From contig JAUXOM010000137.1 of assembly GCA_030682175.1 (NCBI GenBank), positions 1 through 59,690 of the forward strand: a DNA stretch of 59,690 bases. The letters are read 5' to 3'. Numbering within the stretch: the stretch's first letter is position 1; each line of letters starts with the position of its first letter. This stretch comes from Rhodocyclaceae bacterium (lineage in GTDB: Bacteria > Pseudomonadota > Gammaproteobacteria > Burkholderiales > Rhodocyclaceae). Of this stretch, positions 1 to 59,690 are shown one piece after another. The translations under genes and the position numbers were made by a program. The notes below the pieces were generated by a model, which made no database searches, was not told the DNA's origin, and saw only the letters and a program-made list of their open reading frames with translations.

Positions 1-147
1 AGCATAGGCTATTGACCGGCATAAGTCAATCTATTTAGTGACTACATAATCAATCAAGAACAAGCCGAATAACTCTCCAATTCCCCATCAATATCAGGCA
101 GTTGGCGTGTTCATCGTGACTACGGCAGAGCGGAACTTCAGTTTAAC

Positions 148-192
148 GCCGTACCCGCTGCGGGGCATTTCATCCCGCCAGCGCCGACTTTT
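148..192 (+). repeat. R1 repeat, long form
   Basis: The core CCCGCCAGCGCCGACTTTT is at 174-192. It is preceded by GCCGTACCC and TGCGGGGCA segments that recur in the same order at 3649-3693. It is one of about ten convincing R1 copies in the window. I see nothing recognisable in bases 1-147. Confidence 0.7.
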
Positions 193-195
193 ACG

Positions 196-358
196 CTAAA
201 AACCCCGGTTCGCACCACAGAGAGCACAGAGGGCACGGAGCAACGTCGCAAGCACGGAATACTCAGGTGCACTCAACGGGCGACATTCCCTTATTTCGTA
301 ACGCCTGGTTTTTTCTCCGTGACCACCGTGTCCTCCGTGGTGAACTGATTTTTCTAGG
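196..358 (-). repeat. R3 element, copy 1 (MITE-like)
   Basis: This is a 163-bp copy of an interspersed element also found at 14206-14369 and 58538-58700. Its ends form an imperfect inverted repeat (CCTAAAAA...GTTCGCACCAC against CCTAGAAAAA...GTTCACCAC). It stops right at the stop codon of the CoA-binding gene. There is no coding capacity. Confidence 0.75.
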
Positions 359-769
359 TTAACCGAACAATCGGGCGTATTCGATCTTCGGGCAGCGGTC
401 CATCACGACGTCGAGGCCGGCGGTAGAGGCTGTTTCCGCGGCGGCGGGGTTGATGATGCCGAGTTGCAGCCAGAGCGATTTGGCGCCGATGGCGATGGCG
501 GCGTCGGCGATTGGCGGGACGTCGGCCGCCTTGCGGAAGACGTCCACCATGTCGACCTTGACGGGGATGTCCTGCAGGCTGGCGTAACAGGGCTGCCCGA
601 GGATTGTGCTGGCGGCGGGGTTGACCGGGATCACCGTATAGCCGCGCGCGATCAGGTACCGTGCGACGCTGTTGCTGGGGCGATCCTCGCGGGCCGACAG
701 GCCGACCATGGCGATGACGCGGTGGGTGTTCAGGATCCGGGTGAGGCCGGCGTCGTCTGTGATGATCAT
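359..769 (-). CDS. CoA-binding (YccU-like) protein
   Basis: This 136-residue protein has a CoA-binding Rossmann-like fold of the YccU type. The glycine-containing AMVGLSAREDRPS stretch near residues 20-32 is the nucleotide-binding loop, and YTVIPVNPAA (about 49-58) is the second hallmark of the family. Such stand-alone proteins are cytoplasmic and have no settled reaction. The gene starts 2 bp after the stop of gluQ, so the two are probably co-transcribed and coupled. Length and motifs fit an intact protein; the exact role is unknown. Confidence 0.85.
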   Translation of the reverse strand: MIITDDAGLTRILNTHRVIAMVGLSAREDRPSNSVARYLIARGYTVIPVNPAASTILGQPCYASLQDIPVKVDMVDVFRKAADVPPIADAAIAIGAKSLWLQLGIINPAAAETASTAGLDVVMDRCPKIEYARLFG

Positions 770-771
770 GG

Positions 772-1722
772 TCAGGGTTCCAGAGGGTAGTCAAGGGCGG
801 GTTGTGTGAGAACGTGCGGCACATTCTCCAGTTTCCAATGCGCCAATGCCCAGGCCCAAAGGTCGGCGCTGGCGCGACGGCGCTCTGCCGGCGGCTGCTG
901 GCCGAGAAAGCTGAGCGCGGCAAACAGGGCGGGGCCAGGACGCGCTGCATCGATGGGCGTGGCGCGCGTCTGTTTCGAAAGCTTGTTGCCCGCGGCATCG
1001 ACGGCGACCGGCAGGTGGGCATAGGCCGGCGTGGGCAGGCCCAGCAGGCGCTGCAGATAGATCTGGCGCGGTGTCGAATCGATCAGGTCGGCGCCCCGCA
1101 CGACATGGTCGATGCCCTGGTCGGCGTCATCGACCACCACGGCGAGCTGGTAGGCGAACAGGCCGTCGGCGCGCAGCAGCACGCAGTCGCCGGCATCGCG
1201 CGGCAGGTTCTGATGTCGTCGTCCCTGCACGGCATCGTCGAAGTCGATGTTCCCTTCCATCCGCAGGCGCCAGGCGCGCGCCGCCTTGCCCCGGGGGAGG
1301 CCGCTGCGACAGGTGCCGGGATAGACCGGCGCGCCGTCGCTGCCCGGCGTGGCATTGGACGCGCTGTCGATTTCGCTGCGCGTGCAGCCGCAGGGATAAA
1401 CCGCGCCCGCCGCCCGCAACTGTTCGAAAACTTCGCGATAGCGTACGCCGCGGGTGCTTTGCAGCATGACTTCACCATCCCATTCGAAGCCGCAGGCTTC
1501 GAGGGTGGCAAGAATCGACGCTGCGGCACCGGGGCGGCTGCGGGGCTGGTCGACGTCTTCCATGCGCAGCAGCCAGCGTCCGCCGCGCGTCCTGGCCTCC
1601 AGGCAAGAGCCGAGTGCGGCGACCAGCGAGCCGAAGTGCAGCGGCCCGGTGGGCGAAGGCGCGAAGCGTCCGCAGGGTTTGCCCGGGTTTGGTTCCGGCA
1701 CGGGCTGATTTAGAATACGCAC
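772..1722 (-). CDS. gluQ: glutamyl-Q tRNA(Asp) synthetase
   Basis: Charges glutamate onto queuosine at position 34 of tRNA(Asp). It is a truncated paralogue of glutamyl-tRNA synthetase without the anticodon-binding domain, and 316 residues is the usual size. The HIGH-like motif lies in GRFAPSPTGPLHFGS (18-32). Zinc ligands are C111, C113, Y134 and C138, the Cys-Cys-Tyr-Cys pattern of the family. A KMSK-like NKLSKQ motif follows near residue 240. The first codon is GTG with no clear ribosome site, and a second in-frame GTG seven codons later is an alternative start. The CoA-binding gene follows immediately. Confidence 0.93.
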   Translation of the reverse strand: MRILNQPVPEPNPGKPCGRFAPSPTGPLHFGSLVAALGSCLEARTRGGRWLLRMEDVDQPRSRPGAAASILATLEACGFEWDGEVMLQSTRGVRYREVFEQLRAAGAVYPCGCTRSEIDSASNATPGSDGAPVYPGTCRSGLPRGKAARAWRLRMEGNIDFDDAVQGRRHQNLPRDAGDCVLLRADGLFAYQLAVVVDDADQGIDHVVRGADLIDSTPRQIYLQRLLGLPTPAYAHLPVAVDAAGNKLSKQTRATPIDAARPGPALFAALSFLGQQPPAERRRASADLWAWALAHWKLENVPHVLTQPALDYPLEP

Positions 1723-1750
1723 ACTTTAATTTTCCAAGACGGAGCGCCGC

Positions 1751-2116
1751 ATGGCCACCATTGCCCTTACCGCCGACAACTTCAAGCAAACCATTTCCAG
1801 CCACGACATCGTGATCGTCGATTTCTGGGCGGAGTGGTGCGCGCCCTGCCGCTCTTTTGCGCCGACCTTCGAGGCGGCCTCAGAAAAGTATCCGGATATC
1901 GCTTTCGCCAAGGTGAATACCGAGGTGGAGAAAGAGATGTCCGCCGGCTTCAATATCCGCTCGATCCCGATGCTGATGGTGTTCCGCGAACAGGTCATCC
2001 TGTACGCCGAGGCGGGATCTCTGCCGGCCCCCGCGCTGGACCAGCTGATCGAGCAGGTTCGCGCACTCGACATGGACAAGGTGCGCGCCGAGATCGCTGC
2101 CGCGGAAGAGCAGTAA
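1751..2116 (+). CDS. thioredoxin family protein
   Basis: A 121-residue cytoplasmic thioredoxin. The redox motif WCAPC sits at residues 29-33 (C30, C33), and the cis-proline motif SIPML follows near 75. There is no signal peptide. It diverges from gluQ across a 28-bp gap and converges with the PfkB-type kinase, whose stop lies 4 bp beyond. In betaproteobacteria a thioredoxin often sits near the acc/prmA cluster, as here. It may be a minor thioredoxin rather than the main TrxA, because the C-terminal helix is extended and the flanking active-site sequence (EWCAPCRSF) departs from the classic WCGPCK. Confidence 0.9.
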   Translation: MATIALTADNFKQTISSHDIVIVDFWAEWCAPCRSFAPTFEAASEKYPDIAFAKVNTEVEKEMSAGFNIRSIPMLMVFREQVILYAEAGSLPAPALDQLIEQVRALDMDKVRAEIAAAEEQ

Positions 2117-2120
2117 GCAA

Positions 2121-3056
2121 TCAGTCGAGATTCTCGCCGAAGGCTGCGCGGAAGCTTGCCGCGATTTCGGCGCGGGTCGGCTTGTGATTCTGCCCGCCGC
2201 GCCGGGCGATCTTGATGCTGCCCATCAGTGCGGCGAGCCGGCCGGTCTTTTGCCAGTCCCACCCCTGTGCCATGCCATACAGCAGGCCGGCGCGATAAGC
2301 GTCGCCGCAGCCCGTCGGGTCGACCAGTTGCTCCGGGGCAACCGCCGGGATGTCAATGACCGCGCCATCCGCGTAGATCTGCGAACCTTTGCCGCCGAGC
2401 GTCACCACCAGCGCGCGCAATGAGCGGGCGAGCTCTTCGAGGCCCTTGCCGGTGCGCTCGGTGAGCAGTTTCGCCTCGTAGTCATTGACCGTGCAGACGT
2501 CGGCGAGCCCGATGAAATCCAGCAATTCCGCGCCGTCGAACATCGGCAGGCCCTGGCCCGGATCGAAAATGAAGGGAATGCCGGCGGCGTGAAATTCGCG
2601 CGCATGCTGCAGCATGCCGTCGCGACCGTCCGGCGAGACGATGCCGAGGCTGACGTTGCTGGCATCGGCGATGCGATTCTCGTGCGAAAAATTCATGGCG
2701 CCGGGGTGAAAGGCGGTGATCTGGTTGTCGTCCAGGTCGGTGGTGATGAAGGCCTGGGCGGTGAAACTGCCGGGTATCGCGCGCACGTGCTGGGCAGCCA
2801 ACCCGAGCTGCTTGAGGCGGGCCAGGTAGGGCGCGCTGTCGTCGCCGACGGCGGCCATGACGAGCGGCGCACCATCCAGCAGGCGCAGGCTGTAGGCGAT
2901 GTTGCCGGCGCAACCGCCATACTCGCGGCGCATGTCCGGCACCAGGAAGGCGACGTTGAGGATGTGGATCTGTTCCGGCAGGATGTGGTTCTTGAAGCGA
3001 TCATTGAACACCATGATGGTGTCGTAAGCGAGCGAGCCGCAGATTAGCGTGTGCAT
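2121..3056 (-). CDS. PfkB-family carbohydrate/nucleoside kinase
   Basis: A ribokinase-fold sugar or nucleoside kinase of 311 residues. The GGCAGNIAYSL motif (48-58) matches the substrate-binding first signature. DPTGCGDAYRAG (246-257) is the second PfkB signature, holding the catalytic base D252 and the anion hole. Adenosine kinase-like members share the N-terminal GSLAYD start. The gene follows the DUF3426 gene by about 10 bp, at the end of the aroQ-accB-accC-prmA run. The true substrate cannot be read from sequence. Confidence 0.9.
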   Translation of the reverse strand: MHTLICGSLAYDTIMVFNDRFKNHILPEQIHILNVAFLVPDMRREYGGCAGNIAYSLRLLDGAPLVMAAVGDDSAPYLARLKQLGLAAQHVRAIPGSFTAQAFITTDLDDNQITAFHPGAMNFSHENRIADASNVSLGIVSPDGRDGMLQHAREFHAAGIPFIFDPGQGLPMFDGAELLDFIGLADVCTVNDYEAKLLTERTGKGLEELARSLRALVVTLGGKGSQIYADGAVIDIPAVAPEQLVDPTGCGDAYRAGLLYGMAQGWDWQKTGRLAALMGSIKIARRGGQNHKPTRAEIAASFRAAFGENLD

Positions 3057-3066
3057 GGGTTGGTGG

Positions 3067-4140
3067 TCAGGGATAGAAAAGATAAAGACGGTAGCCGACG
3101 GCGGGAATGTCGGCGCTGTCGAGCGTCAGCCGCACGGCGACGTCGGCATTGGCGGCAAAGCCGGAGGCGGCCGCGCGGTCGGCAGGCAGATATTCGGCGG
3201 GGCTCAGCACCTTGCGTACCAGGGCGCTGTCCCGGGTGTCGGTCAGGCTCAGTTCGAGCAGCGGATATTCCTGATCGAACGGCGCACGGTTTTTTAAGGT
3301 GGCGGTGAGCAGCAGGCGTCCCTCATTCCCCGCGCCGGCCGGGGCGAGGTCGGAGGTTTCGATGCCGATCAGCTCGGCCTTGCGCGGGCGCGGCAGCGTG
3401 CAATCGAGTTGCGCGCAAGCAGCCAGCAGTGCGGGGCGCAGTTCCGGCGCCAACACCGCCAGTTCGACGCGAAAAATGTACAACAACTGGCCGGCGGACA
3501 GCAGCAGCAGCAAGCTTATGCCGATAATCCACGGCCAGCGCCGCGGTCGCGGGGTGTTGACATAGGGCCCCCAGGCTGCTGGTGCGGGTGTGATGGTCGT
3601 TTTGGTCGGTGCCGGGGGATCGGTGAGCGGTGTGGATTCCGCCGCAGCGCCGTACCCCATGCGGGGCACTTCGTCCTGCCAGCGCCGACTTTCCTCGTCC
3701 GTGCCGCCTGGTTCCTCCTGGGGAGGCGAATCGATTTCTTCCGCAACGGTGTCAGTCGCGGCGGATGGCAAGTTTGCCGCCGCCGCGCCGGTGTTGTTTT
3801 CCGGCGCCGGTTCCGTTGGTTCATCACCCGGCGCGGATCGTTCTTGCACAGCCTCGCTTACCGGCTCGGCAGGGGCGGTGGTGTCGTCTTGCGCCGCCGC
3901 GCGGGGGAATTCCCCCGGCATCCAGACCGGCAGGACATCCGACAAATTCTCCGGTTCCGTAGCTGCAGGCGGCGGCAAGTGCGCCGGAAACCTCATCGGC
4001 ACCAGCAATTCATCGGTCAGGCTGTCGATGGCATTGAACACGCCGCGGCAAGTCCCGCAGCGGACCTGCCCTTGGCGCACCTTCAATTGCTCGGGCGTGA
4101 CGCGAAAGTCGGTTTCACAATGGGGGCAGCGGGTCAGCAT
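3067..4140 (-). CDS. zinc-ribbon and DUF3426 membrane protein
   Basis: A 357-residue protein of unknown function. It opens with an MJ0042-type zinc ribbon (C5, C8, C28, C31). A low-complexity acidic and proline-rich linker follows to about residue 200, then a single membrane segment (WPWIIGISLLLLLSAGQLLY, near 205-225) and a DUF3426 domain that should lie outside the membrane. The gene directly follows prmA, a conserved betaproteobacterial arrangement. Residues 150-164 (SRRWQDEVPRMGYGA region) are encoded by an in-frame R1 repeat, so that part of the linker is repeat-derived. Confidence 0.85.
   Translation of the reverse strand: MLTRCPHCETDFRVTPEQLKVRQGQVRCGTCRGVFNAIDSLTDELLVPMRFPAHLPPPAATEPENLSDVLPVWMPGEFPRAAAQDDTTAPAEPVSEAVQERSAPGDEPTEPAPENNTGAAAANLPSAATDTVAEEIDSPPQEEPGGTDEESRRWQDEVPRMGYGAAAESTPLTDPPAPTKTTITPAPAAWGPYVNTPRPRRWPWIIGISLLLLLSAGQLLYIFRVELAVLAPELRPALLAACAQLDCTLPRPRKAELIGIETSDLAPAGAGNEGRLLLTATLKNRAPFDQEYPLLELSLTDTRDSALVRKVLSPAEYLPADRAAASGFAANADVAVRLTLDSADIPAVGYRLYLFYP
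3649..3693 (+). repeat. R1 repeat, long form, inside the DUF3426 gene
   Basis: Shares about 38 of 45 bases with 148-192, including the GCCGTACCC and TGCGGGGCA segments. It is read in frame in the linker of the DUF3426 protein. Confidence 0.7.
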
Positions 4141-4167
4141 GAGGCGAGTTTACACTCAAGCAAAACG

Positions 4168-4232
4168 CCGGGCCGCCCCAAGTTTTGCCTGGCCCCCTGG
4201 GGGGAGGGCGCAGCGTAGCTAAGCCTGCGGGA
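4168..4232 (+). repeat. R2 repeat, prmA/DUF3426 gap
   Basis: Begins CGCCGGGCCGCCCCAAG and contains the GGCCCCCTGGGGGG hairpin. It fills most of the 97 bp between the prmA stop and the DUF3426 start. Confidence 0.65.
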
Positions 4233-4237
4233 GGGGC

Positions 4238-5131
4238 TCAAATTTTGCCTTCGAGCCGCACCCAGCCATCATGGGTGGCGCCGACCGTGAGCGGCAGGTA
4301 GGGCGCATAGGCGGCGATGACCTGTCCGGCCTGGGTTTCCAGCACACCGGACAGCGCCAGTTTCCCGCCGGGTTTGAGGCGTGCGCTCAGCAGCGGCGCC
4401 AGCAGCATGAGCGGATTGGTGAGGATGTTGGCGACAACGCGGTCAAAGCTTGCGGTGAGGGCATCAGCCGAATGGGCGAGGCGCATGCCGACCCGATTGC
4501 GGGCAGCATTGTCGGCGGCAGCGGTGAGTGCGCTGGCATCGATGTCGACACCCAGCACATCGGCCGCGCCCAGTTTCAGCGCCGCGATGCCGAGGATGCC
4601 GGAGCCGCAGCCATAGTCGAGCAGCGTGACGCCGGGCCGGATTTCCTGCTCAAGCCACTCAAGACAGAGGCGCGTGGTGGGGTGGCTGCCGGTGCCAAAG
4701 GCTAGGCCGGGGTCGAGTTCAAGGTTGATCGCCGTCGGGTCGGGGGCGCTATGCCAGGAGGGCACGATCCATAGCCGGTCGGAGATGCGGATCGGCGCGA
4801 ACTGCGACTGGGTCAGCCGTACCCAGTCCTGCTCGGCCACTTCGGCAAAACTGATCGCGGGCAGCTGCGCAATGCCGGCCGCACGCGCGGCGGCGGCGAT
4901 CGCGGCGCGCAAATCAGCATCGTTGGCGGGCGGATCGAACAGTGCGACGACGCGACTGTCGTCCCACAACGGTGTGGCAGGCGAACCCGGTTCGCCGAAC
5001 TGCGGTGTTTCAAGCGCGGTACCGGCCTGGGCATCCTCAACGCTGACCGAAAGCGCCCCTGCCGCCAGCAGCGCCTCGGAAAGCGCCTCGGCATCGGCAG
5101 CAGCGGCTTCAAGCGTGACCGATACCCACAT
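4238..5131 (-). CDS. prmA: ribosomal protein L11 methyltransferase
   Basis: Trimethylates several amino groups of ribosomal protein L11 using S-adenosylmethionine. From the start MWVSVTLEA the protein is 297 residues, the usual length. An upstream extension to 5185 would be coded by R2 repeat sequence, so I reject it. The N-terminal substrate-recognition domain is followed by the SAM site LLDYGCGSGILGIAALKLGA and the catalytic-domain motif VVANILTNPL. The gene lies downstream of accC, a common arrangement. Confidence 0.95.
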   Translation of the reverse strand: MWVSVTLEAAAADAEALSEALLAAGALSVSVEDAQAGTALETPQFGEPGSPATPLWDDSRVVALFDPPANDADLRAAIAAAARAAGIAQLPAISFAEVAEQDWVRLTQSQFAPIRISDRLWIVPSWHSAPDPTAINLELDPGLAFGTGSHPTTRLCLEWLEQEIRPGVTLLDYGCGSGILGIAALKLGAADVLGVDIDASALTAAADNAARNRVGMRLAHSADALTASFDRVVANILTNPLMLLAPLLSARLKPGGKLALSGVLETQAGQVIAAYAPYLPLTVGATHDGWVRLEGKI

Positions 5132-5134
5132 CAG

Positions 5135-5214
5135 GGACCCCCCGCCGCCCGCAAATGCGGCATGCCTCCCCCTGGAGGGAGGCATGCTTTCCTGGAGCGG
5201 CCCGGCGAAAGCAT
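5135..5214 (-). repeat. R2 repeat, accC/prmA gap
   Basis: Includes an 11-bp perfect stem, GCATGCCTCCC / GGGAGGCATGC (5160-5187), and a GCGGCCCGGCG end. It fills the whole accC-prmA gap and may act as a weak intra-operon attenuator. Confidence 0.6.
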
Positions 5215-5218
5215 GTAG

Positions 5219-6586
5219 TTATTTCCGGTTGGCTTCCTCGCGCGCGGCGAGTTTTTCTTCCAGGTAGTGGATGTTGGTGCCGCCCTTCATGAAGCGCTCG
5301 TCAAGCATCAGGTCCTGATGCAGCGGGATGTTGGTCTTGATGCCGTCGACCATCATTTCCGACAGGGCGATGCGCATGCGGCGGATGGCCTGCTCGCGCG
5401 TGTCGCCATAGGCGATCAGCTTGCCGATCATGGAATCGTAATGGGGAGGCACGGTATAACCTGTGTAAGCATGCGAATCGACCCGGATGCCCGGGCCGCC
5501 CGGCGGGTGCCAATTGGTGATTTTGCCGGGAGATGGAGTGAACTTGAAGGGGTCTTCGGCGTTGATGCGGCATTCGATGGCGTGGCCGCGAAGTTCGACG
5601 TCACGCTGGCGGAGCCAGAGTTTTTCGCCGGCGGCAACGCGAATTTGCGCCTGCACGATGTCGATACCCGAGGTCAGCTCGGTCACCGGGTGCTCGACCT
5701 GCAAGCGCGTATTCATTTCGATGAAGTAAAACTCGTTGTTTTCATAGAGAAATTCGAAGGTTCCGACGCCGCGATAGCCGATTTTCTTGCAGGCTTCGGC
5801 GCAGCGTTCGCCGATGCGCGTGATCAGGCGACGATTCACTTCCGGCGCGGGCGCCTCCTCGATCACCTTCTGGTGGCGGCGCTGCATCGAGCAGTCTCGT
5901 TCACCCAGCCACACCGCATTTTTGAAGCTGTCGGCCAATACCTGGATTTCGATGTGACGGGGGTTTTCCAGAAATTTTTCCATGTATACCATGGGATTGC
6001 CGAAGGCCGCCCCGGCCTCGCTGCGCGTCATGGTCACGGCATTGATGAGCGCCGCTTCGGTATGCACCACGCGCATGCCGCGCCCACCGCCGCCGCCGGC
6101 CGCCTTGATGATCACCGGATAGCCGATCGCGCGCGCAATTTTCGCGATCTCCTTGTTATCTTCAGGCAACGCGCCTTCGGAACCAGGTACGCAGGGCACG
6201 CCGGCCGCCTTCATGGCGTTCTTGGCGGAAACCTTGTCGCCCATCAGACGGATGGTTTCGGGGCGCGGGCCGATGAAGACGAAACCCGATTTTTCGACGC
6301 GCTCGGCGAAGTCGGCGTTTTCCGACAGGAAACCGTAGCCCGGGTGGATCGCTTCGGCGTCGGTGACTTCGGCGGCAGAAATGATCGCCGGGATGTTGAG
6401 ATAGCTCTGGGCGGACGGCGCGGGGCCGATGCAGACCGACTCATCGGCGAGCTTGACGTATTTGGCCTCGGCGTCGGCCACCGAATGAACGGCAACCGTG
6501 CGAATGCCCAGTTCGCGGCAGGCGCGCAGAATCCTCAGGGCGATTTCCCCGCGGTTGGCGATCAGGGTTTTTTCAAACATTGCCAT
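5219..6586 (-). CDS. accC: acetyl-CoA carboxylase, biotin carboxylase subunit
   Basis: ATP-dependent carboxylation of the biotin carried by AccB, the first half-reaction of fatty acid synthesis. At 455 residues it is the standard length. The N-terminal domain starts [17 protein letters not shown]. The ATP-grasp glycine loop [14 protein letters not shown] is near residue 160. Further catalytic features are [20 protein letters not shown] and the [16 protein letters not shown] metal and bicarbonate segment. The start codon overlaps the end of accB, implying translational coupling. The gene is essential in most bacteria. Confidence 0.98.
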
Positions 6587-7059
6587 TAAACGATGATGAA
6601 CAGTGGTTGATCAAATTCGACGGCCTGGCCATTTTCAACCAGGACGGCCTTGATGACGCCATCGGCATCGGCCTCGATCTCGTTCATCAGCTTCATGGCT
6701 TCGATGATGCACAGGGTGTCGCCCTTCTTGACGGCCATGCCGACTTCGACCAGGGGCGCGGCACCCGGACTGCCGGAACGGTAGAAGGAGCCGACCATCG
6801 GGGATTTCATCACATGGCCTTCGGGTACGGCGGGCACGGCAGGCGCGACGGCGGTTCCTGCTGCTGCAGGGGAAGCCTGGGCGGCACTATCCATCATTTG
6901 CGGATGCATGCCCATCGGCATGCTGATCATGGTGGTGGTCGGGGCGGGGGCAGCATGCTTGGCGATGCGGATTTTTTCCTCCCCCTCGCTGATTTCCAGC
7001 TCGGAAATGCCGGAGTTTTGTACCAGGTCGATCAGGGTTTTCAGTTTTCTGAGATCCAT
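6586..7059 (-). CDS. accB: biotin carboxyl carrier protein of acetyl-CoA carboxylase
   Basis: Carries the biotin that shuttles carboxyl groups between AccC and the carboxyltransferase. It is 157 residues: an N-terminal dimer domain ([20 protein letters not shown]), an Ala/Pro/Met-rich linker (about 35-80) and a biotinyl domain with the EAMKLMNEI motif, biotinylated at K123. It overlaps accC and lies 81 bp downstream of aroQ. The segment between aroQ and accB shows no strong terminator, so a single long transcript is possible. Confidence 0.98.
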
Positions 7060-7139
7060 TTAGCCTCCTGACCCGCGGATGGCGGGCGTTTTAATGATGC
7101 CTCGGGGCGGACGCGGTAGCGCTGCCGAGCGGTTGAGGG

Positions 7140-7646
7140 TTATTGCTGAATGCGCGTCAGCGCAGCTTCGAGCGCCAGGGCGTAGCCCTGCGCACCCAGG
7201 CCGCAGATCACGCCGACGGCGATATCCGAAAAATAGGAGTGATGCCGGAAAGCTTCGCGGGAATGGATATTGGAGAGATGCACCTCGACGAAGGGAATGT
7301 GCACGGCGGACAAGGCATCGCGCAGCGCAATGCTGGTGTGGGTGTAGCCGCCCGGATTGATGATGATGAATTCGATGCCCTCGGCGCCGGCGGCCTGCAC
7401 GCGGTCGATCAAGCCGCCCTCGCTGTTGCTCTGGAAGCTTTCGATCTGCACGCCGCTGGCGCGGGCGCGCGCCTCCATCATGGTGTGGATGTCGGCCAGC
7501 GTGGTGCGGCCGTAAACCTCGGGTTCGCGGGTGCCGAGCAGGTTCAGATTGGGGCCGTGCAGGACGAGAATGCGTGCGTTGCGGCCGGCGCCGCTATCCG
7601 CGCTATTCGTTTTTGCAGATGATTTTTTGCTTTTTGGGTTCGACAT
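7140..7646 (-). CDS. aroQ: type II 3-dehydroquinate dehydratase
   Basis: Dehydrates 3-dehydroquinate in the shikimate pathway; the enzyme is a cytoplasmic dodecamer. The family motifs are all present: [17 protein letters not shown] with the catalytic tyrosine, [11 protein letters not shown], and [18 protein letters not shown]. Total length is 168 residues, including about 24 charged Lys/Ser-rich residues before the core. That tail is longer than usual and has no internal ATG, so an alternative start there is possible but not visible. aroQ-accB-accC is a classic cluster. Confidence 0.95.
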
Positions 7647-7738
7647 GGCGTCAAGTTTGCCGCAAATAGGGACAAGTTGTCTAGAAGAAGGTGATTATGG
7701 CCAAATGTCGTGCGGTGCCTGATATTCCAAAATTCATT

Positions 7739-8356
7739 TTAGCAAATCTCCCCTGCTGCATTGCACAAGGCCTCAACCGCATCAACCCGGGCGCGTGTTC
7801 GGGTGCGGCCATCGTGGCTTTTCATGGCGATCCGCTCATCGCGCGGCGAGAGCACGATCAGGTTGGCCGGCCTGTCCTCATCGTCGATGACGAGCACTGC
7901 CTCGACCCGGTCATTCCGGGGGTTGCCGTGATGGAAGGGGATGCCTTGGTCGAGCAGGAAAATTTCCAGTTCCTTGGCGCTGTCGGGAAAGAGCAGGATA
8001 TCGATGCGGGCATGGCGTCCTGCCGTGCCATCGAGCACCGAACCGGTGAGGTAGGGCGAAAACGGTGCCAGGCGACGCATCAGTTCGATGGCGCCGCCAC
8101 GCAGGAAGGCGATGCGCTCGGCTTGTTCGCCCTCCTGGTAGATGGCCTGATACTCGCGCACCGCTGCTTCGATATCGGCGTTGCCGGGCAAGGGAAAACC
8201 GTCGGGCAAACCCAGCTGGCGAACTGCCTTGCGCTTGGCGAAGCCATAATCGAGGCCGTCTTCGGCGATCAGGCGCGCCGCGGCGTGGACAATCTCGGAG
8301 CGCAGGGTGGGCGCGCTGGGATTCGGGGTGCGTGCGGGACGATTGCGGCGGCTCAT
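7739..8356 (-). CDS. nucleotidyltransferase-like protein of unknown function
   Basis: I do not recognise a named family with certainty. The 205-residue protein has an N-terminal helical stretch (HAAARLIAEDGLDYGFAKRKAVRQLGL) followed by a segment resembling a minimal nucleotidyltransferase fold: GSVLDGTAGRHARIDILLFPDSAKELEIFLL, a glycine-initiated helix and then an acidic-hydrophobic strand (IDILLF). A DEDRPANLIVLSP segment follows. It diverges from mpl and shares its promoter region. A tRNA- or metabolite-directed transferase is only a guess. Confidence 0.6.
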   Translation of the reverse strand: MSRRNRPARTPNPSAPTLRSEIVHAAARLIAEDGLDYGFAKRKAVRQLGLPDGFPLPGNADIEAAVREYQAIYQEGEQAERIAFLRGGAIELMRRLAPFSPYLTGSVLDGTAGRHARIDILLFPDSAKELEIFLLDQGIPFHHGNPRNDRVEAVLVIDDEDRPANLIVLSPRDERIAMKSHDGRTRTRARVDAVEALCNAAGEIC

Positions 8357-8370
8357 GACATTCCCTCCCG

Positions 8371-8390
8371 TAGAATACGGCCCTATTCTA
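8371..8390. promoter_or_regulatory. palindromic divergent promoter element
   Basis: TAGAATA-N6-TATTCTA is a perfect 7-bp inverted repeat midway between two divergent genes. Each arm reads as a -10 hexamer (TAGAAT) on one strand, so two opposed promoters could overlap, or a dimeric regulator could bind. No good -35 is visible at the expected distance. Confidence 0.4.
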
Positions 8391-8460
8391 TCCGTAAGCC
8401 ATTTTCAGTTCCTGCTCAAGCCCGCTGGCGGGCATTGGCCTGCTGAAACCAGGTTTTCTC

Positions 8461-9816
8461 ATGCACATTCATATTCTCGGAATTTGTGGCACCTTCATGG
8501 GCGGCATCGCCCTGATCGCCCGCGCCGCCGGCCACCGCGTCACCGGCTGCGACGCCAACGTGTATCCGCCGATGAGCGATCAGCTGGCAGCCGAAGGGGT
8601 CGAGCTGGTCGAGGGCTACAGCGCCGACCAGTTGGCGCTGCAAGCCGACCTGTGGGTGGTCGGCAATGCCGTGTCGCGCGGCAACCCCCTGCTGGAAGCG
8701 ATCCTGGAGCGTGGCCTGCCCTATGTGTCCGGGCCGCAGTGGCTGGCCGAGAACATCCTGCAGGGAAAATGGGTGCTGGCGGTGGCGGGTACCCATGGCA
8801 AGACGACCACCGCGGCCATGCTGGCGTGGATACTTGAATATGCCGGCCTGCGGCCGGGATTCCTGATTGGCGGCGTGCCGCAAAATTTCAAAAAATCGGC
8901 TAACTACTCTGATTCATCATTCTTCGTCGTCGAAGCTGATGAATATGACACGGCATTCTGCGACAAGCGATCCAAGTTCGTCCACTACCACCCGCGTACC
9001 GCAATCCTGAACAACCTCGAATTCGACCATGCGGATATCTTCGTCGATCTTGCTGCCATAGAAACGCAATTCCATCACTTCGTGCGCACAATTCCCGGTA
9101 ATGGCCTGGTGGTGTCCAATGCCGCCGAGCCGGCGCTCGAACGGGTATTGAAACGCGGCTGCTGGACGCCGGTCGAACGTTTCAACAGCGTGGCCGGTTG
9201 GCATGCCACGGGGGACGATGCGAGCGGCCAACTGCTTATCTGGCAGGGAGCGCGGGAAGCGGGCGCCATCGCCTGGGATCTGTCCGGCGAGCACAATCGC
9301 AACAATGCGCTGGCTGCTTTGCTGGCCGCGCGCCACGCCGGCGTTCCCCTTCCCCACGGGCTGGCGGCATTGGCCTGTTTTGAAAACGTCAAGCGCCGGC
9401 TGGAGGTGCGCGGTACGGTGCAGGGTGTGACCGTCTATGACGATTTCGCGCACCACCCGACGGCGATCGCCACCACGCTGGCCGGTTTGCGCGGCAAGAT
9501 TGGCGCGGACCAGGGGCGGATCCTCGCCGTGCTGGAACCGCGCTCCAATACCATGAAGCTCGGCGCGTTGAAGGATGCGCTGGCCGACAGCCTTGCGGTG
9601 GCCGATCAGGTGTTCTGCTACAGCGCCAATCTCGGCTGGGATGCGGCTACCGCACTGGCCACGCTGAGAGACAAGGCCGTGGTGAGTGATGATCTGGCCG
9701 ATCTGGTTGGCCGCGTGGTTGCCGCCGCCCGTCCGGGCGATCAGGTGCTGGTGATGAGCAACGGCGGATTTGGCGGCATCCACGACAAATTGCTGACCGC
9801 CCTCGCCGCCCGGTAA
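8461..9816 (+). CDS. mpl: UDP-MurNAc:L-Ala-gamma-D-Glu-meso-DAP ligase
   Basis: Recycles murein tripeptide by ligating it to UDP-N-acetylmuramate in the cytoplasm. The 451-residue length is typical. N-terminal Mur ligase domain: MHIHILGICGTFMGGIALIARAAGH, dinucleotide-like. Central ATPase domain: GTHGKTTTAAMLAWIL P-loop near residue 110 and EADEYDTAFCDKRSKF. The C-terminal domain has VYDDFAHHPTAI. Lacking a strong Shine-Dalgarno site, its start is set by family length. Diverges from the nucleotidyltransferase-like gene. Confidence 0.96.
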   Translation: MHIHILGICGTFMGGIALIARAAGHRVTGCDANVYPPMSDQLAAEGVELVEGYSADQLALQADLWVVGNAVSRGNPLLEAILERGLPYVSGPQWLAENILQGKWVLAVAGTHGKTTTAAMLAWILEYAGLRPGFLIGGVPQNFKKSANYSDSSFFVVEADEYDTAFCDKRSKFVHYHPRTAILNNLEFDHADIFVDLAAIETQFHHFVRTIPGNGLVVSNAAEPALERVLKRGCWTPVERFNSVAGWHATGDDASGQLLIWQGAREAGAIAWDLSGEHNRNNALAALLAARHAGVPLPHGLAALACFENVKRRLEVRGTVQGVTVYDDFAHHPTAIATTLAGLRGKIGADQGRILAVLEPRSNTMKLGALKDALADSLAVADQVFCYSANLGWDAATALATLRDKAVVSDDLADLVGRVVAAARPGDQVLVMSNGGFGGIHDKLLTALAAR

Positions 9817-9824
9817 GCAAACCC

Positions 9825-9917
9825 ATGGCCCCCCACGCTCGTAAAACCAACTCGCTGCCCCCCGCCCCCGGAGGGGGCCAGCCGTCCCGCCTCTCCTGGG
9901 GCGACCTGGCGCGCGGC
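9825..9917 (+). repeat. R2 repeat between mpl and SCO gene
   Basis: Starts ATGGCCCCCCACGCTCG, the same opening as the copy inside the rRNA methyltransferase gene at 17482. It also has a CCCCCGGAGGGGG hairpin and a CTCCTGGGGCGACC end. It occupies the whole intergenic gap. Confidence 0.7.
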
Positions 9918-9920
9918 TAG

Positions 9921-10655
9921 ATGTTCATCAAGATCGTCATCATCCTGCTGTTGTTGATTGTTGCGGCGAGCCTGCTCAGCGGACGCTCTGTGCTTGGCGC
10001 GCGGCGCGCGGCAGGCCAGGCCAGGCCGAGCTTGCGCAAGCTGATGATGAGTGTCGCCGTGTTATTGTTGGTCATCGGCGCCACGGTGGTGACCATTCAC
10101 CTCTCGGGCTGCAGCAAGTCCGGCGAGTCCGCGTTTCGTTCCACCGACATCAGCGGCGCGAAATTTGCCCGTTTGTCGTTCCTCGATGCCCTCACCGACC
10201 ACAACGGGCGCCGTGTCGCCAGCGCCGACTTTCAGGGCAAGGTGGTAATAGTTTTCTTTGGCTACATTCAGTGTCCGGACATCTGCCCGACCAAGATGGT
10301 GGCGTTCCAGGAAACCATGCGCCTGCTTGGCCCGGCTGCAGACCGCGTCCAGGTGCTGTTCGTCACCGTCGATCCGGAGCGCGACACGCAAGTCGAGCTG
10401 GCGGCCTATGTGCCCTGGTTCGATGCCCGTTTTTTGGGGCTGTCCGGCGCCCCCCGCGCTACCCGGGAGGTCGCGGAGGAATTCCGCGTGATTTATAGTA
10501 AGGTTAAGGACGGCACGGCGCTGGGTTACAGCATGGATCACAGCGCCACCAGTTATGTCTTTGACCCGCAGGGCCGGCCGCGCTTGTTGATCCGTTACGG
10601 TGAAACGCCGCAAAGCATTGCCGACGATGTGCTGAAGCTGCTAGCCGGGCACTGA
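9921..10655 (+). CDS. SCO1/SenC-type copper chaperone, extended N-terminus
   Basis: Copper and thiol-redox chaperone for cytochrome c oxidase CuA assembly, on the outer face of the inner membrane. The core has the CPDIC copper motif (near residue 117), the DPERD segment and the distal histidine in GYSMDHSATSYVFDP. The open frame (244 residues) starts with one hydrophobic segment (IKIVIILLLLIVAASLL), a basic loop, then a second (MMSVAVLLLVIGATVVTIHL) followed by the lipobox LSGC. An internal ATG at 10044 would give a normal lipoprotein SCO. The longer form resembles a twin-membrane-segment (DUF2909-like) protein fused to SCO. Confidence 0.88.
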   Translation: MFIKIVIILLLLIVAASLLSGRSVLGARRAAGQARPSLRKLMMSVAVLLLVIGATVVTIHLSGCSKSGESAFRSTDISGAKFARLSFLDALTDHNGRRVASADFQGKVVIVFFGYIQCPDICPTKMVAFQETMRLLGPAADRVQVLFVTVDPERDTQVELAAYVPWFDARFLGLSGAPRATREVAEEFRVIYSKVKDGTALGYSMDHSATSYVFDPQGRPRLLIRYGETPQSIADDVLKLLAGH

Positions 10656-10712
10656 AAGTCGCCACCCCAGGGGTGGCCGTGCTCCCGTGCCTGAATAAGC
10701 GACTGGCAAAGC

Positions 10713-10750
10713 AAAGCGGGCCGCCCGGATAACCTGGGCGGCCCGCTTTT
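10713..10750. terminator. bidirectional terminator SCO gene / rpoH
   Basis: A strong G/C stem, AAAGCGGGCCGCCC / GGGCGGCCCGCTTTT, with a 9-nt loop. A U-run lies on one side and an A-run on the other, so it can end transcripts of both convergent genes. Confidence 0.85.
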
Positions 10751-10763
10751 GGCTTGCGCAAGC

Positions 10764-11666
10764 TTACATGCGTGCTGCCAGAACACCTTTCATTTTCTGC
10801 ATGGCCTTGGCCTCGATCTGGCGGATGCGTTCGGCGGATACGCCGTATTCCGAAGCAAGTTCGTGGAGCGTGGCGCCGGACTCGTCGTCGTCCACCAACC
10901 AGCGCCGTTGCACGATGGTGCGGCTGCGGTCGTCCAGTTCGGCCAGCGCATCGCGCAGGCCGGTGTCCTGCAGGCGGTCGTGCTCCTTGCGCTCCAGCTG
11001 GATCGAGGGCTCGACGCTGATGTCGGCAGCCAGATAGGCGGCGGGTGAGTAGTGGTCGTCGTCATCGTCCGAGAGCGGCTCGAGCGAGATGTCCATGCCG
11101 CCCATGCGCGTCTCCATCTCGACCACTTCCTCGGGCTTGACGCCCAACTGACGGGCAACGCTGGCCACTTCATCGGGAGCCAGACTGGCGAAGCCGTGCT
11201 CGGCATTGGCCTCCTTGGCCAGCGCGGCTTTCATGCTGCGCAGATTGAAGAACAGCTTGCGCTGCGCCTTGGTGGTGGCGAGCTTCACCAAGCGCCAGTT
11301 CTTCAGGATGTATTCGTGGATTTCGGCCTTGATCCAGTGCAGTGCGAAGGAAACGAGGCGCACGCCACGCTCCGGATCGAAACGCTTGACGGCCTTCATC
11401 AGGCCGACGCTGCCTTCCTGGATCAGATCGGCATGTGGCAGGCCATAACCCAGATAACCGCGCGCCACGGCAATCACCAGCCGCAGGTGGGACATGACCA
11501 GCATGCGCGCAGCTTCACGATCACCATCATCGCGCAGGCGACGGGAAAGCTCCTGCTCCTCGTCCAGAGTCAGCAACGGCACACGGTTGGCGGCCTGAAT
11601 GTAGGCCTCGATGCTACCGGTGGGGGACGGGAGGGAAAATTGGGCAAGTGTCAGGGCATGTTGCAT
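10764..11666 (-). CDS. rpoH: heat-shock sigma factor sigma-32
   Basis: Directs RNA polymerase to heat-shock promoters. It is 300 residues, with region 2 (ARMLVMSHLRLVIAVARGYLGYG; HADLIQEGSVGLMKAVKRFDPERGVRLVSFALHWIKAEI), the RpoH box QRKLFFNLR, and region 4 helix-turn-helix ATLHELASEYGVSAERIRQIEAKAM. The start has a good AAGGAGG site. A CIRCE element lies 26 bp upstream of the start codon, so HrcA probably represses it and links GroE status to sigma-32 levels. Confidence 0.97.
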   Translation of the reverse strand: MQHALTLAQFSLPSPTGSIEAYIQAANRVPLLTLDEEQELSRRLRDDGDREAARMLVMSHLRLVIAVARGYLGYGLPHADLIQEGSVGLMKAVKRFDPERGVRLVSFALHWIKAEIHEYILKNWRLVKLATTKAQRKLFFNLRSMKAALAKEANAEHGFASLAPDEVASVARQLGVKPEEVVEMETRMGGMDISLEPLSDDDDDHYSPAAYLAADISVEPSIQLERKEHDRLQDTGLRDALAELDDRSRTIVQRRWLVDDDESGATLHELASEYGVSAERIRQIEAKAMQKMKGVLAARM

Positions 11667-11691
11667 ATCTAGAGCCTCCTTCGATGGAATT

Positions 11692-11718
11692 TTAGCACTC
11701 GGTGAATGTGAGTGCTAA
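11692..11718 (-). promoter_or_regulatory. CIRCE element (HrcA operator) upstream of rpoH
   Basis: TTAGCACTC-N9-GAGTGCTAA matches the CIRCE consensus exactly in both arms. The rpoH-proximal arm runs into TAAAAT, a plausible -10, so bound HrcA would block the promoter. The Crp/Fnr gene starts about 135 bp away on the other strand. Confidence 0.9.
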
Positions 11719-11853
11719 TAAGTCTAACAAGTTCCCGACTAATTTACTATGGATTTGTGCCTTCTGGTCTTTTTTTCCAAAAAAGAGCGGTGCGTACGGT
11801 GTTGCGGAGTTTTCGGTGAGCAGGCGGGAAATGCTCGCCTACAATGTGCCGCA

Positions 11854-12576
11854 ATGGAAGATCACGTCATCACTCTGCTCAAGCGCATGCCGCTGCTCGG
11901 CGCGCTTCCGGCTGCGCTCATCGCGCAGATCGCCACGGCGACGCAGGAACGGGGTTATGCACGGGATGTCGTGGTCCTGCAAAAGGGCGAACATCCGGGT
12001 GGACTCCTGCTCATTGTGTCGGGGAGTCTCAAGGAGTCCTGTCGCTCGCCAGGGGGCGAGGAAAAGGTTATCGAGATCCTCGCTGCCGGCCAGACCTGCG
12101 GCGAGGCGGCGCTGTTTCTCGACTGTCCTTACCCCATGTGCGCTACCACGCTGAGCAACACGGTGCTGTTGCACATTGAAAAACAGGCCATTGATGAACT
12201 CGTCGAAGTCGCGCCGAAATTTGTCAAGCGCATGCTGCAGGAGCTTGCCGAACGGCAGAACTCGATCATGCGCGATATCGAGGCTTATGCCCGATCCAGC
12301 CTTCTGCAACGGCTGGTCGATTTTCTGCTCGAACAACGCCGCGCTGGTGATGGGCGTTCGGCGAGCATCACCCTGCCGGCGAGAAAACAGGTCGTTGCCT
12401 CGCGTCTGAGCATGACGCCCGCAGCCCTGTCGCGCAGCTTTCGCGATCTGGCGGAAGCCGGACTGATTGAGATGCGCGGCAAGCGCGTGATATTGCTCGA
12501 TCCGGAGCGGCTTGGTGAGTTCGCGCGGCAGAGTCCCACCAACTTGGCAGACGTTGTATTGCTACCCAAAGCTTGA
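11854..12576 (+). CDS. Crp/Fnr-family transcription regulator
   Basis: A 240-residue regulator from the ATG of MEDHVITLLKRMPLL. Longer open reading to 11749 lacks family similarity. The cyclic-nucleotide-binding-type beta barrel (about 20-120: YARDVVVLQKGEHPGGLLLIVSGSLK) is followed by the dimer helix and a helix-turn-helix (QVVASRLSMTPAALSRSFRDLAEAGLI). No N-terminal cysteine cluster is present, so it is not a canonical oxygen-sensing Fnr. The barrel lacks the classic cAMP arginine motif, so the ligand is unknown. It diverges from rpoH. Confidence 0.88.
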   Translation: MEDHVITLLKRMPLLGALPAALIAQIATATQERGYARDVVVLQKGEHPGGLLLIVSGSLKESCRSPGGEEKVIEILAAGQTCGEAALFLDCPYPMCATTLSNTVLLHIEKQAIDELVEVAPKFVKRMLQELAERQNSIMRDIEAYARSSLLQRLVDFLLEQRRAGDGRSASITLPARKQVVASRLSMTPAALSRSFRDLAEAGLIEMRGKRVILLDPERLGEFARQSPTNLADVVLLPKA

Positions 12577-12593
12577 ATGTGGCCAGGCAGGGG

Positions 12594-13481
12594 TCAGTGC
12601 TGGCGCATCGACAGGGCCGCCCCGCACCAGCCGAGCAGCGCGGCGCCACCCAGCAGCACGGCGCTTTCGGTTGCCGTCGGCAGCGCCAGCAGTAGATCCA
12701 GCCCGTACAAGCCGGCGATTTCGGCGACCGGCATGCGCAGCCAGAGCGTGGCGGCGCCGACAATCAGCCAGGCCGTTGCCCCGCCCAGCAGTCCCAGCAG
12801 GCCGCCATACCAGAGGAAGGGACGGCGAATGAAGGCGTTGGTGGCCCCCAGCAAACGACTGACCTCCACCTCGTTTTGACGCGTCAGGACCTGCAGGCGA
12901 ATGGTGTTGAAGGTGATGGTGACCAAGCCGATGCCCAGCAGGGTGGCAAGCAGCAGCACGCCGGTGTTCCCGAGCTTGACCAACGCATGCAGCCGGCGCG
13001 CCCAGTCGGCATCGATCTGCACGTGCTCGACTTCCCGCCATTGGCGCACGGTGGTCGCCAGGCGTTCGAAGGCTGCGGGGGTGTCGTCCGCCAGCGTGAC
13101 GATGATCGCATCCGGGAAGGGATTTTTCGGCAGCACCGCAATCGCATCGGCCAGTCCGGCATTGGCCTTCATGCGCGCGAGCGTTTCCTCGCGAGGGAGC
13201 AGTTGCGTCCTGGCGACCCCCGGCAAACCTTGCAAACGCAGTTCGACCGCCTGTGCAAGCTTGCGCTCGGCTTGGAGGGTAAGGAACAGGGTCATTTGCG
13301 GATGCGGCGAAGCGTCGCGAGTCAGGGAGCCGAGGTGCGACAGCAGCAAATGTCCGCCGGCGGGCAGCGCCAGGGCGACGCCGATGCCCAGCAGCGCCAG
13401 CAAGGTATTCAACGGCGCCGCCGTCAGCCGGGACAGCGCCCGCTGAAAGGCGTTCCAGTGTGCAAAAAGCCAGTTCAACAT
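12594..13481 (-). CDS. ftsX: cell division ABC transporter permease FtsX
   Basis: Membrane partner of FtsE that signals to periplasmic amidase activators during division. At 295 residues it has the normal topology: a first membrane segment (NTLLALLGIGVALALPAGGHLLL), a periplasmic domain (about 55-165), then three C-terminal membrane segments. The TRQNEVEVSRLLGATNAFIRRPFLWYG stretch is the conserved cytoplasmic loop motif of FtsX. It lies 76 bp downstream of ftsE on the same strand. Confidence 0.95.
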   Translation of the reverse strand: MLNWLFAHWNAFQRALSRLTAAPLNTLLALLGIGVALALPAGGHLLLSHLGSLTRDASPHPQMTLFLTLQAERKLAQAVELRLQGLPGVARTQLLPREETLARMKANAGLADAIAVLPKNPFPDAIIVTLADDTPAAFERLATTVRQWREVEHVQIDADWARRLHALVKLGNTGVLLLATLLGIGLVTITFNTIRLQVLTRQNEVEVSRLLGATNAFIRRPFLWYGGLLGLLGGATAWLIVGAATLWLRMPVAEIAGLYGLDLLLALPTATESAVLLGGAALLGWCGAALSMRQH

Positions 13482-13557
13482 GAAAATCCCATCAACAACC
13501 AGCGTGCGTGCGCCGGTTCAGTACGGATGGCGGAGTTTATGAAAGCCAGGAAATGGG

Positions 13558-14202
13558 TCAAAGCATTCTGCCGTGATCAAGCAGCAAGCGTCGCGCGCCG
13601 GGGAACAGGCTGTCATCATAGGTGGCGACCAGCACGGTGACGCCGACCCGATGAAATTCGAGGAAGATACTTGCGACATCGTGTGCCGTGTCGAGGTCGA
13701 GATAGGCCGTCGGCTCGTCGGCCAGCAACAGGCTGGGCCGATGCACGACGGCGCGGGCGATGGCCAGCCGCTGCTGCTCGCCGCCGGAGAGGGCAATCGG
13801 CATGGCGCGCGCGCGTTGCAGCAAGCCGACCTTGTCGAGCGCGGCTTCCGCGCGGCGCTGTGCTTCCTTGCGCGAAAACCCGGTAATTTCCAGGGGCAGC
13901 AGCACATTGGCCAGGACAGTTCGATCGAACAACAATTTCTGATCCTGAAACACCAGCCCGAGATTCCGGCGCAAAAAAGGCAGTGCCCGACTGCCGAGCG
14001 CGCCGACGTTCTGGCCATTCACCAGCACTGCGCCGCGCGTGGGTCGCTCGATGGCGGGAATCAGCTTGAGCAGGGTCGATTTGCCGGCGCCGGAATGGCC
14101 GACAATCGTGATCAGTTCACCCGCGGCAATTTCGGCGCTGACATCCGTCAGCGCTGTGATGTCCGGCGGGTAGCGTTTGGTAATCGAATCGAAGCGGATC
14201 AT
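13558..14202 (-). CDS. ftsE: cell division ATP-binding protein FtsE
   Basis: ABC ATPase driving FtsX. The 214 residues carry Walker A GHSGAGKSTLLK (near 35-46), the Q-loop VFQDQKLLFDRTV, the signature LSGGEQQRLAIARA, Walker B LLLADEPTAYLD and the H-loop region VLVATYDDSLF, where the usual switch histidine (HD) is replaced by YD. The start codon lies only 3 bp from an R3 element, so any ribosome-binding site and the leader are element-derived, and no good Shine-Dalgarno is visible. Confidence 0.95.
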   Translation of the reverse strand: MIRFDSITKRYPPDITALTDVSAEIAAGELITIVGHSGAGKSTLLKLIPAIERPTRGAVLVNGQNVGALGSRALPFLRRNLGLVFQDQKLLFDRTVLANVLLPLEITGFSRKEAQRRAEAALDKVGLLQRARAMPIALSGGEQQRLAIARAVVHRPSLLLADEPTAYLDLDTAHDVASIFLEFHRVGVTVLVATYDDSLFPGARRLLLDHGRML

Positions 14203-14205
14203 GAA

Positions 14206-14369
14206 CCTGGAAAAAGCAGTTCACCACGGAGGACACGGTGATCACGGAGAAAAAACCAGGCGTTACGAAATAAGCGCCTGTCGCCCGTTGCGTGGGCCTG
14301 AATTTTGTGTGCTTGCGCCGTTCCCCCGTGCCCTCCGTGCTCTCTGTGGTGCGAACCGGGGTTTTTAGG
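14206..14369 (+). repeat. R3 element, copy 2, abutting ftsE
   Basis: A 164-bp copy starting CCTGGAAAAAGCAGTTCACC and ending GCGAACCGGGGTTTTTAGG, an imperfect inverted pair. It lies 3 bp upstream of the ftsE start codon. It contains the palindromic core GTGATCAC and an internal GGCGTTACGAAATAAGCGCC near-hairpin. Confidence 0.8.
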
Positions 14370-14410
14370 ATGAACGTCATCGTAAGACGCGCCAGTGTAG
14401 CTCAGGACAG

Positions 14411-14436
14411 GAAAGTCGGCTCTGGCGATACGGCGC
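14411..14436 (-). repeat. R1 repeat, variant with CTCT
   Basis: GAAAGTCGGCTCTGGCGATA carries the GCTCTGGC variant that recurs in ispE at 47746. It lies between the R3 copy and the chemoreceptor gene; no gene is visible in 14203-14506. Confidence 0.6.
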
Positions 14437-14460
14437 AACCGCGGGAAGATCGATTGCCGG

Positions 14461-14493
14461 GCGAACCCCATCCCGGCCCGGGATGGGGTTCGC
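14461..14493 (-). terminator. hairpin after the chemoreceptor gene
   Basis: A perfect 15-bp stem, GCGAACCCCATCCCG / CGGGATGGGGTTCGC, with a 3-nt loop, 14 bp past the stop codon. There is no clear U-tract, so it may be a mRNA 3' stabiliser or a Rho-assisted terminator. Confidence 0.6.
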
Positions 14494-14506
14494 CATTGAC
14501 GGGGCT

Positions 14507-16567
14507 TCAGGCGTGAAACTGTGCCGCCAACAACTTCAGCTTCTCGGCCAGCTTGCCAATCTGCTGTGCCTCGGCGGCGGAACGCTGAGCGGTCAGGGTG
14601 CCGGATTCGGCGCCCTGGGAGATGCGCTCCATATTTCCGGCAATGTCGCGGGTGGCGGCACTGCTTTCGGCCAGCGCATCGCTGATCATCTGCACGGCGT
14701 GGCTGGCCTGGGTAACTGAAGTCTCGACTGAGGCGGCCACCTCGCCGGCCGCGCGGGCGCTCTTGGCGCCTTCGCCAACGCCTCTGCTGCTGGCGGCCAC
14801 CTCATTGGCCACGGCGCGACTGACACTCTGGATGCGCTGGATCATGGCGGCGATTTCCTGCGTCGAGTTGCCGGTGCGCTCGGCCAGCTTGCGCACCTCG
14901 TCGGCAACCACGGCAAAACCGCGCCCCTGTTCGCCGGCGCGCGCGGCCTCGATGGCGGCGTTCAGGGCGAGCAGATTGGTCTGGTCGGCAATTTCCTTGA
15001 TCACCAGCACCACGCGGCTGATTTCCTCCGACATGGTGGCCAGTTCGGCGATGCGTTGTTCGGAACCGGCCACCACCTGTGCGGCAGAGGCAATATGGTC
15101 GGCCGCCGTGCGGCTGATCGTGGCGCTTTCGCGGGTTGCCGAAGCGGAGACGGTGGTTGCCTCCATGGCTTGCTGCGCATTGCTGCTCATTTCGTCGGCG
15201 GCAGTGGACAGTTCTTCCACGGCGGCCGCCACGCTCGAAATGCTGGCCGATTGCGCCTGGGTTGCCTGCACGGTTTCCGCGCTGACCGCTGCCAGCTGGC
15301 GGCTTGAATGATCAAGTGAGCGTGCGCTCTGCTGGACCAGACTGATGGCCTCGTGCAGGCGATTTCTCAACATCGCCACGCGCGTCAGTATGGCGCCGAA
15401 TTCGTCATGGCTGCCGGCGCGGATGACCTGGGAGAGATTGCCGCCGGCGACGGCGGAGGCGAGATTTTCGGTTTCGCGCGCCTGGCGGGCGATGCGGGAT
15501 AACAGGATGCCGCCCAGCAGGATGCCGAAAACGATCACGCCACCCGCAAAAAACAGGCTGCGCCGGTTGGCGGCTTCCTGTTGCTCATCCAGCTGGGCGA
15601 GCAGCTTGGGCGTCGCCTCGTCGAGTTGCTTGATCTCGGCAACCATGATGTCGCGCATCTCGCGCCACTTCGGCGTCTCGGTCTTGGTGAGCACGCCCTT
15701 GGCTTCCTCGAATTGCTTGGCCTTGAGCAGCTCGAAAATCTGCTCGTGCATTTGCTTCTGCTCGGTGCGCAGGGCAATCAGGCGATCCGGCAGGCCGGAC
15801 TTGAGGGTTTGCTGGTCGAGTGCGCGGGCCTGCTCGCCTGCCTTGTCGTAGGCGGCCGTGGCGTTCTGGTAGTTTTCGTAGGCACGCTTGTTTTCCGGAT
15901 CGAGCATGACGTTGCGCAGCGCCTGACCCATCTGCAGACCCTGGGCGTACATGTTGTAGAAGTCGGCGCGACGCGCGACGTCCTGATCGATGTACTGTTT
16001 ATAGGCCTGCTCGATCTTTCCGCTCGAATGATGGGCTTCGACCAGGGCGCCGACCAGCAGCACCATGATCAGTGCCATGACCATTGCGAGGCGGTTGCCG
16101 ATGCGCATGTTGTCGATCCAGCCCCAAAAGTTGGTCCTGGCGACCTGCCCTTCGTACAGGCGGATCGAGGGGTCCTGGCGCATGCGCTGATAGAGCGATT
16201 CGGCCGCATTGACTTCGTCTCGCGTGGGCTTGACGCGCACCGACATGTAGCCGCCATCGGCTTTGGGCGTCACCGAGGCGCGCACCCAGTAGTGGTCGCC
16301 GTTCTTGCAGCGGTTCTTGACGACGCCAGCCCAGGGGCGGCCATTCTTTACTGTCTGCCAGAGGTCGCGGAAGGCTTCGGCCGGCATGTCGGGATGGCGC
16401 AGCAGGTTGTGCGGCTGGCCGATCAGTTCTTCGCTTGTGTAACCACTGACCTCGGCGAAGTCGTCATTGACGAAGGTAATAATGCCCTTGGCGTCGGTAT
16501 GCGAGAGGATGGCGATATCGGCAGCAAAGCTGCGCTCTGCGTTGGTGACGGGTTGATTGTTGCGCAC
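14507..16567 (-). CDS. PAS-domain methyl-accepting chemotaxis protein
   Basis: Chemoreceptor of 686 residues from a GTG start with an AGGAG site. The N-terminal Aer-type PAS domain (about 10-125) has [27 protein letters not shown] and probably senses redox through a cofactor. Membrane segments sit near 158-177 and 345-367, enclosing a periplasmic four-helix-type domain. A HAMP-like segment and the signalling domain follow, with its hairpin tip [41 protein letters not shown]. Aer itself lacks the large periplasmic domain, so this is a PAS-plus-4HB hybrid. Confidence 0.92.
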
Positions 16568-16706
16568 GGGGTTCTCCTGGGGCGAGCTCGAATATTATTT
16601 ATTATCACACCGAAGCTTATGATTAGGTAATAGATTTGAGGCTGCGCCGCGCATGCTCTGTTGCGGCCATGCAAAGGCGGCGTCACTGGTAACGGGCTGG
16701 ATCGAC

Positions 16707-17807
16707 CTATACCCTAAGCAAGACAAGCTTCAGTGGCGGCTGGTCGTCGTGGCTGGGGAAGTCGGCTTCCGGCGCGATCCACTCAAGCGCGCGGATCGGC
16801 CGGCCGGCTTTTCTGGCACTGCGCTCCAGTTGGTCGAGCCAGGCTGCGCGCGTAACCTGGGCGACGTTGTTGCAGCAAATCAGCGTGCCACCGGGGGCCG
16901 TGCATAACAGTGCCGGCTTGAACAGAGCCGGGTAATCGTTGATCAGGTCGACCACGCCGAAGGGGCTCCTGGCGTAGCGCGGTGGATCGAGAAATACCAG
17001 ATCGAAGGTGCGCGCCTCCAGCGGCGGAAAGGCCGGCATGCGCTTGCCGCGCACCATCTTGGGTTGCCCCAGGCCGGACAGCTGGCGCAGGGCCGCAAAC
17101 ACATCGCTCTGGATAAAGCGGGGACGGACCGGCAGGTCATTCAGCCGGGCGTTTTCCCTGCCCACGGACAGGCTCGAGGCGGCGAAGTCCACATTGACGA
17201 CATGGCGCGCACCGGCGTGGGCGGCGGCAATGCCGACGCCGCAGGTGTAGGCGAACAGGTTGAGCAGCGACTTGCCCGGCGCCTCCTGCATGACCCGCCG
17301 TCGTCCCGCCCGCAGATCGAGAAACAGCCAGGGGTCCTGGCCGTCGTGGCGGCCTTGAATGCGGTAATTCACCCCCAGTTCCCGCACGGTGCGTGGCGCC
17401 ATGGCCTGCGCCAGCCGTTCCGGCGGCAGGGGGTTGCCGATGCGCGAATGGGCGGTGCTGCGGTCGTTGTATATCTGGATTAATGGCCCCCCACGCTCGC
17501 AAACCCGGCTCGCTGCCCCCCACAGGGGGTCGGATGCCTTCTTGGGGCGGCCCGGCGGAGGCATCAGTTCTGGCCAGGCCTGGGCATAAAAGTCTTCCAG
17601 CGCGGCCAGTTGCGCGGGCGGCAGGGGATTGTGAAAGGTCTGGATCAGCAACAGCTCGCCATAGCGATCCACCGTCAGGCCGGGCTGGCCCTCGACGCTG
17701 CCGTGAAACAGGCGGTAGGCGTCGGTCTGCTCGGCGTGCAGTTGCTGCAACAGTGCGGCGCGGGAATCGAGCGCGGCGGCGAGTGCCTGGATGAGCTTGG
17801 CGGACAT
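16707..17807 (-). CDS. class I SAM-dependent rRNA methyltransferase (RlmI-like)
   Basis: Probably a 23S rRNA cytosine-C5 methyltransferase of the RlmI type. From MSAKLIQALAAAL it is 366 residues. The N-terminal half binds RNA. The Rossmann domain has LLNLFAYTCGVGIAAAHAGA and the catalytic-domain LVFLDPPRYARSPFG. Residues 82-109 (MPPPGRPKKASDPLWGAASR and following) do not look native: they are coded by an R2 repeat inserted in frame between the two halves of the N-terminal domain. It diverges from the S4 gene. Confidence 0.88.
   Translation of the reverse strand: MSAKLIQALAAALDSRAALLQQLHAEQTDAYRLFHGSVEGQPGLTVDRYGELLLIQTFHNPLPPAQLAALEDFYAQAWPELMPPPGRPKKASDPLWGAASRVCERGGPLIQIYNDRSTAHSRIGNPLPPERLAQAMAPRTVRELGVNYRIQGRHDGQDPWLFLDLRAGRRRVMQEAPGKSLLNLFAYTCGVGIAAAHAGARHVVNVDFAASSLSVGRENARLNDLPVRPRFIQSDVFAALRQLSGLGQPKMVRGKRMPAFPPLEARTFDLVFLDPPRYARSPFGVVDLINDYPALFKPALLCTAPGGTLICCNNVAQVTRAAWLDQLERSARKAGRPIRALEWIAPEADFPSHDDQPPLKLVLLRV
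17482..17564 (-). repeat. R2 repeat inside the rRNA methyltransferase gene
   Basis: Opens ATGGCCCCCCACGCTCGCAA like the intergenic copy at 9825 and ends CTTGGGGCGGCCCGGCGG. It adds about 28 codons without breaking the frame. Confidence 0.75.
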
Positions 17808-17854
17808 GGCGCGGCACGATACCATGCTTGGCAAACTTTCCCGGACTTCCCGCC

Positions 17855-18082
17855 ATGACCGAAACCCGTTTTACGCTGAGCAGCGAATTCATCGAACTCA
17901 ATGCCCTGCTCAAGGTGCTGGGGCTGGCCAGTTCCGGCGGCGCGGCCAAGGTGATGATCGGCGCGGGGCTGGTGCAGGTCGATGACCAGGTTGAAACCCG
18001 CATTCGGCGCAAGCTGCGCGGTGGCGAGGTGGTGCGGGTTGGCGAAGAACGGGTCAGGCTGCTGCGCGCCAGCCCTGCGTGA
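17855..18082 (+). CDS. S4-domain RNA-binding protein
   Basis: A 75-residue S4-like protein of the YbcJ/YlmH-tail type. The start chosen is MTETRFTLSSEFIELNALLK. The S4 fold is seen in LKVLGLASSGGAAKVMIGAGLVQVDDQVETRIRRKLRGGEVV, where basic residues line the RNA face. Likely binds rRNA or tRNA in the cytoplasm; the partner is unknown. It diverges from the rRNA methyltransferase gene across 47 bp, which suggests a shared regulatory region and perhaps a ribosome-related role. Confidence 0.88.
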   Translation: MTETRFTLSSEFIELNALLKVLGLASSGGAAKVMIGAGLVQVDDQVETRIRRKLRGGEVVRVGEERVRLLRASPA

Positions 18083-18126
18083 TTTCGAGCGCAACGACCG
18101 CCGGGCTTACCAGAATGGGTATTAGA

Positions 18127-19893
18127 ATGACATCCATGAAGCATGCCGCCGCGCTGAAGACTTCACAAGACAGACTGAACGCTCTGGTCGAGATCGGCAT
18201 CCTGCTTTCGGCGGAGCGGGATCGTGAGGTGCTGATTTCCCACATCCTGATGAGCGGAAAGCGGCTTTCCAATTGCGATGCCGCCACGCTTTACCTGATG
18301 ACAGAACGCAAGACGCTGCGTTTTGCCGTCCGTTCCCGCGATGACGCGTTGCCCGACGAGGAGCTGCCGCTGCATGATCCGGTGACGGGTGCGCCCAATG
18401 AAAACTACGTCTCGACCTACGTCGCGCTGAATAAGGTGGCGGTGAATATCCAGGACGTATACAGCGAAACCCGTTTCGATCTCAGCGGCACGCGGCGCTT
18501 CGATGCGACCACCGGATACCACACGGTGTCGATGGCGACCATCCCGATGTTGCGGCGCAATGGCGACGTGGTCGGCGTGCTCCAATTCATGAACGCGAAA
18601 GACGCAGAGACCGGTGCAGCCATTCCCTTCACCACTGGCGTGGTTGATTTGCTCAATGCGATGGCTTCGCAGGCGGCGATTTCGTTCGACGTTAATGAAC
18701 TGCTAGACGAGCAGGTGGCACTGCTGGATGCCATCGTCCGCATCATTGCCCTGGCGATCGATGCGCGCAGCCCATGTACCGGCGGACATTGCAGACGCAC
18801 TCCCGAATTGTCGGTGATGCTGGCCGAGGCGGCGAGCGCGCAGACCGAGGGGCCGCTGGCGAGTTTTTGTTTCAACACTGCGGATGAGTGGCGCGAATTT
18901 CGTACCGGTGCGTGGCTGCACGATTGCGGCAAGATCGCAGTCTCCGATCACATCATCGACAAATCGACCAAGCTGGAGATGATCTACAACCGCATCCACG
19001 AGGTGCGCACGCGCTTCGAGGTGTTGTGGCGGGATGCCGAGATACGCCGCCTGGAGGCATTGCTGGCGGGTGCCGATCCGCTGGCGGCCGAACGCGCGGC
19101 GGAAGAGGAAAAGCGGGTCCTGACGGAGGAGTTTGCCTTCGTCGCCGAATGCAATATCGGCTGCGACTTCATGGGCGCCGAGAAGGCGCTACGGCTGCGT
19201 GAAATCGGCACGCGTACCTGGTTGCGGCATTTCGACGAGCGGATCGGCATTTCCGAGGACGAGCGGATGCGCCTTGCCGGAACCCCGGTGCAAGCCTTGC
19301 CGGCGGCGGAGCATCTGCTCGCCGACCATCCCCATATGGTGTTTCCGCGCGACCAGGCACATATGCCGGACCCGAAGTACGGTTTCAAGATGAGCGTGCC
19401 GGAAGACATTGCCAATGGCGGCGAACTCTACAATCTCTGCGTGATGCGGGGAACGCTCACCGAGGAAGAGCGCTTTCGCATTAACGAGCATATGATCCAT
19501 ACTGTCATCACGCTGGAGAGTCTGCCGTTTCCAAAAAACATGCGTCGCGTTCCCGAGTTCGCCAGCACGCACCACGAAACGCTGACCGGAACCGGATATC
19601 CGCGGCGGCTGACCGCTGAGCAACTCTCGATACCCGCACGCATCGTCGCCATCGCCGACATCTTTGAAGCCCTGACCGCCGCAGACCGACCCTACAAAAA
19701 GCCCAAGTCGCTTTCGGAATCGATTCGCATCCTGGCCGAGATGCGCGACCGGCGGGACATCGACGCCGATCTGTTCGACCTGTTCCTGACCTCCGGCGTT
19801 TATCTCAAGTACGCAAAGACTTTTCTGAACCCGGAGCAGATCGACGCGGTGGATATTTCGCTTTACTTGCAGCACAGCAGAGGAGAAGAGTGA
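18127..19893 (+). CDS. GAF and HD-GYP domain c-di-GMP phosphodiesterase
   Basis: About 588 residues from MTSMKHAAAL. A GAF sensory domain fills roughly the first 190 residues. The HD-GYP domain follows, with WLHDCGKI as the HD motif and HHETLTGTGYP as the GYP motif. HD-GYP proteins hydrolyse cyclic di-GMP. Between these motifs lies a segment of about 170 residues (charged, starting RFEVLWRDAEIRRLEAL), much longer than in canonical HD-GYP domains. The gene overlaps the FecR-like gene by a TGATGA junction. There are no membrane segments, so it should be cytoplasmic. Confidence 0.88.
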   Translation: MTSMKHAAALKTSQDRLNALVEIGILLSAERDREVLISHILMSGKRLSNCDAATLYLMTERKTLRFAVRSRDDALPDEELPLHDPVTGAPNENYVSTYVALNKVAVNIQDVYSETRFDLSGTRRFDATTGYHTVSMATIPMLRRNGDVVGVLQFMNAKDAETGAAIPFTTGVVDLLNAMASQAAISFDVNELLDEQVALLDAIVRIIALAIDARSPCTGGHCRRTPELSVMLAEAASAQTEGPLASFCFNTADEWREFRTGAWLHDCGKIAVSDHIIDKSTKLEMIYNRIHEVRTRFEVLWRDAEIRRLEALLAGADPLAAERAAEEEKRVLTEEFAFVAECNIGCDFMGAEKALRLREIGTRTWLRHFDERIGISEDERMRLAGTPVQALPAAEHLLADHPHMVFPRDQAHMPDPKYGFKMSVPEDIANGGELYNLCVMRGTLTEEERFRINEHMIHTVITLESLPFPKNMRRVPEFASTHHETLTGTGYPRRLTAEQLSIPARIVAIADIFEALTAADRPYKKPKSLSESIRILAEMRDRRDIDADLFDLFLTSGVYLKYAKTFLNPEQIDAVDISLYLQHSRGEE

Positions 19894-20351
19894 TGACTAT
19901 CAAGAGGGTGATCATGGCGTGGGGCGTAGCGACCGTTATGGGCGTATCCATGGGCATGGCGGCAGCGACGGGCGTGCCAATCGGCTATGTGAAGAATGTG
20001 AGCGGTGAGGTTCAGGTGATCACCGCCGGCGAGTCCGTGCGCGCCACGGTCGGTAGTCCGGTCGCTGTTGGCAGCACCTTGAAGACTGCGGCCAATGCCT
20101 CGGTGGGGCTTGGCCTGCGCGACAACACGCTTCTTTCGCTCGGCCCCAATACCGAGTTCACGCTGCGCGAATACGCTTTCGAGCCCAGCGAGGGCAAACT
20201 TTCGTTGGTGGCCCGGTTGACGCGCGGCACCCTGGATTATGTCTCGGGCGTGATTGCCAAGTTGCGGCCCGAAGCGGTATCGGTCGAGACCCCCACCGGC
20301 ACGCTGGGGGTGCGCGGCACTCACTTCGCGGTCAAGGTCGAAGGGGAATAG
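19893..20351 (+). CDS. FecR-domain periplasmic protein
   Basis: A 152-residue exported protein. The N-terminal signal peptide (VIMAWGVATVMGVSMGMAAATG) is followed by a FecR-type beta domain: SGEVQVITAGESVRATVGSPVAVGSTLKTAANASVGLGLRDNTLLSLGPNTEFTL, ending with TPTGTLGVRGTHFAVKV. Such stand-alone FecR domains often sit beside CHASE2 cyclases and OmpA-like lipoproteins, as here. The ATG overlaps the preceding stop codon and a strong AGGAGAAG lies upstream. Function unknown; probably binds an envelope ligand. Confidence 0.88.
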   Translation: MTIKRVIMAWGVATVMGVSMGMAAATGVPIGYVKNVSGEVQVITAGESVRATVGSPVAVGSTLKTAANASVGLGLRDNTLLSLGPNTEFTLREYAFEPSEGKLSLVARLTRGTLDYVSGVIAKLRPEAVSVETPTGTLGVRGTHFAVKVEGE

Positions 20352-20364
20352 GCGGCACCGGGCA

Positions 20365-20949
20365 ATGCAGCGCGCACCGACTGTTTCACTGCTGTTGGCC
20401 GGACTGCTCGGTGCCTGCGCCAGCCCCTCCTACGTGGTGCTGCTCCATGATGCCGACGGCGGCACGGGCCGGGTCGAGGTGCGCGGCGCTAAAGGTACCC
20501 AGGTGCTTACCCACGCCAATGAAGGTGCGCGCCTTGACGGTGCCAAGCTTCCCTATGCAGTCAGCGCGGAGCGCCTGCAGAAGGACTTCGGTGCCGCGAT
20601 GGCGGCGCGACCGGAACCTGCCGAGCAGTTCCAGTTCTATTTCCTGACCGGTAGCACGACACTGACCGCCGCGTCGCAGGCGCTGATTCCGGACATCATG
20701 GCGGCGGTGCTGCGGCGCCCGGCGGTGGATATCTCCATCATCGGCCACACCGATACCGTGGGCTCAGCGAGCAGTAACCGCGAACTTGCGCTGACGCGCG
20801 CCCGCGCCATCGCCGATCTGCTGATTGCTGGCGGACTGAAGGTGGTGGCGATATCGATCGAGTCGCACGGCGAAAGCAACCTGAAGGTGCAGACGCCGGA
20901 CGAGACGCCCGAGCCGCTCAACCGCCGGGTCGAAATAACCGTCCGTTGA
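20365..20949 (+). CDS. OmpA-domain lipoprotein
   Basis: A 194-residue outer-membrane lipoprotein with a peptidoglycan-binding OmpA domain. The signal peptide MQRAPTVSLLLAGLLGACAS ends in the lipobox GAC. The OmpA domain spans about 90-190: FQFYFLTGSTTLTAASQALIPDI, IIGHTDTVGSASSNRELALTRARAI and the terminal NRRVEITVR. It starts 13 bp after the FecR-like gene, so the two are probably one transcript with the HD-GYP gene upstream. It converges with the CHASE2 cyclase. Confidence 0.9.
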   Translation: MQRAPTVSLLLAGLLGACASPSYVVLLHDADGGTGRVEVRGAKGTQVLTHANEGARLDGAKLPYAVSAERLQKDFGAAMAARPEPAEQFQFYFLTGSTTLTAASQALIPDIMAAVLRRPAVDISIIGHTDTVGSASSNRELALTRARAIADLLIAGGLKVVAISIESHGESNLKVQTPDETPEPLNRRVEITVR

Positions 20950-20958
20950 AAGCTCGGG

Positions 20959-23103
20959 CTACTTGCCGCCGAGATGTATCAGATTGCCAGTCTCGCCGCG
21001 TTCCATTCTATTGGCATGAAGCCTGACCAGGGGGTCATCCGGCCGTTCTGCACGCAAGTCCGCGAAGGCGCGCCGGGCGGCAGTGGGCGACTCTGACAGC
21101 AGGCGAAAAGCCTCTGCGTAGGCCGGATCTTTTGCCACACCTGAGTCGGGGCCTGGCGCCAGCGCCTCCCAGGCCATTACGGGAATCGCCTTGCCTTCAA
21201 GTTGCAGACGCCCTATCGGTCGCGCCACGGCTTGCGGGCAGTCTTCGAGGATGGCCTGAGACACGCAGACCTGGGTGCCGAGCAGCTTGTTGGCCGTCTC
21301 CAGGCGGGCGGCGGTGTTCACCGGGTCACCCAAGGCGCGGTAGTCGAATATCGCGCTGCCGCCCAGGTTGCCGACAATGACCTCGCCGCAGTGCACGCCG
21401 ATCCGCGTCATTCCGAATTCCACGCCGGCGGCGGCGAGTTCGGCCCGGTGACGGACGGCGAAGTCGCGCATTTCGAGCGCGCAGGCCAGCGCGCGGCGAC
21501 GATGATCCGCCTGCAGCAGCGGTGCCGAGAACATGATTGCGATGGCGTCGCCGACCACCCGATCGAGTGTCCCTTCGTGGCGGAAGGCGGTGGCGATCAT
21601 GCCGTCGAGATAGTGGTTGAGCAGGGCTGCGGCACGGGTCGGATCGGTTCCCTCCAGCAGGCGCGTGAAATCGGCAAGGTCGGTGAACACAAAACTGCAT
21701 TCGCGCCGTTCTCCGCCCAGTTCCAGTTGGTCCGGGTGCTCGATCAGGTGGGTAACGAGATTGGGCGATACGTAACGTGAGAAAGCATCCCTGACCCAGC
21801 GCTGGCGGCGTTCGACATCGCGATGATGGAAGATGCTGGCGAGCATGAAGCTTGCCAGCATCGTCAGACCCGGCGTCAACGGATCGAGCAGAATTCCGTG
21901 TGCGGCAAAGGCTTGCCACGCCGCGGCGATTAACAGTCCGAGCAGGATCACTGTGGCGGCCGCCGACGCTACGGCGCCGCTACGCAGGGCGAAGATCCCG
22001 ATGGCGATGCTGCCGACAACCAGTAAGATGGCCTCCAGCGCAAGCGCCCAGTGCGGACGCGCCAGGTATGCGCCGGAAAGCACCTGCTCAAGCGCCTGGG
22101 CATGGATCTCGATGCCCGGAATGATCTCGCCCAAGGGCGAAAAGCGCAGGTCGAGCAGTCCATGGGCCGAGGTGCCGACCAGCACCATGTGTCCGTCGAG
22201 TGAGCTGCGATGAAAATCACCGGCCAATACCTTCCATGCCGGCAAGCTGCGCTCCGGCAACCGCGGTGTGAAGTGAACCCACATTTCACCGCGCGGCGTG
22301 ACTGGAATGTCGTATGCGCCTATCCCGATCGACGCCAGTCCGCCACCGCCATCGGCCACACGCAGCAGGATGGTGGGCGTGTGCTGTGCCACGCGCAGCA
22401 TTTCGGCGCTGAAAGAGGCTTGCGGCCGGGCATCCAGCCCGAGTGTCAGCGGCACCCGGCGCACCACGCCGTCGTCGTCAGGGATGAAGTTGAGCGCACC
22501 GACGCCGTCGGCGGCGCTCTCGAGTTCCGCCAGCGGCCGTATCCGGCTCTTGAACTCGTGCAAAGGCGCAGCACCCGCCGCCGGCCCCAGGGTGGCGAAC
22601 TGCGCGGCCCGTGGCAACGCATCGTTGCCGCCGCCATTTGCGCTGCCCTGTTCCAGGACGCTACCGAGGACTACGCCGCCGCCGCGTAGGCTGTCGGCCA
22701 GGGCGCGGTCGTGGTCGGGCAGGGCCAGTAGTTGTTCCCTGGCCGGGGCCGACAGGCGCCATTGCGCCATTGCCGTGCGCGGAGAGCTGCGATCCGGCTC
22801 GGCGAATATGAAGTCGAAACCGATTGCTGCGGAGCCCGCGGCGCGTATGCGTTCCGTAAGTTCAGCCATCCGGGTGCGCGGCCAAGGCCATTGTCCCAGG
22901 CGCTGCAGGCTTTCCTCGTCGATGTCGACGATGCGTACCGGCACAGCCTGATAGGTGCGGGGGTGCCAGCGCTGGTACTGATCGAACATGGCATTGCGCA
23001 GGCTGGCCAGGGGCAAGGGATCGAGCAGTTGCAGGCTCAATCCAACCAAGGCCGTCAGGCCGGGAATCAGGAATGCCAGTCCGGGTTGACGAAGGATGCG
23101 CAT
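20959..23103 (-). CDS. CHASE2-domain adenylate/guanylate cyclase
   Basis: About 714 residues from MRILRQPGLAF. An N-terminal membrane segment is followed by an extracytoplasmic CHASE2 domain (IVDIDEESLQRLGQWPWPRTR to about residue 330), then three membrane segments near 345-415, and a class III cyclase domain (FVFTDLADFTRLLEGTDP; VVGDAIAIMFSAP; RIGVHCGEVIVGNLGG; DYRALGDPVNTAARLE). Metal-binding aspartates are present, but the usual adenine-selecting lysine before GDAI is arginine. The nucleotide specificity is therefore open. Convergent to the OmpA-like gene. Confidence 0.9.
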   Translation of the reverse strand: MRILRQPGLAFLIPGLTALVGLSLQLLDPLPLASLRNAMFDQYQRWHPRTYQAVPVRIVDIDEESLQRLGQWPWPRTRMAELTERIRAAGSAAIGFDFIFAEPDRSSPRTAMAQWRLSAPAREQLLALPDHDRALADSLRGGGVVLGSVLEQGSANGGGNDALPRAAQFATLGPAAGAAPLHEFKSRIRPLAELESAADGVGALNFIPDDDGVVRRVPLTLGLDARPQASFSAEMLRVAQHTPTILLRVADGGGGLASIGIGAYDIPVTPRGEMWVHFTPRLPERSLPAWKVLAGDFHRSSLDGHMVLVGTSAHGLLDLRFSPLGEIIPGIEIHAQALEQVLSGAYLARPHWALALEAILLVVGSIAIGIFALRSGAVASAAATVILLGLLIAAAWQAFAAHGILLDPLTPGLTMLASFMLASIFHHRDVERRQRWVRDAFSRYVSPNLVTHLIEHPDQLELGGERRECSFVFTDLADFTRLLEGTDPTRAAALLNHYLDGMIATAFRHEGTLDRVVGDAIAIMFSAPLLQADHRRRALACALEMRDFAVRHRAELAAAGVEFGMTRIGVHCGEVIVGNLGGSAIFDYRALGDPVNTAARLETANKLLGTQVCVSQAILEDCPQAVARPIGRLQLEGKAIPVMAWEALAPGPDSGVAKDPAYAEAFRLLSESPTAARRAFADLRAERPDDPLVRLHANRMERGETGNLIHLGGK

Positions 23104-23213
23104 CACGCTGGAGGGGAAGTGTGCCGGCGAGGCAAGCCGGTGCAACGTATTGTATTGCTTATCTCCTCACGAAGACCGCGCCTTGTCCGCACTGGGTCGG
23201 CGCATAGCGCCGT

Positions 23214-23232
23214 CCCGCCAGCGCCGACTTTT
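23214..23232 (+). repeat. R1 repeat
   Basis: CCCGCCAGCGCCGACTTTT, identical to the core at 174-192 and preceded by CGCCGT. Confidence 0.75.
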
Positions 23233-23364
23233 GCCACGGTTCCTTTCGCCGAGTGAACTGTGCGCTGTAGAACAGACGGCGCCGATGGGCAAAAGCGACA
23301 ATTACATAGGGATGCACTGATTAAGCCCGTCACACCGGCGTCGGTCGGTGTCCATGTTGATGAT

Positions 23365-23390
23365 TTCTCTGGATTCCGGCTTTCGCCGGA
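23365..23390 (+). repeat. R4 half-element
   Basis: TGGATTCCGGCTTTCGCCGG followed by AATGA. It matches one arm of the R4 hairpin at 30274-30354. Confidence 0.65.
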
Positions 23391-23508
23391 ATGATGAAAC
23401 TGAAGTTAATCGGCATTTCCCTAACGACTAGAAGGCTCGGTAGTTTGCCGGGCCGATGCTGGTGGAGTGCTTTTCCGCACCACCGAGGGTTAATTTCTGG
23501 AGCAGGCC

Positions 23509-25212
23509 ATGATCCGTATCGATTACCGCCTGTGGCAACGCTTCAGGACCATAGCGGCGCCGTACTGGCAGCAGGATGAGAAATGGCAGGCCAGGGGCCT
23601 GCTCGCACTGCTGGTGCTGTTGTTGCTCGGGCAAACCGGTTTCGCCGTGCTCTTCAACCTGCTGACGGGAGAATTTACTTCGGCACTGGCAGCAGGGGAC
23701 AAGGACAGGTTCTGGACTGCCATCCTGGAATGTCTGGCCATCCTGGTCGTCGCCGTTCCGATCTATGCGTTTTATTACTATGTGCGCGACAAGCTGGGGT
23801 TGTTCTGGCGGCGCTGGCTGACGCGAAGTTTTCTCGGCAGCTATTTCGACCATCGGGCGTATTACGAACTGAACGCCAACTCCGAAATCGACAATCCGGA
23901 CCAGCGCATTGCCGAAGACATCAATACCTTTACCCAGCGGTCCCTCTACTTTCTGCTGGTACTCGTCGGCGCAGTGCTGCAACTGATCGCCTTCTCTGGC
24001 GTGCTCTGGTCGATCTCCACCGAACTGGTTTATTTTCTGCTGATCTACGCGATTGCCGGTACCGCCGTCACCCTGCTGGTGTTCGGCAAGGTTTTGATCG
24101 GGCTTAACTTCTACCAGCTCAAGCGTGAGGCCAATTTCCGTTTCAGCCTGGTGCGCATTCGCGAGAACGCCGAAGCCATTGCCTTCTATCGCGGTGAGGC
24201 GCAGGAGTCATGGCAGGTTGGCCAGAATTTCAACGAGGCCTTCAGCAATTACACCAAGCTGATCAGGGCGCAACTGAATCTGAACCTGTTCCAGTACGGC
24301 TACAGCTTCATGACGATCATTCTGCCCAGTGTGATCGTCGCCGGGCGCGTGCTGTCCGGGGAAATGGAGGTGGGGCGGGCGATCCAGGCGGCAGGTGCTT
24401 TTGCGGCGATCCTGAGCGCGCTGACGGTGATTATCGATAACTTCGAAAGCCTCAGTCGCTTCGCCGCGGGGATTGATCGCCTCAGCAGCTTTGCCAATAT
24501 TCTTGCCAGCAAGGATAGCGGTCAGCCCAAGGCCGGCGATGACATCGAGTTTGTGCCGAATTTGAGTCTGGCGATTGAAGACCTCACCGTGCAGACGCCC
24601 AACCATGCGCGCACCCTGGTCAAAAACCTCTCGCTGACCATCGATCCGGGCGCGGGCGTGATGATCGTCGGCGCCAGCGGCTGCGGAAAAAGCTCCTTGT
24701 TGCGCGCCATTGCCGGTTTGTGGCGCTCGGGAAGCGGCCGCATCATCCGGCCGGATGTCGGGCAGATGCTGTTTCTGCCGCAACGGCCCTACATGCTGCT
24801 CGGCAGCCTGCGCAGCCAGCTCCTGTATCCGCAGCTGAAGCTGGAGGTTACGGATGAGGCGCTGCAACGCCTGCTGGAGCGTGTCAACCTGCCTGATCTC
24901 GCCGCGCGCCTTGGCGGCCTGGAGGCCGAACTGGACTGGGCCAAGGTGCTCTCGGTCGGCGAGCAGCAGCGTATCGCCTTTGCCCGCGTGTTGCTCCTTG
25001 CCCCACGCTACGCCATCCTCGACGAAGCGACCAGCGCCCTCGATAACGCCAACGAGGAGAGCCTTTATCAGCAGTTGGCGGGCAGCACCACGACGCTGAT
25101 CAGCGTCGGCCATCGTCCGTCTATCGTCAAATATCACAAGCAGGTGCTGGAACTCACGGGGGATGGCGGCTGGCGACTGTATGCGGCGAACGATTACCCG
25201 TTTAGCCAGTAG
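23509..25212 (+). CDS. ABC transporter with SbmA/YddA-like membrane domain
   Basis: A 567-residue half-transporter that fuses membrane and ATPase parts. The N-terminal domain (about 1-320) has six membrane segments and the family motif YYELNANSEIDNPDQRIAEDINTF, typical of ABC_membrane_2 (SbmA/BacA, YddA, peroxisomal ABCD). The ATPase has Walker A GASGCGKSSLLRA, signature LSVGEQQR, Walker B YAILDEATSAL and switch GHR. Relatives move peptides, cobalamin or acyl-CoA. The substrate is unknown. Start has an upstream GGAGCAGG site. Confidence 0.92.
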   Translation: MIRIDYRLWQRFRTIAAPYWQQDEKWQARGLLALLVLLLLGQTGFAVLFNLLTGEFTSALAAGDKDRFWTAILECLAILVVAVPIYAFYYYVRDKLGLFWRRWLTRSFLGSYFDHRAYYELNANSEIDNPDQRIAEDINTFTQRSLYFLLVLVGAVLQLIAFSGVLWSISTELVYFLLIYAIAGTAVTLLVFGKVLIGLNFYQLKREANFRFSLVRIRENAEAIAFYRGEAQESWQVGQNFNEAFSNYTKLIRAQLNLNLFQYGYSFMTIILPSVIVAGRVLSGEMEVGRAIQAAGAFAAILSALTVIIDNFESLSRFAAGIDRLSSFANILASKDSGQPKAGDDIEFVPNLSLAIEDLTVQTPNHARTLVKNLSLTIDPGAGVMIVGASGCGKSSLLRAIAGLWRSGSGRIIRPDVGQMLFLPQRPYMLLGSLRSQLLYPQLKLEVTDEALQRLLERVNLPDLAARLGGLEAELDWAKVLSVGEQQRIAFARVLLLAPRYAILDEATSALDNANEESLYQQLAGSTTTLISVGHRPSIVKYHKQVLELTGDGGWRLYAANDYPFSQ

Positions 25213-25253
25213 CCTTCCGAAGCGGAGGGGGGCGGGCGATTTTTCAATAGCCT

Positions 25254-25390
25254 TTCCGCCGGGCCGCCCCAAGGAAAGGCGGCACGCGGCGCCAGCCGCA
25301 ATCCGCACTACAGTCCATACAACGTGCCCCGTAACGAACGAGCGCAACGAGCCACAGTCACCTCCCCCGCGAGGGGGAGGATGGGAGGGG
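25254..25390 (+). repeat. R2 repeat cluster
   Basis: Two R2-type blocks (25254-25300 with CCGGGCCGCCCCAAGG; 25346-25390). The second contains the perfect 8-bp stem CCTCCCCCGCGAGGGGGAGG (25361-25380) and supplies the last residues of the COG2509 protein. It may also end the ABC transcript. Confidence 0.7.
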
Positions 25391-27031
25391 GCGGGCGTAT
25401 TCATCGCGGTAGTGCCCGGTGATGTCGAGCGCGACGGCCTCCGCCGCTTCGATGCCGTCGACTGCCGCCGATAAAATGCCACCGGCGTAGCCCGCGCCCT
25501 CGCCGGCCGGGTAGAGTCCCTTGAGGTTCACGCTCTGGCCATCGGCGCCGCGCGTGATGCGCAGCGGTGAGGAGGTGCGGGTTTCCACGCCGGTGAGCAG
25601 CGCATCGGCCATGGCAAAGCCGCGTATCTGCTTGTCGAAGGCCGGCAGCGCCTCGCGGATAGCGGCGATGGCGTAGTCGGGCAGCGCGGACGACAGGTCA
25701 GTGGGCCTGACGCCAGGCTGATACGAGGGCGCGACTTCACCGAGTGCGCTGCTGGGCTGACCGGCGAGAAAGTCGCCAACCCGCTGCACCGGAGCGTCGT
25801 AGTTGCCGCCGCCGAGTTCGAAGGCGCGCGCCTCCCACTGGCGCTGGAAGGCGATGCCGGCCAGCGGATCGCCCGGGTCGCCGGGGAAGTCGGCGGGCGT
25901 GATGCCGACGACGATGCCGGCGTTGGCGTTTCTTTCGTTGCGCGAATACTGGCTCATGCCGTTGGTGACGACGCAGCCGGGTTCCGAGGTGGCGGCGACC
26001 ACCTGCCCGCCGGGGCACATGCAGAAGCTGTAGACCGAGCGGCCCTTGCCGAGCCCACTTTGCGCGTGATGCACCAGCTTGTAGTCGGCGGCGCCGAGCA
26101 GGGCATTGCCGGCGTGTCTGCCGAAGCGGGCACGGTCGATCAGTGATTGCGGGTGTTCGATGCGGAAGCCGACCGAGAACGGCTTGGCTTCCATGAAGAC
26201 GCCGCGTGCGTGGAGCATGGCGAAGGTGTCGCGCGCGCTGTGGCCGAGGGCGAGGATGACCTGGTCGGCGCGAATCTCCGTACCGGCGGCGAGCACGACG
26301 CCACGCACCTGGCCCGCCTCGATGCGCAGGTCGACGACACGCGCCTGGAAGCGGATTTCGCCGCCCAGTGCCTCGATCTCGGCGCGCATCTTCTCGACCA
26401 TCGAAACCAGCCGGAAGGTGCCGATGTGCGGCTTGCTGACGTAAAGGATCTCTTCCGGCGCACCGGCCTTGACGAACTCGGTGAGCACCTTGCGGGCAAG
26501 GTGACGCGGGTCCTTGATCTGGCTGTACAGCTTGCCGTCCGAGAAGGTGCCGGCGCCGCCCTCGCCGAACTGCACATTCGAATCGGGATGCAGGGTGTGC
26601 TTGCGCCACAGGTCCCAGGTGTCCCGGGTGCGTTCGCGCACCTTCTTGCCACGTTCCAGCACGAGGGGACGAAAACCCGCTTGCGCGAGGATCAGCGCGG
26701 CGAAGATGCCGGCCGGGCCGAAGCCGACAACCACCGGGCGCAGCAACTGCCCGGCCGGCGCTGGCGCGACGGGCCGATACGCCATGTCGGGCGTTGGCTT
26801 GACATGCAGCTCCCCCGCAAAGCGCGCCAGCACTGCGGTTTCGTCGGCGAGCTCAAGGTCGAGGCTATAGACGAACTGCAGGGCGTCTTTCTTGCGCGCG
26901 TCCGGGCTGCGCTTGTGGATATGCAGTTTGAGCAGGTCGGCCGGTGCCAGCCCTAGCCGCTGCAGCACTGCGGCGGTCAGCTGTTCCGGCGAGTGTTCGA
27001 GCGGCAGCCGCAGTTCGGTGAGGCGGATCAT
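25358..27031 (-). CDS. COG2509 FAD-dependent dehydrogenase
   Basis: A 557-residue flavoprotein of the uncharacterised COG2509 type. The FAD-binding motif VVGFGPAGIFAALILAQAGFR starts near residue 100. It carries the family's NVQFGEGGAGTFSDGKLYSQIKDPRH and a C-terminal GEGAGYAGGILSAAVDGIEAAEA. The N-terminal 90 residues form a small ferredoxin-like fold. The substrate is unknown. The last ten residues (PLPSSPSRGR) come from an R2 repeat. An R1 repeat lies 3 bp before the start codon, so no normal Shine-Dalgarno site is visible. Confidence 0.9.
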   Translation of the reverse strand: MIRLTELRLPLEHSPEQLTAAVLQRLGLAPADLLKLHIHKRSPDARKKDALQFVYSLDLELADETAVLARFAGELHVKPTPDMAYRPVAPAPAGQLLRPVVVGFGPAGIFAALILAQAGFRPLVLERGKKVRERTRDTWDLWRKHTLHPDSNVQFGEGGAGTFSDGKLYSQIKDPRHLARKVLTEFVKAGAPEEILYVSKPHIGTFRLVSMVEKMRAEIEALGGEIRFQARVVDLRIEAGQVRGVVLAAGTEIRADQVILALGHSARDTFAMLHARGVFMEAKPFSVGFRIEHPQSLIDRARFGRHAGNALLGAADYKLVHHAQSGLGKGRSVYSFCMCPGGQVVAATSEPGCVVTNGMSQYSRNERNANAGIVVGITPADFPGDPGDPLAGIAFQRQWEARAFELGGGNYDAPVQRVGDFLAGQPSSALGEVAPSYQPGVRPTDLSSALPDYAIAAIREALPAFDKQIRGFAMADALLTGVETRTSSPLRITRGADGQSVNLKGLYPAGEGAGYAGGILSAAVDGIEAAEAVALDITGHYRDEYARPLPSSPSRGR

Positions 27032-27034
27032 TTC

Positions 27035-27053
27035 AAAAGTCGGCGCTGGCGGG
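27035..27053 (-). repeat. R1 repeat in the COG2509 leader
   Basis: AAAAGTCGGCGCTGGCGGG, identical to the R1 core read on the other strand. It occupies the position where a ribosome site would be expected. Confidence 0.75.
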
Positions 27054-27084
27054 ACGGCGGTTGTTGTCCCGCCGAAAGTATCGA

Positions 27085-27333
27085 TCAGGCGGCGTGCAGC
27101 TCTTCGCGCAAGACACGGCGCAAGGCATCCACCGTCACGGGGGCGGCGCCCGGCGCGATGGCCTGGCGCAGGGCGTCGTTGATCAGTGTCTGGTAGCCCT
27201 TACCCTCGCTGGCGGCGCGCTGGCGGAAAGCTTCCAGCACATCGTCGTCGAGAAAAATGGTGATGCGGGTCTTGCCGGCGGGGTCAACCACCGCGCCGCG
27301 CTTGGCGGTCTTGAAGTCGTAGTTTGCTTTCAT
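27085..27333 (-). CDS. brnA: BrnA-type antitoxin
   Basis: An 82-residue antitoxin. A ribbon-helix-helix motif is visible in TRITIFLDDDVLEAFRQRAASEGKGYQTLINDALRQAI (about 24-61). It neutralises the BrnT toxin and, in known systems, represses the shared promoter. It starts 3 bp after the brnT stop codon. The operator near the brnT start fits autoregulation. The C-terminal tail (VTVDALRRVLREELHAA) is an extra helix. Confidence 0.87.
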   Translation of the reverse strand: MKANYDFKTAKRGAVVDPAGKTRITIFLDDDVLEAFRQRAASEGKGYQTLINDALRQAIAPGAAPVTVDALRRVLREELHAA

Positions 27334-27336
27334 GAT

Positions 27337-27606
27337 CTAGCCCTCTTCGTAGGCGCGTCGTTCATGCGGTTCGGCATGGCGGGCGGAAAATACCCGAATC
27401 TCGTCCTCGCCGCGATGGGTATAGGCCACGACCAGCAATTGCCCCAAACCACTCATCCCGAGCGTGACGAAGCGCTCTTCATCATGGTCGCGGTCTTCGC
27501 AAGTCAGAGCCATCGGGTCGAAGAACACCGCATCGACATCCGCCAGATCGACTTGATGCTTCTTGAGATTGATTCGATTCTTGGCTGGATCGAACGTGAT
27601 CTTCAT
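27337..27606 (-). CDS. brnT: BrnT-type toxin
   Basis: An 89-residue RNase-like toxin of the BrnT family, RelE fold. Family features: FDPAKNRINLKKHQVDLADVDAVFFDP at the N-terminus, VTLGMSGLGQLLVVAYTHRGEDEIRVFSARHAEPHERRAYEE at the C-terminus. It cleaves RNA and halts growth until BrnA binds. The start ATG falls about 7 nt after a -10 box, so the transcript could be leaderless. Confidence 0.88.
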   Translation of the reverse strand: MKITFDPAKNRINLKKHQVDLADVDAVFFDPMALTCEDRDHDEERFVTLGMSGLGQLLVVAYTHRGEDEIRVFSARHAEPHERRAYEEG

Positions 27607-27612
27607 GAAGTC

Positions 27613-27640
27613 ATTGTATGCATAAAATACATATTGTCAA
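27613..27640 (-). promoter_or_regulatory. brnTA promoter with operator
   Basis: The -35 TTGACA (27635-27640) and -10 TACAAT (27613-27618) are separated by 16 bp. A near-palindrome TATGCAT-AAA-ATACATA (27617-27633) fills the spacer, a good BrnA operator candidate. Confidence 0.7.
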
Positions 27641-27646
27641 ACAGTC

Positions 27647-27671
27647 AAAAGTCGGCGCTGGCGGGACGGCG
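27647..27671 (-). repeat. R1 repeat before brnT promoter
   Basis: AAAAGTCGGCGCTGGCGGGA followed by CGGCG, a full 25-bp copy between the ftsY stop and the brnT -35 box. Confidence 0.8.
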
Positions 27672-27681
27672 ATTCGCCTTG

Positions 27682-28752
27682 TTAACCGAACAAGGCCTCG
27701 ACGAATTCGCGCGCCCGGAACGGCTGCAGATCGTCGATGCCTTCGCCGACGCCGATGAAGCGCACCGGCTTCGGGCACTGGCGCGCGATGGCGGCGAGCA
27801 CGCCGCCCTTGGCGGTGCCGTCGAGCTTGGTGACGATCAGTCCGGTGACCTTGATCGCCTTGTCGAAGGCCTTGACCTGGGCGATGGCGTTCTGGCCGAT
27901 GTTGGCGTCGAGCACCAGCAGCACCTCGTGCGGCCCGGTCGGCTCGGCCTTCTGGATGACGCGGCGCACCTTGGCTATTTCTTCCATCAGGTTCAACTGG
28001 GTCGGCAGGCGCCCCGCCGTGTCGGCGATCATCACGTCGATGCCGCGCGCGCGCGCTGCGCTGATGGCATCGAAAATTACGGCGGCCGGGTCGCCGGAAA
28101 AACTCGACGGGCCGCCCCGAGAGTTTTTCGCCCCCTTGGGGGGAGAACCGAGCGAAGCGAGGTTGTCGGGGGGGGGTGAGGGCTGGGCGATGACTGTCAC
28201 ATCGTTCCTGCGGCCCCATTCGGTCAGCTGCTCGCGCGCGGCGGCGCGGAAGGTGTCGCCGGCGGCGAGCAGCACGCCATGGCCTTCCTGTTGAAACCGC
28301 TTGGCGAGCTTGCCGATCGAGGTCGTCTTGCCCGCGCCATTCACGCCGGCCAGCATGATGATGTAGGGACGCTGATTCTGCGAAGGATGATTCAGGTCGA
28401 GCGGCTGTTCGAGCGGCGTCAGCAGGCGGGTCAGCAGTTCGATCAGGGCCGCGCGCAGCGCGGCGGGTGACTCGATGCTTTCCTTTTTCACCTTGGCGCG
28501 CAGTTCGGTCAGCAACCACTCAGTGGCATCGATACCGCAATCCGCCATCAACAAGGTGGATTCGAGCTCTTCAAGCAGTTCAGCGTCAATCTTGCCGCGC
28601 GCAAACAGTTCGCCGAGCGGCGTATTGAGGGCGGCGCGCGTGCGGGCGAGCCCGGCTTTCAGCCGTTCGGCCCACGTCAGCTTGGCGGGCGCGACTTTCT
28701 CGGCGGCCGCGGGCGGCGCATCCGCGGCAGTTTTTTTCAGGAAACCAAACAT
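27682..28752 (-). CDS. ftsY: signal recognition particle receptor FtsY, with inserted repeat
   Basis: SRP receptor GTPase that docks ribosomes at the membrane. The 356 residues comprise an Ala-rich A region, the N domain (about 50-130) and the G domain: Walker A GVNGAGKTTSIGK, DTFRAAAREQL, DTAGR, TKLDGTAKGG. Between VTVIAQ and GDPAAVIFDA, roughly residues 190-215, an R2 repeat adds SPPPDNLASLGSPPKGAKNS and more. Family members read directly across that site, so this is an in-frame insertion in an essential GTPase. Confidence 0.95.
   Translation of the reverse strand: MFGFLKKTAADAPPAAAEKVAPAKLTWAERLKAGLARTRAALNTPLGELFARGKIDAELLEELESTLLMADCGIDATEWLLTELRAKVKKESIESPAALRAALIELLTRLLTPLEQPLDLNHPSQNQRPYIIMLAGVNGAGKTTSIGKLAKRFQQEGHGVLLAAGDTFRAAAREQLTEWGRRNDVTVIAQPSPPPDNLASLGSPPKGAKNSRGGPSSFSGDPAAVIFDAISAARARGIDVMIADTAGRLPTQLNLMEEIAKVRRVIQKAEPTGPHEVLLVLDANIGQNAIAQVKAFDKAIKVTGLIVTKLDGTAKGGVLAAIARQCPKPVRFIGVGEGIDDLQPFRAREFVEALFG
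28108..28185 (-). repeat. R2 repeat inside ftsY
   Basis: ACGGGCCGCCCCGAGAGTTT opens the block. It continues through a CCCCCTTGGGGGG hairpin and a GAACCGAGCGAAGCGAGG segment. It adds about 26 codons between the G2 and G3 motifs. Confidence 0.85.
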
Positions 28753-28854
28753 GGGATGGGGTGTCGTAGGGAACTTGCGCGCACGGTATGATGCGTGCGA
28801 ACCATTCTAGCAAAGCCCATCAACACAGAGGCTGCCCACCAGACAGAGCGAGAC

Positions 28855-30246
28855 ATGCAGACACCCAGACTGATTCCATCCCTCATGGCGGCGGCGGCCG
28901 GCGTATTTATCGCCGTCCTGCCAGCGCCGACTTTGGCGAACGCCGAAACCACCTTTGAAAAGACGCTCGCCAACGGCCTGCGTGTCATCGTCAAGGAAGA
29001 CCGGCGCGCCCCGACCGCCGTCCATATGGTCTGGTACCGCGCCGGGGCGATGGACGAAAAGGACGGCACTTCGGGCGTCGCCCATGTGCTGGAACACATG
29101 ATGTTCAAGGGCACAAAAACAGTGAGGCCCGGTGAGTTCAATAAGCGGGTTGCGGAGGCGGGCGGGCGCGACAACGCCTTCACCAGCCTCGACTACACCG
29201 CCTATTTCCAGATCGTGCCGAAGGGCGCGTTACCCGAGATGATGCGCCTCGAAGCCGACCGCATGGTCAATCTGCAACTGCAGCCCGAGGAATTTGCCGC
29301 CGAGATCCAGGTGGTGATGGAAGAACGGCGCCTGCGCACCGACGACAATCCGCAGGCGCGCACCTACGAGGCGCTCAACGCGGCCGCGTTCACCGCCCAT
29401 CCCTATCGCCGGCCGGTCATCGGCTGGATGGACGATCTGAAGAACTTGAACTGGCAGGATGCGCGCGACTGGTATCGCGCCTGGTACGCGCCCAACAATG
29501 CCTATGTCGTGGTGGTGGGCGATGTCGATCATCGCGAGGTGTTCCGTCTGGCAGAACAGACCTATGGCAAGCACAAGGCCCGGCCCCTGCCGGCCCGCAA
29601 GCCGCAAAACGAACCGTCGCAGACGGGCCAGCGGCGCGTCACGGTGAAGGCGCCGGCGCAACTGCCATACATCCTGATGGCCTGGAAGGCGCCCAAGCTC
29701 AAGAATATCGAAGAAGATCGCGACCCCTATGCGCTCGAAGTGCTGGCATCGCTGCTTGCCGGCAACGATGCGGCACGCTTTCCCAAGCGCCTGGTGCGGG
29801 GCGAAAAACTAGCCCAGTCGGCGAGCGCCGGCTATGACGCCACGCTGCGTGGCGAGTCGCTGTTCATGCTCGCCGGCCAACCGGCGGCCGGCAAGTCCAT
29901 CGCGGAACTGGAGGCGGCCCTGAAAGCGGAAATTCGCCGCATTCAGGAGGAGGGCGTGACCGCGGAAGAATTGCAGCGCGTCAAGACGCAGACCATCGCT
30001 GCACAAGTCTATAAACGTGATTCGCTGATGGCGCAGGCGATGGAAATCGGTTTCTCCGAAGCCACGGGTGTGCATTGGCGGAACATCGACAAGCTGCTGG
30101 AAAAGATTCGCAGCGTGACAGCCGAGGAGGTGCAGGCGGTGGCGAAACAATACTTCAGCGACGATACGCTGACAGTATCCGTGCTCGATCCGCAGCCGAT
30201 TGATTCAGCAGCGCAGCAGAAGCCCGCATTCGCGGTGCGTCATTGA
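28855..30246 (+). CDS. M16 zinc peptidase (catalytic partner)
   Basis: A 463-residue exported processing peptidase from MQTPRLIPS. The HVLEH zinc motif (HXXEH) and the downstream glutamate fit an active pitrilysin-type enzyme. The signal peptide (MQTPRLIPSLMAAAAGVFIA) runs into VLPAPTLANA; the AVLPAPTL part comes from an R1 repeat. It is paired with a second M16 gene lacking the zinc motif, as in mitochondrial-type heterodimers. Periplasmic substrates are unknown. The gene diverges from ftsY. Confidence 0.92.
   Translation: MQTPRLIPSLMAAAAGVFIAVLPAPTLANAETTFEKTLANGLRVIVKEDRRAPTAVHMVWYRAGAMDEKDGTSGVAHVLEHMMFKGTKTVRPGEFNKRVAEAGGRDNAFTSLDYTAYFQIVPKGALPEMMRLEADRMVNLQLQPEEFAAEIQVVMEERRLRTDDNPQARTYEALNAAAFTAHPYRRPVIGWMDDLKNLNWQDARDWYRAWYAPNNAYVVVVGDVDHREVFRLAEQTYGKHKARPLPARKPQNEPSQTGQRRVTVKAPAQLPYILMAWKAPKLKNIEEDRDPYALEVLASLLAGNDAARFPKRLVRGEKLAQSASAGYDATLRGESLFMLAGQPAAGKSIAELEAALKAEIRRIQEEGVTAEELQRVKTQTIAAQVYKRDSLMAQAMEIGFSEATGVHWRNIDKLLEKIRSVTAEEVQAVAKQYFSDDTLTVSVLDPQPIDSAAQQKPAFAVRH
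28911..28935 (+). repeat. R1 repeat in the M16 signal peptide
   Basis: CGCCGTCCTGCCAGCGCCGA, then CTTTG, one base off the consensus at two places. It is read in frame as AVLPAPTL. Confidence 0.65.
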
Positions 30247-31685
30247 GGAAGCCCGTCATGCGACCGATAAAATCCGTCATTCCGGCGGAAGCCGGAATCC
30301 ACAGCCTTTGTGGTCAATTGAAATTCCCGGATTCCGGCCTGCGCCGTAATGACGAAGTTCCGCGATTGCGGAGCTTTGCCCGCATCTGGCTGATTCTCCT
30401 CGCCGTCACGCTGACCTTGTTTGCCGGCCTGGCCCGGGCCGGGGTGCAAATCCAGCACTGGGTCGCGCCGTCCGGGGCGAAGGTGTATTTCGTCGAAAGC
30501 CGCGGACTGCCGATTCTCGATGTACAGATCGACTTCGTCGCCGGCAGCGCGCGCGATCCCGCCGAGAAATCCGGCGTCGCCAGCCTGGCCGCCGGCCTGC
30601 TGGAGTCGGGCGCGGGCGAGGGCGCCGCGGCGCTGGATGAGGAACAAATCTCCGCCCGGCTGGTCGATCTGGGCGCGCGCCTGTCGTCCTCCGCCGATCA
30701 CGATCGCGCCAGCCTTGGCTTGCGCACCCTGTCCTTCGCCGCAGAGAAAGCCGGCGCGCTGGCGCTGCTGCACGCCGTCCTGTCAGCGCCGACTTTTCCC
30801 GAAAACGCCTTGGCGCGCGAAAAGACGCGCACGATCGAGGCGTTGAAAGAAGCTGCCACCCGCCCCGACAGCATCGCCGCCAGGCGCTTCGCCGCCGCCA
30901 TCTACCCGGATCATCCCTATGGTCGCGTGGCCACCCCGGAGAGCGTGGCGCGCATCACGCGCGATGATCTGGTGGCCTTTTACAAGACGCACTACGCGGC
31001 CCGCCACGCGGTGGTGTCGATCATCGGCGATGTCTCGAAAGACGAGGCGGCAGCCATCGCCCAGCAGCTCACAGCCACCCTGTCGGCGGGAGAGGCCAGC
31101 ATCGCGCTACCGGCCATCAAACAGCCGCAGCGCGATACCGTCAAGGTTGCCCACCCGGCCACCCAGTCGCATATCCATATCGGCCTGCCCGGGATGAGCC
31201 GCACCGATCCCGATTACTTCGCCCTGCTGGTCGGCAACTACACGCTCGGCGGCGGCGGCTTCGTCTCGCGACTGATGAAGGAGGTGCGCGAAAAGCGGGG
31301 ATATGCCTACAGCGTCTATTCCTACTTCGCACCGCGCGTGCAGGCCGGCCCGTTCCAGATCGGCCTGCAGACCAAGCGCGAGCAGGCGCAGGATGCCTTG
31401 CAGGTGGTCGATGAAGTGCTGACGACATTCCTCGCCGAAGGTCCGACCGCACAGGAACTCGCCGCCGCCAAGAAAAACCTCATCGACGGCCAGGCGCTGA
31501 GGATCGACAGCAACGCCAAGCTGCTCGGCTATCTGTCGCTGATCGGCTTTTATGGCCTGCCGCTCGATTACCTCGACCAGTTTCCGCGTCAGGTGGAAGC
31601 GGTGACGCGCGACGATGTGCGCATGGCCTTCCAGCGCCATGTAAAGCCCGAGTACCTCGTTACCGTGATCGTGGCGGCGGATTGA
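30243..31685 (+). CDS. M16 peptidase, non-catalytic partner
   Basis: A 480-residue frame; a TTG at 30366 would give a 439-residue form with a clean signal peptide (RSFARIWLILLAVTLTLF, then AGLARA). The upstream part is coded by an R4 repeat (VIPAEAGIHS...GLRRNDE). The HXXEH position is replaced by GVASLAAGLLESG, so zinc is not bound. The C-terminal glycine-rich GNYTLGGGGFVSRLMKEVREKRGYAYSVYSYF matches the substrate-binding partner. It follows the active M16 gene with overlap of the frames. Confidence 0.9.
   Translation: MRKPVMRPIKSVIPAEAGIHSLCGQLKFPDSGLRRNDEVPRLRSFARIWLILLAVTLTLFAGLARAGVQIQHWVAPSGAKVYFVESRGLPILDVQIDFVAGSARDPAEKSGVASLAAGLLESGAGEGAAALDEEQISARLVDLGARLSSSADHDRASLGLRTLSFAAEKAGALALLHAVLSAPTFPENALAREKTRTIEALKEAATRPDSIAARRFAAAIYPDHPYGRVATPESVARITRDDLVAFYKTHYAARHAVVSIIGDVSKDEAAAIAQQLTATLSAGEASIALPAIKQPQRDTVKVAHPATQSHIHIGLPGMSRTDPDYFALLVGNYTLGGGGFVSRLMKEVREKRGYAYSVYSYFAPRVQAGPFQIGLQTKREQAQDALQVVDEVLTTFLAEGPTAQELAAAKKNLIDGQALRIDSNAKLLGYLSLIGFYGLPLDYLDQFPRQVEAVTRDDVRMAFQRHVKPEYLVTVIVAAD
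30274..30354 (+). repeat. R4 hairpin element
   Basis: About 81 bp with inverted arms CGTCATTCCGGCGGAAGCCG and CGGATTCCGGCCTGCGCCGT plus AATGACG. One arm also occurs at 23365-23390. It is open in the peptidase frame and encodes an N-terminal extension. Confidence 0.7.
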
Positions 31686-31710
31686 AAAGCCATCACATCT
31701 GTCCAAAGAA

Positions 31711-31736
31711 AAACGGCGACCAACTGGTCGCCGTTT
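31711..31736. terminator. bidirectional terminator
   Basis: AAACGGCGACCA / TGGTCGCCGTTT with a 2-nt spacer. It lies between the end of the M16 pair and the PEP-CTERM gene and can serve both. Confidence 0.85.
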
Positions 31737-31759
31737 CGTTTGCTTCAGAACGCGCTCGA

Positions 31760-32266
31760 TCAGGTCATCTTGCGGCGGCGCATGACGCCGAGGCCGGCTA
31801 GGCCTAAGCCGAGCAGGGCGAGGGAGGCGGGCTCGGGTACACCATTGCTTTCGATATTGATGTACGCATATGCCTGCCCATAATCAGGGATCCAAATAGG
31901 CGTATCGGTGGATGAGTAGGTTTGGGATCCTGTGTCGATGGTAAAGCTCGTCAGATTTGACGCGTTGCTTCCCCAAATGTCATTAACGAACACCCACCAA
32001 TTCGAGCTTCCGGCCGTGTTGAATTGGGCCGTGATGTCATAGGATATGCCGCCGCTGGCATCAAAAGTATCGCTCACATAACCCTGTGCGACCTGTACCT
32101 GCCACTCGGGTGCAGATGTCAATCCACGCCCAAAAAAGACGTTGTAGTCGTTCCAATACGGGTTTCCTCCTCCCATCTGCATCGAGGCAATAATGGCGGC
32201 ATTTGCGCTTCCCGCCATCAACAGGGCCGCTGCGGCCAAAGCGCTGAACATTACGTTTTTTTTCAT
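31760..32266 (-). CDS. PEP-CTERM sorting-signal protein
   Basis: A 168-residue secreted protein. Signal peptide: MKKNVMFSALAAAALLMAGS followed by ANA. The body is Ser/Asn/Trp/Tyr-rich, which suggests an exopolysaccharide- or matrix-associated product. The C-terminal tripartite signal VPEPASLALLGLGLAGLGVM is followed by a basic RRRK tail. Exosortase would cleave and anchor it. It is expressed behind a sigma-54-type site with a leader of about 90 bases and ends at a strong terminator. Confidence 0.93.
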   Translation of the reverse strand: MKKNVMFSALAAAALLMAGSANAAIIASMQMGGGNPYWNDYNVFFGRGLTSAPEWQVQVAQGYVSDTFDASGGISYDITAQFNTAGSSNWWVFVNDIWGSNASNLTSFTIDTGSQTYSSTDTPIWIPDYGQAYAYINIESNGVPEPASLALLGLGLAGLGVMRRRKMT

Positions 32267-32366
32267 ATTGTCGGCTCCTTAAAAATGATTAAAAAGAAAC
32301 AAAAACGGGATCGGGTACGATGGAAGGCCTACAGGAATCCATACCCATTTTCATACAAGGGACAAG

Positions 32367-32383
32367 AAGCATCACCCATGCCA
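32367..32383 (-). promoter_or_regulatory. sigma-54-type promoter for the first PEP-CTERM gene
   Basis: TGGCATGGGTGATGCTT has the GG-N10-GC pair of a -24/-12 site. It lies 101 bp upstream of the start. The second PEP-CTERM gene has an equivalent site at 58414-58430. Confidence 0.75.
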
Positions 32384-32545
32384 GTCCACCATAAAGAATA
32401 AAATAATTCTTTAACAACAGTTTGTTAAATAACTTTTAACCCTGCTTACGATAGACACGCAAATTTTGATTTGTAAAATTATTCGACAGTTAATCCGTGC
32501 GGACCTGTTAGCAATTCGGACAGATATGCCTTTCCGTCTCTCACG

Positions 32546-33633
<1,088 letters not shown>

Positions 33634-33661
33634 TCGTTTCGCTCTCGGCTGCTCCGGAGTG

Positions 33662-33687
33662 AAACGAACCGGGGCGGAAAATGTTCC
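33662..33687 (-). promoter_or_regulatory. ECF-type promoter before the truncated sigma gene
   Basis: GGAAC (33683-33687), 16 bp, then CGTTT (33662-33666), the usual layout of autoregulated ECF promoters. A GCGGAA-AATG-TTCCGC palindrome (33675-33690) overlaps it. Confidence 0.55.
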
Positions 33688-33711
33688 GCGCTGGCGTGCA
33701 TGCGGGGCGCG

Positions 33712-35082
33712 TCAGCGTGTTCCGGGCAAGCTCAGGATGGCCCGCAGCCCGCCCAGAGGGGAGTCCGCCAGCTCCAATTGACCGCCATACATGCGCGCCA
33801 GGTCGTCGGTGATGGCCAGGCCCAGCCCGCTACCGGGTACCTGCTGGTCGGCGCGGACGCCACGTTGGAGCACTGTGTCGCGCTGGTCGAGGGCGATGCC
33901 CTTGCCATCATCGTCGATGCTGATCGTGAGCCGCTCCGGTTCGGCGCGGGCCTGAATCTCGACCCGGGAGTTGGCCCACTTGCAGGCGTTGTCGATCAGG
34001 TTGCCGAGCATTTCCTGCAAATCGTGCGTTTCGCCGCGAAATGTCAGCGCGGCAGGAAAGGGATGGACGACGAGGTCCAGATTTCGCTCGGCATGAATGC
34101 GGCGCATCGCGCGCACCAGGCCATCGGCAACCGGTTGCAGCAGCGTGCGCGCGCCGGGCAGATGTGCCGCGGCGGCGGCCTGGGCGCGCGCCAGATGGTA
34201 ATCCACCTGCTTGCGCGCCATCTCGATCTGGGAACTCACCAGTTGGGCCAGTTCGTCATTCCTGCCATCGGTGGCGTTGGCGAGAACGCTGAGCGGCGTT
34301 TTCAGCGCATGGGCGAGATTGCCGGCCTGGGTGCGCGCGCGGTCCACCACCTCGGCGTTTTGCGCCAGTACGCTGTTGAATTCCGTTACGAGCGGCATGA
34401 TCTCGGTCGGAAAGCCGCCTTCCATCTGCCTTGTTTCGCCGCTGCGCACCCGCCCGAGTGCCGTCTGCAGGCTGCGCAGCGGCGCCAGGCCGACAAATAC
34501 CTGCACCAGCGCCGCCAGTGCCAGACCGCTTCCCAGCACACCGAGGGACACCCATAGCTCGCGATTGAAATGTGCGACCGGCTCAAGCAACAGGCTTTCG
34601 TTGGCGGCGACGATCAGCCGCAGTGACTGGTCGTCGATGGTCACGCTGCGTTCCACCATGCCCAGCCTCGCGCCTTGCGGTCCCGCGACCCGATGCTGAT
34701 GGATTTCGCCGGTGGCGGGTTCGTCGCCGGGGACATGCAATACCTGATCCCACAGGGAACGTGAGCGCAACACGGCGACTTCCGCAGGAAAGTCGGCGCT
34801 GGCGAGACGGTCGATCTGCCAGTACAGGCCGGAGAACGGCTTCTGGAGACGGGGGTCGCTCAGAGGGAGCGCCAGCACTGGCCGAGCGGACTCTGCCAGC
34901 GCCAGTTGGGCGGTCAATTGGTCGAGGTGGGTATTCAGTTCCGCATGAAACTGCGTTTCCACATGCTGGCGAAACAGTTTGCCAAGCCCCCAGCCAGCCA
35001 CCAGAATCGAGATGGTGATCCAAAAGAGCGTCCCCACCAGAAGACGCACGCGCAGGGAGTTGCGTAGAAAGACAGAATTCAT
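33712..35082 (-). CDS. QseC/PmrB-type sensor histidine kinase
   Basis: A 456-residue inner-membrane kinase. Membrane segment 1 is near 15-35 (LLVGTLFWITISILVAGWGL) and segment 2 near 180-200. The H-box GNLAHALKTPLSVLAN has the phosphorylated histidine. ATPase motifs: LGNLIDNACKWANSRVEI (N-box), ISIDDDGKGI (G1), GSGLGLAI (G2). The periplasmic segment RLASADFPAEV matches an R1 repeat. It overlaps the response regulator by an ATGA junction. Confidence 0.94.
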   Translation of the reverse strand: MNSVFLRNSLRVRLLVGTLFWITISILVAGWGLGKLFRQHVETQFHAELNTHLDQLTAQLALAESARPVLALPLSDPRLQKPFSGLYWQIDRLASADFPAEVAVLRSRSLWDQVLHVPGDEPATGEIHQHRVAGPQGARLGMVERSVTIDDQSLRLIVAANESLLLEPVAHFNRELWVSLGVLGSGLALAALVQVFVGLAPLRSLQTALGRVRSGETRQMEGGFPTEIMPLVTEFNSVLAQNAEVVDRARTQAGNLAHALKTPLSVLANATDGRNDELAQLVSSQIEMARKQVDYHLARAQAAAAAHLPGARTLLQPVADGLVRAMRRIHAERNLDLVVHPFPAALTFRGETHDLQEMLGNLIDNACKWANSRVEIQARAEPERLTISIDDDGKGIALDQRDTVLQRGVRADQQVPGSGLGLAITDDLARMYGGQLELADSPLGGLRAILSLPGTR

Positions 35083-35741
35083 TGCGTTCTGTTGAGTCGA
35101 TAGCCAAGTCCGCGCACGGTTTCAATCAGGCCCGGTGGCAGCTTCTTGCGCAGGCGGGCGATAAACACTTCAACAGTATTCGAATCGCGGTCAAAGTCCT
35201 GAGCATAGATATGTTCGGTCAGTTCTCCGCGGGAGACAATTTCACCCTGATGGTGCATCAGGTAAGCCAGCACGCGATATTCATGGCTCGTCAGCGTCAA
35301 GGCAGCCCCATCAACGCTGGCACGGCTGCTGCGGGTGTCGAGCGTCAGCGCACCGCAAACCAGTTCGGTACTGGCATGCCCGCCGGCACGGCGGATCAAG
35401 GCGCGTAGCCTTGCCAGCAGTTCTTCCATGTGAAAGGGCTTGGTCAGGTAGTCGTCCGCACCGGCATCGATACCGGCCACCTTCTCGCGCCAGGTATCAC
35501 GTGCGGTCAGAATCAACACCGGCAATGTCTGACCTGATGCCCGCCATTTCTTGAGAACCGTAATGCCATCCATCTGGGGCAGGCCGATGTCCAGCACGAT
35601 TGCGTCGTAGGGTTCGGTTTCCCCCATGAAGTGACCATCGATGCCGTTGTGGGCAACATCGACGACATAACCAGCCGACTTGATGCCTTCAGCAAGTTGT
35701 GCCGCCAACGTGGGCTCGTCTTCGACAACCAGAATGCGCAT
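35079..35741 (-). CDS. OmpR-family response regulator
   Basis: A 220-residue regulator. The receiver domain (1-115) has DAIVLDIGLPQMDG with the phospho-acceptor aspartate, and KPFHMEELLARLRAL. The winged-helix domain (about 125-220) has SRASVDGAALTLTSHEYRVLAYLMHHQGEIVSRGELTEHIYAQDFDRDSNTVEVFIARLRKKL. The start overlaps the upstream PepSY gene (TGATG). In related clusters this pair controls adjacent cytochrome genes. Confidence 0.95.
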   Translation of the reverse strand: MRILVVEDEPTLAAQLAEGIKSAGYVVDVAHNGIDGHFMGETEPYDAIVLDIGLPQMDGITVLKKWRASGQTLPVLILTARDTWREKVAGIDAGADDYLTKPFHMEELLARLRALIRRAGGHASTELVCGALTLDTRSSRASVDGAALTLTSHEYRVLAYLMHHQGEIVSRGELTEHIYAQDFDRDSNTVEVFIARLRKKLPPGLIETVRGLGYRLNRTQ

Positions 35742-36100
35742 CAGCGGGTTTCTCCTGGACGAAGCCGTCTTTCATGCTTTTCCTTGAGACCGAGAATGGT
35801 GCCGTCCCGCGCATGAATCTTCAACTTCATCAAAGCCCCTCCCTTGCGCAATACCTTGACTTCATAAACCCATTCACCCTTTTCGCGGTCGAGTTCAACC
35901 TCCATGACCTGACCGGGATACTCGCGCTCGACGCGTTCAAGAATCGTGCGCAGCGGCAGCACCTCACCCGCCTCAACGGCTTGGCGGGCACGCTCATGGT
36001 CGCTGTAATCCCCGGCGTAACTATCCCCGGTACCTGGCATCACAAGCATGATCAGGCTGGCCAGTGCGACACACCATTGGGCAGTGATTCTCGACAACAT
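35741..36100 (-). CDS. PepSY-domain exported protein (regulatory operon)
   Basis: From MLSRITAQWCVALASLIMLV the protein is 119 residues with a signal peptide and one PepSY domain: RARQAVEAGEVLPLRTILERVEREYPGQVMEVELDREKGEWVYEVKVLRKGGALMKLKIHARDGTILG. Its likely place is the periplasm. It begins an operon with the two-component genes, so it may tune the kinase. Start chosen by the signal peptide; a longer frame to 36181 is possible but covers the promoter. Confidence 0.85.
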   Translation of the reverse strand: MLSRITAQWCVALASLIMLVMPGTGDSYAGDYSDHERARQAVEAGEVLPLRTILERVEREYPGQVMEVELDREKGEWVYEVKVLRKGGALMKLKIHARDGTILGLKEKHERRLRPGETR

Positions 36101-36168
36101 TTTCAACTCCGCAGGTTTTCCAGACTGATCTTTTAGCGTTTTGAATCTGAACGCAGGATGAACAAGCG

Positions 36169-36185
36169 ATTCAGCATCCATTCAG
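36169..36185 (+). promoter_or_regulatory. possible OmpR-type direct repeat in divergent promoter
   Basis: ATTCAG-N5-ATTCAG, an 11-bp period, between the divergent regulatory and cytochrome genes. It fits a tandem winged-helix site. Confidence 0.4.
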
Positions 36186-36237
36186 ATGGGCTGGCGCATA
36201 GTCCGCTTCAGAGTTCGATAAACGTCAGGATAAACGC

Positions 36238-36639
36238 ATGAAGAACATGTTGGTAGTTACCGCGGGGATTGTCGCCATGATACTCAGCACGGCCACACTC
36301 GCAGGCCCACGCGAAGACCTGCTGGCTCAGTATGCCGCAGCCGCCAAGTCAGCGGGATTTTCAGCGGTACGCGGCCAGGCCTTGCATATGCAGAACTTTT
36401 CTGCCGGCAAGCCCGACACGCCATCTTGTACCACCTGTCACGGCAAGGATACCCGGGGTGTCGGACGGACCCTTGCCGGCAAGACCGTCGAACCGGTTGC
36501 CGTATCCGCGGCGCCAACCCGTTATACCGATCCGGCCAAGGTCGAAAAGTGGTTCAAGCGCAACTGCACCGAGGTATTAGGGCGCGAATGTACCCCGCAG
36601 GAGAAAGGTGACTGGCTCACCTTTGTGATTGGTCAGTAA
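36238..36639 (+). CDS. SHP-type (DUF1924) monoheme cytochrome c
   Basis: A 133-residue exported cytochrome. Signal peptide about 1-22. A single CXXCH site, PSCTTCHGKDTRGVGRTLAG, sits near residues 61-80, and C-terminal WFKRNCTEVLGRECTPQEKGDWLTFVIGQ carries an extra cysteine pair, a mark of the family. SHP of Rhodobacter sphaeroides binds oxygen or nitric oxide at an open heme site and takes electrons from DHC. The order SHP-DHC, next to a two-component pair, supports the call. Confidence 0.88.
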   Translation: MKNMLVVTAGIVAMILSTATLAGPREDLLAQYAAAAKSAGFSAVRGQALHMQNFSAGKPDTPSCTTCHGKDTRGVGRTLAGKTVEPVAVSAAPTRYTDPAKVEKWFKRNCTEVLGRECTPQEKGDWLTFVIGQ

Positions 36640-36662
36640 TTTCAACCTGCCAGGAGACCTCC

Positions 36663-37154
36663 GTGCGCATTCCCTATCGTCCGTTTGCCATTGGACTTGT
36701 TGCGTTGGCCTTCTCCGCCATCGTTTTCGACCGCGCTCAGGCTGGTGACCGTCACTTCTTTGCGCCAGTAACCGATCCGGTTGTCAAGGAAGAATGTGGC
36801 AGTTGCCATCTGGCCTTTGCACCCGCGATGCTCCCGGCGCGATCCTGGCAACGCATGATGGGCGAACTGGACAAGCATTTCGGGGATAACGCCAGCATCG
36901 ATGCGGCCACCGCCGGGAAGATCACCCGCTATCTCGTCGCCAATGCAGGCGATGCGGGTGGTCAGCGCTACAGCAGAAAATTGCTGAAGGGCGTGGCTGC
37001 CGGGGCTGCTCCGCAACGCATTACGGAATTGCCCAAGTGGGTAAGCGAACATCGCAAAGTGCCCGACTGGGAGTGGAGGCACAAGGATGTTCGTACCAGG
37101 GCGAACTGTGTCGCCTGTCATACAGCAGCAGAACAAGGCGATTACGACGAATGA
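36663..37154 (+). CDS. diheme cytochrome c (DHC)
   Basis: A 163-residue periplasmic diheme protein from a GTG start with AGGAG upstream. Signal peptide ends near residue 27. Heme sites are CGSCH (about 45-49) and CVACH (about 149-153), at the two ends of the mature protein, as in known DHC. In characterised systems DHC donates electrons to SHP and receives them from a membrane cytochrome b. A 23-bp gap follows the SHP gene. Confidence 0.9.
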   Translation: MRIPYRPFAIGLVALAFSAIVFDRAQAGDRHFFAPVTDPVVKEECGSCHLAFAPAMLPARSWQRMMGELDKHFGDNASIDAATAGKITRYLVANAGDAGGQRYSRKLLKGVAAGAAPQRITELPKWVSEHRKVPDWEWRHKDVRTRANCVACHTAAEQGDYDE

Positions 37155-37191
37155 CCCATTCCCACACCAAACTTGGCAGGAGAATTTCACC

Positions 37192-37596
37192 ATGCGTCCA
37201 TTGATCATCGCTGCACTGCTTGCCACTGGCTTCTTCTCGATCTCAAGCCATGCCCAGGATGTCCGCCCTGCCAGTGCAGGCAATGCAAGATGGCTATCGA
37301 TTCCCGAAGTGCATGCCAGATTGGAGTCTGCAGGTTATCGCCATATCGAGAAGATCGAACGTGAACGCGGCAGCTATGAGGTCAAGGCAACCAACCGTAG
37401 CGGCCAGCGGATCAAACTGTATGTTCATCCCCAGACGGGCGAGGTTCTTGGTCAGCGGCAGCGAGATACCAAACGCGACAAATACGACAGCGGCTATGCA
37501 AGAAGCAATCAGCAAAATACGGCTGACTGCAATGAACGGCGGTGTCGTGATGACTCGCCCCAGCCGGGAATCGCTCAACCCGCCGCTGGAAAATGA
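37192..37596 (+). CDS. PepSY-domain exported protein (cytochrome operon)
   Basis: A 134-residue protein from MRPLIIAALLATGFF. Signal peptide to about 21 (SSHAQ). PepSY-like core: LSIPEVHARLESAGYRHIEKIERERGSYEVKATNRSGQRIKLYVHPQTGEVLG, followed by a charged tail with two cysteines (NTADCNERRCRDD). PepSY domains often flank flavocytochrome reductases and may regulate or scaffold them. It lies between DHC and the flavocytochrome gene. Confidence 0.85.
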   Translation: MRPLIIAALLATGFFSISSHAQDVRPASAGNARWLSIPEVHARLESAGYRHIEKIERERGSYEVKATNRSGQRIKLYVHPQTGEVLGQRQRDTKRDKYDSGYARSNQQNTADCNERRCRDDSPQPGIAQPAAGK

Positions 37597-37614
37597 TCCA
37601 TCAGGAGTCCTGAC

Positions 37615-38937
37615 ATGAAACTCTTGCTCGGTGCACTGCTCGTTATCGTCTCTGCCGCCTGGGCGCTGAATCTGCTTGTTACGGGCGGCGGCAGTGGCGG
37701 CAGTCTGCCATGGGTGATCCGACAGGAAGCGCTTTATATAAGCGGTCTTCTGTCCATTGCCCTGATGTCGCTGGCGATGTTCTTATCCACACGACCAGCC
37801 TGGCTTGAGCGGCCTCTTGGCGGCATGGATCGGATCTATCGCGCCCACAAATGGGCCGGCATTCTCGCCGTGGGCTTTGCGGTGCTGCATTGGCTGATCG
37901 AAGAGATTGTCGGTGACATTCTCAAGGCGATGATTGGTCGCGGGGGGCGCATACCGAAGGAGAAAGACAGCGGTTTTCTGGAAGTAATGCGCGACCTGGC
38001 CGAGGACATGGGGGAATGGGCGTTCTATGTGGTGCTGGTCATGCTGGCCATCACTCTATGGAAACGCTTTCCCTACAAGACCTGGCGAATTACGCATCAG
38101 GCCATGCCGGTGATCTATCTGATGCTGGCGTTTCATGCAATCTTCCTCGCACCAACTGATTATTGGACCAAGCCAGTAGGAATCCTCCTGGCGCTATTCC
38201 TGGCTGGCGGAGTCTATGGTTCCCTGCATTCTCTGGTCGGCCGTATTGGGCGCAAGCGCCAGGTGAATGGAGTGGTTACGGCCATCGAGAAGCCTAGTCG
38301 TGATGTGCTTACAGTCAGTTGCCAACTTGACAACAGCTGGCGTGGCCATCGCCCCGGCCAGTTCGCTTTCATTAGCTTTGACGAGAAGGAAGGCGCCCAT
38401 CCATTCACCATTGCCAGTGCGGACCGTGGTGATCGAACCATCACTCTCCAGATCAAGGCGTTGGGTGATTACACCCGCGTCCTCGGCAATCGTCTGGAAA
38501 TCGGTCGGTCGGTTAAGGTTGAAGGGCCGTATGGTCGCTTCGACATGGCGCGTCAGGACGCGCATGCCCAACAAATCTGGATTGCCGGCGGGATCGGGGT
38601 TACGCCGTTCCTCGCATGGCTGGATTCCCTGCAAGGAAAACCCAGACAGATTTCAGCGGAGCTCCACTACTGCACGCGTGATCGAACAAGCGACCCCTTT
38701 GTTGCCCGCCTCGAATCAAGTTGCGCCTCCTTGTCCGGAATCCGCCTTCATATCCATGGTGCTCAGCAGGGCGAAACTTTGAGCGCTACCAGTGTTGCCT
38801 CAACGCAGGATGGTTCGCGCCGGTCCGAAATCTGGTTCTGTGGGCCACCGGGATTGGCAGAAAAGCTCAAGCATGGGCTGCGGAGTTTGGGGCACAACAA
38901 ATTCAGCTTCCATCAGGAAGCGTTTGAGATGCGGTGA
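37615..38937 (+). CDS. ferric-reductase-like flavocytochrome b
   Basis: A 440-residue membrane reductase. Six predicted membrane segments to about residue 220. Paired heme histidines: H78-x13-H92 and H161-x12-H174, like NADPH oxidase and ferric reductase. The C-terminal ferredoxin-reductase domain binds FAD (GAHPFTIASADRGD) and NAD(P)H (WIAGGIGVTPFLAWL and WFCGPPGLAEK). It should move electrons from cytoplasmic NAD(P)H to the periplasmic side, where DHC may take them. Confidence 0.93.
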   Translation: MKLLLGALLVIVSAAWALNLLVTGGGSGGSLPWVIRQEALYISGLLSIALMSLAMFLSTRPAWLERPLGGMDRIYRAHKWAGILAVGFAVLHWLIEEIVGDILKAMIGRGGRIPKEKDSGFLEVMRDLAEDMGEWAFYVVLVMLAITLWKRFPYKTWRITHQAMPVIYLMLAFHAIFLAPTDYWTKPVGILLALFLAGGVYGSLHSLVGRIGRKRQVNGVVTAIEKPSRDVLTVSCQLDNSWRGHRPGQFAFISFDEKEGAHPFTIASADRGDRTITLQIKALGDYTRVLGNRLEIGRSVKVEGPYGRFDMARQDAHAQQIWIAGGIGVTPFLAWLDSLQGKPRQISAELHYCTRDRTSDPFVARLESSCASLSGIRLHIHGAQQGETLSATSVASTQDGSRRSEIWFCGPPGLAEKLKHGLRSLGHNKFSFHQEAFEMR

Positions 38938-38971
38938 CGCACTTGAGCAATCTGACCATAAGAATGACACC

Positions 38972-39295
38972 ATGAAATCCATCCCAATTATTTTGCTTGT
39001 GTTGTCCATTACAACAGCACACGCCGCCACTCCTGCAGCCCAGGTGGAATCCTGCGAACAGATCAGGGAGCAGATCCGGACGCATACTGGCGTTCCGGCC
39101 AAACCAAATACCATTTTGCTGAGTAAAGTTGGTGCAAACAAGAAATGTCGCTTTACCTCGGCCGAGGCTTTTCGCGCGGCTTGGGGCGATAAGCCGTTGC
39201 CTCGGGACGATGGTCGCGATGGGCGCTCAAAAGAGCGCGGAAACGATGATGATCGAAACCATATGCCAAACGTGTTTATGTTAAGGGTTTCTTAA
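38972..39295 (+). CDS. small exported protein of unknown function
   Basis: A 107-residue protein with a signal peptide (MKSIPIILLVLSITTAHA). It has two cysteines, in VESCEQIREQIRTHTG and NKKCRFTSAEAFRAAWG, and a basic-acidic tail (DDGRDGRSKERGNDDDRNHM). I do not recognise the family with confidence; it bears some resemblance to small DUF1161-type periplasmic proteins. A 34-bp gap follows the flavocytochrome gene, suggesting co-transcription. Confidence 0.7.
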   Translation: MKSIPIILLVLSITTAHAATPAAQVESCEQIREQIRTHTGVPAKPNTILLSKVGANKKCRFTSAEAFRAAWGDKPLPRDDGRDGRSKERGNDDDRNHMPNVFMLRVS

Positions 39296-39319
39296 GATGG
39301 ATATGAGAGGCCGGACGCA

Positions 39320-40624
39320 ATGCTGACGCCACCGGAAATGACCTCTGCCTCCCTGCTGCTCTGGATCGTATTGGGGATTACGCTGCAACTCGCGTTGTGG
39401 CTTGGCTTCGGCTTCTGGCGGCATTGGGGCGAGTATCGGGCCCTTCGTGCGGGCTTGCTTCCAAGCGAAGGCGGTGCCGGTCCTCAAGCGGAAGTATTTT
39501 CAGGCCTTACGGAGCCCGCATCGGCAACTGCCTGGAACGGATTCAGGAACTTCCGCGTCGATCACCGGGAAATTGAAGATGGGACCCGGTCGATCTGTTC
39601 CTTTTACCTGGTTCCAGAAGACAGGCAGCCGCTTCCTTCATTCAAACCTGGCCAGTTCCTGACCTTCCGCCTGGGTATTCCCAAGGCCGACGGCAGTGGC
39701 ACCGAGCAGGTCACCCGCTGCTACTCCCTGTCGGATGCTCCACAGTCCGGCCATTATCGTGTTTCGATCAAGCGGGCACCGTCCCCGCCGAAGAGCGATC
39801 ATCCACCGGGACGCTCCTCGAACTTCTTCCACGACCATGTTCAGGTCGGCACGACGCTGCAAGTTCGCGCACCCTCGGGGCACTTCACTCTCGAGCCGGG
39901 TAGCAGTCCCATCGTCCTGATCGCCGGCGGCATCGGCATCACGCCGATGCTCAGCATGCTCAACTGGTGCCAATCGCAGCAACCCGAGCGCGAGGTCTGG
40001 TTATTTTATGGGGTGCGCAACAGCAAGGAAACCGCTTTTGCAGCGCATCTGAACGCTATCGCCGCGGCCAACCCCAACGTCCATCTGCGCTTGTGCTTCA
40101 GCGACCCGCTGCCGGAAGATCGACTGGGCAAGGACTTCCATCACCGCGGACGCGTCGATGTGAATCTGTTCCGTATGGAGTTACCGCTCAAGCCCTTCCA
40201 CTACTACATCTGCGGGCCGACGCCGATGATGGAAACCCTGGTCCCGGCGCTGGATGACTGGGGCGTACCCGATGCGCACATTCACTTCGAAGCCTTCGGG
40301 CCGGCGTCCATCAAGCGCCGCAAACCAGTGGCCGCGGTGACCGAGAATGCCATTGCAGTCCCCGTGAGCGACATCACGGTAACCTTTGCCAAATCTGGCA
40401 AGCAGGCTCCATGGTCGCCGCAGTCGGGCAGCCTGCTCGAGTTTGCCGAATCCCAGGGGATTGCCATCGATTCAGGCTGCCGCGCCGGGGGCTGCGGCAC
40501 CTGCCAGACCACCATTCGTTCCGGCGAAGTGGCCTACCGGCAAGCGCCGGATTACGATCCCGAACCCGGCACCTGTCTGATGTGCGTCTGCACCCCTAAA
40601 ACCAACGTGACGCTGGAGGCCTGA
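39320..40624 (+). CDS. membrane-anchored flavin/[2Fe-2S] oxidoreductase
   Basis: A 434-residue protein. An N-terminal membrane segment (LLLWIVLGITLQLALWLGFG) is followed by an FNR-type domain: FAD motif RCYSLSDAP, NAD(P)-binding LIAGGIGITPMLSMLN and YYICGPTPMMETL. The C-terminal plant-type ferredoxin has the ligands C387, C392, C395 (CRAGGCGTC) and a fourth in the C-LMC-V-C cluster near 419-424. Similar to Hcr and phenol-hydroxylase reductases. It starts the three-gene unit with the cytochrome b and octaheme c genes. Confidence 0.92.
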   Translation: MLTPPEMTSASLLLWIVLGITLQLALWLGFGFWRHWGEYRALRAGLLPSEGGAGPQAEVFSGLTEPASATAWNGFRNFRVDHREIEDGTRSICSFYLVPEDRQPLPSFKPGQFLTFRLGIPKADGSGTEQVTRCYSLSDAPQSGHYRVSIKRAPSPPKSDHPPGRSSNFFHDHVQVGTTLQVRAPSGHFTLEPGSSPIVLIAGGIGITPMLSMLNWCQSQQPEREVWLFYGVRNSKETAFAAHLNAIAAANPNVHLRLCFSDPLPEDRLGKDFHHRGRVDVNLFRMELPLKPFHYYICGPTPMMETLVPALDDWGVPDAHIHFEAFGPASIKRRKPVAAVTENAIAVPVSDITVTFAKSGKQAPWSPQSGSLLEFAESQGIAIDSGCRAGGCGTCQTTIRSGEVAYRQAPDYDPEPGTCLMCVCTPKTNVTLEA

Positions 40625-40625
40625 A

Positions 40626-41216
40626 ATGACGACACCCGGCACCGCCTCACTCTGGCGTAACCACATCCTGCCGTTCACGCTGCTGGTTACTCTGCTCGGA
40701 GTGGCGACCGTTATCGGTGACTACCTGCTGCATCGCCTCGATCTGGTCTGGGTGGGACGCTATCTCGGCATCCCCGGCACCTTGCTGATCATCGGCTCGC
40801 TGACCTACTCCCTGCGCAAGCGCAAAGTCATCGCGACCGGGAACGTCAAATCCTGGCTCAACATGCACGAGATCGGCACCTGGCTGGGCTCATGGATGGT
40901 GCTGCTTCATGCGGGGATACATTTCAATGCCATCCTGCCCTGGCTGGCCACCATCGCCATGGGCGTCAATGTCATCAGCGGCATGGTTGGCAAAATGCTG
41001 CTGGCGCGTTCGCGCGAGCATGTGCAGGCCCAGCGTGAGCATTACCAACTGCGCGGCTTGTCCAAAGTAGAGGTCGAGCAGGCGCTGTTCTGGGAGTCGG
41101 TGACTTTCGATGCCATGGCCAAGTGGCGCAAGGTGCATATACCGATCTTCATCGCCTTTGCCGTGCTGGCGCTCGGGCACATCATCAGCATCTTCCTGTT
41201 CTGGGGGTGGCGATGA
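40626..41216 (+). CDS. four-histidine membrane cytochrome b
   Basis: A 196-residue membrane protein with about four segments. H81-x13-H95 and H171-x13-H185 sit in two helices, the spacing that binds two b hemes across a pair of helices. It starts 2 bp after the flavin reductase gene and overlaps the octaheme gene by ATGA, so tight coupling is certain. I infer it carries electrons from the flavin/[2Fe-2S] protein across the membrane to the octaheme cytochrome. No named family recognised. Confidence 0.85.
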   Translation: MTTPGTASLWRNHILPFTLLVTLLGVATVIGDYLLHRLDLVWVGRYLGIPGTLLIIGSLTYSLRKRKVIATGNVKSWLNMHEIGTWLGSWMVLLHAGIHFNAILPWLATIAMGVNVISGMVGKMLLARSREHVQAQREHYQLRGLSKVEVEQALFWESVTFDAMAKWRKVHIPIFIAFAVLALGHIISIFLFWGWR

Positions 41217-41962
41217 GCAAGACCCTCAAGATCGTTCTGGCGGCCAATCTCATCGTCATGGCCATACTGACCTTTGTCTATCCCCATTTGATGGTTGGCC
41301 CCGGAAAACTGATTCCCGGCCACAGCAAGTTGGAAACGGATTGTTTTGCCTGCCACGCACCGTTTTTTGGGACCACGACTGAAAGCTGCACAACCTGCCA
41401 CAAGTCGGAAGAGATCGGCAAGCTCACGACCCTTGGGCAGCCGATCCAGAAACCGCTTACCAGCACGCCATTCCACCAGAAGCTCCTGAAGCAGGATTGC
41501 CTCGCGTGCCATAGCGATCATGCGGGGGTAAAGCGCTTCCGTATCGAAGGCCGGTTCAACCACGCCTTGCTCCAGGCGGATGCCCGAAAGGAATGTCAGT
41601 CCTGCCACAAGTCACCCAAGGATTCTCTCCATCAGCAGATCACCGGGAACTGCAGCCAGTGCCATACCCAGGAGAAATGGGTGCCCGCGACCTTCGATCA
41701 CGACAAGTATTTTGTTCTGGATCGAGATCACAATGTGAAATGCGCAACCTGTCACCTGCGTAACGACTACAGCCGCTACACTTGCTATGGCTGCCATGAG
41801 CACACACCCGAGAAAATCCGGCGCAAGCACATCGAGGAAGGAATTCGCGACTTCAAGAACTGCGTGGAATGCCATCGCAGCGCCGATGAGCACGATATCC
41901 GGATGCCAGGACGTGGGCGCGAGCGCGAAAAAGGACACGGCAGGGAGCAAGATGAAGACTGA
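41213..41962 (+). CDS. octaheme periplasmic cytochrome c
   Basis: A 249-residue cytochrome with eight CXXCH sites: CFACH, CTTCH, CLACH, CQSCH, CSQCH, CATCH, CYGCH and CVECH. An uncleaved N-terminal hydrophobic segment (TLKIVLAANLIVMAILTFVY) should anchor it in the inner membrane with the hemes outside. Heme density (eight in about 200 residues) is typical of electron wires rather than enzymes. The tail is charged (RGREREKGHGREQDED). It overlaps the cytochrome b gene and ends the unit. Confidence 0.93.
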   Translation: MSKTLKIVLAANLIVMAILTFVYPHLMVGPGKLIPGHSKLETDCFACHAPFFGTTTESCTTCHKSEEIGKLTTLGQPIQKPLTSTPFHQKLLKQDCLACHSDHAGVKRFRIEGRFNHALLQADARKECQSCHKSPKDSLHQQITGNCSQCHTQEKWVPATFDHDKYFVLDRDHNVKCATCHLRNDYSRYTCYGCHEHTPEKIRRKHIEEGIRDFKNCVECHRSADEHDIRMPGRGREREKGHGREQDED

Positions 41963-42027
41963 TTTGGCAGATGGCTGGCGTTGAAAAGGCGTGGCCTTGA
42001 ATGGCTGGAGTGGGCACAAATCCGCCG

Positions 42028-42046
42028 CCCCACCAGCGCCGACTTT
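42028..42046 (+). repeat. R1 repeat
   Basis: CCCACCAGCGCCGACTTTT, one base off the core, in the 160-bp gap between the octaheme gene and the toxin-antitoxin pair. Confidence 0.7.
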
Positions 42047-42122
42047 TCTTGATACGCACTTGCTTTACCACCAATAAGCCATCACAATGATGGCATTCTG
42101 ATACCAGTCGGCAGGTGACGCA

Positions 42123-42383
42123 ATGGCGGATTTGACAATACGCGGACTCCCCGATGAACTGCATCAACAGCTCAAGCAGTTGGCGGATGCGCATCACCGC
42201 TCGGTCAACCGCGAAACGATCGTACTCATCGAACGTGCCATGGCGGGCGACTTGAATGAGAAACCGCGCTTGTCCGCCACAGAAGTGATCGCGAAAGCGC
42301 AACACTTTGCCAGCCTGCCCGTACTCGACGGCCGCAGTGCCGACGAACTGATTGGCTACGATGTCGATGGCTTGCCGCGGTGA
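42123..42383 (+). CDS. FitA/VapB-type antitoxin
   Basis: An 86-residue antitoxin. The N-terminal ribbon-helix-helix is in LTIRGLPDELHQQLKQLADAHHRSVNRETIVLIERAM, close to the FitA subgroup. The C-terminal half (VIAKAQHFASLPVLDGRSADELIGYDVDGLPR) should fold on binding the toxin. Its TGA overlaps the toxin start. The pair lies at the right end of the accessory block, just before rsmD. Confidence 0.87.
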   Translation: MADLTIRGLPDELHQQLKQLADAHHRSVNRETIVLIERAMAGDLNEKPRLSATEVIAKAQHFASLPVLDGRSADELIGYDVDGLPR

Positions 42384-42781
42384 TGGGGTCACTCGTCGTC
42401 GATACTTCGGCTCTGCTCGCGGTTTTATTGCTGGAAGACGATGCGGCGCAGTACGCCGAGGCCCTCGGCTCAGCCGCAGCCTTACGCATGGCCGCCCCCA
42501 TCTGGCTTGAAACGGCGATGGTGGCGACCACCCGGAGTGGCGAGGCGGGCTACCGGGAACTGACGCGCTTTCTCGATGACCTGCGCATTGAAGTCATGCC
42601 GGTGGATCGCACGCTTGCGGAGGCCGCATTCGCCGGATGGGTGCGCTATGGCAAGGGCCGTCATCCTGCCGGCCTCAATTACGGCGACTGTTTTTCCTAT
42701 GCATTGGCAAAGCAGCGCAACGAGCCATTGCTATTCAAGGGTGGAGATTTTGCGCTGACGGACATTGCTTCGGCGGTATAG
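42383..42781 (+). CDS. VapC/FitB-type PIN toxin
   Basis: A PIN-domain ribonuclease of about 132 residues. The first acidic residue is in SLVVDTSALLAVLLLEDD, followed by IWLETAMV and NYGDCFSYALAKQRNEPLLFKGGDF, giving the expected acidic cluster for metal-dependent RNA cleavage. Start chosen at the ATG overlapping the antitoxin stop. Type II system with the preceding antitoxin. Confidence 0.88.
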   Translation: MGSLVVDTSALLAVLLLEDDAAQYAEALGSAAALRMAAPIWLETAMVATTRSGEAGYRELTRFLDDLRIEVMPVDRTLAEAAFAGWVRYGKGRHPAGLNYGDCFSYALAKQRNEPLLFKGGDFALTDIASAV

Positions 42782-42790
42782 CGCTGCACC

Positions 42791-44214
<1,424 letters not shown>

Positions 44215-45027
44215 TCAACGCTGACAGCGCGGGCAGTAAAAGCTTGAACGCTGCCCCTGGCGAATCACCCTGATCGGGCTGCCGCAGTTCAGGCAGGGCA
44301 GTCCGGCCCGCGCATAAACCCTGTGGCGGGTCTGGAAATCGCCCATGCCGCCATCGGTATTGCAGAAGTCGCGCAGCGAGCTGCCGCCCGCGCGAATCGC
44401 GGCCAGGAGTGTTTTCCTGATCGCTGGCACCAATCGGCTGAGACGCGCAGCACTCACCGAACCGGCCCTGGTGCGCGGATCGATGCCGGCGTCGAACAGG
44501 CTTTCCGCCGCATAGATGTTGCCAACGCCGACGACCAGGCCGGAATCCATCAGCGCCGGCTTGATCGCCAGCGCGCGGGCCTTGAGTGCCTGCTGCAGCC
44601 AGCCCGCTGTAAAAGTGCGCGACAGGGGTTCGATGCCCAGTTTGGCGATCAGCGGATGCGCCAGCGGATCGCCGGCCAGCCACAACAATGCACCAAACCG
44701 GCGCGGATCCGTCAACCGCAGCACCTGTTCGCCGAAAACGAAATCGGCATGGTCGTGTTTTTCAGGGGTGGTGCCGGGCGCGACGAAGCGCAGGCTGCCC
44801 GACATGCCCAGGTGGACGAGCAGATGGCCGCTGCCGAAGTCGAGCAGCAGGTACTTGCCGCGCCGCTTTGCCTCGACCAGCGTGCGACCGGCGAGGATGC
44901 GGGCGAGGCCGGCGGGTATCGGATAGCGCAAAGTCGGCGCCCGCAGGACGGCGCGATCGAGCCTGGCGCCCCCAATCCGTTGGGCAATGCCGCGGCGCGT
45001 GACTTCGACCTCGGGGAGCTCAGGCAT
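44215..45027 (-). CDS. mutM: formamidopyrimidine-DNA glycosylase
   Basis: Removes 8-oxoguanine and formamidopyrimidine from DNA. The 270 residues start PELPEVEVTRRGI with the catalytic proline and glutamate. The middle has the helix-two-turn-helix region (ALMDSGLVVGVGNIYAAESLF), and the C-terminus has a four-cysteine zinc finger: CLNCGSPIRVIRQGQRSSFYCPRCQR. The LRAPTLRYPIP segment matches R1 DNA but is normal for the family. It is convergent to the ferredoxin gene. Confidence 0.97.
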   Translation of the reverse strand: MPELPEVEVTRRGIAQRIGGARLDRAVLRAPTLRYPIPAGLARILAGRTLVEAKRRGKYLLLDFGSGHLLVHLGMSGSLRFVAPGTTPEKHDHADFVFGEQVLRLTDPRRFGALLWLAGDPLAHPLIAKLGIEPLSRTFTAGWLQQALKARALAIKPALMDSGLVVGVGNIYAAESLFDAGIDPRTRAGSVSAARLSRLVPAIRKTLLAAIRAGGSSLRDFCNTDGGMGDFQTRHRVYARAGLPCLNCGSPIRVIRQGQRSSFYCPRCQR

Positions 45028-45098
45028 GGTGTGGATTGGAAACTGCTAACATGCCTCCATTGTAGGCACAAGCCTTTACTTATCGAGTGTCCGCGCCC

Positions 45099-46832
45099 AT
45101 GAAACCGATTTTTACCCTGCTGATTTTCACCGCGCTCCTGGCCAGTGGCGGTCTGCGTGCCGAAGTGCCCGGTCCCGCTGCGCCGCCTGCGGAGATCGAC
45201 ACGGCCGGCGACCAGGATGAGGCAGTCGTTGCCGGCTTGCCGAACGTCGAATTGACGCCGCGCTTGCTCTATCAGTTCCTGCTTGCCGAGATTGCCGGCC
45301 AGCGCGGACAGCTCTCTGATTCGTCCGAACTTTATCTCGACATGGCCAAGCGGACGCGCGATCCGCGCCTGGCCCGCCGCGCCACCGAAATTGCCGCGCA
45401 TGGCCGGCGCATGGAGATCGCCCAGCAGGGCGCGCAACTTTGGCTCGACATCGAACCGGCGTCCCTGCAGGCGCATCTCACCTACATCAATGTGCTGGTG
45501 GCGCAGGGTCGCCATGAGGAGCTCAAGACTGCGACGGCGGCCTTGCTGGCGCTCGCTCCGCAACAGATCGGGCCAAATTTGCTGCGCCTCAATCGCCTGT
45601 TCGCCCGCGGCGAAGACCGCAAGGCGGTACGCGATCTCATCGAGGCGGTGACGGTCCCCTACCTGCAACTGCCCGAGGCGCATTACGTCCGCGCCGTGGC
45701 CGCTTTCGATGTGCGCGACCTTCCCGGCGCCCGCGACGCCATCCGGCAGGCACTCAAACTCAAGCCGGATTGGGAAGCCGCCGTGATGCTGCTGGCCCAG
45801 ATGAGCGAGAAAAGCGAGGCGTTCGCGGCGCTGGAAGAGTTCATTGCGGCCAACCCACAGGCGCGCGATGTGCGGCTGACCTACGCACGCGCCCTGGTGG
45901 GTGACAAGCGCTATGCCGACGGGCGCCGCCAATTCGGCATACTGCTCGAACAAAGCGGCGATCCGGCCAGGAGCGGCGATGTCCTGTTTGCCGTTGCCGT
46001 GCTGTCACTGCAACTCAACGACAAGGCCGATGCCGAAATCCATCTGCGCAAGTTGGCTGAAATCGGCCACGCCGAAGCGGACAAGGCGCACTTTTACCTC
46101 GGCCAGATCGCCGCGGACAGCAATCGCGGGGACGAAGCCCTGCAGTGGTTTGGCAAGGTTGGCCGCGGCGAGCAGTATCTGCCTGCCCGCCTGCAAGCCG
46201 CCAATGTACTGGTCAAGCAGGGCAAGCCTGAGGAGGCGCGCCAGCACCTTGCCGCAAGCGAGGTCGCCAATCCCCGCGAGCGTGCGCAACTCCTGATCGG
46301 TGAGGTGCAAATCCTGCGCGAAGCCGGCAAGCTATCGGACGCCTATGCCGTAATGGAGGCAGGCCTGGCGGGCCAGCCCGACCAGCCCGAACTACTTTAT
46401 GAAACTGCGATGGTCGCGGAGAAACTGGGGCGCTACGCCGAGGTTGAACGCTGGCTGCGCCGCCTGATCGAGCTCAAACCCGATCACGCCCACGCACACA
46501 ATGCGCTGGGCTATTCGTTCGCCGATCGCAATGTCAACCTTGCCGAAGCGCTGGCGCTGGTCGAGCGGGCACTGCAACTGGCCCCCAATGATCCGCTCAT
46601 CCTCGACAGCAAGGGCTGGGCGCTGTTCCGCATGGGCGACAAACAGGCGGCGCTGGATGTCCTCGGCACGGCTTTCCGCATGCGCGCGGATCCGGAAATT
46701 GCCGCGCATCTCGGCGAAGTGCTGTGGTCGCTCGGCCGCCAGGACGAAGCGCGCCAGACCTGGGAAAAGGCCCGGGCCGAGCACCCTGACAACGAGGTGC
46801 TGACAGAAACCATCAAGCGTCTCGCACCTTGA
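45099..46832 (+). CDS. tetratricopeptide-repeat protein
   Basis: A 577-residue exported TPR protein from MKPIFTLLIFTALLASGGL. Signal peptide ends near residue 20. Repeats fill most of the rest, e.g. LIEAVTVPYLQLPEAHYVRAVAAFDVRDLPGARDAIRQAL and AHAHNALGYSFADRNVNLAEALALVERALQLAPNDPLILDSKGWALFRMGDKQAALDVL. Similar proteins sit directly before lolB in betaproteobacteria. The TGA overlaps the lolB ATG. Role unknown; possibly envelope assembly. Confidence 0.87.
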   Translation: MKPIFTLLIFTALLASGGLRAEVPGPAAPPAEIDTAGDQDEAVVAGLPNVELTPRLLYQFLLAEIAGQRGQLSDSSELYLDMAKRTRDPRLARRATEIAAHGRRMEIAQQGAQLWLDIEPASLQAHLTYINVLVAQGRHEELKTATAALLALAPQQIGPNLLRLNRLFARGEDRKAVRDLIEAVTVPYLQLPEAHYVRAVAAFDVRDLPGARDAIRQALKLKPDWEAAVMLLAQMSEKSEAFAALEEFIAANPQARDVRLTYARALVGDKRYADGRRQFGILLEQSGDPARSGDVLFAVAVLSLQLNDKADAEIHLRKLAEIGHAEADKAHFYLGQIAADSNRGDEALQWFGKVGRGEQYLPARLQAANVLVKQGKPEEARQHLAASEVANPRERAQLLIGEVQILREAGKLSDAYAVMEAGLAGQPDQPELLYETAMVAEKLGRYAEVERWLRRLIELKPDHAHAHNALGYSFADRNVNLAEALALVERALQLAPNDPLILDSKGWALFRMGDKQAALDVLGTAFRMRADPEIAAHLGEVLWSLGRQDEARQTWEKARAEHPDNEVLTETIKRLAP

Positions 46833-47383
46833 TGCGCGGGGGGCTCATCTGGGTATTGGCACTCGCCGTATTGTCCGGCTGTGCCACCGTACCGCTGCCG
46901 CCCCAGCGGCCGCCCGTCGCGCAGATCGAGCAGTTTGCCTTCAGCGGCCGGATTGCCGTGCGCCAGGGCGAAGTTCGCCACAATGCCCGGGTCGATTGGC
47001 GCCATGAGACCGGGCGCGACGAGGTTCTGCTGACCACGCCGTTTGGCCAGGGCGTGGCGGAATTGAGCCGCGACGCCACGGGGGCCCGGCTGGTCCTCGC
47101 CGACCAGCGCCGCTTCGAGGCCGATGACTGGAGCACCCTGTCGCAACAGGTGTTCGGCTTCCCGCTGCCGCTCGGCACGTCAGCGCGCTGGCTGCTCGGC
47201 GATGTTGCCGAGACCGAAGGCTGGCGCGTGACGATCGTCGAGCGCGAAAGCGCCGCCGCCGCTGCGCTGCCGACGGTGATCGAACTGGAGCGCGACGACA
47301 TCGCCGTGCGACTGAAGATCGATGAGTGGATCGAGGTGGGGCCCCCATCCTTCCCGGCCCCCCTTCCCGGGGAAGGGAGGTGA
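46832..47383 (+). CDS. lolB: outer membrane lipoprotein receptor LolB
   Basis: Receives lipoproteins from LolA and inserts them into the outer membrane. About 183 residues. Signal and lipobox: GGLIWVLALAVLSGC. Family strands: FAFSGRIAVRQGEVRHNARVDWRHE and LLTTPFGQGVAELSRD. The last 14 residues (VGPPSFPAPLPGEGR) come from an R2 repeat, so the natural C-terminus has been replaced or extended. The ATG overlaps the TPR gene's stop. Confidence 0.9.
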   Translation: MRGGLIWVLALAVLSGCATVPLPPQRPPVAQIEQFAFSGRIAVRQGEVRHNARVDWRHETGRDEVLLTTPFGQGVAELSRDATGARLVLADQRRFEADDWSTLSQQVFGFPLPLGTSARWLLGDVAETEGWRVTIVERESAAAAALPTVIELERDDIAVRLKIDEWIEVGPPSFPAPLPGEGR

Positions 47384-47492
47384 CGGTGGCTCGCTGCGCT
47401 CGATTGATACGGGCGGCTTTTGATCGGCAGGGGTGCGACTTGCGCCTGCGGCGCGTGACATCCCGGCTTGAGGCGGCCCGGCGCCGGGACTC
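47339..47492 (+). repeat. R2 repeat block, lolB end to ispE
   Basis: Contains CCCCCCTTCCCGGGGAAGGG hairpin sequence and a GAGGCGGCCCGGCGCCGG end. It supplies the LolB tail and the ispE leader. Confidence 0.65.
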
Positions 47493-47500
47493 CGTTCTTA

Positions 47501-48391
47501 ATGGCTGAGGGCGACATGGGCGCCTGGGATCGTGAATGGCCTGCCCCGGCCAAGCTCAATCTGTTCCTGCATGTCGTCGGCCGGCGCGCCGACGGCTATC
47601 ATTTGCTGCAGACGGTTTTCCGTTTCATCGATCTGGCCGACACCCTGCGCTTCGAGCCGCGCAGCGATGGCCGTATCGTGCTGGCCACGCCGATACCGGG
47701 CGTTCCGCCGGAGCAGGATCTGGTGGTGCGGGCGGCCGAAGCGCTAAAAGTCGGCTCTGGCGGTACGGCGTCAGCCGGGTCCGCCGCCAATATGGGGACG
47801 GCGTCAGGCGCCACCATCCATCTGGAGAAACGCATTCCGCTGGGCGGTGGACTGGGTGGCGGTAGTTCCGATGCCGCGACCACCCTGATGGCGCTCAATC
47901 ATCTGTGGGGCTGCGGATTGTCGCGCGCCGAACTGCAGGCCATCGGCCTTGCGCTGGGTGCCGATGTACCGATTTTCATCCACGGCCGGAATGCCTTTGC
48001 CGAAGGCGTCGGCGAACGCTTTACCGATGTGACGGTGCCTGAAAACTGGTATCTGCTGACCATGCCGGGGGCGGCGGTGCCGACGCAGGAGATTTTTCGC
48101 TCCCCGGAACTCAAGCGCGACACGCCGGCCATCCGGCCTGTCGACTGGCAGCCGGGTTTTGGCCATAACGACCTCGAAACGGTGGCGTGCACGCGCCATC
48201 CGGAAATCCTGCACCACCTCGACTGGCTGCGCCAGCACGGTTCTGCGCGCATGACCGGGTCAGGCGCCTGCTGCTTTGTCGAACTGCCGCACGAGGCGGC
48301 GGCACGTGCCGCCCAGGCAGCGTTGCCGGACAATATGCGCGGACAAGTCGTGCGCGGGCTGGCGACGCATCCATTGTTTGCATTGACATGA
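47501..48391 (+). CDS. ispE: 4-diphosphocytidyl-2-C-methyl-D-erythritol kinase
   Basis: GHMP kinase of the MEP isoprenoid pathway. About 296 residues from the ATG at 47501. WPAPAKLNLFLHVVGRRADGYHLLQTVF is the first motif; the glycine loop is IPLGGGLGGGSSDAATTLMAL; the C-terminal motif is RMTGSGACCF. Residues 82-103 (KVGSGGTASAGSAANMGTAS) sit just before the glycine loop. They begin with an R1 repeat and look like an insertion not found in the family. Start choice: a second ATG at 47516 is possible. Confidence 0.93.
   Translation: MAEGDMGAWDREWPAPAKLNLFLHVVGRRADGYHLLQTVFRFIDLADTLRFEPRSDGRIVLATPIPGVPPEQDLVVRAAEALKVGSGGTASAGSAANMGTASGATIHLEKRIPLGGGLGGGSSDAATTLMALNHLWGCGLSRAELQAIGLALGADVPIFIHGRNAFAEGVGERFTDVTVPENWYLLTMPGAAVPTQEIFRSPELKRDTPAIRPVDWQPGFGHNDLETVACTRHPEILHHLDWLRQHGSARMTGSGACCFVELPHEAAARAAQAALPDNMRGQVVRGLATHPLFALT
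47746..47770 (-). repeat. R1 repeat inside ispE
   Basis: AAAAGTCGGCTCTGGCGGTA plus CGGCG, the CTCT variant also seen at 14411. It is in frame, next to the ATP loop. Confidence 0.75.
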
Positions 48392-48452
48392 AATCGTAAA
48401 ACGCGGAAAATTCGCGTCCTTTCGGCGTGCTGACGCTTTTGCGCACCGATCT

Positions 48453-48529
48453 TGGGGAGTCGCCAAGCTGGTTAAGGCACTGGATTTTGATTCCAGCATG
48501 CGAAGGTTCGAATCCTTCCTCCCCAGCCA
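48453..48529 (+). tRNA. tRNA-Gln (UUG)
   Basis: A 77-nt tRNA. Acceptor stem TGGGGAG pairs with CTCCCCA. The anticodon loop GATTTTGATTC holds TTG, and the T arm GGTTCGAATCC is canonical. CCA is encoded. It lies between ispE and prs, a common arrangement in the class. Confidence 0.97.
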
Positions 48530-48539
48530 GAATCATTCC

Positions 48540-48567
48540 GGGCAGTCACGGAAACCCGTGGCTGCCC
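48540..48567 (+). terminator. hairpin after tRNA-Gln
   Basis: GGGCAGTCACGG / CCGTGGCTGCCC with a 4-nt loop, ending the ispE-tRNA unit; no long U-run. Confidence 0.6.
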
Positions 48568-48608
48568 GTTCCGCTTTCTTCAACGCAGCGCACTGAGAAG
48601 ACGCCCGC

Positions 48609-49559
48609 ATGGCCTACGACAGTCTGATGGTCTTCACCGGCAACGCCAACCCCAAGTTGGCGGCCGACGTTGCCAAGCGTCTGAGCATCTCGCCGGGCCG
48701 CTGCACCGTGGGGCGCTTCTCCGACGGTGAAAGCAATGTCGAACTGCTCGAAAACGTGCGCGGCAAGGATGCCTTCATTCTGCAGCCCACCTGCGCGCCG
48801 GCCAACGACAACCTGATGGAGCTGATCATCCTCGCCGATGCGCTGAAGCGCGCCTCGGCCGGACGCATCACGGCTGCCGTGCCCTATTTCGGCTATGCCC
48901 GCCAGGATCGCCGGCCGCGCTCCGCGCGCGTGCCGATTGCGGCGAAAGTGGTGGCCAACATGCTGCAGGCCGCCGGCGTGCAGCGCCTGCTGACTGTCGA
49001 TCTGCATGCCGACCAGATCCAGGGTTTCTTCGATATCCCGGTCGATAATATCTACGCCACACCGATCCTGCTGGGCGACATCTGGAAGCAGCGTCACGAA
49101 GACCTGCTGGTTGTTTCGCCAGACGTCGGCGGCGTGCTGCGTGCCCGTGCCGCCGCCAAGCGACTCGAAACCGACCTGGCGATCATCGACAAGCGCCGCC
49201 CGCGTGCCAACGTTTCCGAGGTGATGCACATCATCGGTGATGTTGAAGGTCGCAGCTGCGTGATCATGGACGACATCGTCGACACCGCCGGCACGCTGTG
49301 CAAGGCCGCCCGCGCGCTCAAGGAGCATGGCGCGAAGCGCGTCATGGCCTATTGCACGCACCCGGTACTATCGGGAGGCGCCATCGAGCGCATCGCCACC
49401 TCCGATCTCGACGAAGTGGTTGTCACCGATACCATTCCCCTGAGCCAGGAAGCCATGGCCTGCGACCGCATCCGTGTCGTGTCAATCGCCGGCCTGCTGG
49501 CCGAAACCATTATCCGCATCAGTAATGAAGAGTCGGTGTCCTCGCTCTTCATGGAATAA
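48609..49559 (+). CDS. prs: ribose-phosphate pyrophosphokinase
   Basis: Makes PRPP from ribose 5-phosphate and ATP for purine, pyrimidine, histidine, tryptophan and NAD synthesis. 316 residues, standard. [19 protein letters not shown] starts the protein. The flexible loop [20 protein letters not shown], the metal and ATP site [18 protein letters not shown], and the PRPP motif [14 protein letters not shown] are all present. The next gene, rplY, is 64 bp away. Confidence 0.98.
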
Positions 49560-49622
49560 GTTTTTTGTAGTTTTTTCAACCGCCCGCTCTGGTCGCGGAC
49601 CGGGCATTTTCTGGAGTACATC

Positions 49623-50294
49623 ATGCAATTTGAAATCAACGCCTACAAACGCGAACTGCAGGGATCGAGTGCGAGCCGCCGCCTGCGTCGCGCCGGCCGG
49701 GTTCCCGGCATCATCTATGGTGGCCCGACCGCCCCGCAAATGATCGAACTCGAGCACAACGTCATTTTCCAGGCGCTGCGCAAGGAAGCCTTCCGCTCTT
49801 CGGTCGTCAACATGAGCATCGACGGCACAATGGAAATGTGCCTGCTGCGCGACGTGCAGATGCACGCCTACAAGCTGCAGATCAAGCACGTCGACTTCCA
49901 GCGCATCGATGCGACCCACGCAATTCACCAGAAGGTGCCGCTGCACTTCATCAACGCCGAAATCGCTCCGGGCGTCAAACTCGGCGGCGGCATGGCACAC
50001 CACGGCATGAACGAACTTGATGTCACCTGCCTGCCCAAGGATCTGCCTTCGTTCATCGAAGTCGACCTCAAGGATCTCGGCATGGGCGAATCGCTCCACC
50101 TCTCCCAGCTCAAGCTGCCTGCCGGCGTGTCGGTGGTATTCCACGGCGAGGGTGACCCCGTCGTGGCCGGCATTGTCATGATTGGCGCCGCTGCCGCAGA
50201 GGAAGCGGAGACCGTAGCTGCGCCGGTTGAAACCCAGATCACCACCGAGAAGAAGCCGGCCGCCGAAACCGAGAAGAAGGCCGACAAGAAGTAA
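49623..50294 (+). CDS. rplY: 50S ribosomal protein L25/general stress protein Ctc
   Basis: Binds 5S rRNA. 223 residues, the long two-domain (TL5/CTC) form. The N-terminal domain has FEINAYKRELQGSSASRRLRRAGRVPGIIYGG and the 5S-binding beta barrel. The C-terminal domain has VPLHFINAEIAPGVKLGGGMAHHGMNELDVTCLPKDLPSFIEVDLKDLGMGESLHLSQLKLPAGV. The tail is Ala/Lys-rich (EKKPAAETEKKADKK). It precedes pth in a conserved order. Confidence 0.96.
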   Translation: MQFEINAYKRELQGSSASRRLRRAGRVPGIIYGGPTAPQMIELEHNVIFQALRKEAFRSSVVNMSIDGTMEMCLLRDVQMHAYKLQIKHVDFQRIDATHAIHQKVPLHFINAEIAPGVKLGGGMAHHGMNELDVTCLPKDLPSFIEVDLKDLGMGESLHLSQLKLPAGVSVVFHGEGDPVVAGIVMIGAAAAEEAETVAAPVETQITTEKKPAAETEKKADKK

Positions 50295-50347
50295 TGCTGC
50301 CGCCGGGCCGCCGCAAGGCGACCCGGTTGCCAGGCGAGGTGTGACCA

Positions 50348-51070
50348 TTGGCTGTTCCCATCAAACTCATTGTCGGTCTTGGCAATCCGGGGCCCGACTA
50401 CTCCAAAACCCGGCACAACGCCGGGTTTTGGTTTTGTGAGCGGCTGGGCGCCGAGCTGGGCGTCAGCTTCTCTCGCGAAGCACGCTTTCACGGCTGGGCG
50501 GCCAACGCACGCCTCAGTGGCGTACCCGGTGGGGTTTGGCTGCTGATGCCGCAGACATTCATGAACCGCTCCGGCCAGTCGGTGCAGGCACTGGCCAATT
50601 TTTATCGCATCGAGCCGGCAGAAATGCTGGTGGTGCATGACGAACTCGACATTCCGCCCGGCCAGTTGCGGCTCAAGTTCGGCGGTGGCCTGGGTGGCCA
50701 CAATGGCCTGAAAGACATCACCAGCCATCTGGGCACCCAGGATTATTGGCGGCTGCGCATCGGCATCGGCCATCCGGGTGACCGGAACGAGGTGGTGAAT
50801 TACGTGCTGAAGCCGCCGCGCAAGGAAGAAGCCGGCGAAATCGACGCCGCCATCGATCGCGCGTTATTGACCTGGCCGCTGCTTGCCAGGAGTGACTTCA
50901 ACGCCGCGACCCAGAAAATCAATGCAAAGATAACGCCCCCACCCCCCAACCCCCGCCCTGAGGGCGGGGGTGACGGAGGTTCGCCGCTACGCGGCCCCGG
51001 TTCGTTGGCTGGCCCCGCCTTGGGGCGGCCCGGCGGTGGGGCCTCATCGTCTAACGAAGGAAAATCATGA
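50348..51070 (+). CDS. pth: peptidyl-tRNA hydrolase with repeat-derived tail
   Basis: Cleaves peptidyl-tRNA released by stalled ribosomes. TTG start with an AGGCGAGG site. Catalytic features: [20 protein letters not shown] (asparagine and histidine), [38 protein letters not shown]. The core ends near residue 194; the remaining 46 residues ([20 protein letters not shown] and on) come from an R2 repeat that keeps the frame up to the ychF overlap. Confidence 0.94.
50934..51055 (+). repeat. R2 repeat in the pth 3' end
   Basis: CCCCCAACCCCCGCCCTGAG with the GCCCTGAGGGC core and later GCCTTGGGGCGGCCCGGCGG. The whole block is read in the Pth frame. Confidence 0.8.
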
Positions 51071-52161
51071 GCCTCAAATGCGGCATCGTCGGCCTGCCCA
51101 ACGTCGGCAAGTCCACCCTCTTCAATGCCCTGACCAAGTCGGGCATCGCGGCGGAGAACTATCCCTTCTGCACCATCGAGCCGAACGTCGGCATCGTCGA
51201 GGTGCCTGATCCGCGGCTCGCCGCCATCGCTGCCATCGCCAAGCCGCAAAAAATCCTGCCGGCCATCGTCGAATTCGTAGACATCGCCGGCCTCGTCGCC
51301 GGCGCCAGCAAGGGCGAAGGCCTCGGCAACAAATTCCTCGCCAACATTCGCGAAACCGACGCCATCGTCCATGTGGTGCGCTGCTTCGCCGACGAAAATG
51401 TCGTGCATGTGGCCGGCAAGATCGATCCGCTTTCCGACATCGAGGTTATCGACACCGAACTGGCGCTGGCCGACATGGCCACCGTTGAGAAGGCGCTGGC
51501 ACGCTATACCAAGCAGGCAAAATCAGGTGGCGACAAGGAGGCCGCGCTGCTGGTGAGTGTGCTGGAAAAATGCCTGGCACAGCTGAATCAGGCCAAGCCG
51601 GTGCGGGCGCTGGATCTTTCCAAAGAGGAATGGGCCAACCTCAAGCCGTTCTTCCTGATCACCGCCAAGCCGGTGCTCTATGTCGCCAACGTCATGGAAA
51701 ACGGCTTCGAGAACAATCCGCACCTCGACGCGGTGCGTGCCCATGCGAAAAATGAAAAAGCCGAGGTGGTGGCCGTCTGCGCCGCCATTGAGTCCGAGAT
51801 TGCCGAACTGGAAGATGACGAGAAGCAGTTGTTTCTCGCCGACATGGGCCTGACCGAACCCGGCCTCAACCGCCTGATCCGCGCCGCCTACGACCTGTTG
51901 GGCCTGCAAACCTATTTCACCGCCGGCCCGAAGGAAGTGCGCGCCTGGACCATCCATCGCGGTGACACCGCGCCGCAGGCGGCCGGCGTGATCCACACCG
52001 ATTTCGAGCACGGCTTCATTCGCGCCCAGACCATCGCCTACGCCGACTTCATCGCCTGCAAGGGCGAGCAGGGGGCAAAGGAAGCCGGCAAGATGCGGGC
52101 GGAAGGCAAGGAATACGTTGTCAAGGATGGCGACTTGATGAATTTCCTGTTCAACGTCTAA
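51067..52161 (+). CDS. ychF: ribosome-associated ATPase YchF
   Basis: An Obg-family P-loop protein that prefers ATP and binds ribosomes; it restrains catalase and stress responses in E. coli. 364 residues. G1 [16 protein letters not shown]3 DIAGLVAG, the C-terminal TGS domain ([39 protein letters not shown]), and the usual C-terminal end NFLFNV. ATGA overlap with pth. Confidence 0.97.
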
Positions 52162-52273
52162 GCGGAAATACTCACCACCCGGCCCGCGCCGCTACAGAAA
52201 AAAGCCTTCAAGCTGCTCGGAGACAACCTGCCGCGTACCCAGTAACAGCCCCACAGCAAACAAGCAACCTCAG

Positions 52274-53683
52274 TTAAATATGCACTGCGTGCCCCAGTGC
52301 GCGCAGTGCGGCTTCCTGCACCGCCTCGCCGAGCGTCGGATGGGCGTGGATGGTGCCGGCGATGTCTTCGAGGCAGGCGCCCATTTCGATGGAGTGCGAG
52401 AAGGCGGTGCAGAGTTCGGAGACGCCCCGGCCGACGGCTTGCCAGCCGACGATCAGGTGATTGTCGCGCCGCGCCACGACGCGTACGAAGCCACTGGACG
52501 ATTCGAGGGTCAGCGAACGGCCGTTGGCGGCGAAGGGGAACAGGGCGTGGATGCAGTCGAGGCCGGCCTGTTCGGCTTCCTGCGGCGACTGGCCGACGAC
52601 GACGATCTCGGGATCGGTGAAGCAGACGGCGGGGATCGCGGCGGGCGTGAAGTGGCGGCGCTTGCCGGCGATGATTTCCGCGACCATTTCACCCTGCGCC
52701 ATGGCGCGGTGCGCCAGCATCGGTTCGCCGGTCAGGTCGCCGATGGCCCAGACATTGCGCATCGAGGTGCGGCATTGGTCGTCGATCTTGACGAAACGTC
52801 CGGCCATGTCGAGCAGTAGTTTTTCCAGTCCCCAGCCCGCGGTGCGTGGCTGCCGGCCGATGGCCACGAGCACGCGGTCGGCGGGAAGCTCGGCTTCCTC
52901 GCCTCCCGCGTTGCGGATGCACACGGCATTGCCTGGCGCATTCAGGCCCAGCACCGCGCAGCCCAGATGCACGTCGATGCCGAACTGGCGCAGGGCGGCG
53001 GCGACCGGCCTGGTCAGTTCTTCATCGTAGGCGGGCAGGATGCGCGCCTGCGCTTCGACGACGGTGACTGCCACGCCGAGCTTGCGATAGACGAAGCCCA
53101 GTTCCATGCCGATGTAACCGGCGCCGACGACCAGCAGCCGTTGCGGCAGCGTCGCCGGCGACAGCGCCTCGGTCGAGGAGATGACCGGCCCGTCCGGTTC
53201 ACTGAAGGGCAAGTTCGGCAGGGCCGTGCTCCGGGCGCCGGTGGCCAGCAACAGGTGTTCGCAGCTGATGCGCAAGGGTGTGGACGCGTCGGCCGGGCTG
53301 ACCTCGACGGTCTTGCCGTCGATGATCCGTGCCCAGCCGGTGACGAGCTGCACGCCGTTTTTCTTCAGCAGCGCGGTCACGCCGCCGGTCAGCCTGGCGA
53401 CGACGCTGTCCTTCCAGCGCACGGTCTGGGCGAGATCGAGCGCGGGCGCCGTCACCTTGATGCCCAGTGGGGAATCGCCGGCATAGTGCTGCGCCTTGGC
53501 GAATTCTTCGGCGGCATGGATCAGTGCCTTCGAGGGGATGCAGCCGACGTTGAGGCAGGCGCCGCCCAGCTGCTCGCCCTCGACCAGCAGGGTGGCAATG
53601 CCCAGTTGCGCGGCGCGGATCGCGGCGACATAGCCGCCGGGGCCGCCGCCGACGATCAGCAGGGTGGTGGATTGGGTTGTCAT
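52274..53683 (-). CDS. dihydrolipoyl dehydrogenase, E3 of the branched-chain complex
   Basis: Reoxidises lipoyl groups with FAD and NAD+. 469 residues. [17 protein letters not shown] is the FAD motif; the redox disulfide is in [13 protein letters not shown]; the NAD motif is [19 protein letters not shown]; the C-terminal [15 protein letters not shown] carries the base histidine. It is the last gene of the bkd operon, 3 bp after E2, so it is probably LpdV-like and dedicated to that complex. Confidence 0.94.
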
Positions 53684-53686
53684 GGC

Positions 53687-54961
53687 TTATTCCAAGAAGA
53701 GCGTGGCGGGGAATTCGAGATAGCCGCGCACGACCTGGATGAACTTGGCCGCATCCATGCCATCGACGACGCGATGGTCGAAGGACGAGGAAAGGTTCAT
53801 CAGCTGGCGCGCCACTACCAGGCCGTCACGGATCATCGGCCGCTCGACCATGCGGTTGATGCCGACGATGGCGACTTCGGGGTGGTTGATGATCGGCGTG
53901 GAGACGATGCCGCCAAGCGGGCCCAGACTGGTGATGGTGATGGTCGAGCCGGAGAGTTCGTCGCGCCGGGCCTTGCCGCTGCGCGTCGCCTCGGCCAGCC
54001 GCGTCACTTCCGCCGCGCTGGCCCACAGGTCGAGCGCTTCGGCATGGCGCAGCACCGGCACCATCAGGCCGCCGTCGGTCTGCGTGGCGATGCCGAGATG
54101 GACGGCGCCGTAGCGGGTGACCACATCGGCCTCATCGTCATAGCGGGCATTGATCTGCGGAAACTCGCGCAGCGCCAGCACCATGGCCCGCATCAGGAAG
54201 GGCAGCAGGGTCAGCCGGCCGCGCTCGCTTTCGTATTTGGCATTCAGGCGCCGCCGCAGCGCCTCGATTTCGGTCATGTCGACTTCTTCGACATAGGCGA
54301 AGTGCGGGATGCGCCGCTTGGCTTCCTGCATTTTCTGCGCGATCTTGCGGCGCAGGCCGATGACGGGCACGGCTTCTTCCCAGTCCTGCGTGGCATGGCG
54401 AGCGGACGTGCCGGTCGGCGCGGGACGGCTGCCGGCGGCATGGGCATCGACGTCGTCGCGCAGGATGCGCCCGGCCGGGCCGCTGCCCGCGACGAGTTGC
54501 AGTTCGATGCCGAGATCCCAGGCATGCTGGCGCACGGCGGGCGAGGCCAGCGGTTTTTCGCCGGGTTGCCGCGTCTGCCGTCCCGCCAGCGCCGACTTTT
54601 GCGCGGGAGCCGCCTTGCACACCACCGGCGCGGATGTGGCGGCCGGCTGTGCTGCCGGTGCGGCTTCACGCGGTGCGGCGGCGGCCTTGACCGGCGCCAG
54701 CGCGCGTTCATTGCCGGCGCCAGCGACTTCGATGCGGATCAGCTCGGCGCCGACCGGCAACACATCGCCGGCCTTGCCGCCGAGCGCGAGCACCTTGCCC
54801 GCCACCGGCGAAGGAATCTCCACGGTGGCCTTGTCGGTCATGACATCGGCCAGCGGCTGGTCTTCGACCACCAGGTCGCCGGGTTGCACATTCCACGCCG
54901 CGAGCTCGACCTCGGCAATGCCTTCGCCGATGTCCGGCATCTTGATGATGTGTATGCCCAT
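53687..54961 (-). CDS. bkdB: branched-chain 2-oxoacid dehydrogenase E2 (lipoamide acyltransferase)
   Basis: About 424 residues from MGIHIIKMPDIGEG, which has a clear CAGGAG site. One lipoyl domain (MTDKATVEI; lipoyl-lysine near 42), a linker, the E1/E3-binding domain (SPAVRQHAWDLGIELQLVAGSGPAGRILRDDV), and the catalytic domain ending SFDHRVVDGMDAAKFIQ with the HRVVDG active site. Residues 121-129 of the linker (KSALAGRQT) come from an R1 repeat. An upstream extension to 55003 is R2-coded, and I reject it. Confidence 0.93.
   Translation of the reverse strand: MGIHIIKMPDIGEGIAEVELAAWNVQPGDLVVEDQPLADVMTDKATVEIPSPVAGKVLALGGKAGDVLPVGAELIRIEVAGAGNERALAPVKAAAAPREAAPAAQPAATSAPVVCKAAPAQKSALAGRQTRQPGEKPLASPAVRQHAWDLGIELQLVAGSGPAGRILRDDVDAHAAGSRPAPTGTSARHATQDWEEAVPVIGLRRKIAQKMQEAKRRIPHFAYVEEVDMTEIEALRRRLNAKYESERGRLTLLPFLMRAMVLALREFPQINARYDDEADVVTRYGAVHLGIATQTDGGLMVPVLRHAEALDLWASAAEVTRLAEATRSGKARRDELSGSTITITSLGPLGGIVSTPIINHPEVAIVGINRMVERPMIRDGLVVARQLMNLSSSFDHRVVDGMDAAKFIQVVRGYLEFPATLFLE
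54582..54600 (+). repeat. R1 repeat inside the E2 linker
   Basis: CCCGCCAGCGCCGACTTTT, exact core, in frame as KSALAGRQ in an Ala/Pro linker where extra residues would be tolerated. Confidence 0.8.
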
Positions 54962-54975
54962 ATTGCTTCTCCTGA

Positions 54976-55069
54976 AGGGCCGCCCCGAAGGAGAAGCGGC
55001 CAATATTTTGGAGCGGGTTTAACCCGCGAATCCCCGTCACCCCCTTCCCGGGAAGGGGGCTGGGGGGAT
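54976..55069 (-). repeat. R2 repeat, E1beta/E2 gap
   Basis: AAGGGCCGCCCCGAAGGAGA, then an AGCGGGTTTAACCCGC hairpin and a CCCCCTTCCCGGGAAGGGGG hairpin. It fills the E1beta-E2 gap. Confidence 0.75.
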
Positions 55070-55075
55070 GGATGT

Positions 55076-56182
55076 CTATTTCTCCATCGCTCGCTTGAAG
55101 CCTTCAGCGACGCGCGCCGGGCCGGGGAAGTAGGCCCATTCCTGTGCATGCGGGTAGGGCGTGTCCCAGCCGGCAACGCGCTCGATGGGCGCTTCGAGGT
55201 GATAGAAGCAATGCTCCTGCACCAGCGCCGTCAATTCGGCGCCGAAACCGCTGGAGCGGGTGGCTTCGTGCACCACCGCGCAGCGGCCGGTCTTCTTCAC
55301 CGAGTTGACGATGGTATCCAGGTCGAGCGGCCAGAGGCTGCGCAGGTCGATGATCTCGGCATCGATGCCGCTCTCCATGGCCGCCGCTTCCGCGACGAAC
55401 ACCATCGTGCCATAGGTGAGCACCGTCAGTTCATTGCCGGGCCGATATACCGCGGCGGCTTCGAGCGGCACCGTGTAGTAGCCCTCCGGCACCTCGCCCT
55501 GCGGATGCTGCGACCACGGCACCACCGGCTTGTCGTGGTGGCCGTCGAAGGGGCCGTTGTAGAGGCGCTTGGGTTCGAGAAAGATCACCGGGTCGTTGTT
55601 CTCGATCGAGGCGATCAGCAGGCCCTTGGCGTCGTAGGGGTTGGACGGCATCACCGTGCGCAACCCGCAGACATGGGTGAAATAGGCTTCCGGACTCTGG
55701 CTGTGCGTCTGGCCGCCATAGATGCCGCCGCCGCAGGGCATGCGCAGGGTGATCGGCGCGATGAATTCGCCCGCCGAGCGGTAGCGCAGCCGCGCCGCCT
55801 CGGAGACGATCTGGTCGGTGGCCGGATAAACGTAGTCGGCGAATTGGATTTCGGCGACCGGTCGCAGCCCGTAGGCCCCCATGCCGACGGCGACGCCGAC
55901 AATGCCGCTCTCCGAAATAGGCGTGTCAAAGACGCGCGAGCTGCCGAATTTCTTCTGCAGCCCCTCGGTGCAGCGGAACACGCCGCCGAAATAGCCGACG
56001 TCCTCGCCGAACACCACGACGTTGTCGTCGCGTTCAAGCATCACATCCATTGCCGAGCGCAGGGCCTGGATCATGGTCATCGAGGTGGTTTTCTGGAGAG
56101 ACTCGCCGGGCCGTCCCAAGAGTTTCTCGCCCCTTGAGGGGGGAACCGAAGGTTCTTGGGGTGGGCAATATTTTTCAGACAT
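55076..56182 (-). CDS. branched-chain 2-oxoacid dehydrogenase E1 beta
   Basis: 368 residues. The conserved domain starts MTMIQALRSAMDVMLERDDNVVVFGEDVGYFGGVFRCTEGLQKKFG at residue 35. PEAYFTHVCGLRTVMPSNPYDAKGLL and the C-terminal VHEATRSSGFGAEL fit the family. Residues 6-26 (CPPQEPSVPPSRGEKLLGRP) are R2-coded, inserted directly after MSEKY. The start lies 2 bp after the E1alpha stop; an internal ATG at residue 35 is an alternative. Confidence 0.93.
   Translation of the reverse strand: MSEKYCPPQEPSVPPSRGEKLLGRPGESLQKTTSMTMIQALRSAMDVMLERDDNVVVFGEDVGYFGGVFRCTEGLQKKFGSSRVFDTPISESGIVGVAVGMGAYGLRPVAEIQFADYVYPATDQIVSEAARLRYRSAGEFIAPITLRMPCGGGIYGGQTHSQSPEAYFTHVCGLRTVMPSNPYDAKGLLIASIENNDPVIFLEPKRLYNGPFDGHHDKPVVPWSQHPQGEVPEGYYTVPLEAAAVYRPGNELTVLTYGTMVFVAEAAAMESGIDAEIIDLRSLWPLDLDTIVNSVKKTGRCAVVHEATRSSGFGAELTALVQEHCFYHLEAPIERVAGWDTPYPHAQEWAYFPGPARVAEGFKRAMEK
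56104..56166 (-). repeat. R2 repeat inside the E1beta 5' end
   Basis: CGCCGGGCCGTCCCAAGAGT with CCCCTTGAGGGGGG and a CTTGGGGTGGGC end, read in frame. Confidence 0.8.
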
Positions 56183-56184
56183 GA

Positions 56185-57663
<1,479 letters not shown>

Positions 57664-58323
57664 TTACCCCTGGGAGGGATTGAGCCTGCCGCGTCGGCGC
57701 AAGGCAAGCAGGCCGCCGAGCCCCAGTCCCAGCAGTGCCAATGACATGGGCTCGGGAACTTCAGCGAAGTTCGCATCTACCTGTACTGCCGCGCCGTGGT
57801 TGTAACCCCATGTCAGGTAGTTGTCCGTTGCGGTGAACGCGATGAGATTGTCGCCAAGCACCAGGTGTGAAGTGATGTCGGCAGACGAGTTGCTGGCGTA
57901 TCCATTGTGATCGCTGACTACCTGAACACCGTTGATGTAAATGTCACCGTCATCGTCGAAGCCGTTGTTCAGAATGGCCGACAGTGGCAGCGAGAGCAGA
58001 TTGAAGATGCTGCGGGCCCAGATCTGGGTCTCGGTCTGAGAATACTGCCCGCCCGAACTCCAGATGACTTTTGCCGAGTACCCCGCCCAATTGGCAAGCT
58101 CGGTGGCGGATTGCCAGCCGGAATCGTCAAACGCCAGATTGCTGTTCCAGTCGCCGGCGCCCGGGTTGGTGGCCGTAACCTTCCAGGTCGAGTCTGTTGC
58201 CGTCAGAACGGCGGCCGAACTCGCCGTGGCTACCCCAAACAAGCCGACTAACAGGAATGCCCCGAAGCGCATCAATTTCCCGCCAGGGCGAGCGGTGAAA
58301 CCAGTAATCACATCGCGAATCAT
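57664..58323 (-). CDS. PEP-CTERM sorting-signal protein
   Basis: A 219-residue secreted protein. GAGGAG precedes the ATG at 58323. Signal peptide MRFGAFLLVGLFGVATASSA begins at residue 18, preceded by a longer basic leader. The body is rich in Trp/Asn/Asp, with DDSGWQSATELANWAGYSAKVIW and FDDDGDIYINGVQVVSDHNGY resembling a carbohydrate-binding jelly-roll. The C-terminal signal is VPEPMSLALLGLGLGGLLAL followed by RRRGR. Exosortase substrate. Confidence 0.92.
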   Translation of the reverse strand: MIRDVITGFTARPGGKLMRFGAFLLVGLFGVATASSAAVLTATDSTWKVTATNPGAGDWNSNLAFDDSGWQSATELANWAGYSAKVIWSSGGQYSQTETQIWARSIFNLLSLPLSAILNNGFDDDGDIYINGVQVVSDHNGYASNSSADITSHLVLGDNLIAFTATDNYLTWGYNHGAAVQVDANFAEVPEPMSLALLGLGLGGLLALRRRGRLNPSQG

Positions 58324-58413
58324 GACACGTCTCCTCAGTTAGATGTCCTACGAAGCATCCCCTGTTCAACGTCCTATCCTGGTGGATGGCGGTTGCGGCC
58401 GGATAGGGGGGTA

Positions 58414-58430
58414 AAGCACGAATTGCGCCA
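58414..58430 (-). promoter_or_regulatory. sigma-54-type promoter for the second PEP-CTERM gene
   Basis: TGGCGCAATTCGTGCTT with GG-N10-GC spacing, 91 bp upstream of the start, matching the site at 32367-32383 in layout. Confidence 0.75.
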
Positions 58431-58537
58431 CACACATAACATGCTGAATGTATGGACTTTAAAGATCGAGATTGTGTTAAGTGTGTAAATTTTCCCGACA
58501 CAAGCTGACCTGCCTGAATGGGCGAGCGGAGGTTCGG

Positions 58538-58700
58538 CCTGGAAAAAGCAGTTCACCGCGGAGGACACGGTGATCACGGAGAAAAACCAGGCGTTACGAA
58601 ATAAGAGCCTGTCGCCCGTTGGGTGCGCCTGACTTTTGTGTGCTTGCGCCGTTGCTCCCTGCCCTCTGTGCTCTCCGTGGTGCGAACCGAGGGTTTTAGG
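58538..58700 (+). repeat. R3 element, copy 3
   Basis: A 163-bp copy starting CCTGGAAAAAGCAGTTCACC and ending GCGAACCGAGGGTTTTAGG. It lies 8 bp past the stop of the ABC-2 permease gene. No gene in 58324-58707. Confidence 0.8.
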
Positions 58701-58707
58701 TTCAGTC

Positions 58708-59532
58708 CTACTTGAGCAGGCGCCGCCGCGCCAGTGTCAGTGCCAGCCAGAAGGCGGCTGCCGTGGTGAGCAGCAGGGCGCCGATGTGCAGGAAGGGGCT
58801 GGCCGGCAGTTCGCCGAAGACCAGCGGGCGCACCAGTTGCACCGCATGCGACAGCGGCAGCCAGTTCGCGATGGCCTGAACCAGTGGCGGTAGTTGTTCA
58901 ACGGGGAAAAACACGCCGCACAACAGCACCATCGGGGTGATGAACAGCGTGAAGTAGTACATGAAGAAGTCGTAGGACGGGGCCAGCGCGGTCATGATCA
59001 GGCCGAGGGCGGCGAAGCACAGGCCGGTGAGGAAGATCACCGGCAGCGTCAGGAGCGCCAGCGGCCCGTTGGCCAGGCCGAGCAGAATGACCACCAGCAG
59101 GATGGCCGCGCCGGCGAGGCTGGCCTTGGTCGCCGCCCACAGGCATTCGCCCGCCACCACGTCGTCGAGGGATACCGGCGCATTCATGATCGCCTCCCAA
59201 CTGCGCTGCACATGCATGCGCGAGAAGCCCGAATAGAGCGTCTCGAAGGAGGCCGCGTTCATGGTCGAGGCGCAGATCGTGCCGGTGGCGAGGAAGGCGA
59301 TGTACGACACGCCGTCGACCTGCGGCAGCAGGCTGCCCAGCCCGTAGCCGAGGCCGAACAGATAGATCATCGGGTCGGCCAGATTGCCCAGCATCGAGGG
59401 CATGGCGAGCTTGCGCCAGACAAGAAAGTTGCGCCGCCAGACAGCGAAGGCGCGGTAGGACAGGTCTGGCGGCGAAAAGGGCAACAGCGTCAGGACTGAC
59501 GTAGTCTCAGCCGTCCGCGTTGATGCGGGCAA
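58708..59532 (-). CDS. ABC-2 family permease (NodJ-like)
   Basis: A 274-residue membrane protein of an ABC exporter. Six membrane segments; the NodJ motif LADPMIYLFGLGYGLGSLL and the later segment ALGLIMTALAPSYDFFMYYFTLFITPMVLLCGVFFPVEQLPPLVQAIANWLPLSHAVQLVRPL are characteristic. NodJ-type permeases work with a NodI-type ATPase, which is not in the window. The frame begins at a TTG overlapping the DHH gene; the real start is uncertain and could be a few codons later. Confidence 0.9.
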   Translation of the reverse strand: MPASTRTAETTSVLTLLPFSPPDLSYRAFAVWRRNFLVWRKLAMPSMLGNLADPMIYLFGLGYGLGSLLPQVDGVSYIAFLATGTICASTMNAASFETLYSGFSRMHVQRSWEAIMNAPVSLDDVVAGECLWAATKASLAGAAILLVVILLGLANGPLALLTLPVIFLTGLCFAALGLIMTALAPSYDFFMYYFTLFITPMVLLCGVFFPVEQLPPLVQAIANWLPLSHAVQLVRPLVFGELPASPFLHIGALLLTTAAAFWLALTLARRRLLK

Positions 59533-59690
59533 TCAGCTTCTGCAGCACGATGATCGCCTGATCGTTGGCCACCTGGCAGGTGCCGGCATTCTCATGCCCG
59601 CCGCCGCCATATTGCAGCATCAATTCGCCAACCTGGGTTTTCGAGCTGCGATTGAGGATCGACTTGCCGGTGGCGAACACGGTGTTCTGC
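59507..59690 (-). CDS. DHH-family phosphoesterase, C-terminal part
   Basis: The window ends inside this gene; about 60 C-terminal codons are present. GELMLQYGGGGHENAGTCQV is the DHHA1 substrate-binding motif (GGGGH). Such proteins are nanoRNases or exopolyphosphatase-like enzymes; which one cannot be judged from the tail. Its end overlaps the start region of the ABC-2 permease gene. Confidence 0.8.
   Translation of the reverse strand, partial: QNTVFATGKSILNRSSKTQVGELMLQYGGGGHENAGTCQVANDQAIIVLQKLIARINADG

Follow-up and report, generated by a model that had tools for sequence, protein, structure and literature searches.

Gene content of the island

Which reductants feed a periplasmic SHP when its genes are joined to two further kinds of membrane electron-transfer genes, and what would such an assembly do? 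The question is raised by a stretch of 59,690 nucleotides from a Rhodocyclaceae bacterium (GCA_030682175.1, contig JAUXOM010000137.1), referred to here in its full length as the window. In R. sphaeroides, SHP is reduced by DHC and binds O2.

Eight genes of the window lie on one strand between 36238 and 41962 with intergenic gaps of at most 38 bp. Their products are, in order, SHP, DHC, a PepSY_2 protein, a NOX-like flavocytochrome b, a small protein named smallC, a FAD/[2Fe-2S] reductase, a cytochrome b and an octaheme cytochrome c, and the gaps between the genes measure 23, 38, 18, 34, 24, 1 and -4 bp (the second is 37 bp if the PepSY_2 gene starts at 37192). Divergent from this run are the genes for Orf1 (a PepSY protein), a response regulator and the sensor kinase SK1. 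All genes named in an initial annotation of the locus were recovered in place by a Pfam scan of ten window proteins, by CXXCH counts and, for the cytochrome b, by four invariant His, and its figure of at least 11 covalently bound c hemes agrees with one motif in SHP, two in DHC and eight in the octaheme protein. Both of its PepSY proteins are present; the second (35741-36181), however, lies just outside the interval it had given and on the opposite strand. It had also named no described system with this gene set, and a literature search found no paper on one.

The SHP gene (36238-36639, plus strand) encodes a monoheme c protein with a single CXXCH, a DUF1924 match of 118.7 bits (cut-off 22.5) and similarity to R. 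sphaeroides SHP (1dw0, E 6e-33). Its W-xxx-N-C...C motif, comprising the Asn sixth ligand, the correlated Trp and the adjacent Cys-Cys disulfide, is found where KWFKRNCTEVLGREC of the window protein aligns with KWLGRNCNSVIGRDC of 1dw0. DHC (36663-37154, plus strand), which starts 23 bp past the end of SHP, matches the Pfam diheme cytochrome c family with 135.4 bits (cut-off 22.2) and 2fw5 with E 9e-32, and the PepSY_2 protein (37192-37596, plus strand) matches its family with 50.7 bits. Like the SHP operon as described by Meyer et al. (2010, PMC2909971), the window holds SHP, DHC, SK1, the response regulator and Orf1, and the ligand and disulfide motif of SHP is kept. In contrast to that description, the quinol-type membrane diheme cytochrome b is missing, a NOX-like NAD(P)H flavocytochrome b is present instead, and the PepSY_2 protein, smallC and the last three genes of the run are added.

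smallC (38972-39295, plus strand) is an eighth gene that the initial annotation had not listed. It encodes a small, secreted-looking protein with two Cys that matched no Pfam or NCBIfam family, and it recurs either in front of NOX or in front of the three genes that follow it here.

A NOX-like flavocytochrome b at the place of cytochrome b561

The product of 37615-38937 (plus strand), which had been called a flavocytochrome b, can be described more precisely as NOX-like. It has the Ferric_reduct transmembrane domain and FAD_binding_8 (Pfam), and its best solved relative is SpNOX (8qt6, E 3.6e-23, or 9.6e-38 with a profile). The filters published for bacterial NOX include an FAD motif H[PSA]F[TS][LIMV] and two H-X12/14-H pairs (PMC5676040), and the window protein carries HPFTI, GIGVTP, HX13H at 78 and HX12H at 161, and the same motifs were found in each of the 13 further trio-linked NOX sequences of full length; trio stands here and below for the last three genes of the run (reductase, four-His cytochrome b, octaheme c). 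The protein probably reduces a periplasmic acceptor with NAD(P)H across the membrane. With SpNOX as characterized by Hajjar et al. (2017, PMC5676040) it shares the FAD, NADPH and double-His motifs, whereas it differs in lying in an operon with c-type cytochromes as a possible natural acceptor and in having Glu at the position of His-119 of human NOX2.

No cytochrome b561 (PF01292) was matched among the ten scanned proteins, nor by tblastn of two relatives' proteins over the whole window at E 1e-3. NOX without b561 is present in all 12 trio-linked SK1 loci, and b561 without NOX in 8 other loci. SHP, DHC and NOX also occur without the trio in the stretch examined (L160, L161, L196-L199). An SK1 locus lacking the trio (L200) keeps b561 and is free of NOX, which shows that SK1 can do without NOX. 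Judged by gene content, NOX occupies the place held by the quinol-type cytochrome b561 in known SHP operons. The two entry points for reducing equivalents proposed earlier are supported, with NOX as the first of them, and since NOX replaces the known quinol-linked cytochrome b, both are probably fed by NAD(P)H.

SpNOX produces superoxide in vitro (PMC5676040), which raises the alternative that NOX makes periplasmic superoxide as a signal or weapon and that the cytochromes merely protect. His-119, four residues after the second helix-3 His, has been proposed to mark O2-reducing NOX (PMC3591440); of the His-119/Thr-178/Gly-179 mark, only the first position was judged, by offset, and it is Glu-96 in the window protein. 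As the NOX gene is moreover embedded among c-type acceptors, we regard this alternative as very improbable. The SpNOX work describes direct reduction of cytochrome c at a faster rate than that of O2 (PMC11564096), and presents the physiological role of bacterial NOX as unknown and a protein acceptor as possible (PMC5676040, PMC11564096, PMC11031084).

The reductase-cytochrome b-octaheme trio

The reductase (39320-40624, plus strand) combines NAD_binding_1, FAD_binding_6 and Fer2 (Pfam), the latter its [2Fe-2S] domain, behind an N-terminal hydrophobic anchor. Its closest solved relative is a flavohemoglobin reductase module (3ozu, E 1e-52), so that it stands nearest to the reductase module of the NO dioxygenase Hmp; unlike in Hmp, the reductase and the O2-binding heme are separate proteins in the window and are predicted on opposite sides of the membrane.

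The adjoining cytochrome b (40626-41216, plus strand) matched no Pfam family. It has two HX13H pairs (H81/H95 and H171/H185), which are present at all 80 trio loci, and these four His are the sole invariant His in 50 sequences including relatives at 21-27% identity. Four heme His about 13 residues apart on two helices is the arrangement by which ferric-reductase-domain (FRD) cytochromes b are recognized. A Foldseek comparison of its AF2 model (pLDDT 83.9) with solved folds gave no match (best E 1.5; SpNOX E 5.2). The octaheme c (41213-41962, plus strand) has eight CXXCH, cytochrome c3/c7 domains (Pfam) and an N-terminal hydrophobic anchor. A set of 12 sequences shares nine further invariant His, which would suffice as distal ligands of all eight hemes, and a profile of the 12 matched no PDB sequence, solved octaheme enzymes included, at E 0.01 or better. 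Eight CXXCH are found in 78/80 relatives, one having ten and one being broken by a contig end.

The trio resembles MsrPQ with Fre (as outlined in PMC11031084) in joining a cytoplasmic flavin reductase, membrane b hemes and a periplasmic partner. It differs in that no molybdenum-enzyme family was found among the scanned window proteins and the periplasmic partner is an octaheme c, that the reductase has a [2Fe-2S] domain, and that none of the four His is lost from the cytochrome b. With 235 relatives, the trio, whose cytochrome b has no assigned family, constitutes a widespread electron-transfer block, for which we found no name.

Linkage of the two halves in other genomes

Conserved linkage of the SHP half and the trio half was looked for in 80 named trio loci with flanks of varying length, and it was found. 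The trio is present in every one of them, and the eight-gene order together with SK1, the response regulator and Orf1 recurs in eight (L061, L062, L064-L069), among them Dechloromonas agitata is5 (L066), which has the whole island. SHP lies within the flank examined in 22/80 loci, in several different arrangements, against about 0.65 expected by a crude estimate, and 21 of these 22 SHPs retain the ligand motif. Among relatives, SHP is present in 9/10 genomes with a strong trio match (E 1e-97 or better) and in 20/51 others (p 0.004), and across the class in 5/6 and 43/270, respectively (p 0.0007), in statistics that ignore shared ancestry. On the tree, these arrangements need at least nine label changes, three of these being forced by well-supported branches. 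The two halves have different trees, with the trio exchanged beside the same SHP-NOX half. On these phylogenies, the halves are separable modules that were exchanged in evolution.

SHP is absent from the flank examined in 58/80 trio loci. Of the 37 loci flanked by 7.5 kb or more to either side, 23 lack it, and 13 of the 37 have neither SHP nor a CDF cation-efflux gene; in G003, a genome with no SHP match, the trio adjoins DHC and a two-component system. Many trio loci thus lack SHP and some lack CDF too, so the trio has other lives. Of the 62 loci that extend 2.5 kb or more beyond the octaheme gene, 20 have a CDF gene in the same orientation that starts no more than 350 bp after it (in L028, TIGR01297 with 240 bits, cut-off 82). 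Given that most trio loci have no nearby SHP, this makes a metal-stress role a real rival: NOX and the trio would reduce or re-speciate periplasmic metals (Fe, Mn, Cu or others) alongside cation efflux, with SHP and DHC as accessories. Metal_resist and zinc-finger (anti-sigma-like) genes adjoin an ECF sigma gene in L108, and genes related to the two are found in five loci. In the data reported for Allochromatium vinosum on pyrite, a DUF1924 gene, which was taken as SHP, rises with a diheme cytochrome c, a cytochrome B561 and a two-component pair, and FieF and CzcA-type efflux genes with nearby gene numbers rise alongside (PMC11267869). However, tblastn found no CDF match anywhere in the window, the retention of SHP with its ligand motif would be left unexplained, and SpNOX is described as a poor ferric reductase (PMC11564096). 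We therefore consider the metal-stress role unlikely.

The pyrite response would also suit electron uptake, in which periplasmic or extracellular donors reduce the octaheme c and electrons pass by the cytochrome b to NAD(P)+ in iron- or sulfur-oxidizing relatives. Several hosts are named Thiobacillus, Gallionella, Sideroxydans, Sideroxyarcus or Sulfuritalea, and distant kin of the cytochrome b precede open reading frames with 24 and 27 CXXCH. In contrast, NOX and flavohemoglobin-type reductases are NAD(P)H-oxidizing families, the hosts are a mixed group, with Accumulibacter, Aromatoleum and Zoogloea records among them, and no porin or outer-membrane conduit family was found among the ten proteins scanned, which makes uptake improbable.

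A direct repeat as candidate control site

The SK1-type sensor histidine kinase (33712-35082, minus strand; HATPase_c) carries SGLYWQ and RSRSLWD, where Meyer et al. give SGVYWQ and RSRSLWD as the signature (PMC2909971). The response regulator (35079-35741, minus strand), of OmpR type by reading of its translation, is 79-95% identical across SK1 loci. From its place and from the description in that paper, we infer that the window PepSY protein (35741-36181, minus strand; PepSY, 39.2 bits), a proposed sensor accessory, corresponds to Orf1. Its translation probably begins near 36100 with MLSRITAQW, ahead of a signal peptide, and its first ~23 residues lie in another frame in some relatives.

Between the divergent genes, a direct repeat TTCAG-N6-TTCAG (36170-36185, plus strand) faces SHP, with a -10-like CATAGT at 36197-36202, and TTCAT-N6-TTCAG (36147-36162, minus strand) faces Orf1; 13/15 SK1 loci have a TTCA-type pair on the Orf1 strand. 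The strict form precedes SHP in the window and in all 14 related SK1 loci first compared; of five further ones, one has it and four have TTCAC as first half. A model built without the window scored 49.5 bits at the window site (next best in the window, 8.5). The same model matched unlinked trio operons in three Thiobacillus genomes (L076, L111, L113) with 28.7-35.6 bits, 89-95 bp before smallC, against a peak of 13.3 bits in a reversed control. In these genomes SK1 is present (73-75% identity), and a box-bearing SHP-DHC-PepSY2-NOX operon lies on another contig than the trio. The repeat is a candidate site of the response regulator, and its distribution suggests one control shared by both halves in some genomes.

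The box stands before only a few unlinked trios (four loci if L077 is included), and three of these are closely related; L101 matched with 12.0 bits, below the best control. SK1 was present without a box match before the trio in 11 of 50 trio genomes searched, one of which (L127) offers only 97 bp of upstream sequence. The trios L093, L107 and L110 have no box, though they share assemblies with SK1 loci, and most SHP-less trio operons show none, at least ten SK1-bearing genomes included. The last point, the different trees, the occurrence of the trio alone in most loci and the location of the island within an insertion missing from three relatives would fit two unrelated redox modules brought together merely by horizontal transfer. 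Against this stand the excess of SHP-trio proximity, its several arrangements and repeated label changes, and the box common to unlinked operons in Thiobacillus, and mere co-location is in our judgement a poor candidate. Independent regulation of the halves, which the initial annotation had set against its single expanded SHP/DHC island, is not borne out by sequence in those three genomes; the island is supported by the conserved linkage, the short gaps of operon type and the partly shared box.

Proposed electron supply for SHP

We hypothesize, with a little less than even confidence, that the best explanation is an SK1-controlled periplasmic electron supply for SHP via NOX and the trio, serving O2/NO chemistry. 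SK1, with Orf1 as accessory, would sense an envelope signal, and the response regulator would bind TTCAG-N6-TTCAG and switch the operon on. NOX would draw on cytoplasmic NAD(P)H, conduct the electrons across the membrane by way of FAD and two b hemes, and at the periplasmic face deliver them to DHC rather than, or besides, O2. A parallel, split line would run from the FAD/[2Fe-2S] reductase by the four-His cytochrome b to the octaheme c, likewise from NAD(P)H to the periplasm, where the octaheme c may contact DHC. DHC would reduce SHP, whose reduced heme would bind O2 and oxidize or detoxify a small molecule, the best candidate being NO; an NO dioxygenase activity has been reported for SHP (PMC2909971).

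More doubtful is a specific form of this supply, a flavohemoglobin split across the membrane, in which NOX, with periplasmic DHC as its natural acceptor, and the reductase-cytochrome b-octaheme line together power SHP as an NO dioxygenase or oxygenase. If true, this would identify a physiological partner for a bacterial NOX for the first time. The conserved operon and, in some genomes, the shared control site place NOX, cytochrome c and SHP in one system.

The insertion carrying the island

The left end of the insertion is a first copy of rsmD with the first ~100 bp of coaD (32542-33177, plus strand), a direct repeat of 42787-43541; this sequence is single-copy in the three relatives compared, in which the insertion is absent. 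Next to it lies an ECF sigma gene (33178-33633, minus strand) that matches positions 1-70 of 71 of Sigma70_r2 and, below the cut-off, only positions 3-28 of 54 of region 4, its C-terminal end apparently being cut by the junction at 33177.

Gene content of the island

Eight genes lie on the forward strand between positions 36238 and 41962, with intergenic gaps of 23, 38, 18, 34, 24, 1 and -4 bp. According to Pfam they encode, in this order, SHP, DHC, a PepSY_2 protein, a flavocytochrome b (37615-38937), a small two-Cys protein (smallC, 38972-39295), an FAD/[2Fe-2S] reductase, a cytochrome b and an octaheme cytochrome c, the last three being termed the trio here. The 11 c hemes counted in the initial annotation are correct. 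Genes for Orf1 (a PepSY protein), a response regulator and a sensor kinase are divergently oriented, and the kinase carries the SGLYWQ and RSRSLWD motifs, a type of mark that characterizes SK1, the sensor of SHP operons (PMC2909971, in excerpt). The genome assembly comprises 3.49 Mb in 153 contigs, and close relatives of the island are hosted by records named Rhodocyclaceae, Thiobacillus, Sulfuritalea, Accumulibacter and others. A promoter and terminator scan gave counts not above those of shuffled sequences.

By sequence, SHP and DHC are both ordinary members of their families. The window's SHP aligns with the solved R. sphaeroides protein (1dw0, E 6e-33) and retains the Trp, the Asn ligand and the Cys-Cys positions, a motif kept in 21 of 22 trio-linked SHPs; DHC matches solved DHC structures. 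In R. sphaeroides, electrons pass from DHC to SHP, which binds O2 (PMC2909971, in excerpt). A second, divergent SHP (L213:6197-6619, contig C130; approximately 28% identical to that of the window) is present in the window's genome, with no match to DHC or other queried island genes in the 14 kb fetched around it. At L031:7060-7419 in genome G003, which gave no SHP hit, a trio lies beside DHC and a two-component system, and DHC may thus serve the trio independently of SHP.

A NOX-type flavocytochrome b

The nearest solved relatives of the flavocytochrome b are entries of SpNOX (8qt6, E 3.6e-23; profile E 9.6e-38), the identity of 8QT6 being given in the available part of PMC11564096. HPFTI, GIGVTP, HX13H and HX12H, the motif filters published for bacterial NOX (PMC5676040, in excerpt), are all present, so that the protein is a NOX by sequence. 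The motifs recur in all 13 other full-length trio-linked copies, a fourteenth (L063) being cut by a contig end and therefore outside this count. A relative at L156 is divergent, with approximately 40% identity, and has no FAD motif. The cytochrome b of known SHP operons is of the quinol type (b561; PMC2909971, in excerpt). The 22 trio-linked SHP loci divide into 12 with SK1 and NOX but no b561, eight with b561 but no NOX, one with both and one with neither. Of the further SK1 loci that lack the trio, six carry NOX and no b561 (L160, L161, L196-L199) and one shows the reverse (L200). Glu-96 occupies the position of His-119 in NOX2, a reference position described in the available text of PMC3591440, a mild argument against an enzyme that only makes superoxide. 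SpNOX is reported to reduce cytochrome c directly, with similar initial rates in the presence and absence of O2 (PMC11564096, in excerpt).

The reductase, cytochrome b and octaheme cytochrome c

The trio reductase is nearest to the reductase modules of flavohemoglobins (3ozu, E 1e-52), but scores 244.7 bits against the NO-inducible flavohemoprotein model, below its cut-off of 432 bits, and has in addition a [2Fe-2S] domain and, as read from the sequence, an N-terminal anchor. The cytochrome b was assigned to no family. Its four His form two HX13H pairs in 80 of 80 relatives and are the sole invariant His across 50 sequences, the most distant at 21-27% identity, a spacing expected for two stacked b hemes as in ferric reductases. 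AF2 models were poor with 12 sequences (pLDDT 56) and better with 50 (pLDDT 83.9); the latter gave no significant Foldseek match, and the ferric reductase (FRD) assignment is therefore one from His spacing alone. Against solved structures, the cytochrome b profile reached a best E of 1.2 and the octaheme profile found none at E 0.01; a plasmid search with the cytochrome b gave no match. Besides its CXXCH motifs, the octaheme cytochrome has nine invariant His in 12 sequences, sufficient for bis-His ligation of eight hemes, suggesting that it is more likely a wire than an enzyme.

At L132, L133 and L134, ORFs with 24 and 27 CXXCH motifs lie directly behind distant relatives of the cytochrome b and are followed by further CXXCH-rich ORFs; these loci probably represent a larger family of pairs of a giant multiheme protein and a cytochrome b without Pfam name. 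The octaheme homologue at L074 has 10 CXXCH motifs.

Linkage and exchange of the two halves

In the best 80 of 235 cytochrome b relatives from named genomes (one scan), the trio was present at every locus and closely packed in 79. SHP lay within the fetched flank of 22 loci, including 14 of the 37 for which 7.5 kb or more was available on each side, where chance would yield approximately 0.65 of 80 by a crude estimate that treats non-independent loci and assumes 1.3 SHP genes per 3.2 Mb and 20 kb inspected. NOX was found in 14 of the 80 loci, in 13 of them together with SHP, and the full gene order of the window in eight. The conserved co-occurrence that the initial annotation had asked about is thus found. 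In other layouts, the trio precedes, follows or faces SHP-DHC-b561-RR-SK2, or smallC-NOX-SHP-DHC-b561 lies behind the trio. In counts that ignore phylogeny, as do all our statistics for which no tree is named, SHP occurred in 9/10 whole genomes of relatives with a strong trio hit versus 20/51 others, and class-wide in 5/6 versus 43/270; in all four class genomes with both, the window's own aside, the two hits are on separate contigs. Mapped onto a tree of 81 trio proteins, presence of SHP required at least nine changes, three of them forced by well-supported branches. Shuffled labels required 15.7, so that SHP presence is the more clustered, which related loci would be expected to show.

For the SHP, DHC and NOX proteins, the window groups with L061, L062, L064-L068 and L106 in a single clade (100/100), whereas in the trio tree the window and L061 stand apart from L062-L068 and from L106. 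An AU test rejected the grouping of the window and L061 with L062-L068 (p 6e-7), using a quick tree and a group picked after tree inspection. At least three trio lineages thus stand beside one SHP-NOX type, and by these trees the two halves are exchangeable.

In the open-licence literature, which cannot prove absence, the available texts yielded no paper that connects NOX to SHP or reports the trio, and the accessible part of a Gallionellaceae pangenome paper held nothing on this cluster.

A shared box before SHP and some trios

Between Orf1 and SHP, a direct repeat TTCAG-N6-TTCAG (36170-36185), followed by a CA(T/A/C)AGT element, is present in the window and in 14 of 14 related SK1 loci, with a mirrored repeat facing Orf1 in 13 of these 15. 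The strict repeat occurs once in the window, and a model built without the window, though after the repeat had been noticed there, scored this site at 49.5 and the next best at no more than 8.5. Applied to the 80 trio loci, the full model found four non-training sites of 28.7-35.6 bits, one each in L076 and L113 and a pair in L111. Each lies 89-95 bp ahead of smallC in a trio operon that has no SHP in its vicinity; the maximum in reversed sequences was 13.3. Weaker matches were found at L077 (15.7 bits, 183 bp ahead of the reductase gene) and L101 (12.0 bits and hence below the best control, 87 bp before smallC). Above 8 bits, 14 non-training hits faced 8 control hits, which confines meaning to the strong ones.

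SK1 is encoded elsewhere in the genomes of L076, L077, L101, L111 and L113, likewise of L082; none was found in that of L053. In the three Thiobacillus genomes among these (L076, L111 and L113), SK1-RR-Orf1 faces SHP-DHC-PepSY2-NOX on a contig other than that of the trio, with a box of 28.3-31.1 bits whose first half is TTCAC and no trio within the 14 kb fetched. The genome of L101 has the same layout with a weaker box (16.4), and that of L077 has SHP-DHC-b561 with a box (31.2). Within the SHP operon of Thiobacillus, PepSY2-NOX is preceded by a second, weaker box-like site, at L196:8407 (13.2 bits) and L197:8389 (16.3 bits; the best control reached 13.3), which is perhaps an internal promoter.

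SK1 was searched in the genomes of L053, L076, L077, L082, L101, L111, L113 and L106 (local SK1), and in a second set of 50 genomes (L053 repeated), in which up to 33 first-look candidates per genome, a smaller number than most genomes had, were scored, leaving a result of no SK1 uncertain. Trio loci without local SK1 numbered 68; in six of them, less than 250 bp precede the first trio gene. Outside the search were L063, L090, L092, L093, L107, L110, L052, L054, L104, L125, L128 and L131, of which L090, L092, L093, L107 and L110 belong to the same assemblies, and L063 to the same type, as loci that were searched or carry SK1. Of the 50 trio genomes in the second set, at least 11 encode SK1 and show no box hit ahead of their trio; in one of these, L127, the upstream sequence is too short to judge. 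L093, L107 and L110 are also trios without box in assemblies with SK1. SK1 occurred in 5/5 genomes with a box versus at least 12/51 without (Fisher, p 0.0016, including L101 and three near kin). The value was 0.0065 without L101. With L093, L107 and L110 counted as box-negative SK1 genomes it was 0.003, or 0.011 when the box group was restricted to the four loci that exceed the control. The shared box thus holds for some lineages and is no rule for the trio. Independent regulation, named initially as an observation that would count against a joint system, is not borne out by sequence in the lineages where the box also precedes unlinked trios; at least ten other SK1 genomes have no box before the trio.

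Proposed function and competing explanations

We propose that SK1 and Orf1 would sense a signal and the response regulator would bind the repeat, that NOX and the trio would move electrons from NAD(P)H into the periplasm, and that DHC would reduce SHP, which would use O2, perhaps acting on NO. Electron transfer from NOX and from the octaheme cytochrome to DHC is presumed here. After the recount of box and SK1, our confidence in this SK1-controlled electron supply slipped from an even chance to just short of one, while two unrelated redox modules sharing one island became marginally less improbable, though still an unlikely arrangement.

The chief rival is a metal cue or metal chemistry, since a CDF efflux gene directly follows the trio in 20 of 62 loci and, in A. 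vinosum on pyrite, SHP-type genes rise together with FieF and CzcA-type genes (PMC11267869, in excerpt); the window itself has no CDF gene. In the available part of the same study, an 8-heme cytochrome also rose on pyrite, and Alvin_0016-0018 are listed under other names.

A probable insertion and flanking genes

The island lies between two copies of rsmD and the start of coaD (32542-33177 and 42787-43541), which are 72-78% identical in rsmD and 92% in the coaD start. Three relatives compared have one rsmD-coaD at this site, so the segment looks like an insertion. Among them, the right copy is closest to genome G009 (93.8%) and the left to G008 (85%). Nothing at the empty site in these relatives matches the stretch 31685-32552; it includes a gene (31760-32266) with, by reading, a PEP-CTERM-like end, which may have arrived with the insertion. 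The junction at 33177 seems to truncate the C-terminal end of an ECF sigma gene (33058-33633), and a similar gene lies upstream of SK1 in L062, L066 and L067. A pair encoding a FitA-like antitoxin and a PIN-domain protein (42123-42781) separates the octaheme gene from the second rsmD, at the position taken by the CDF gene in several related islands.
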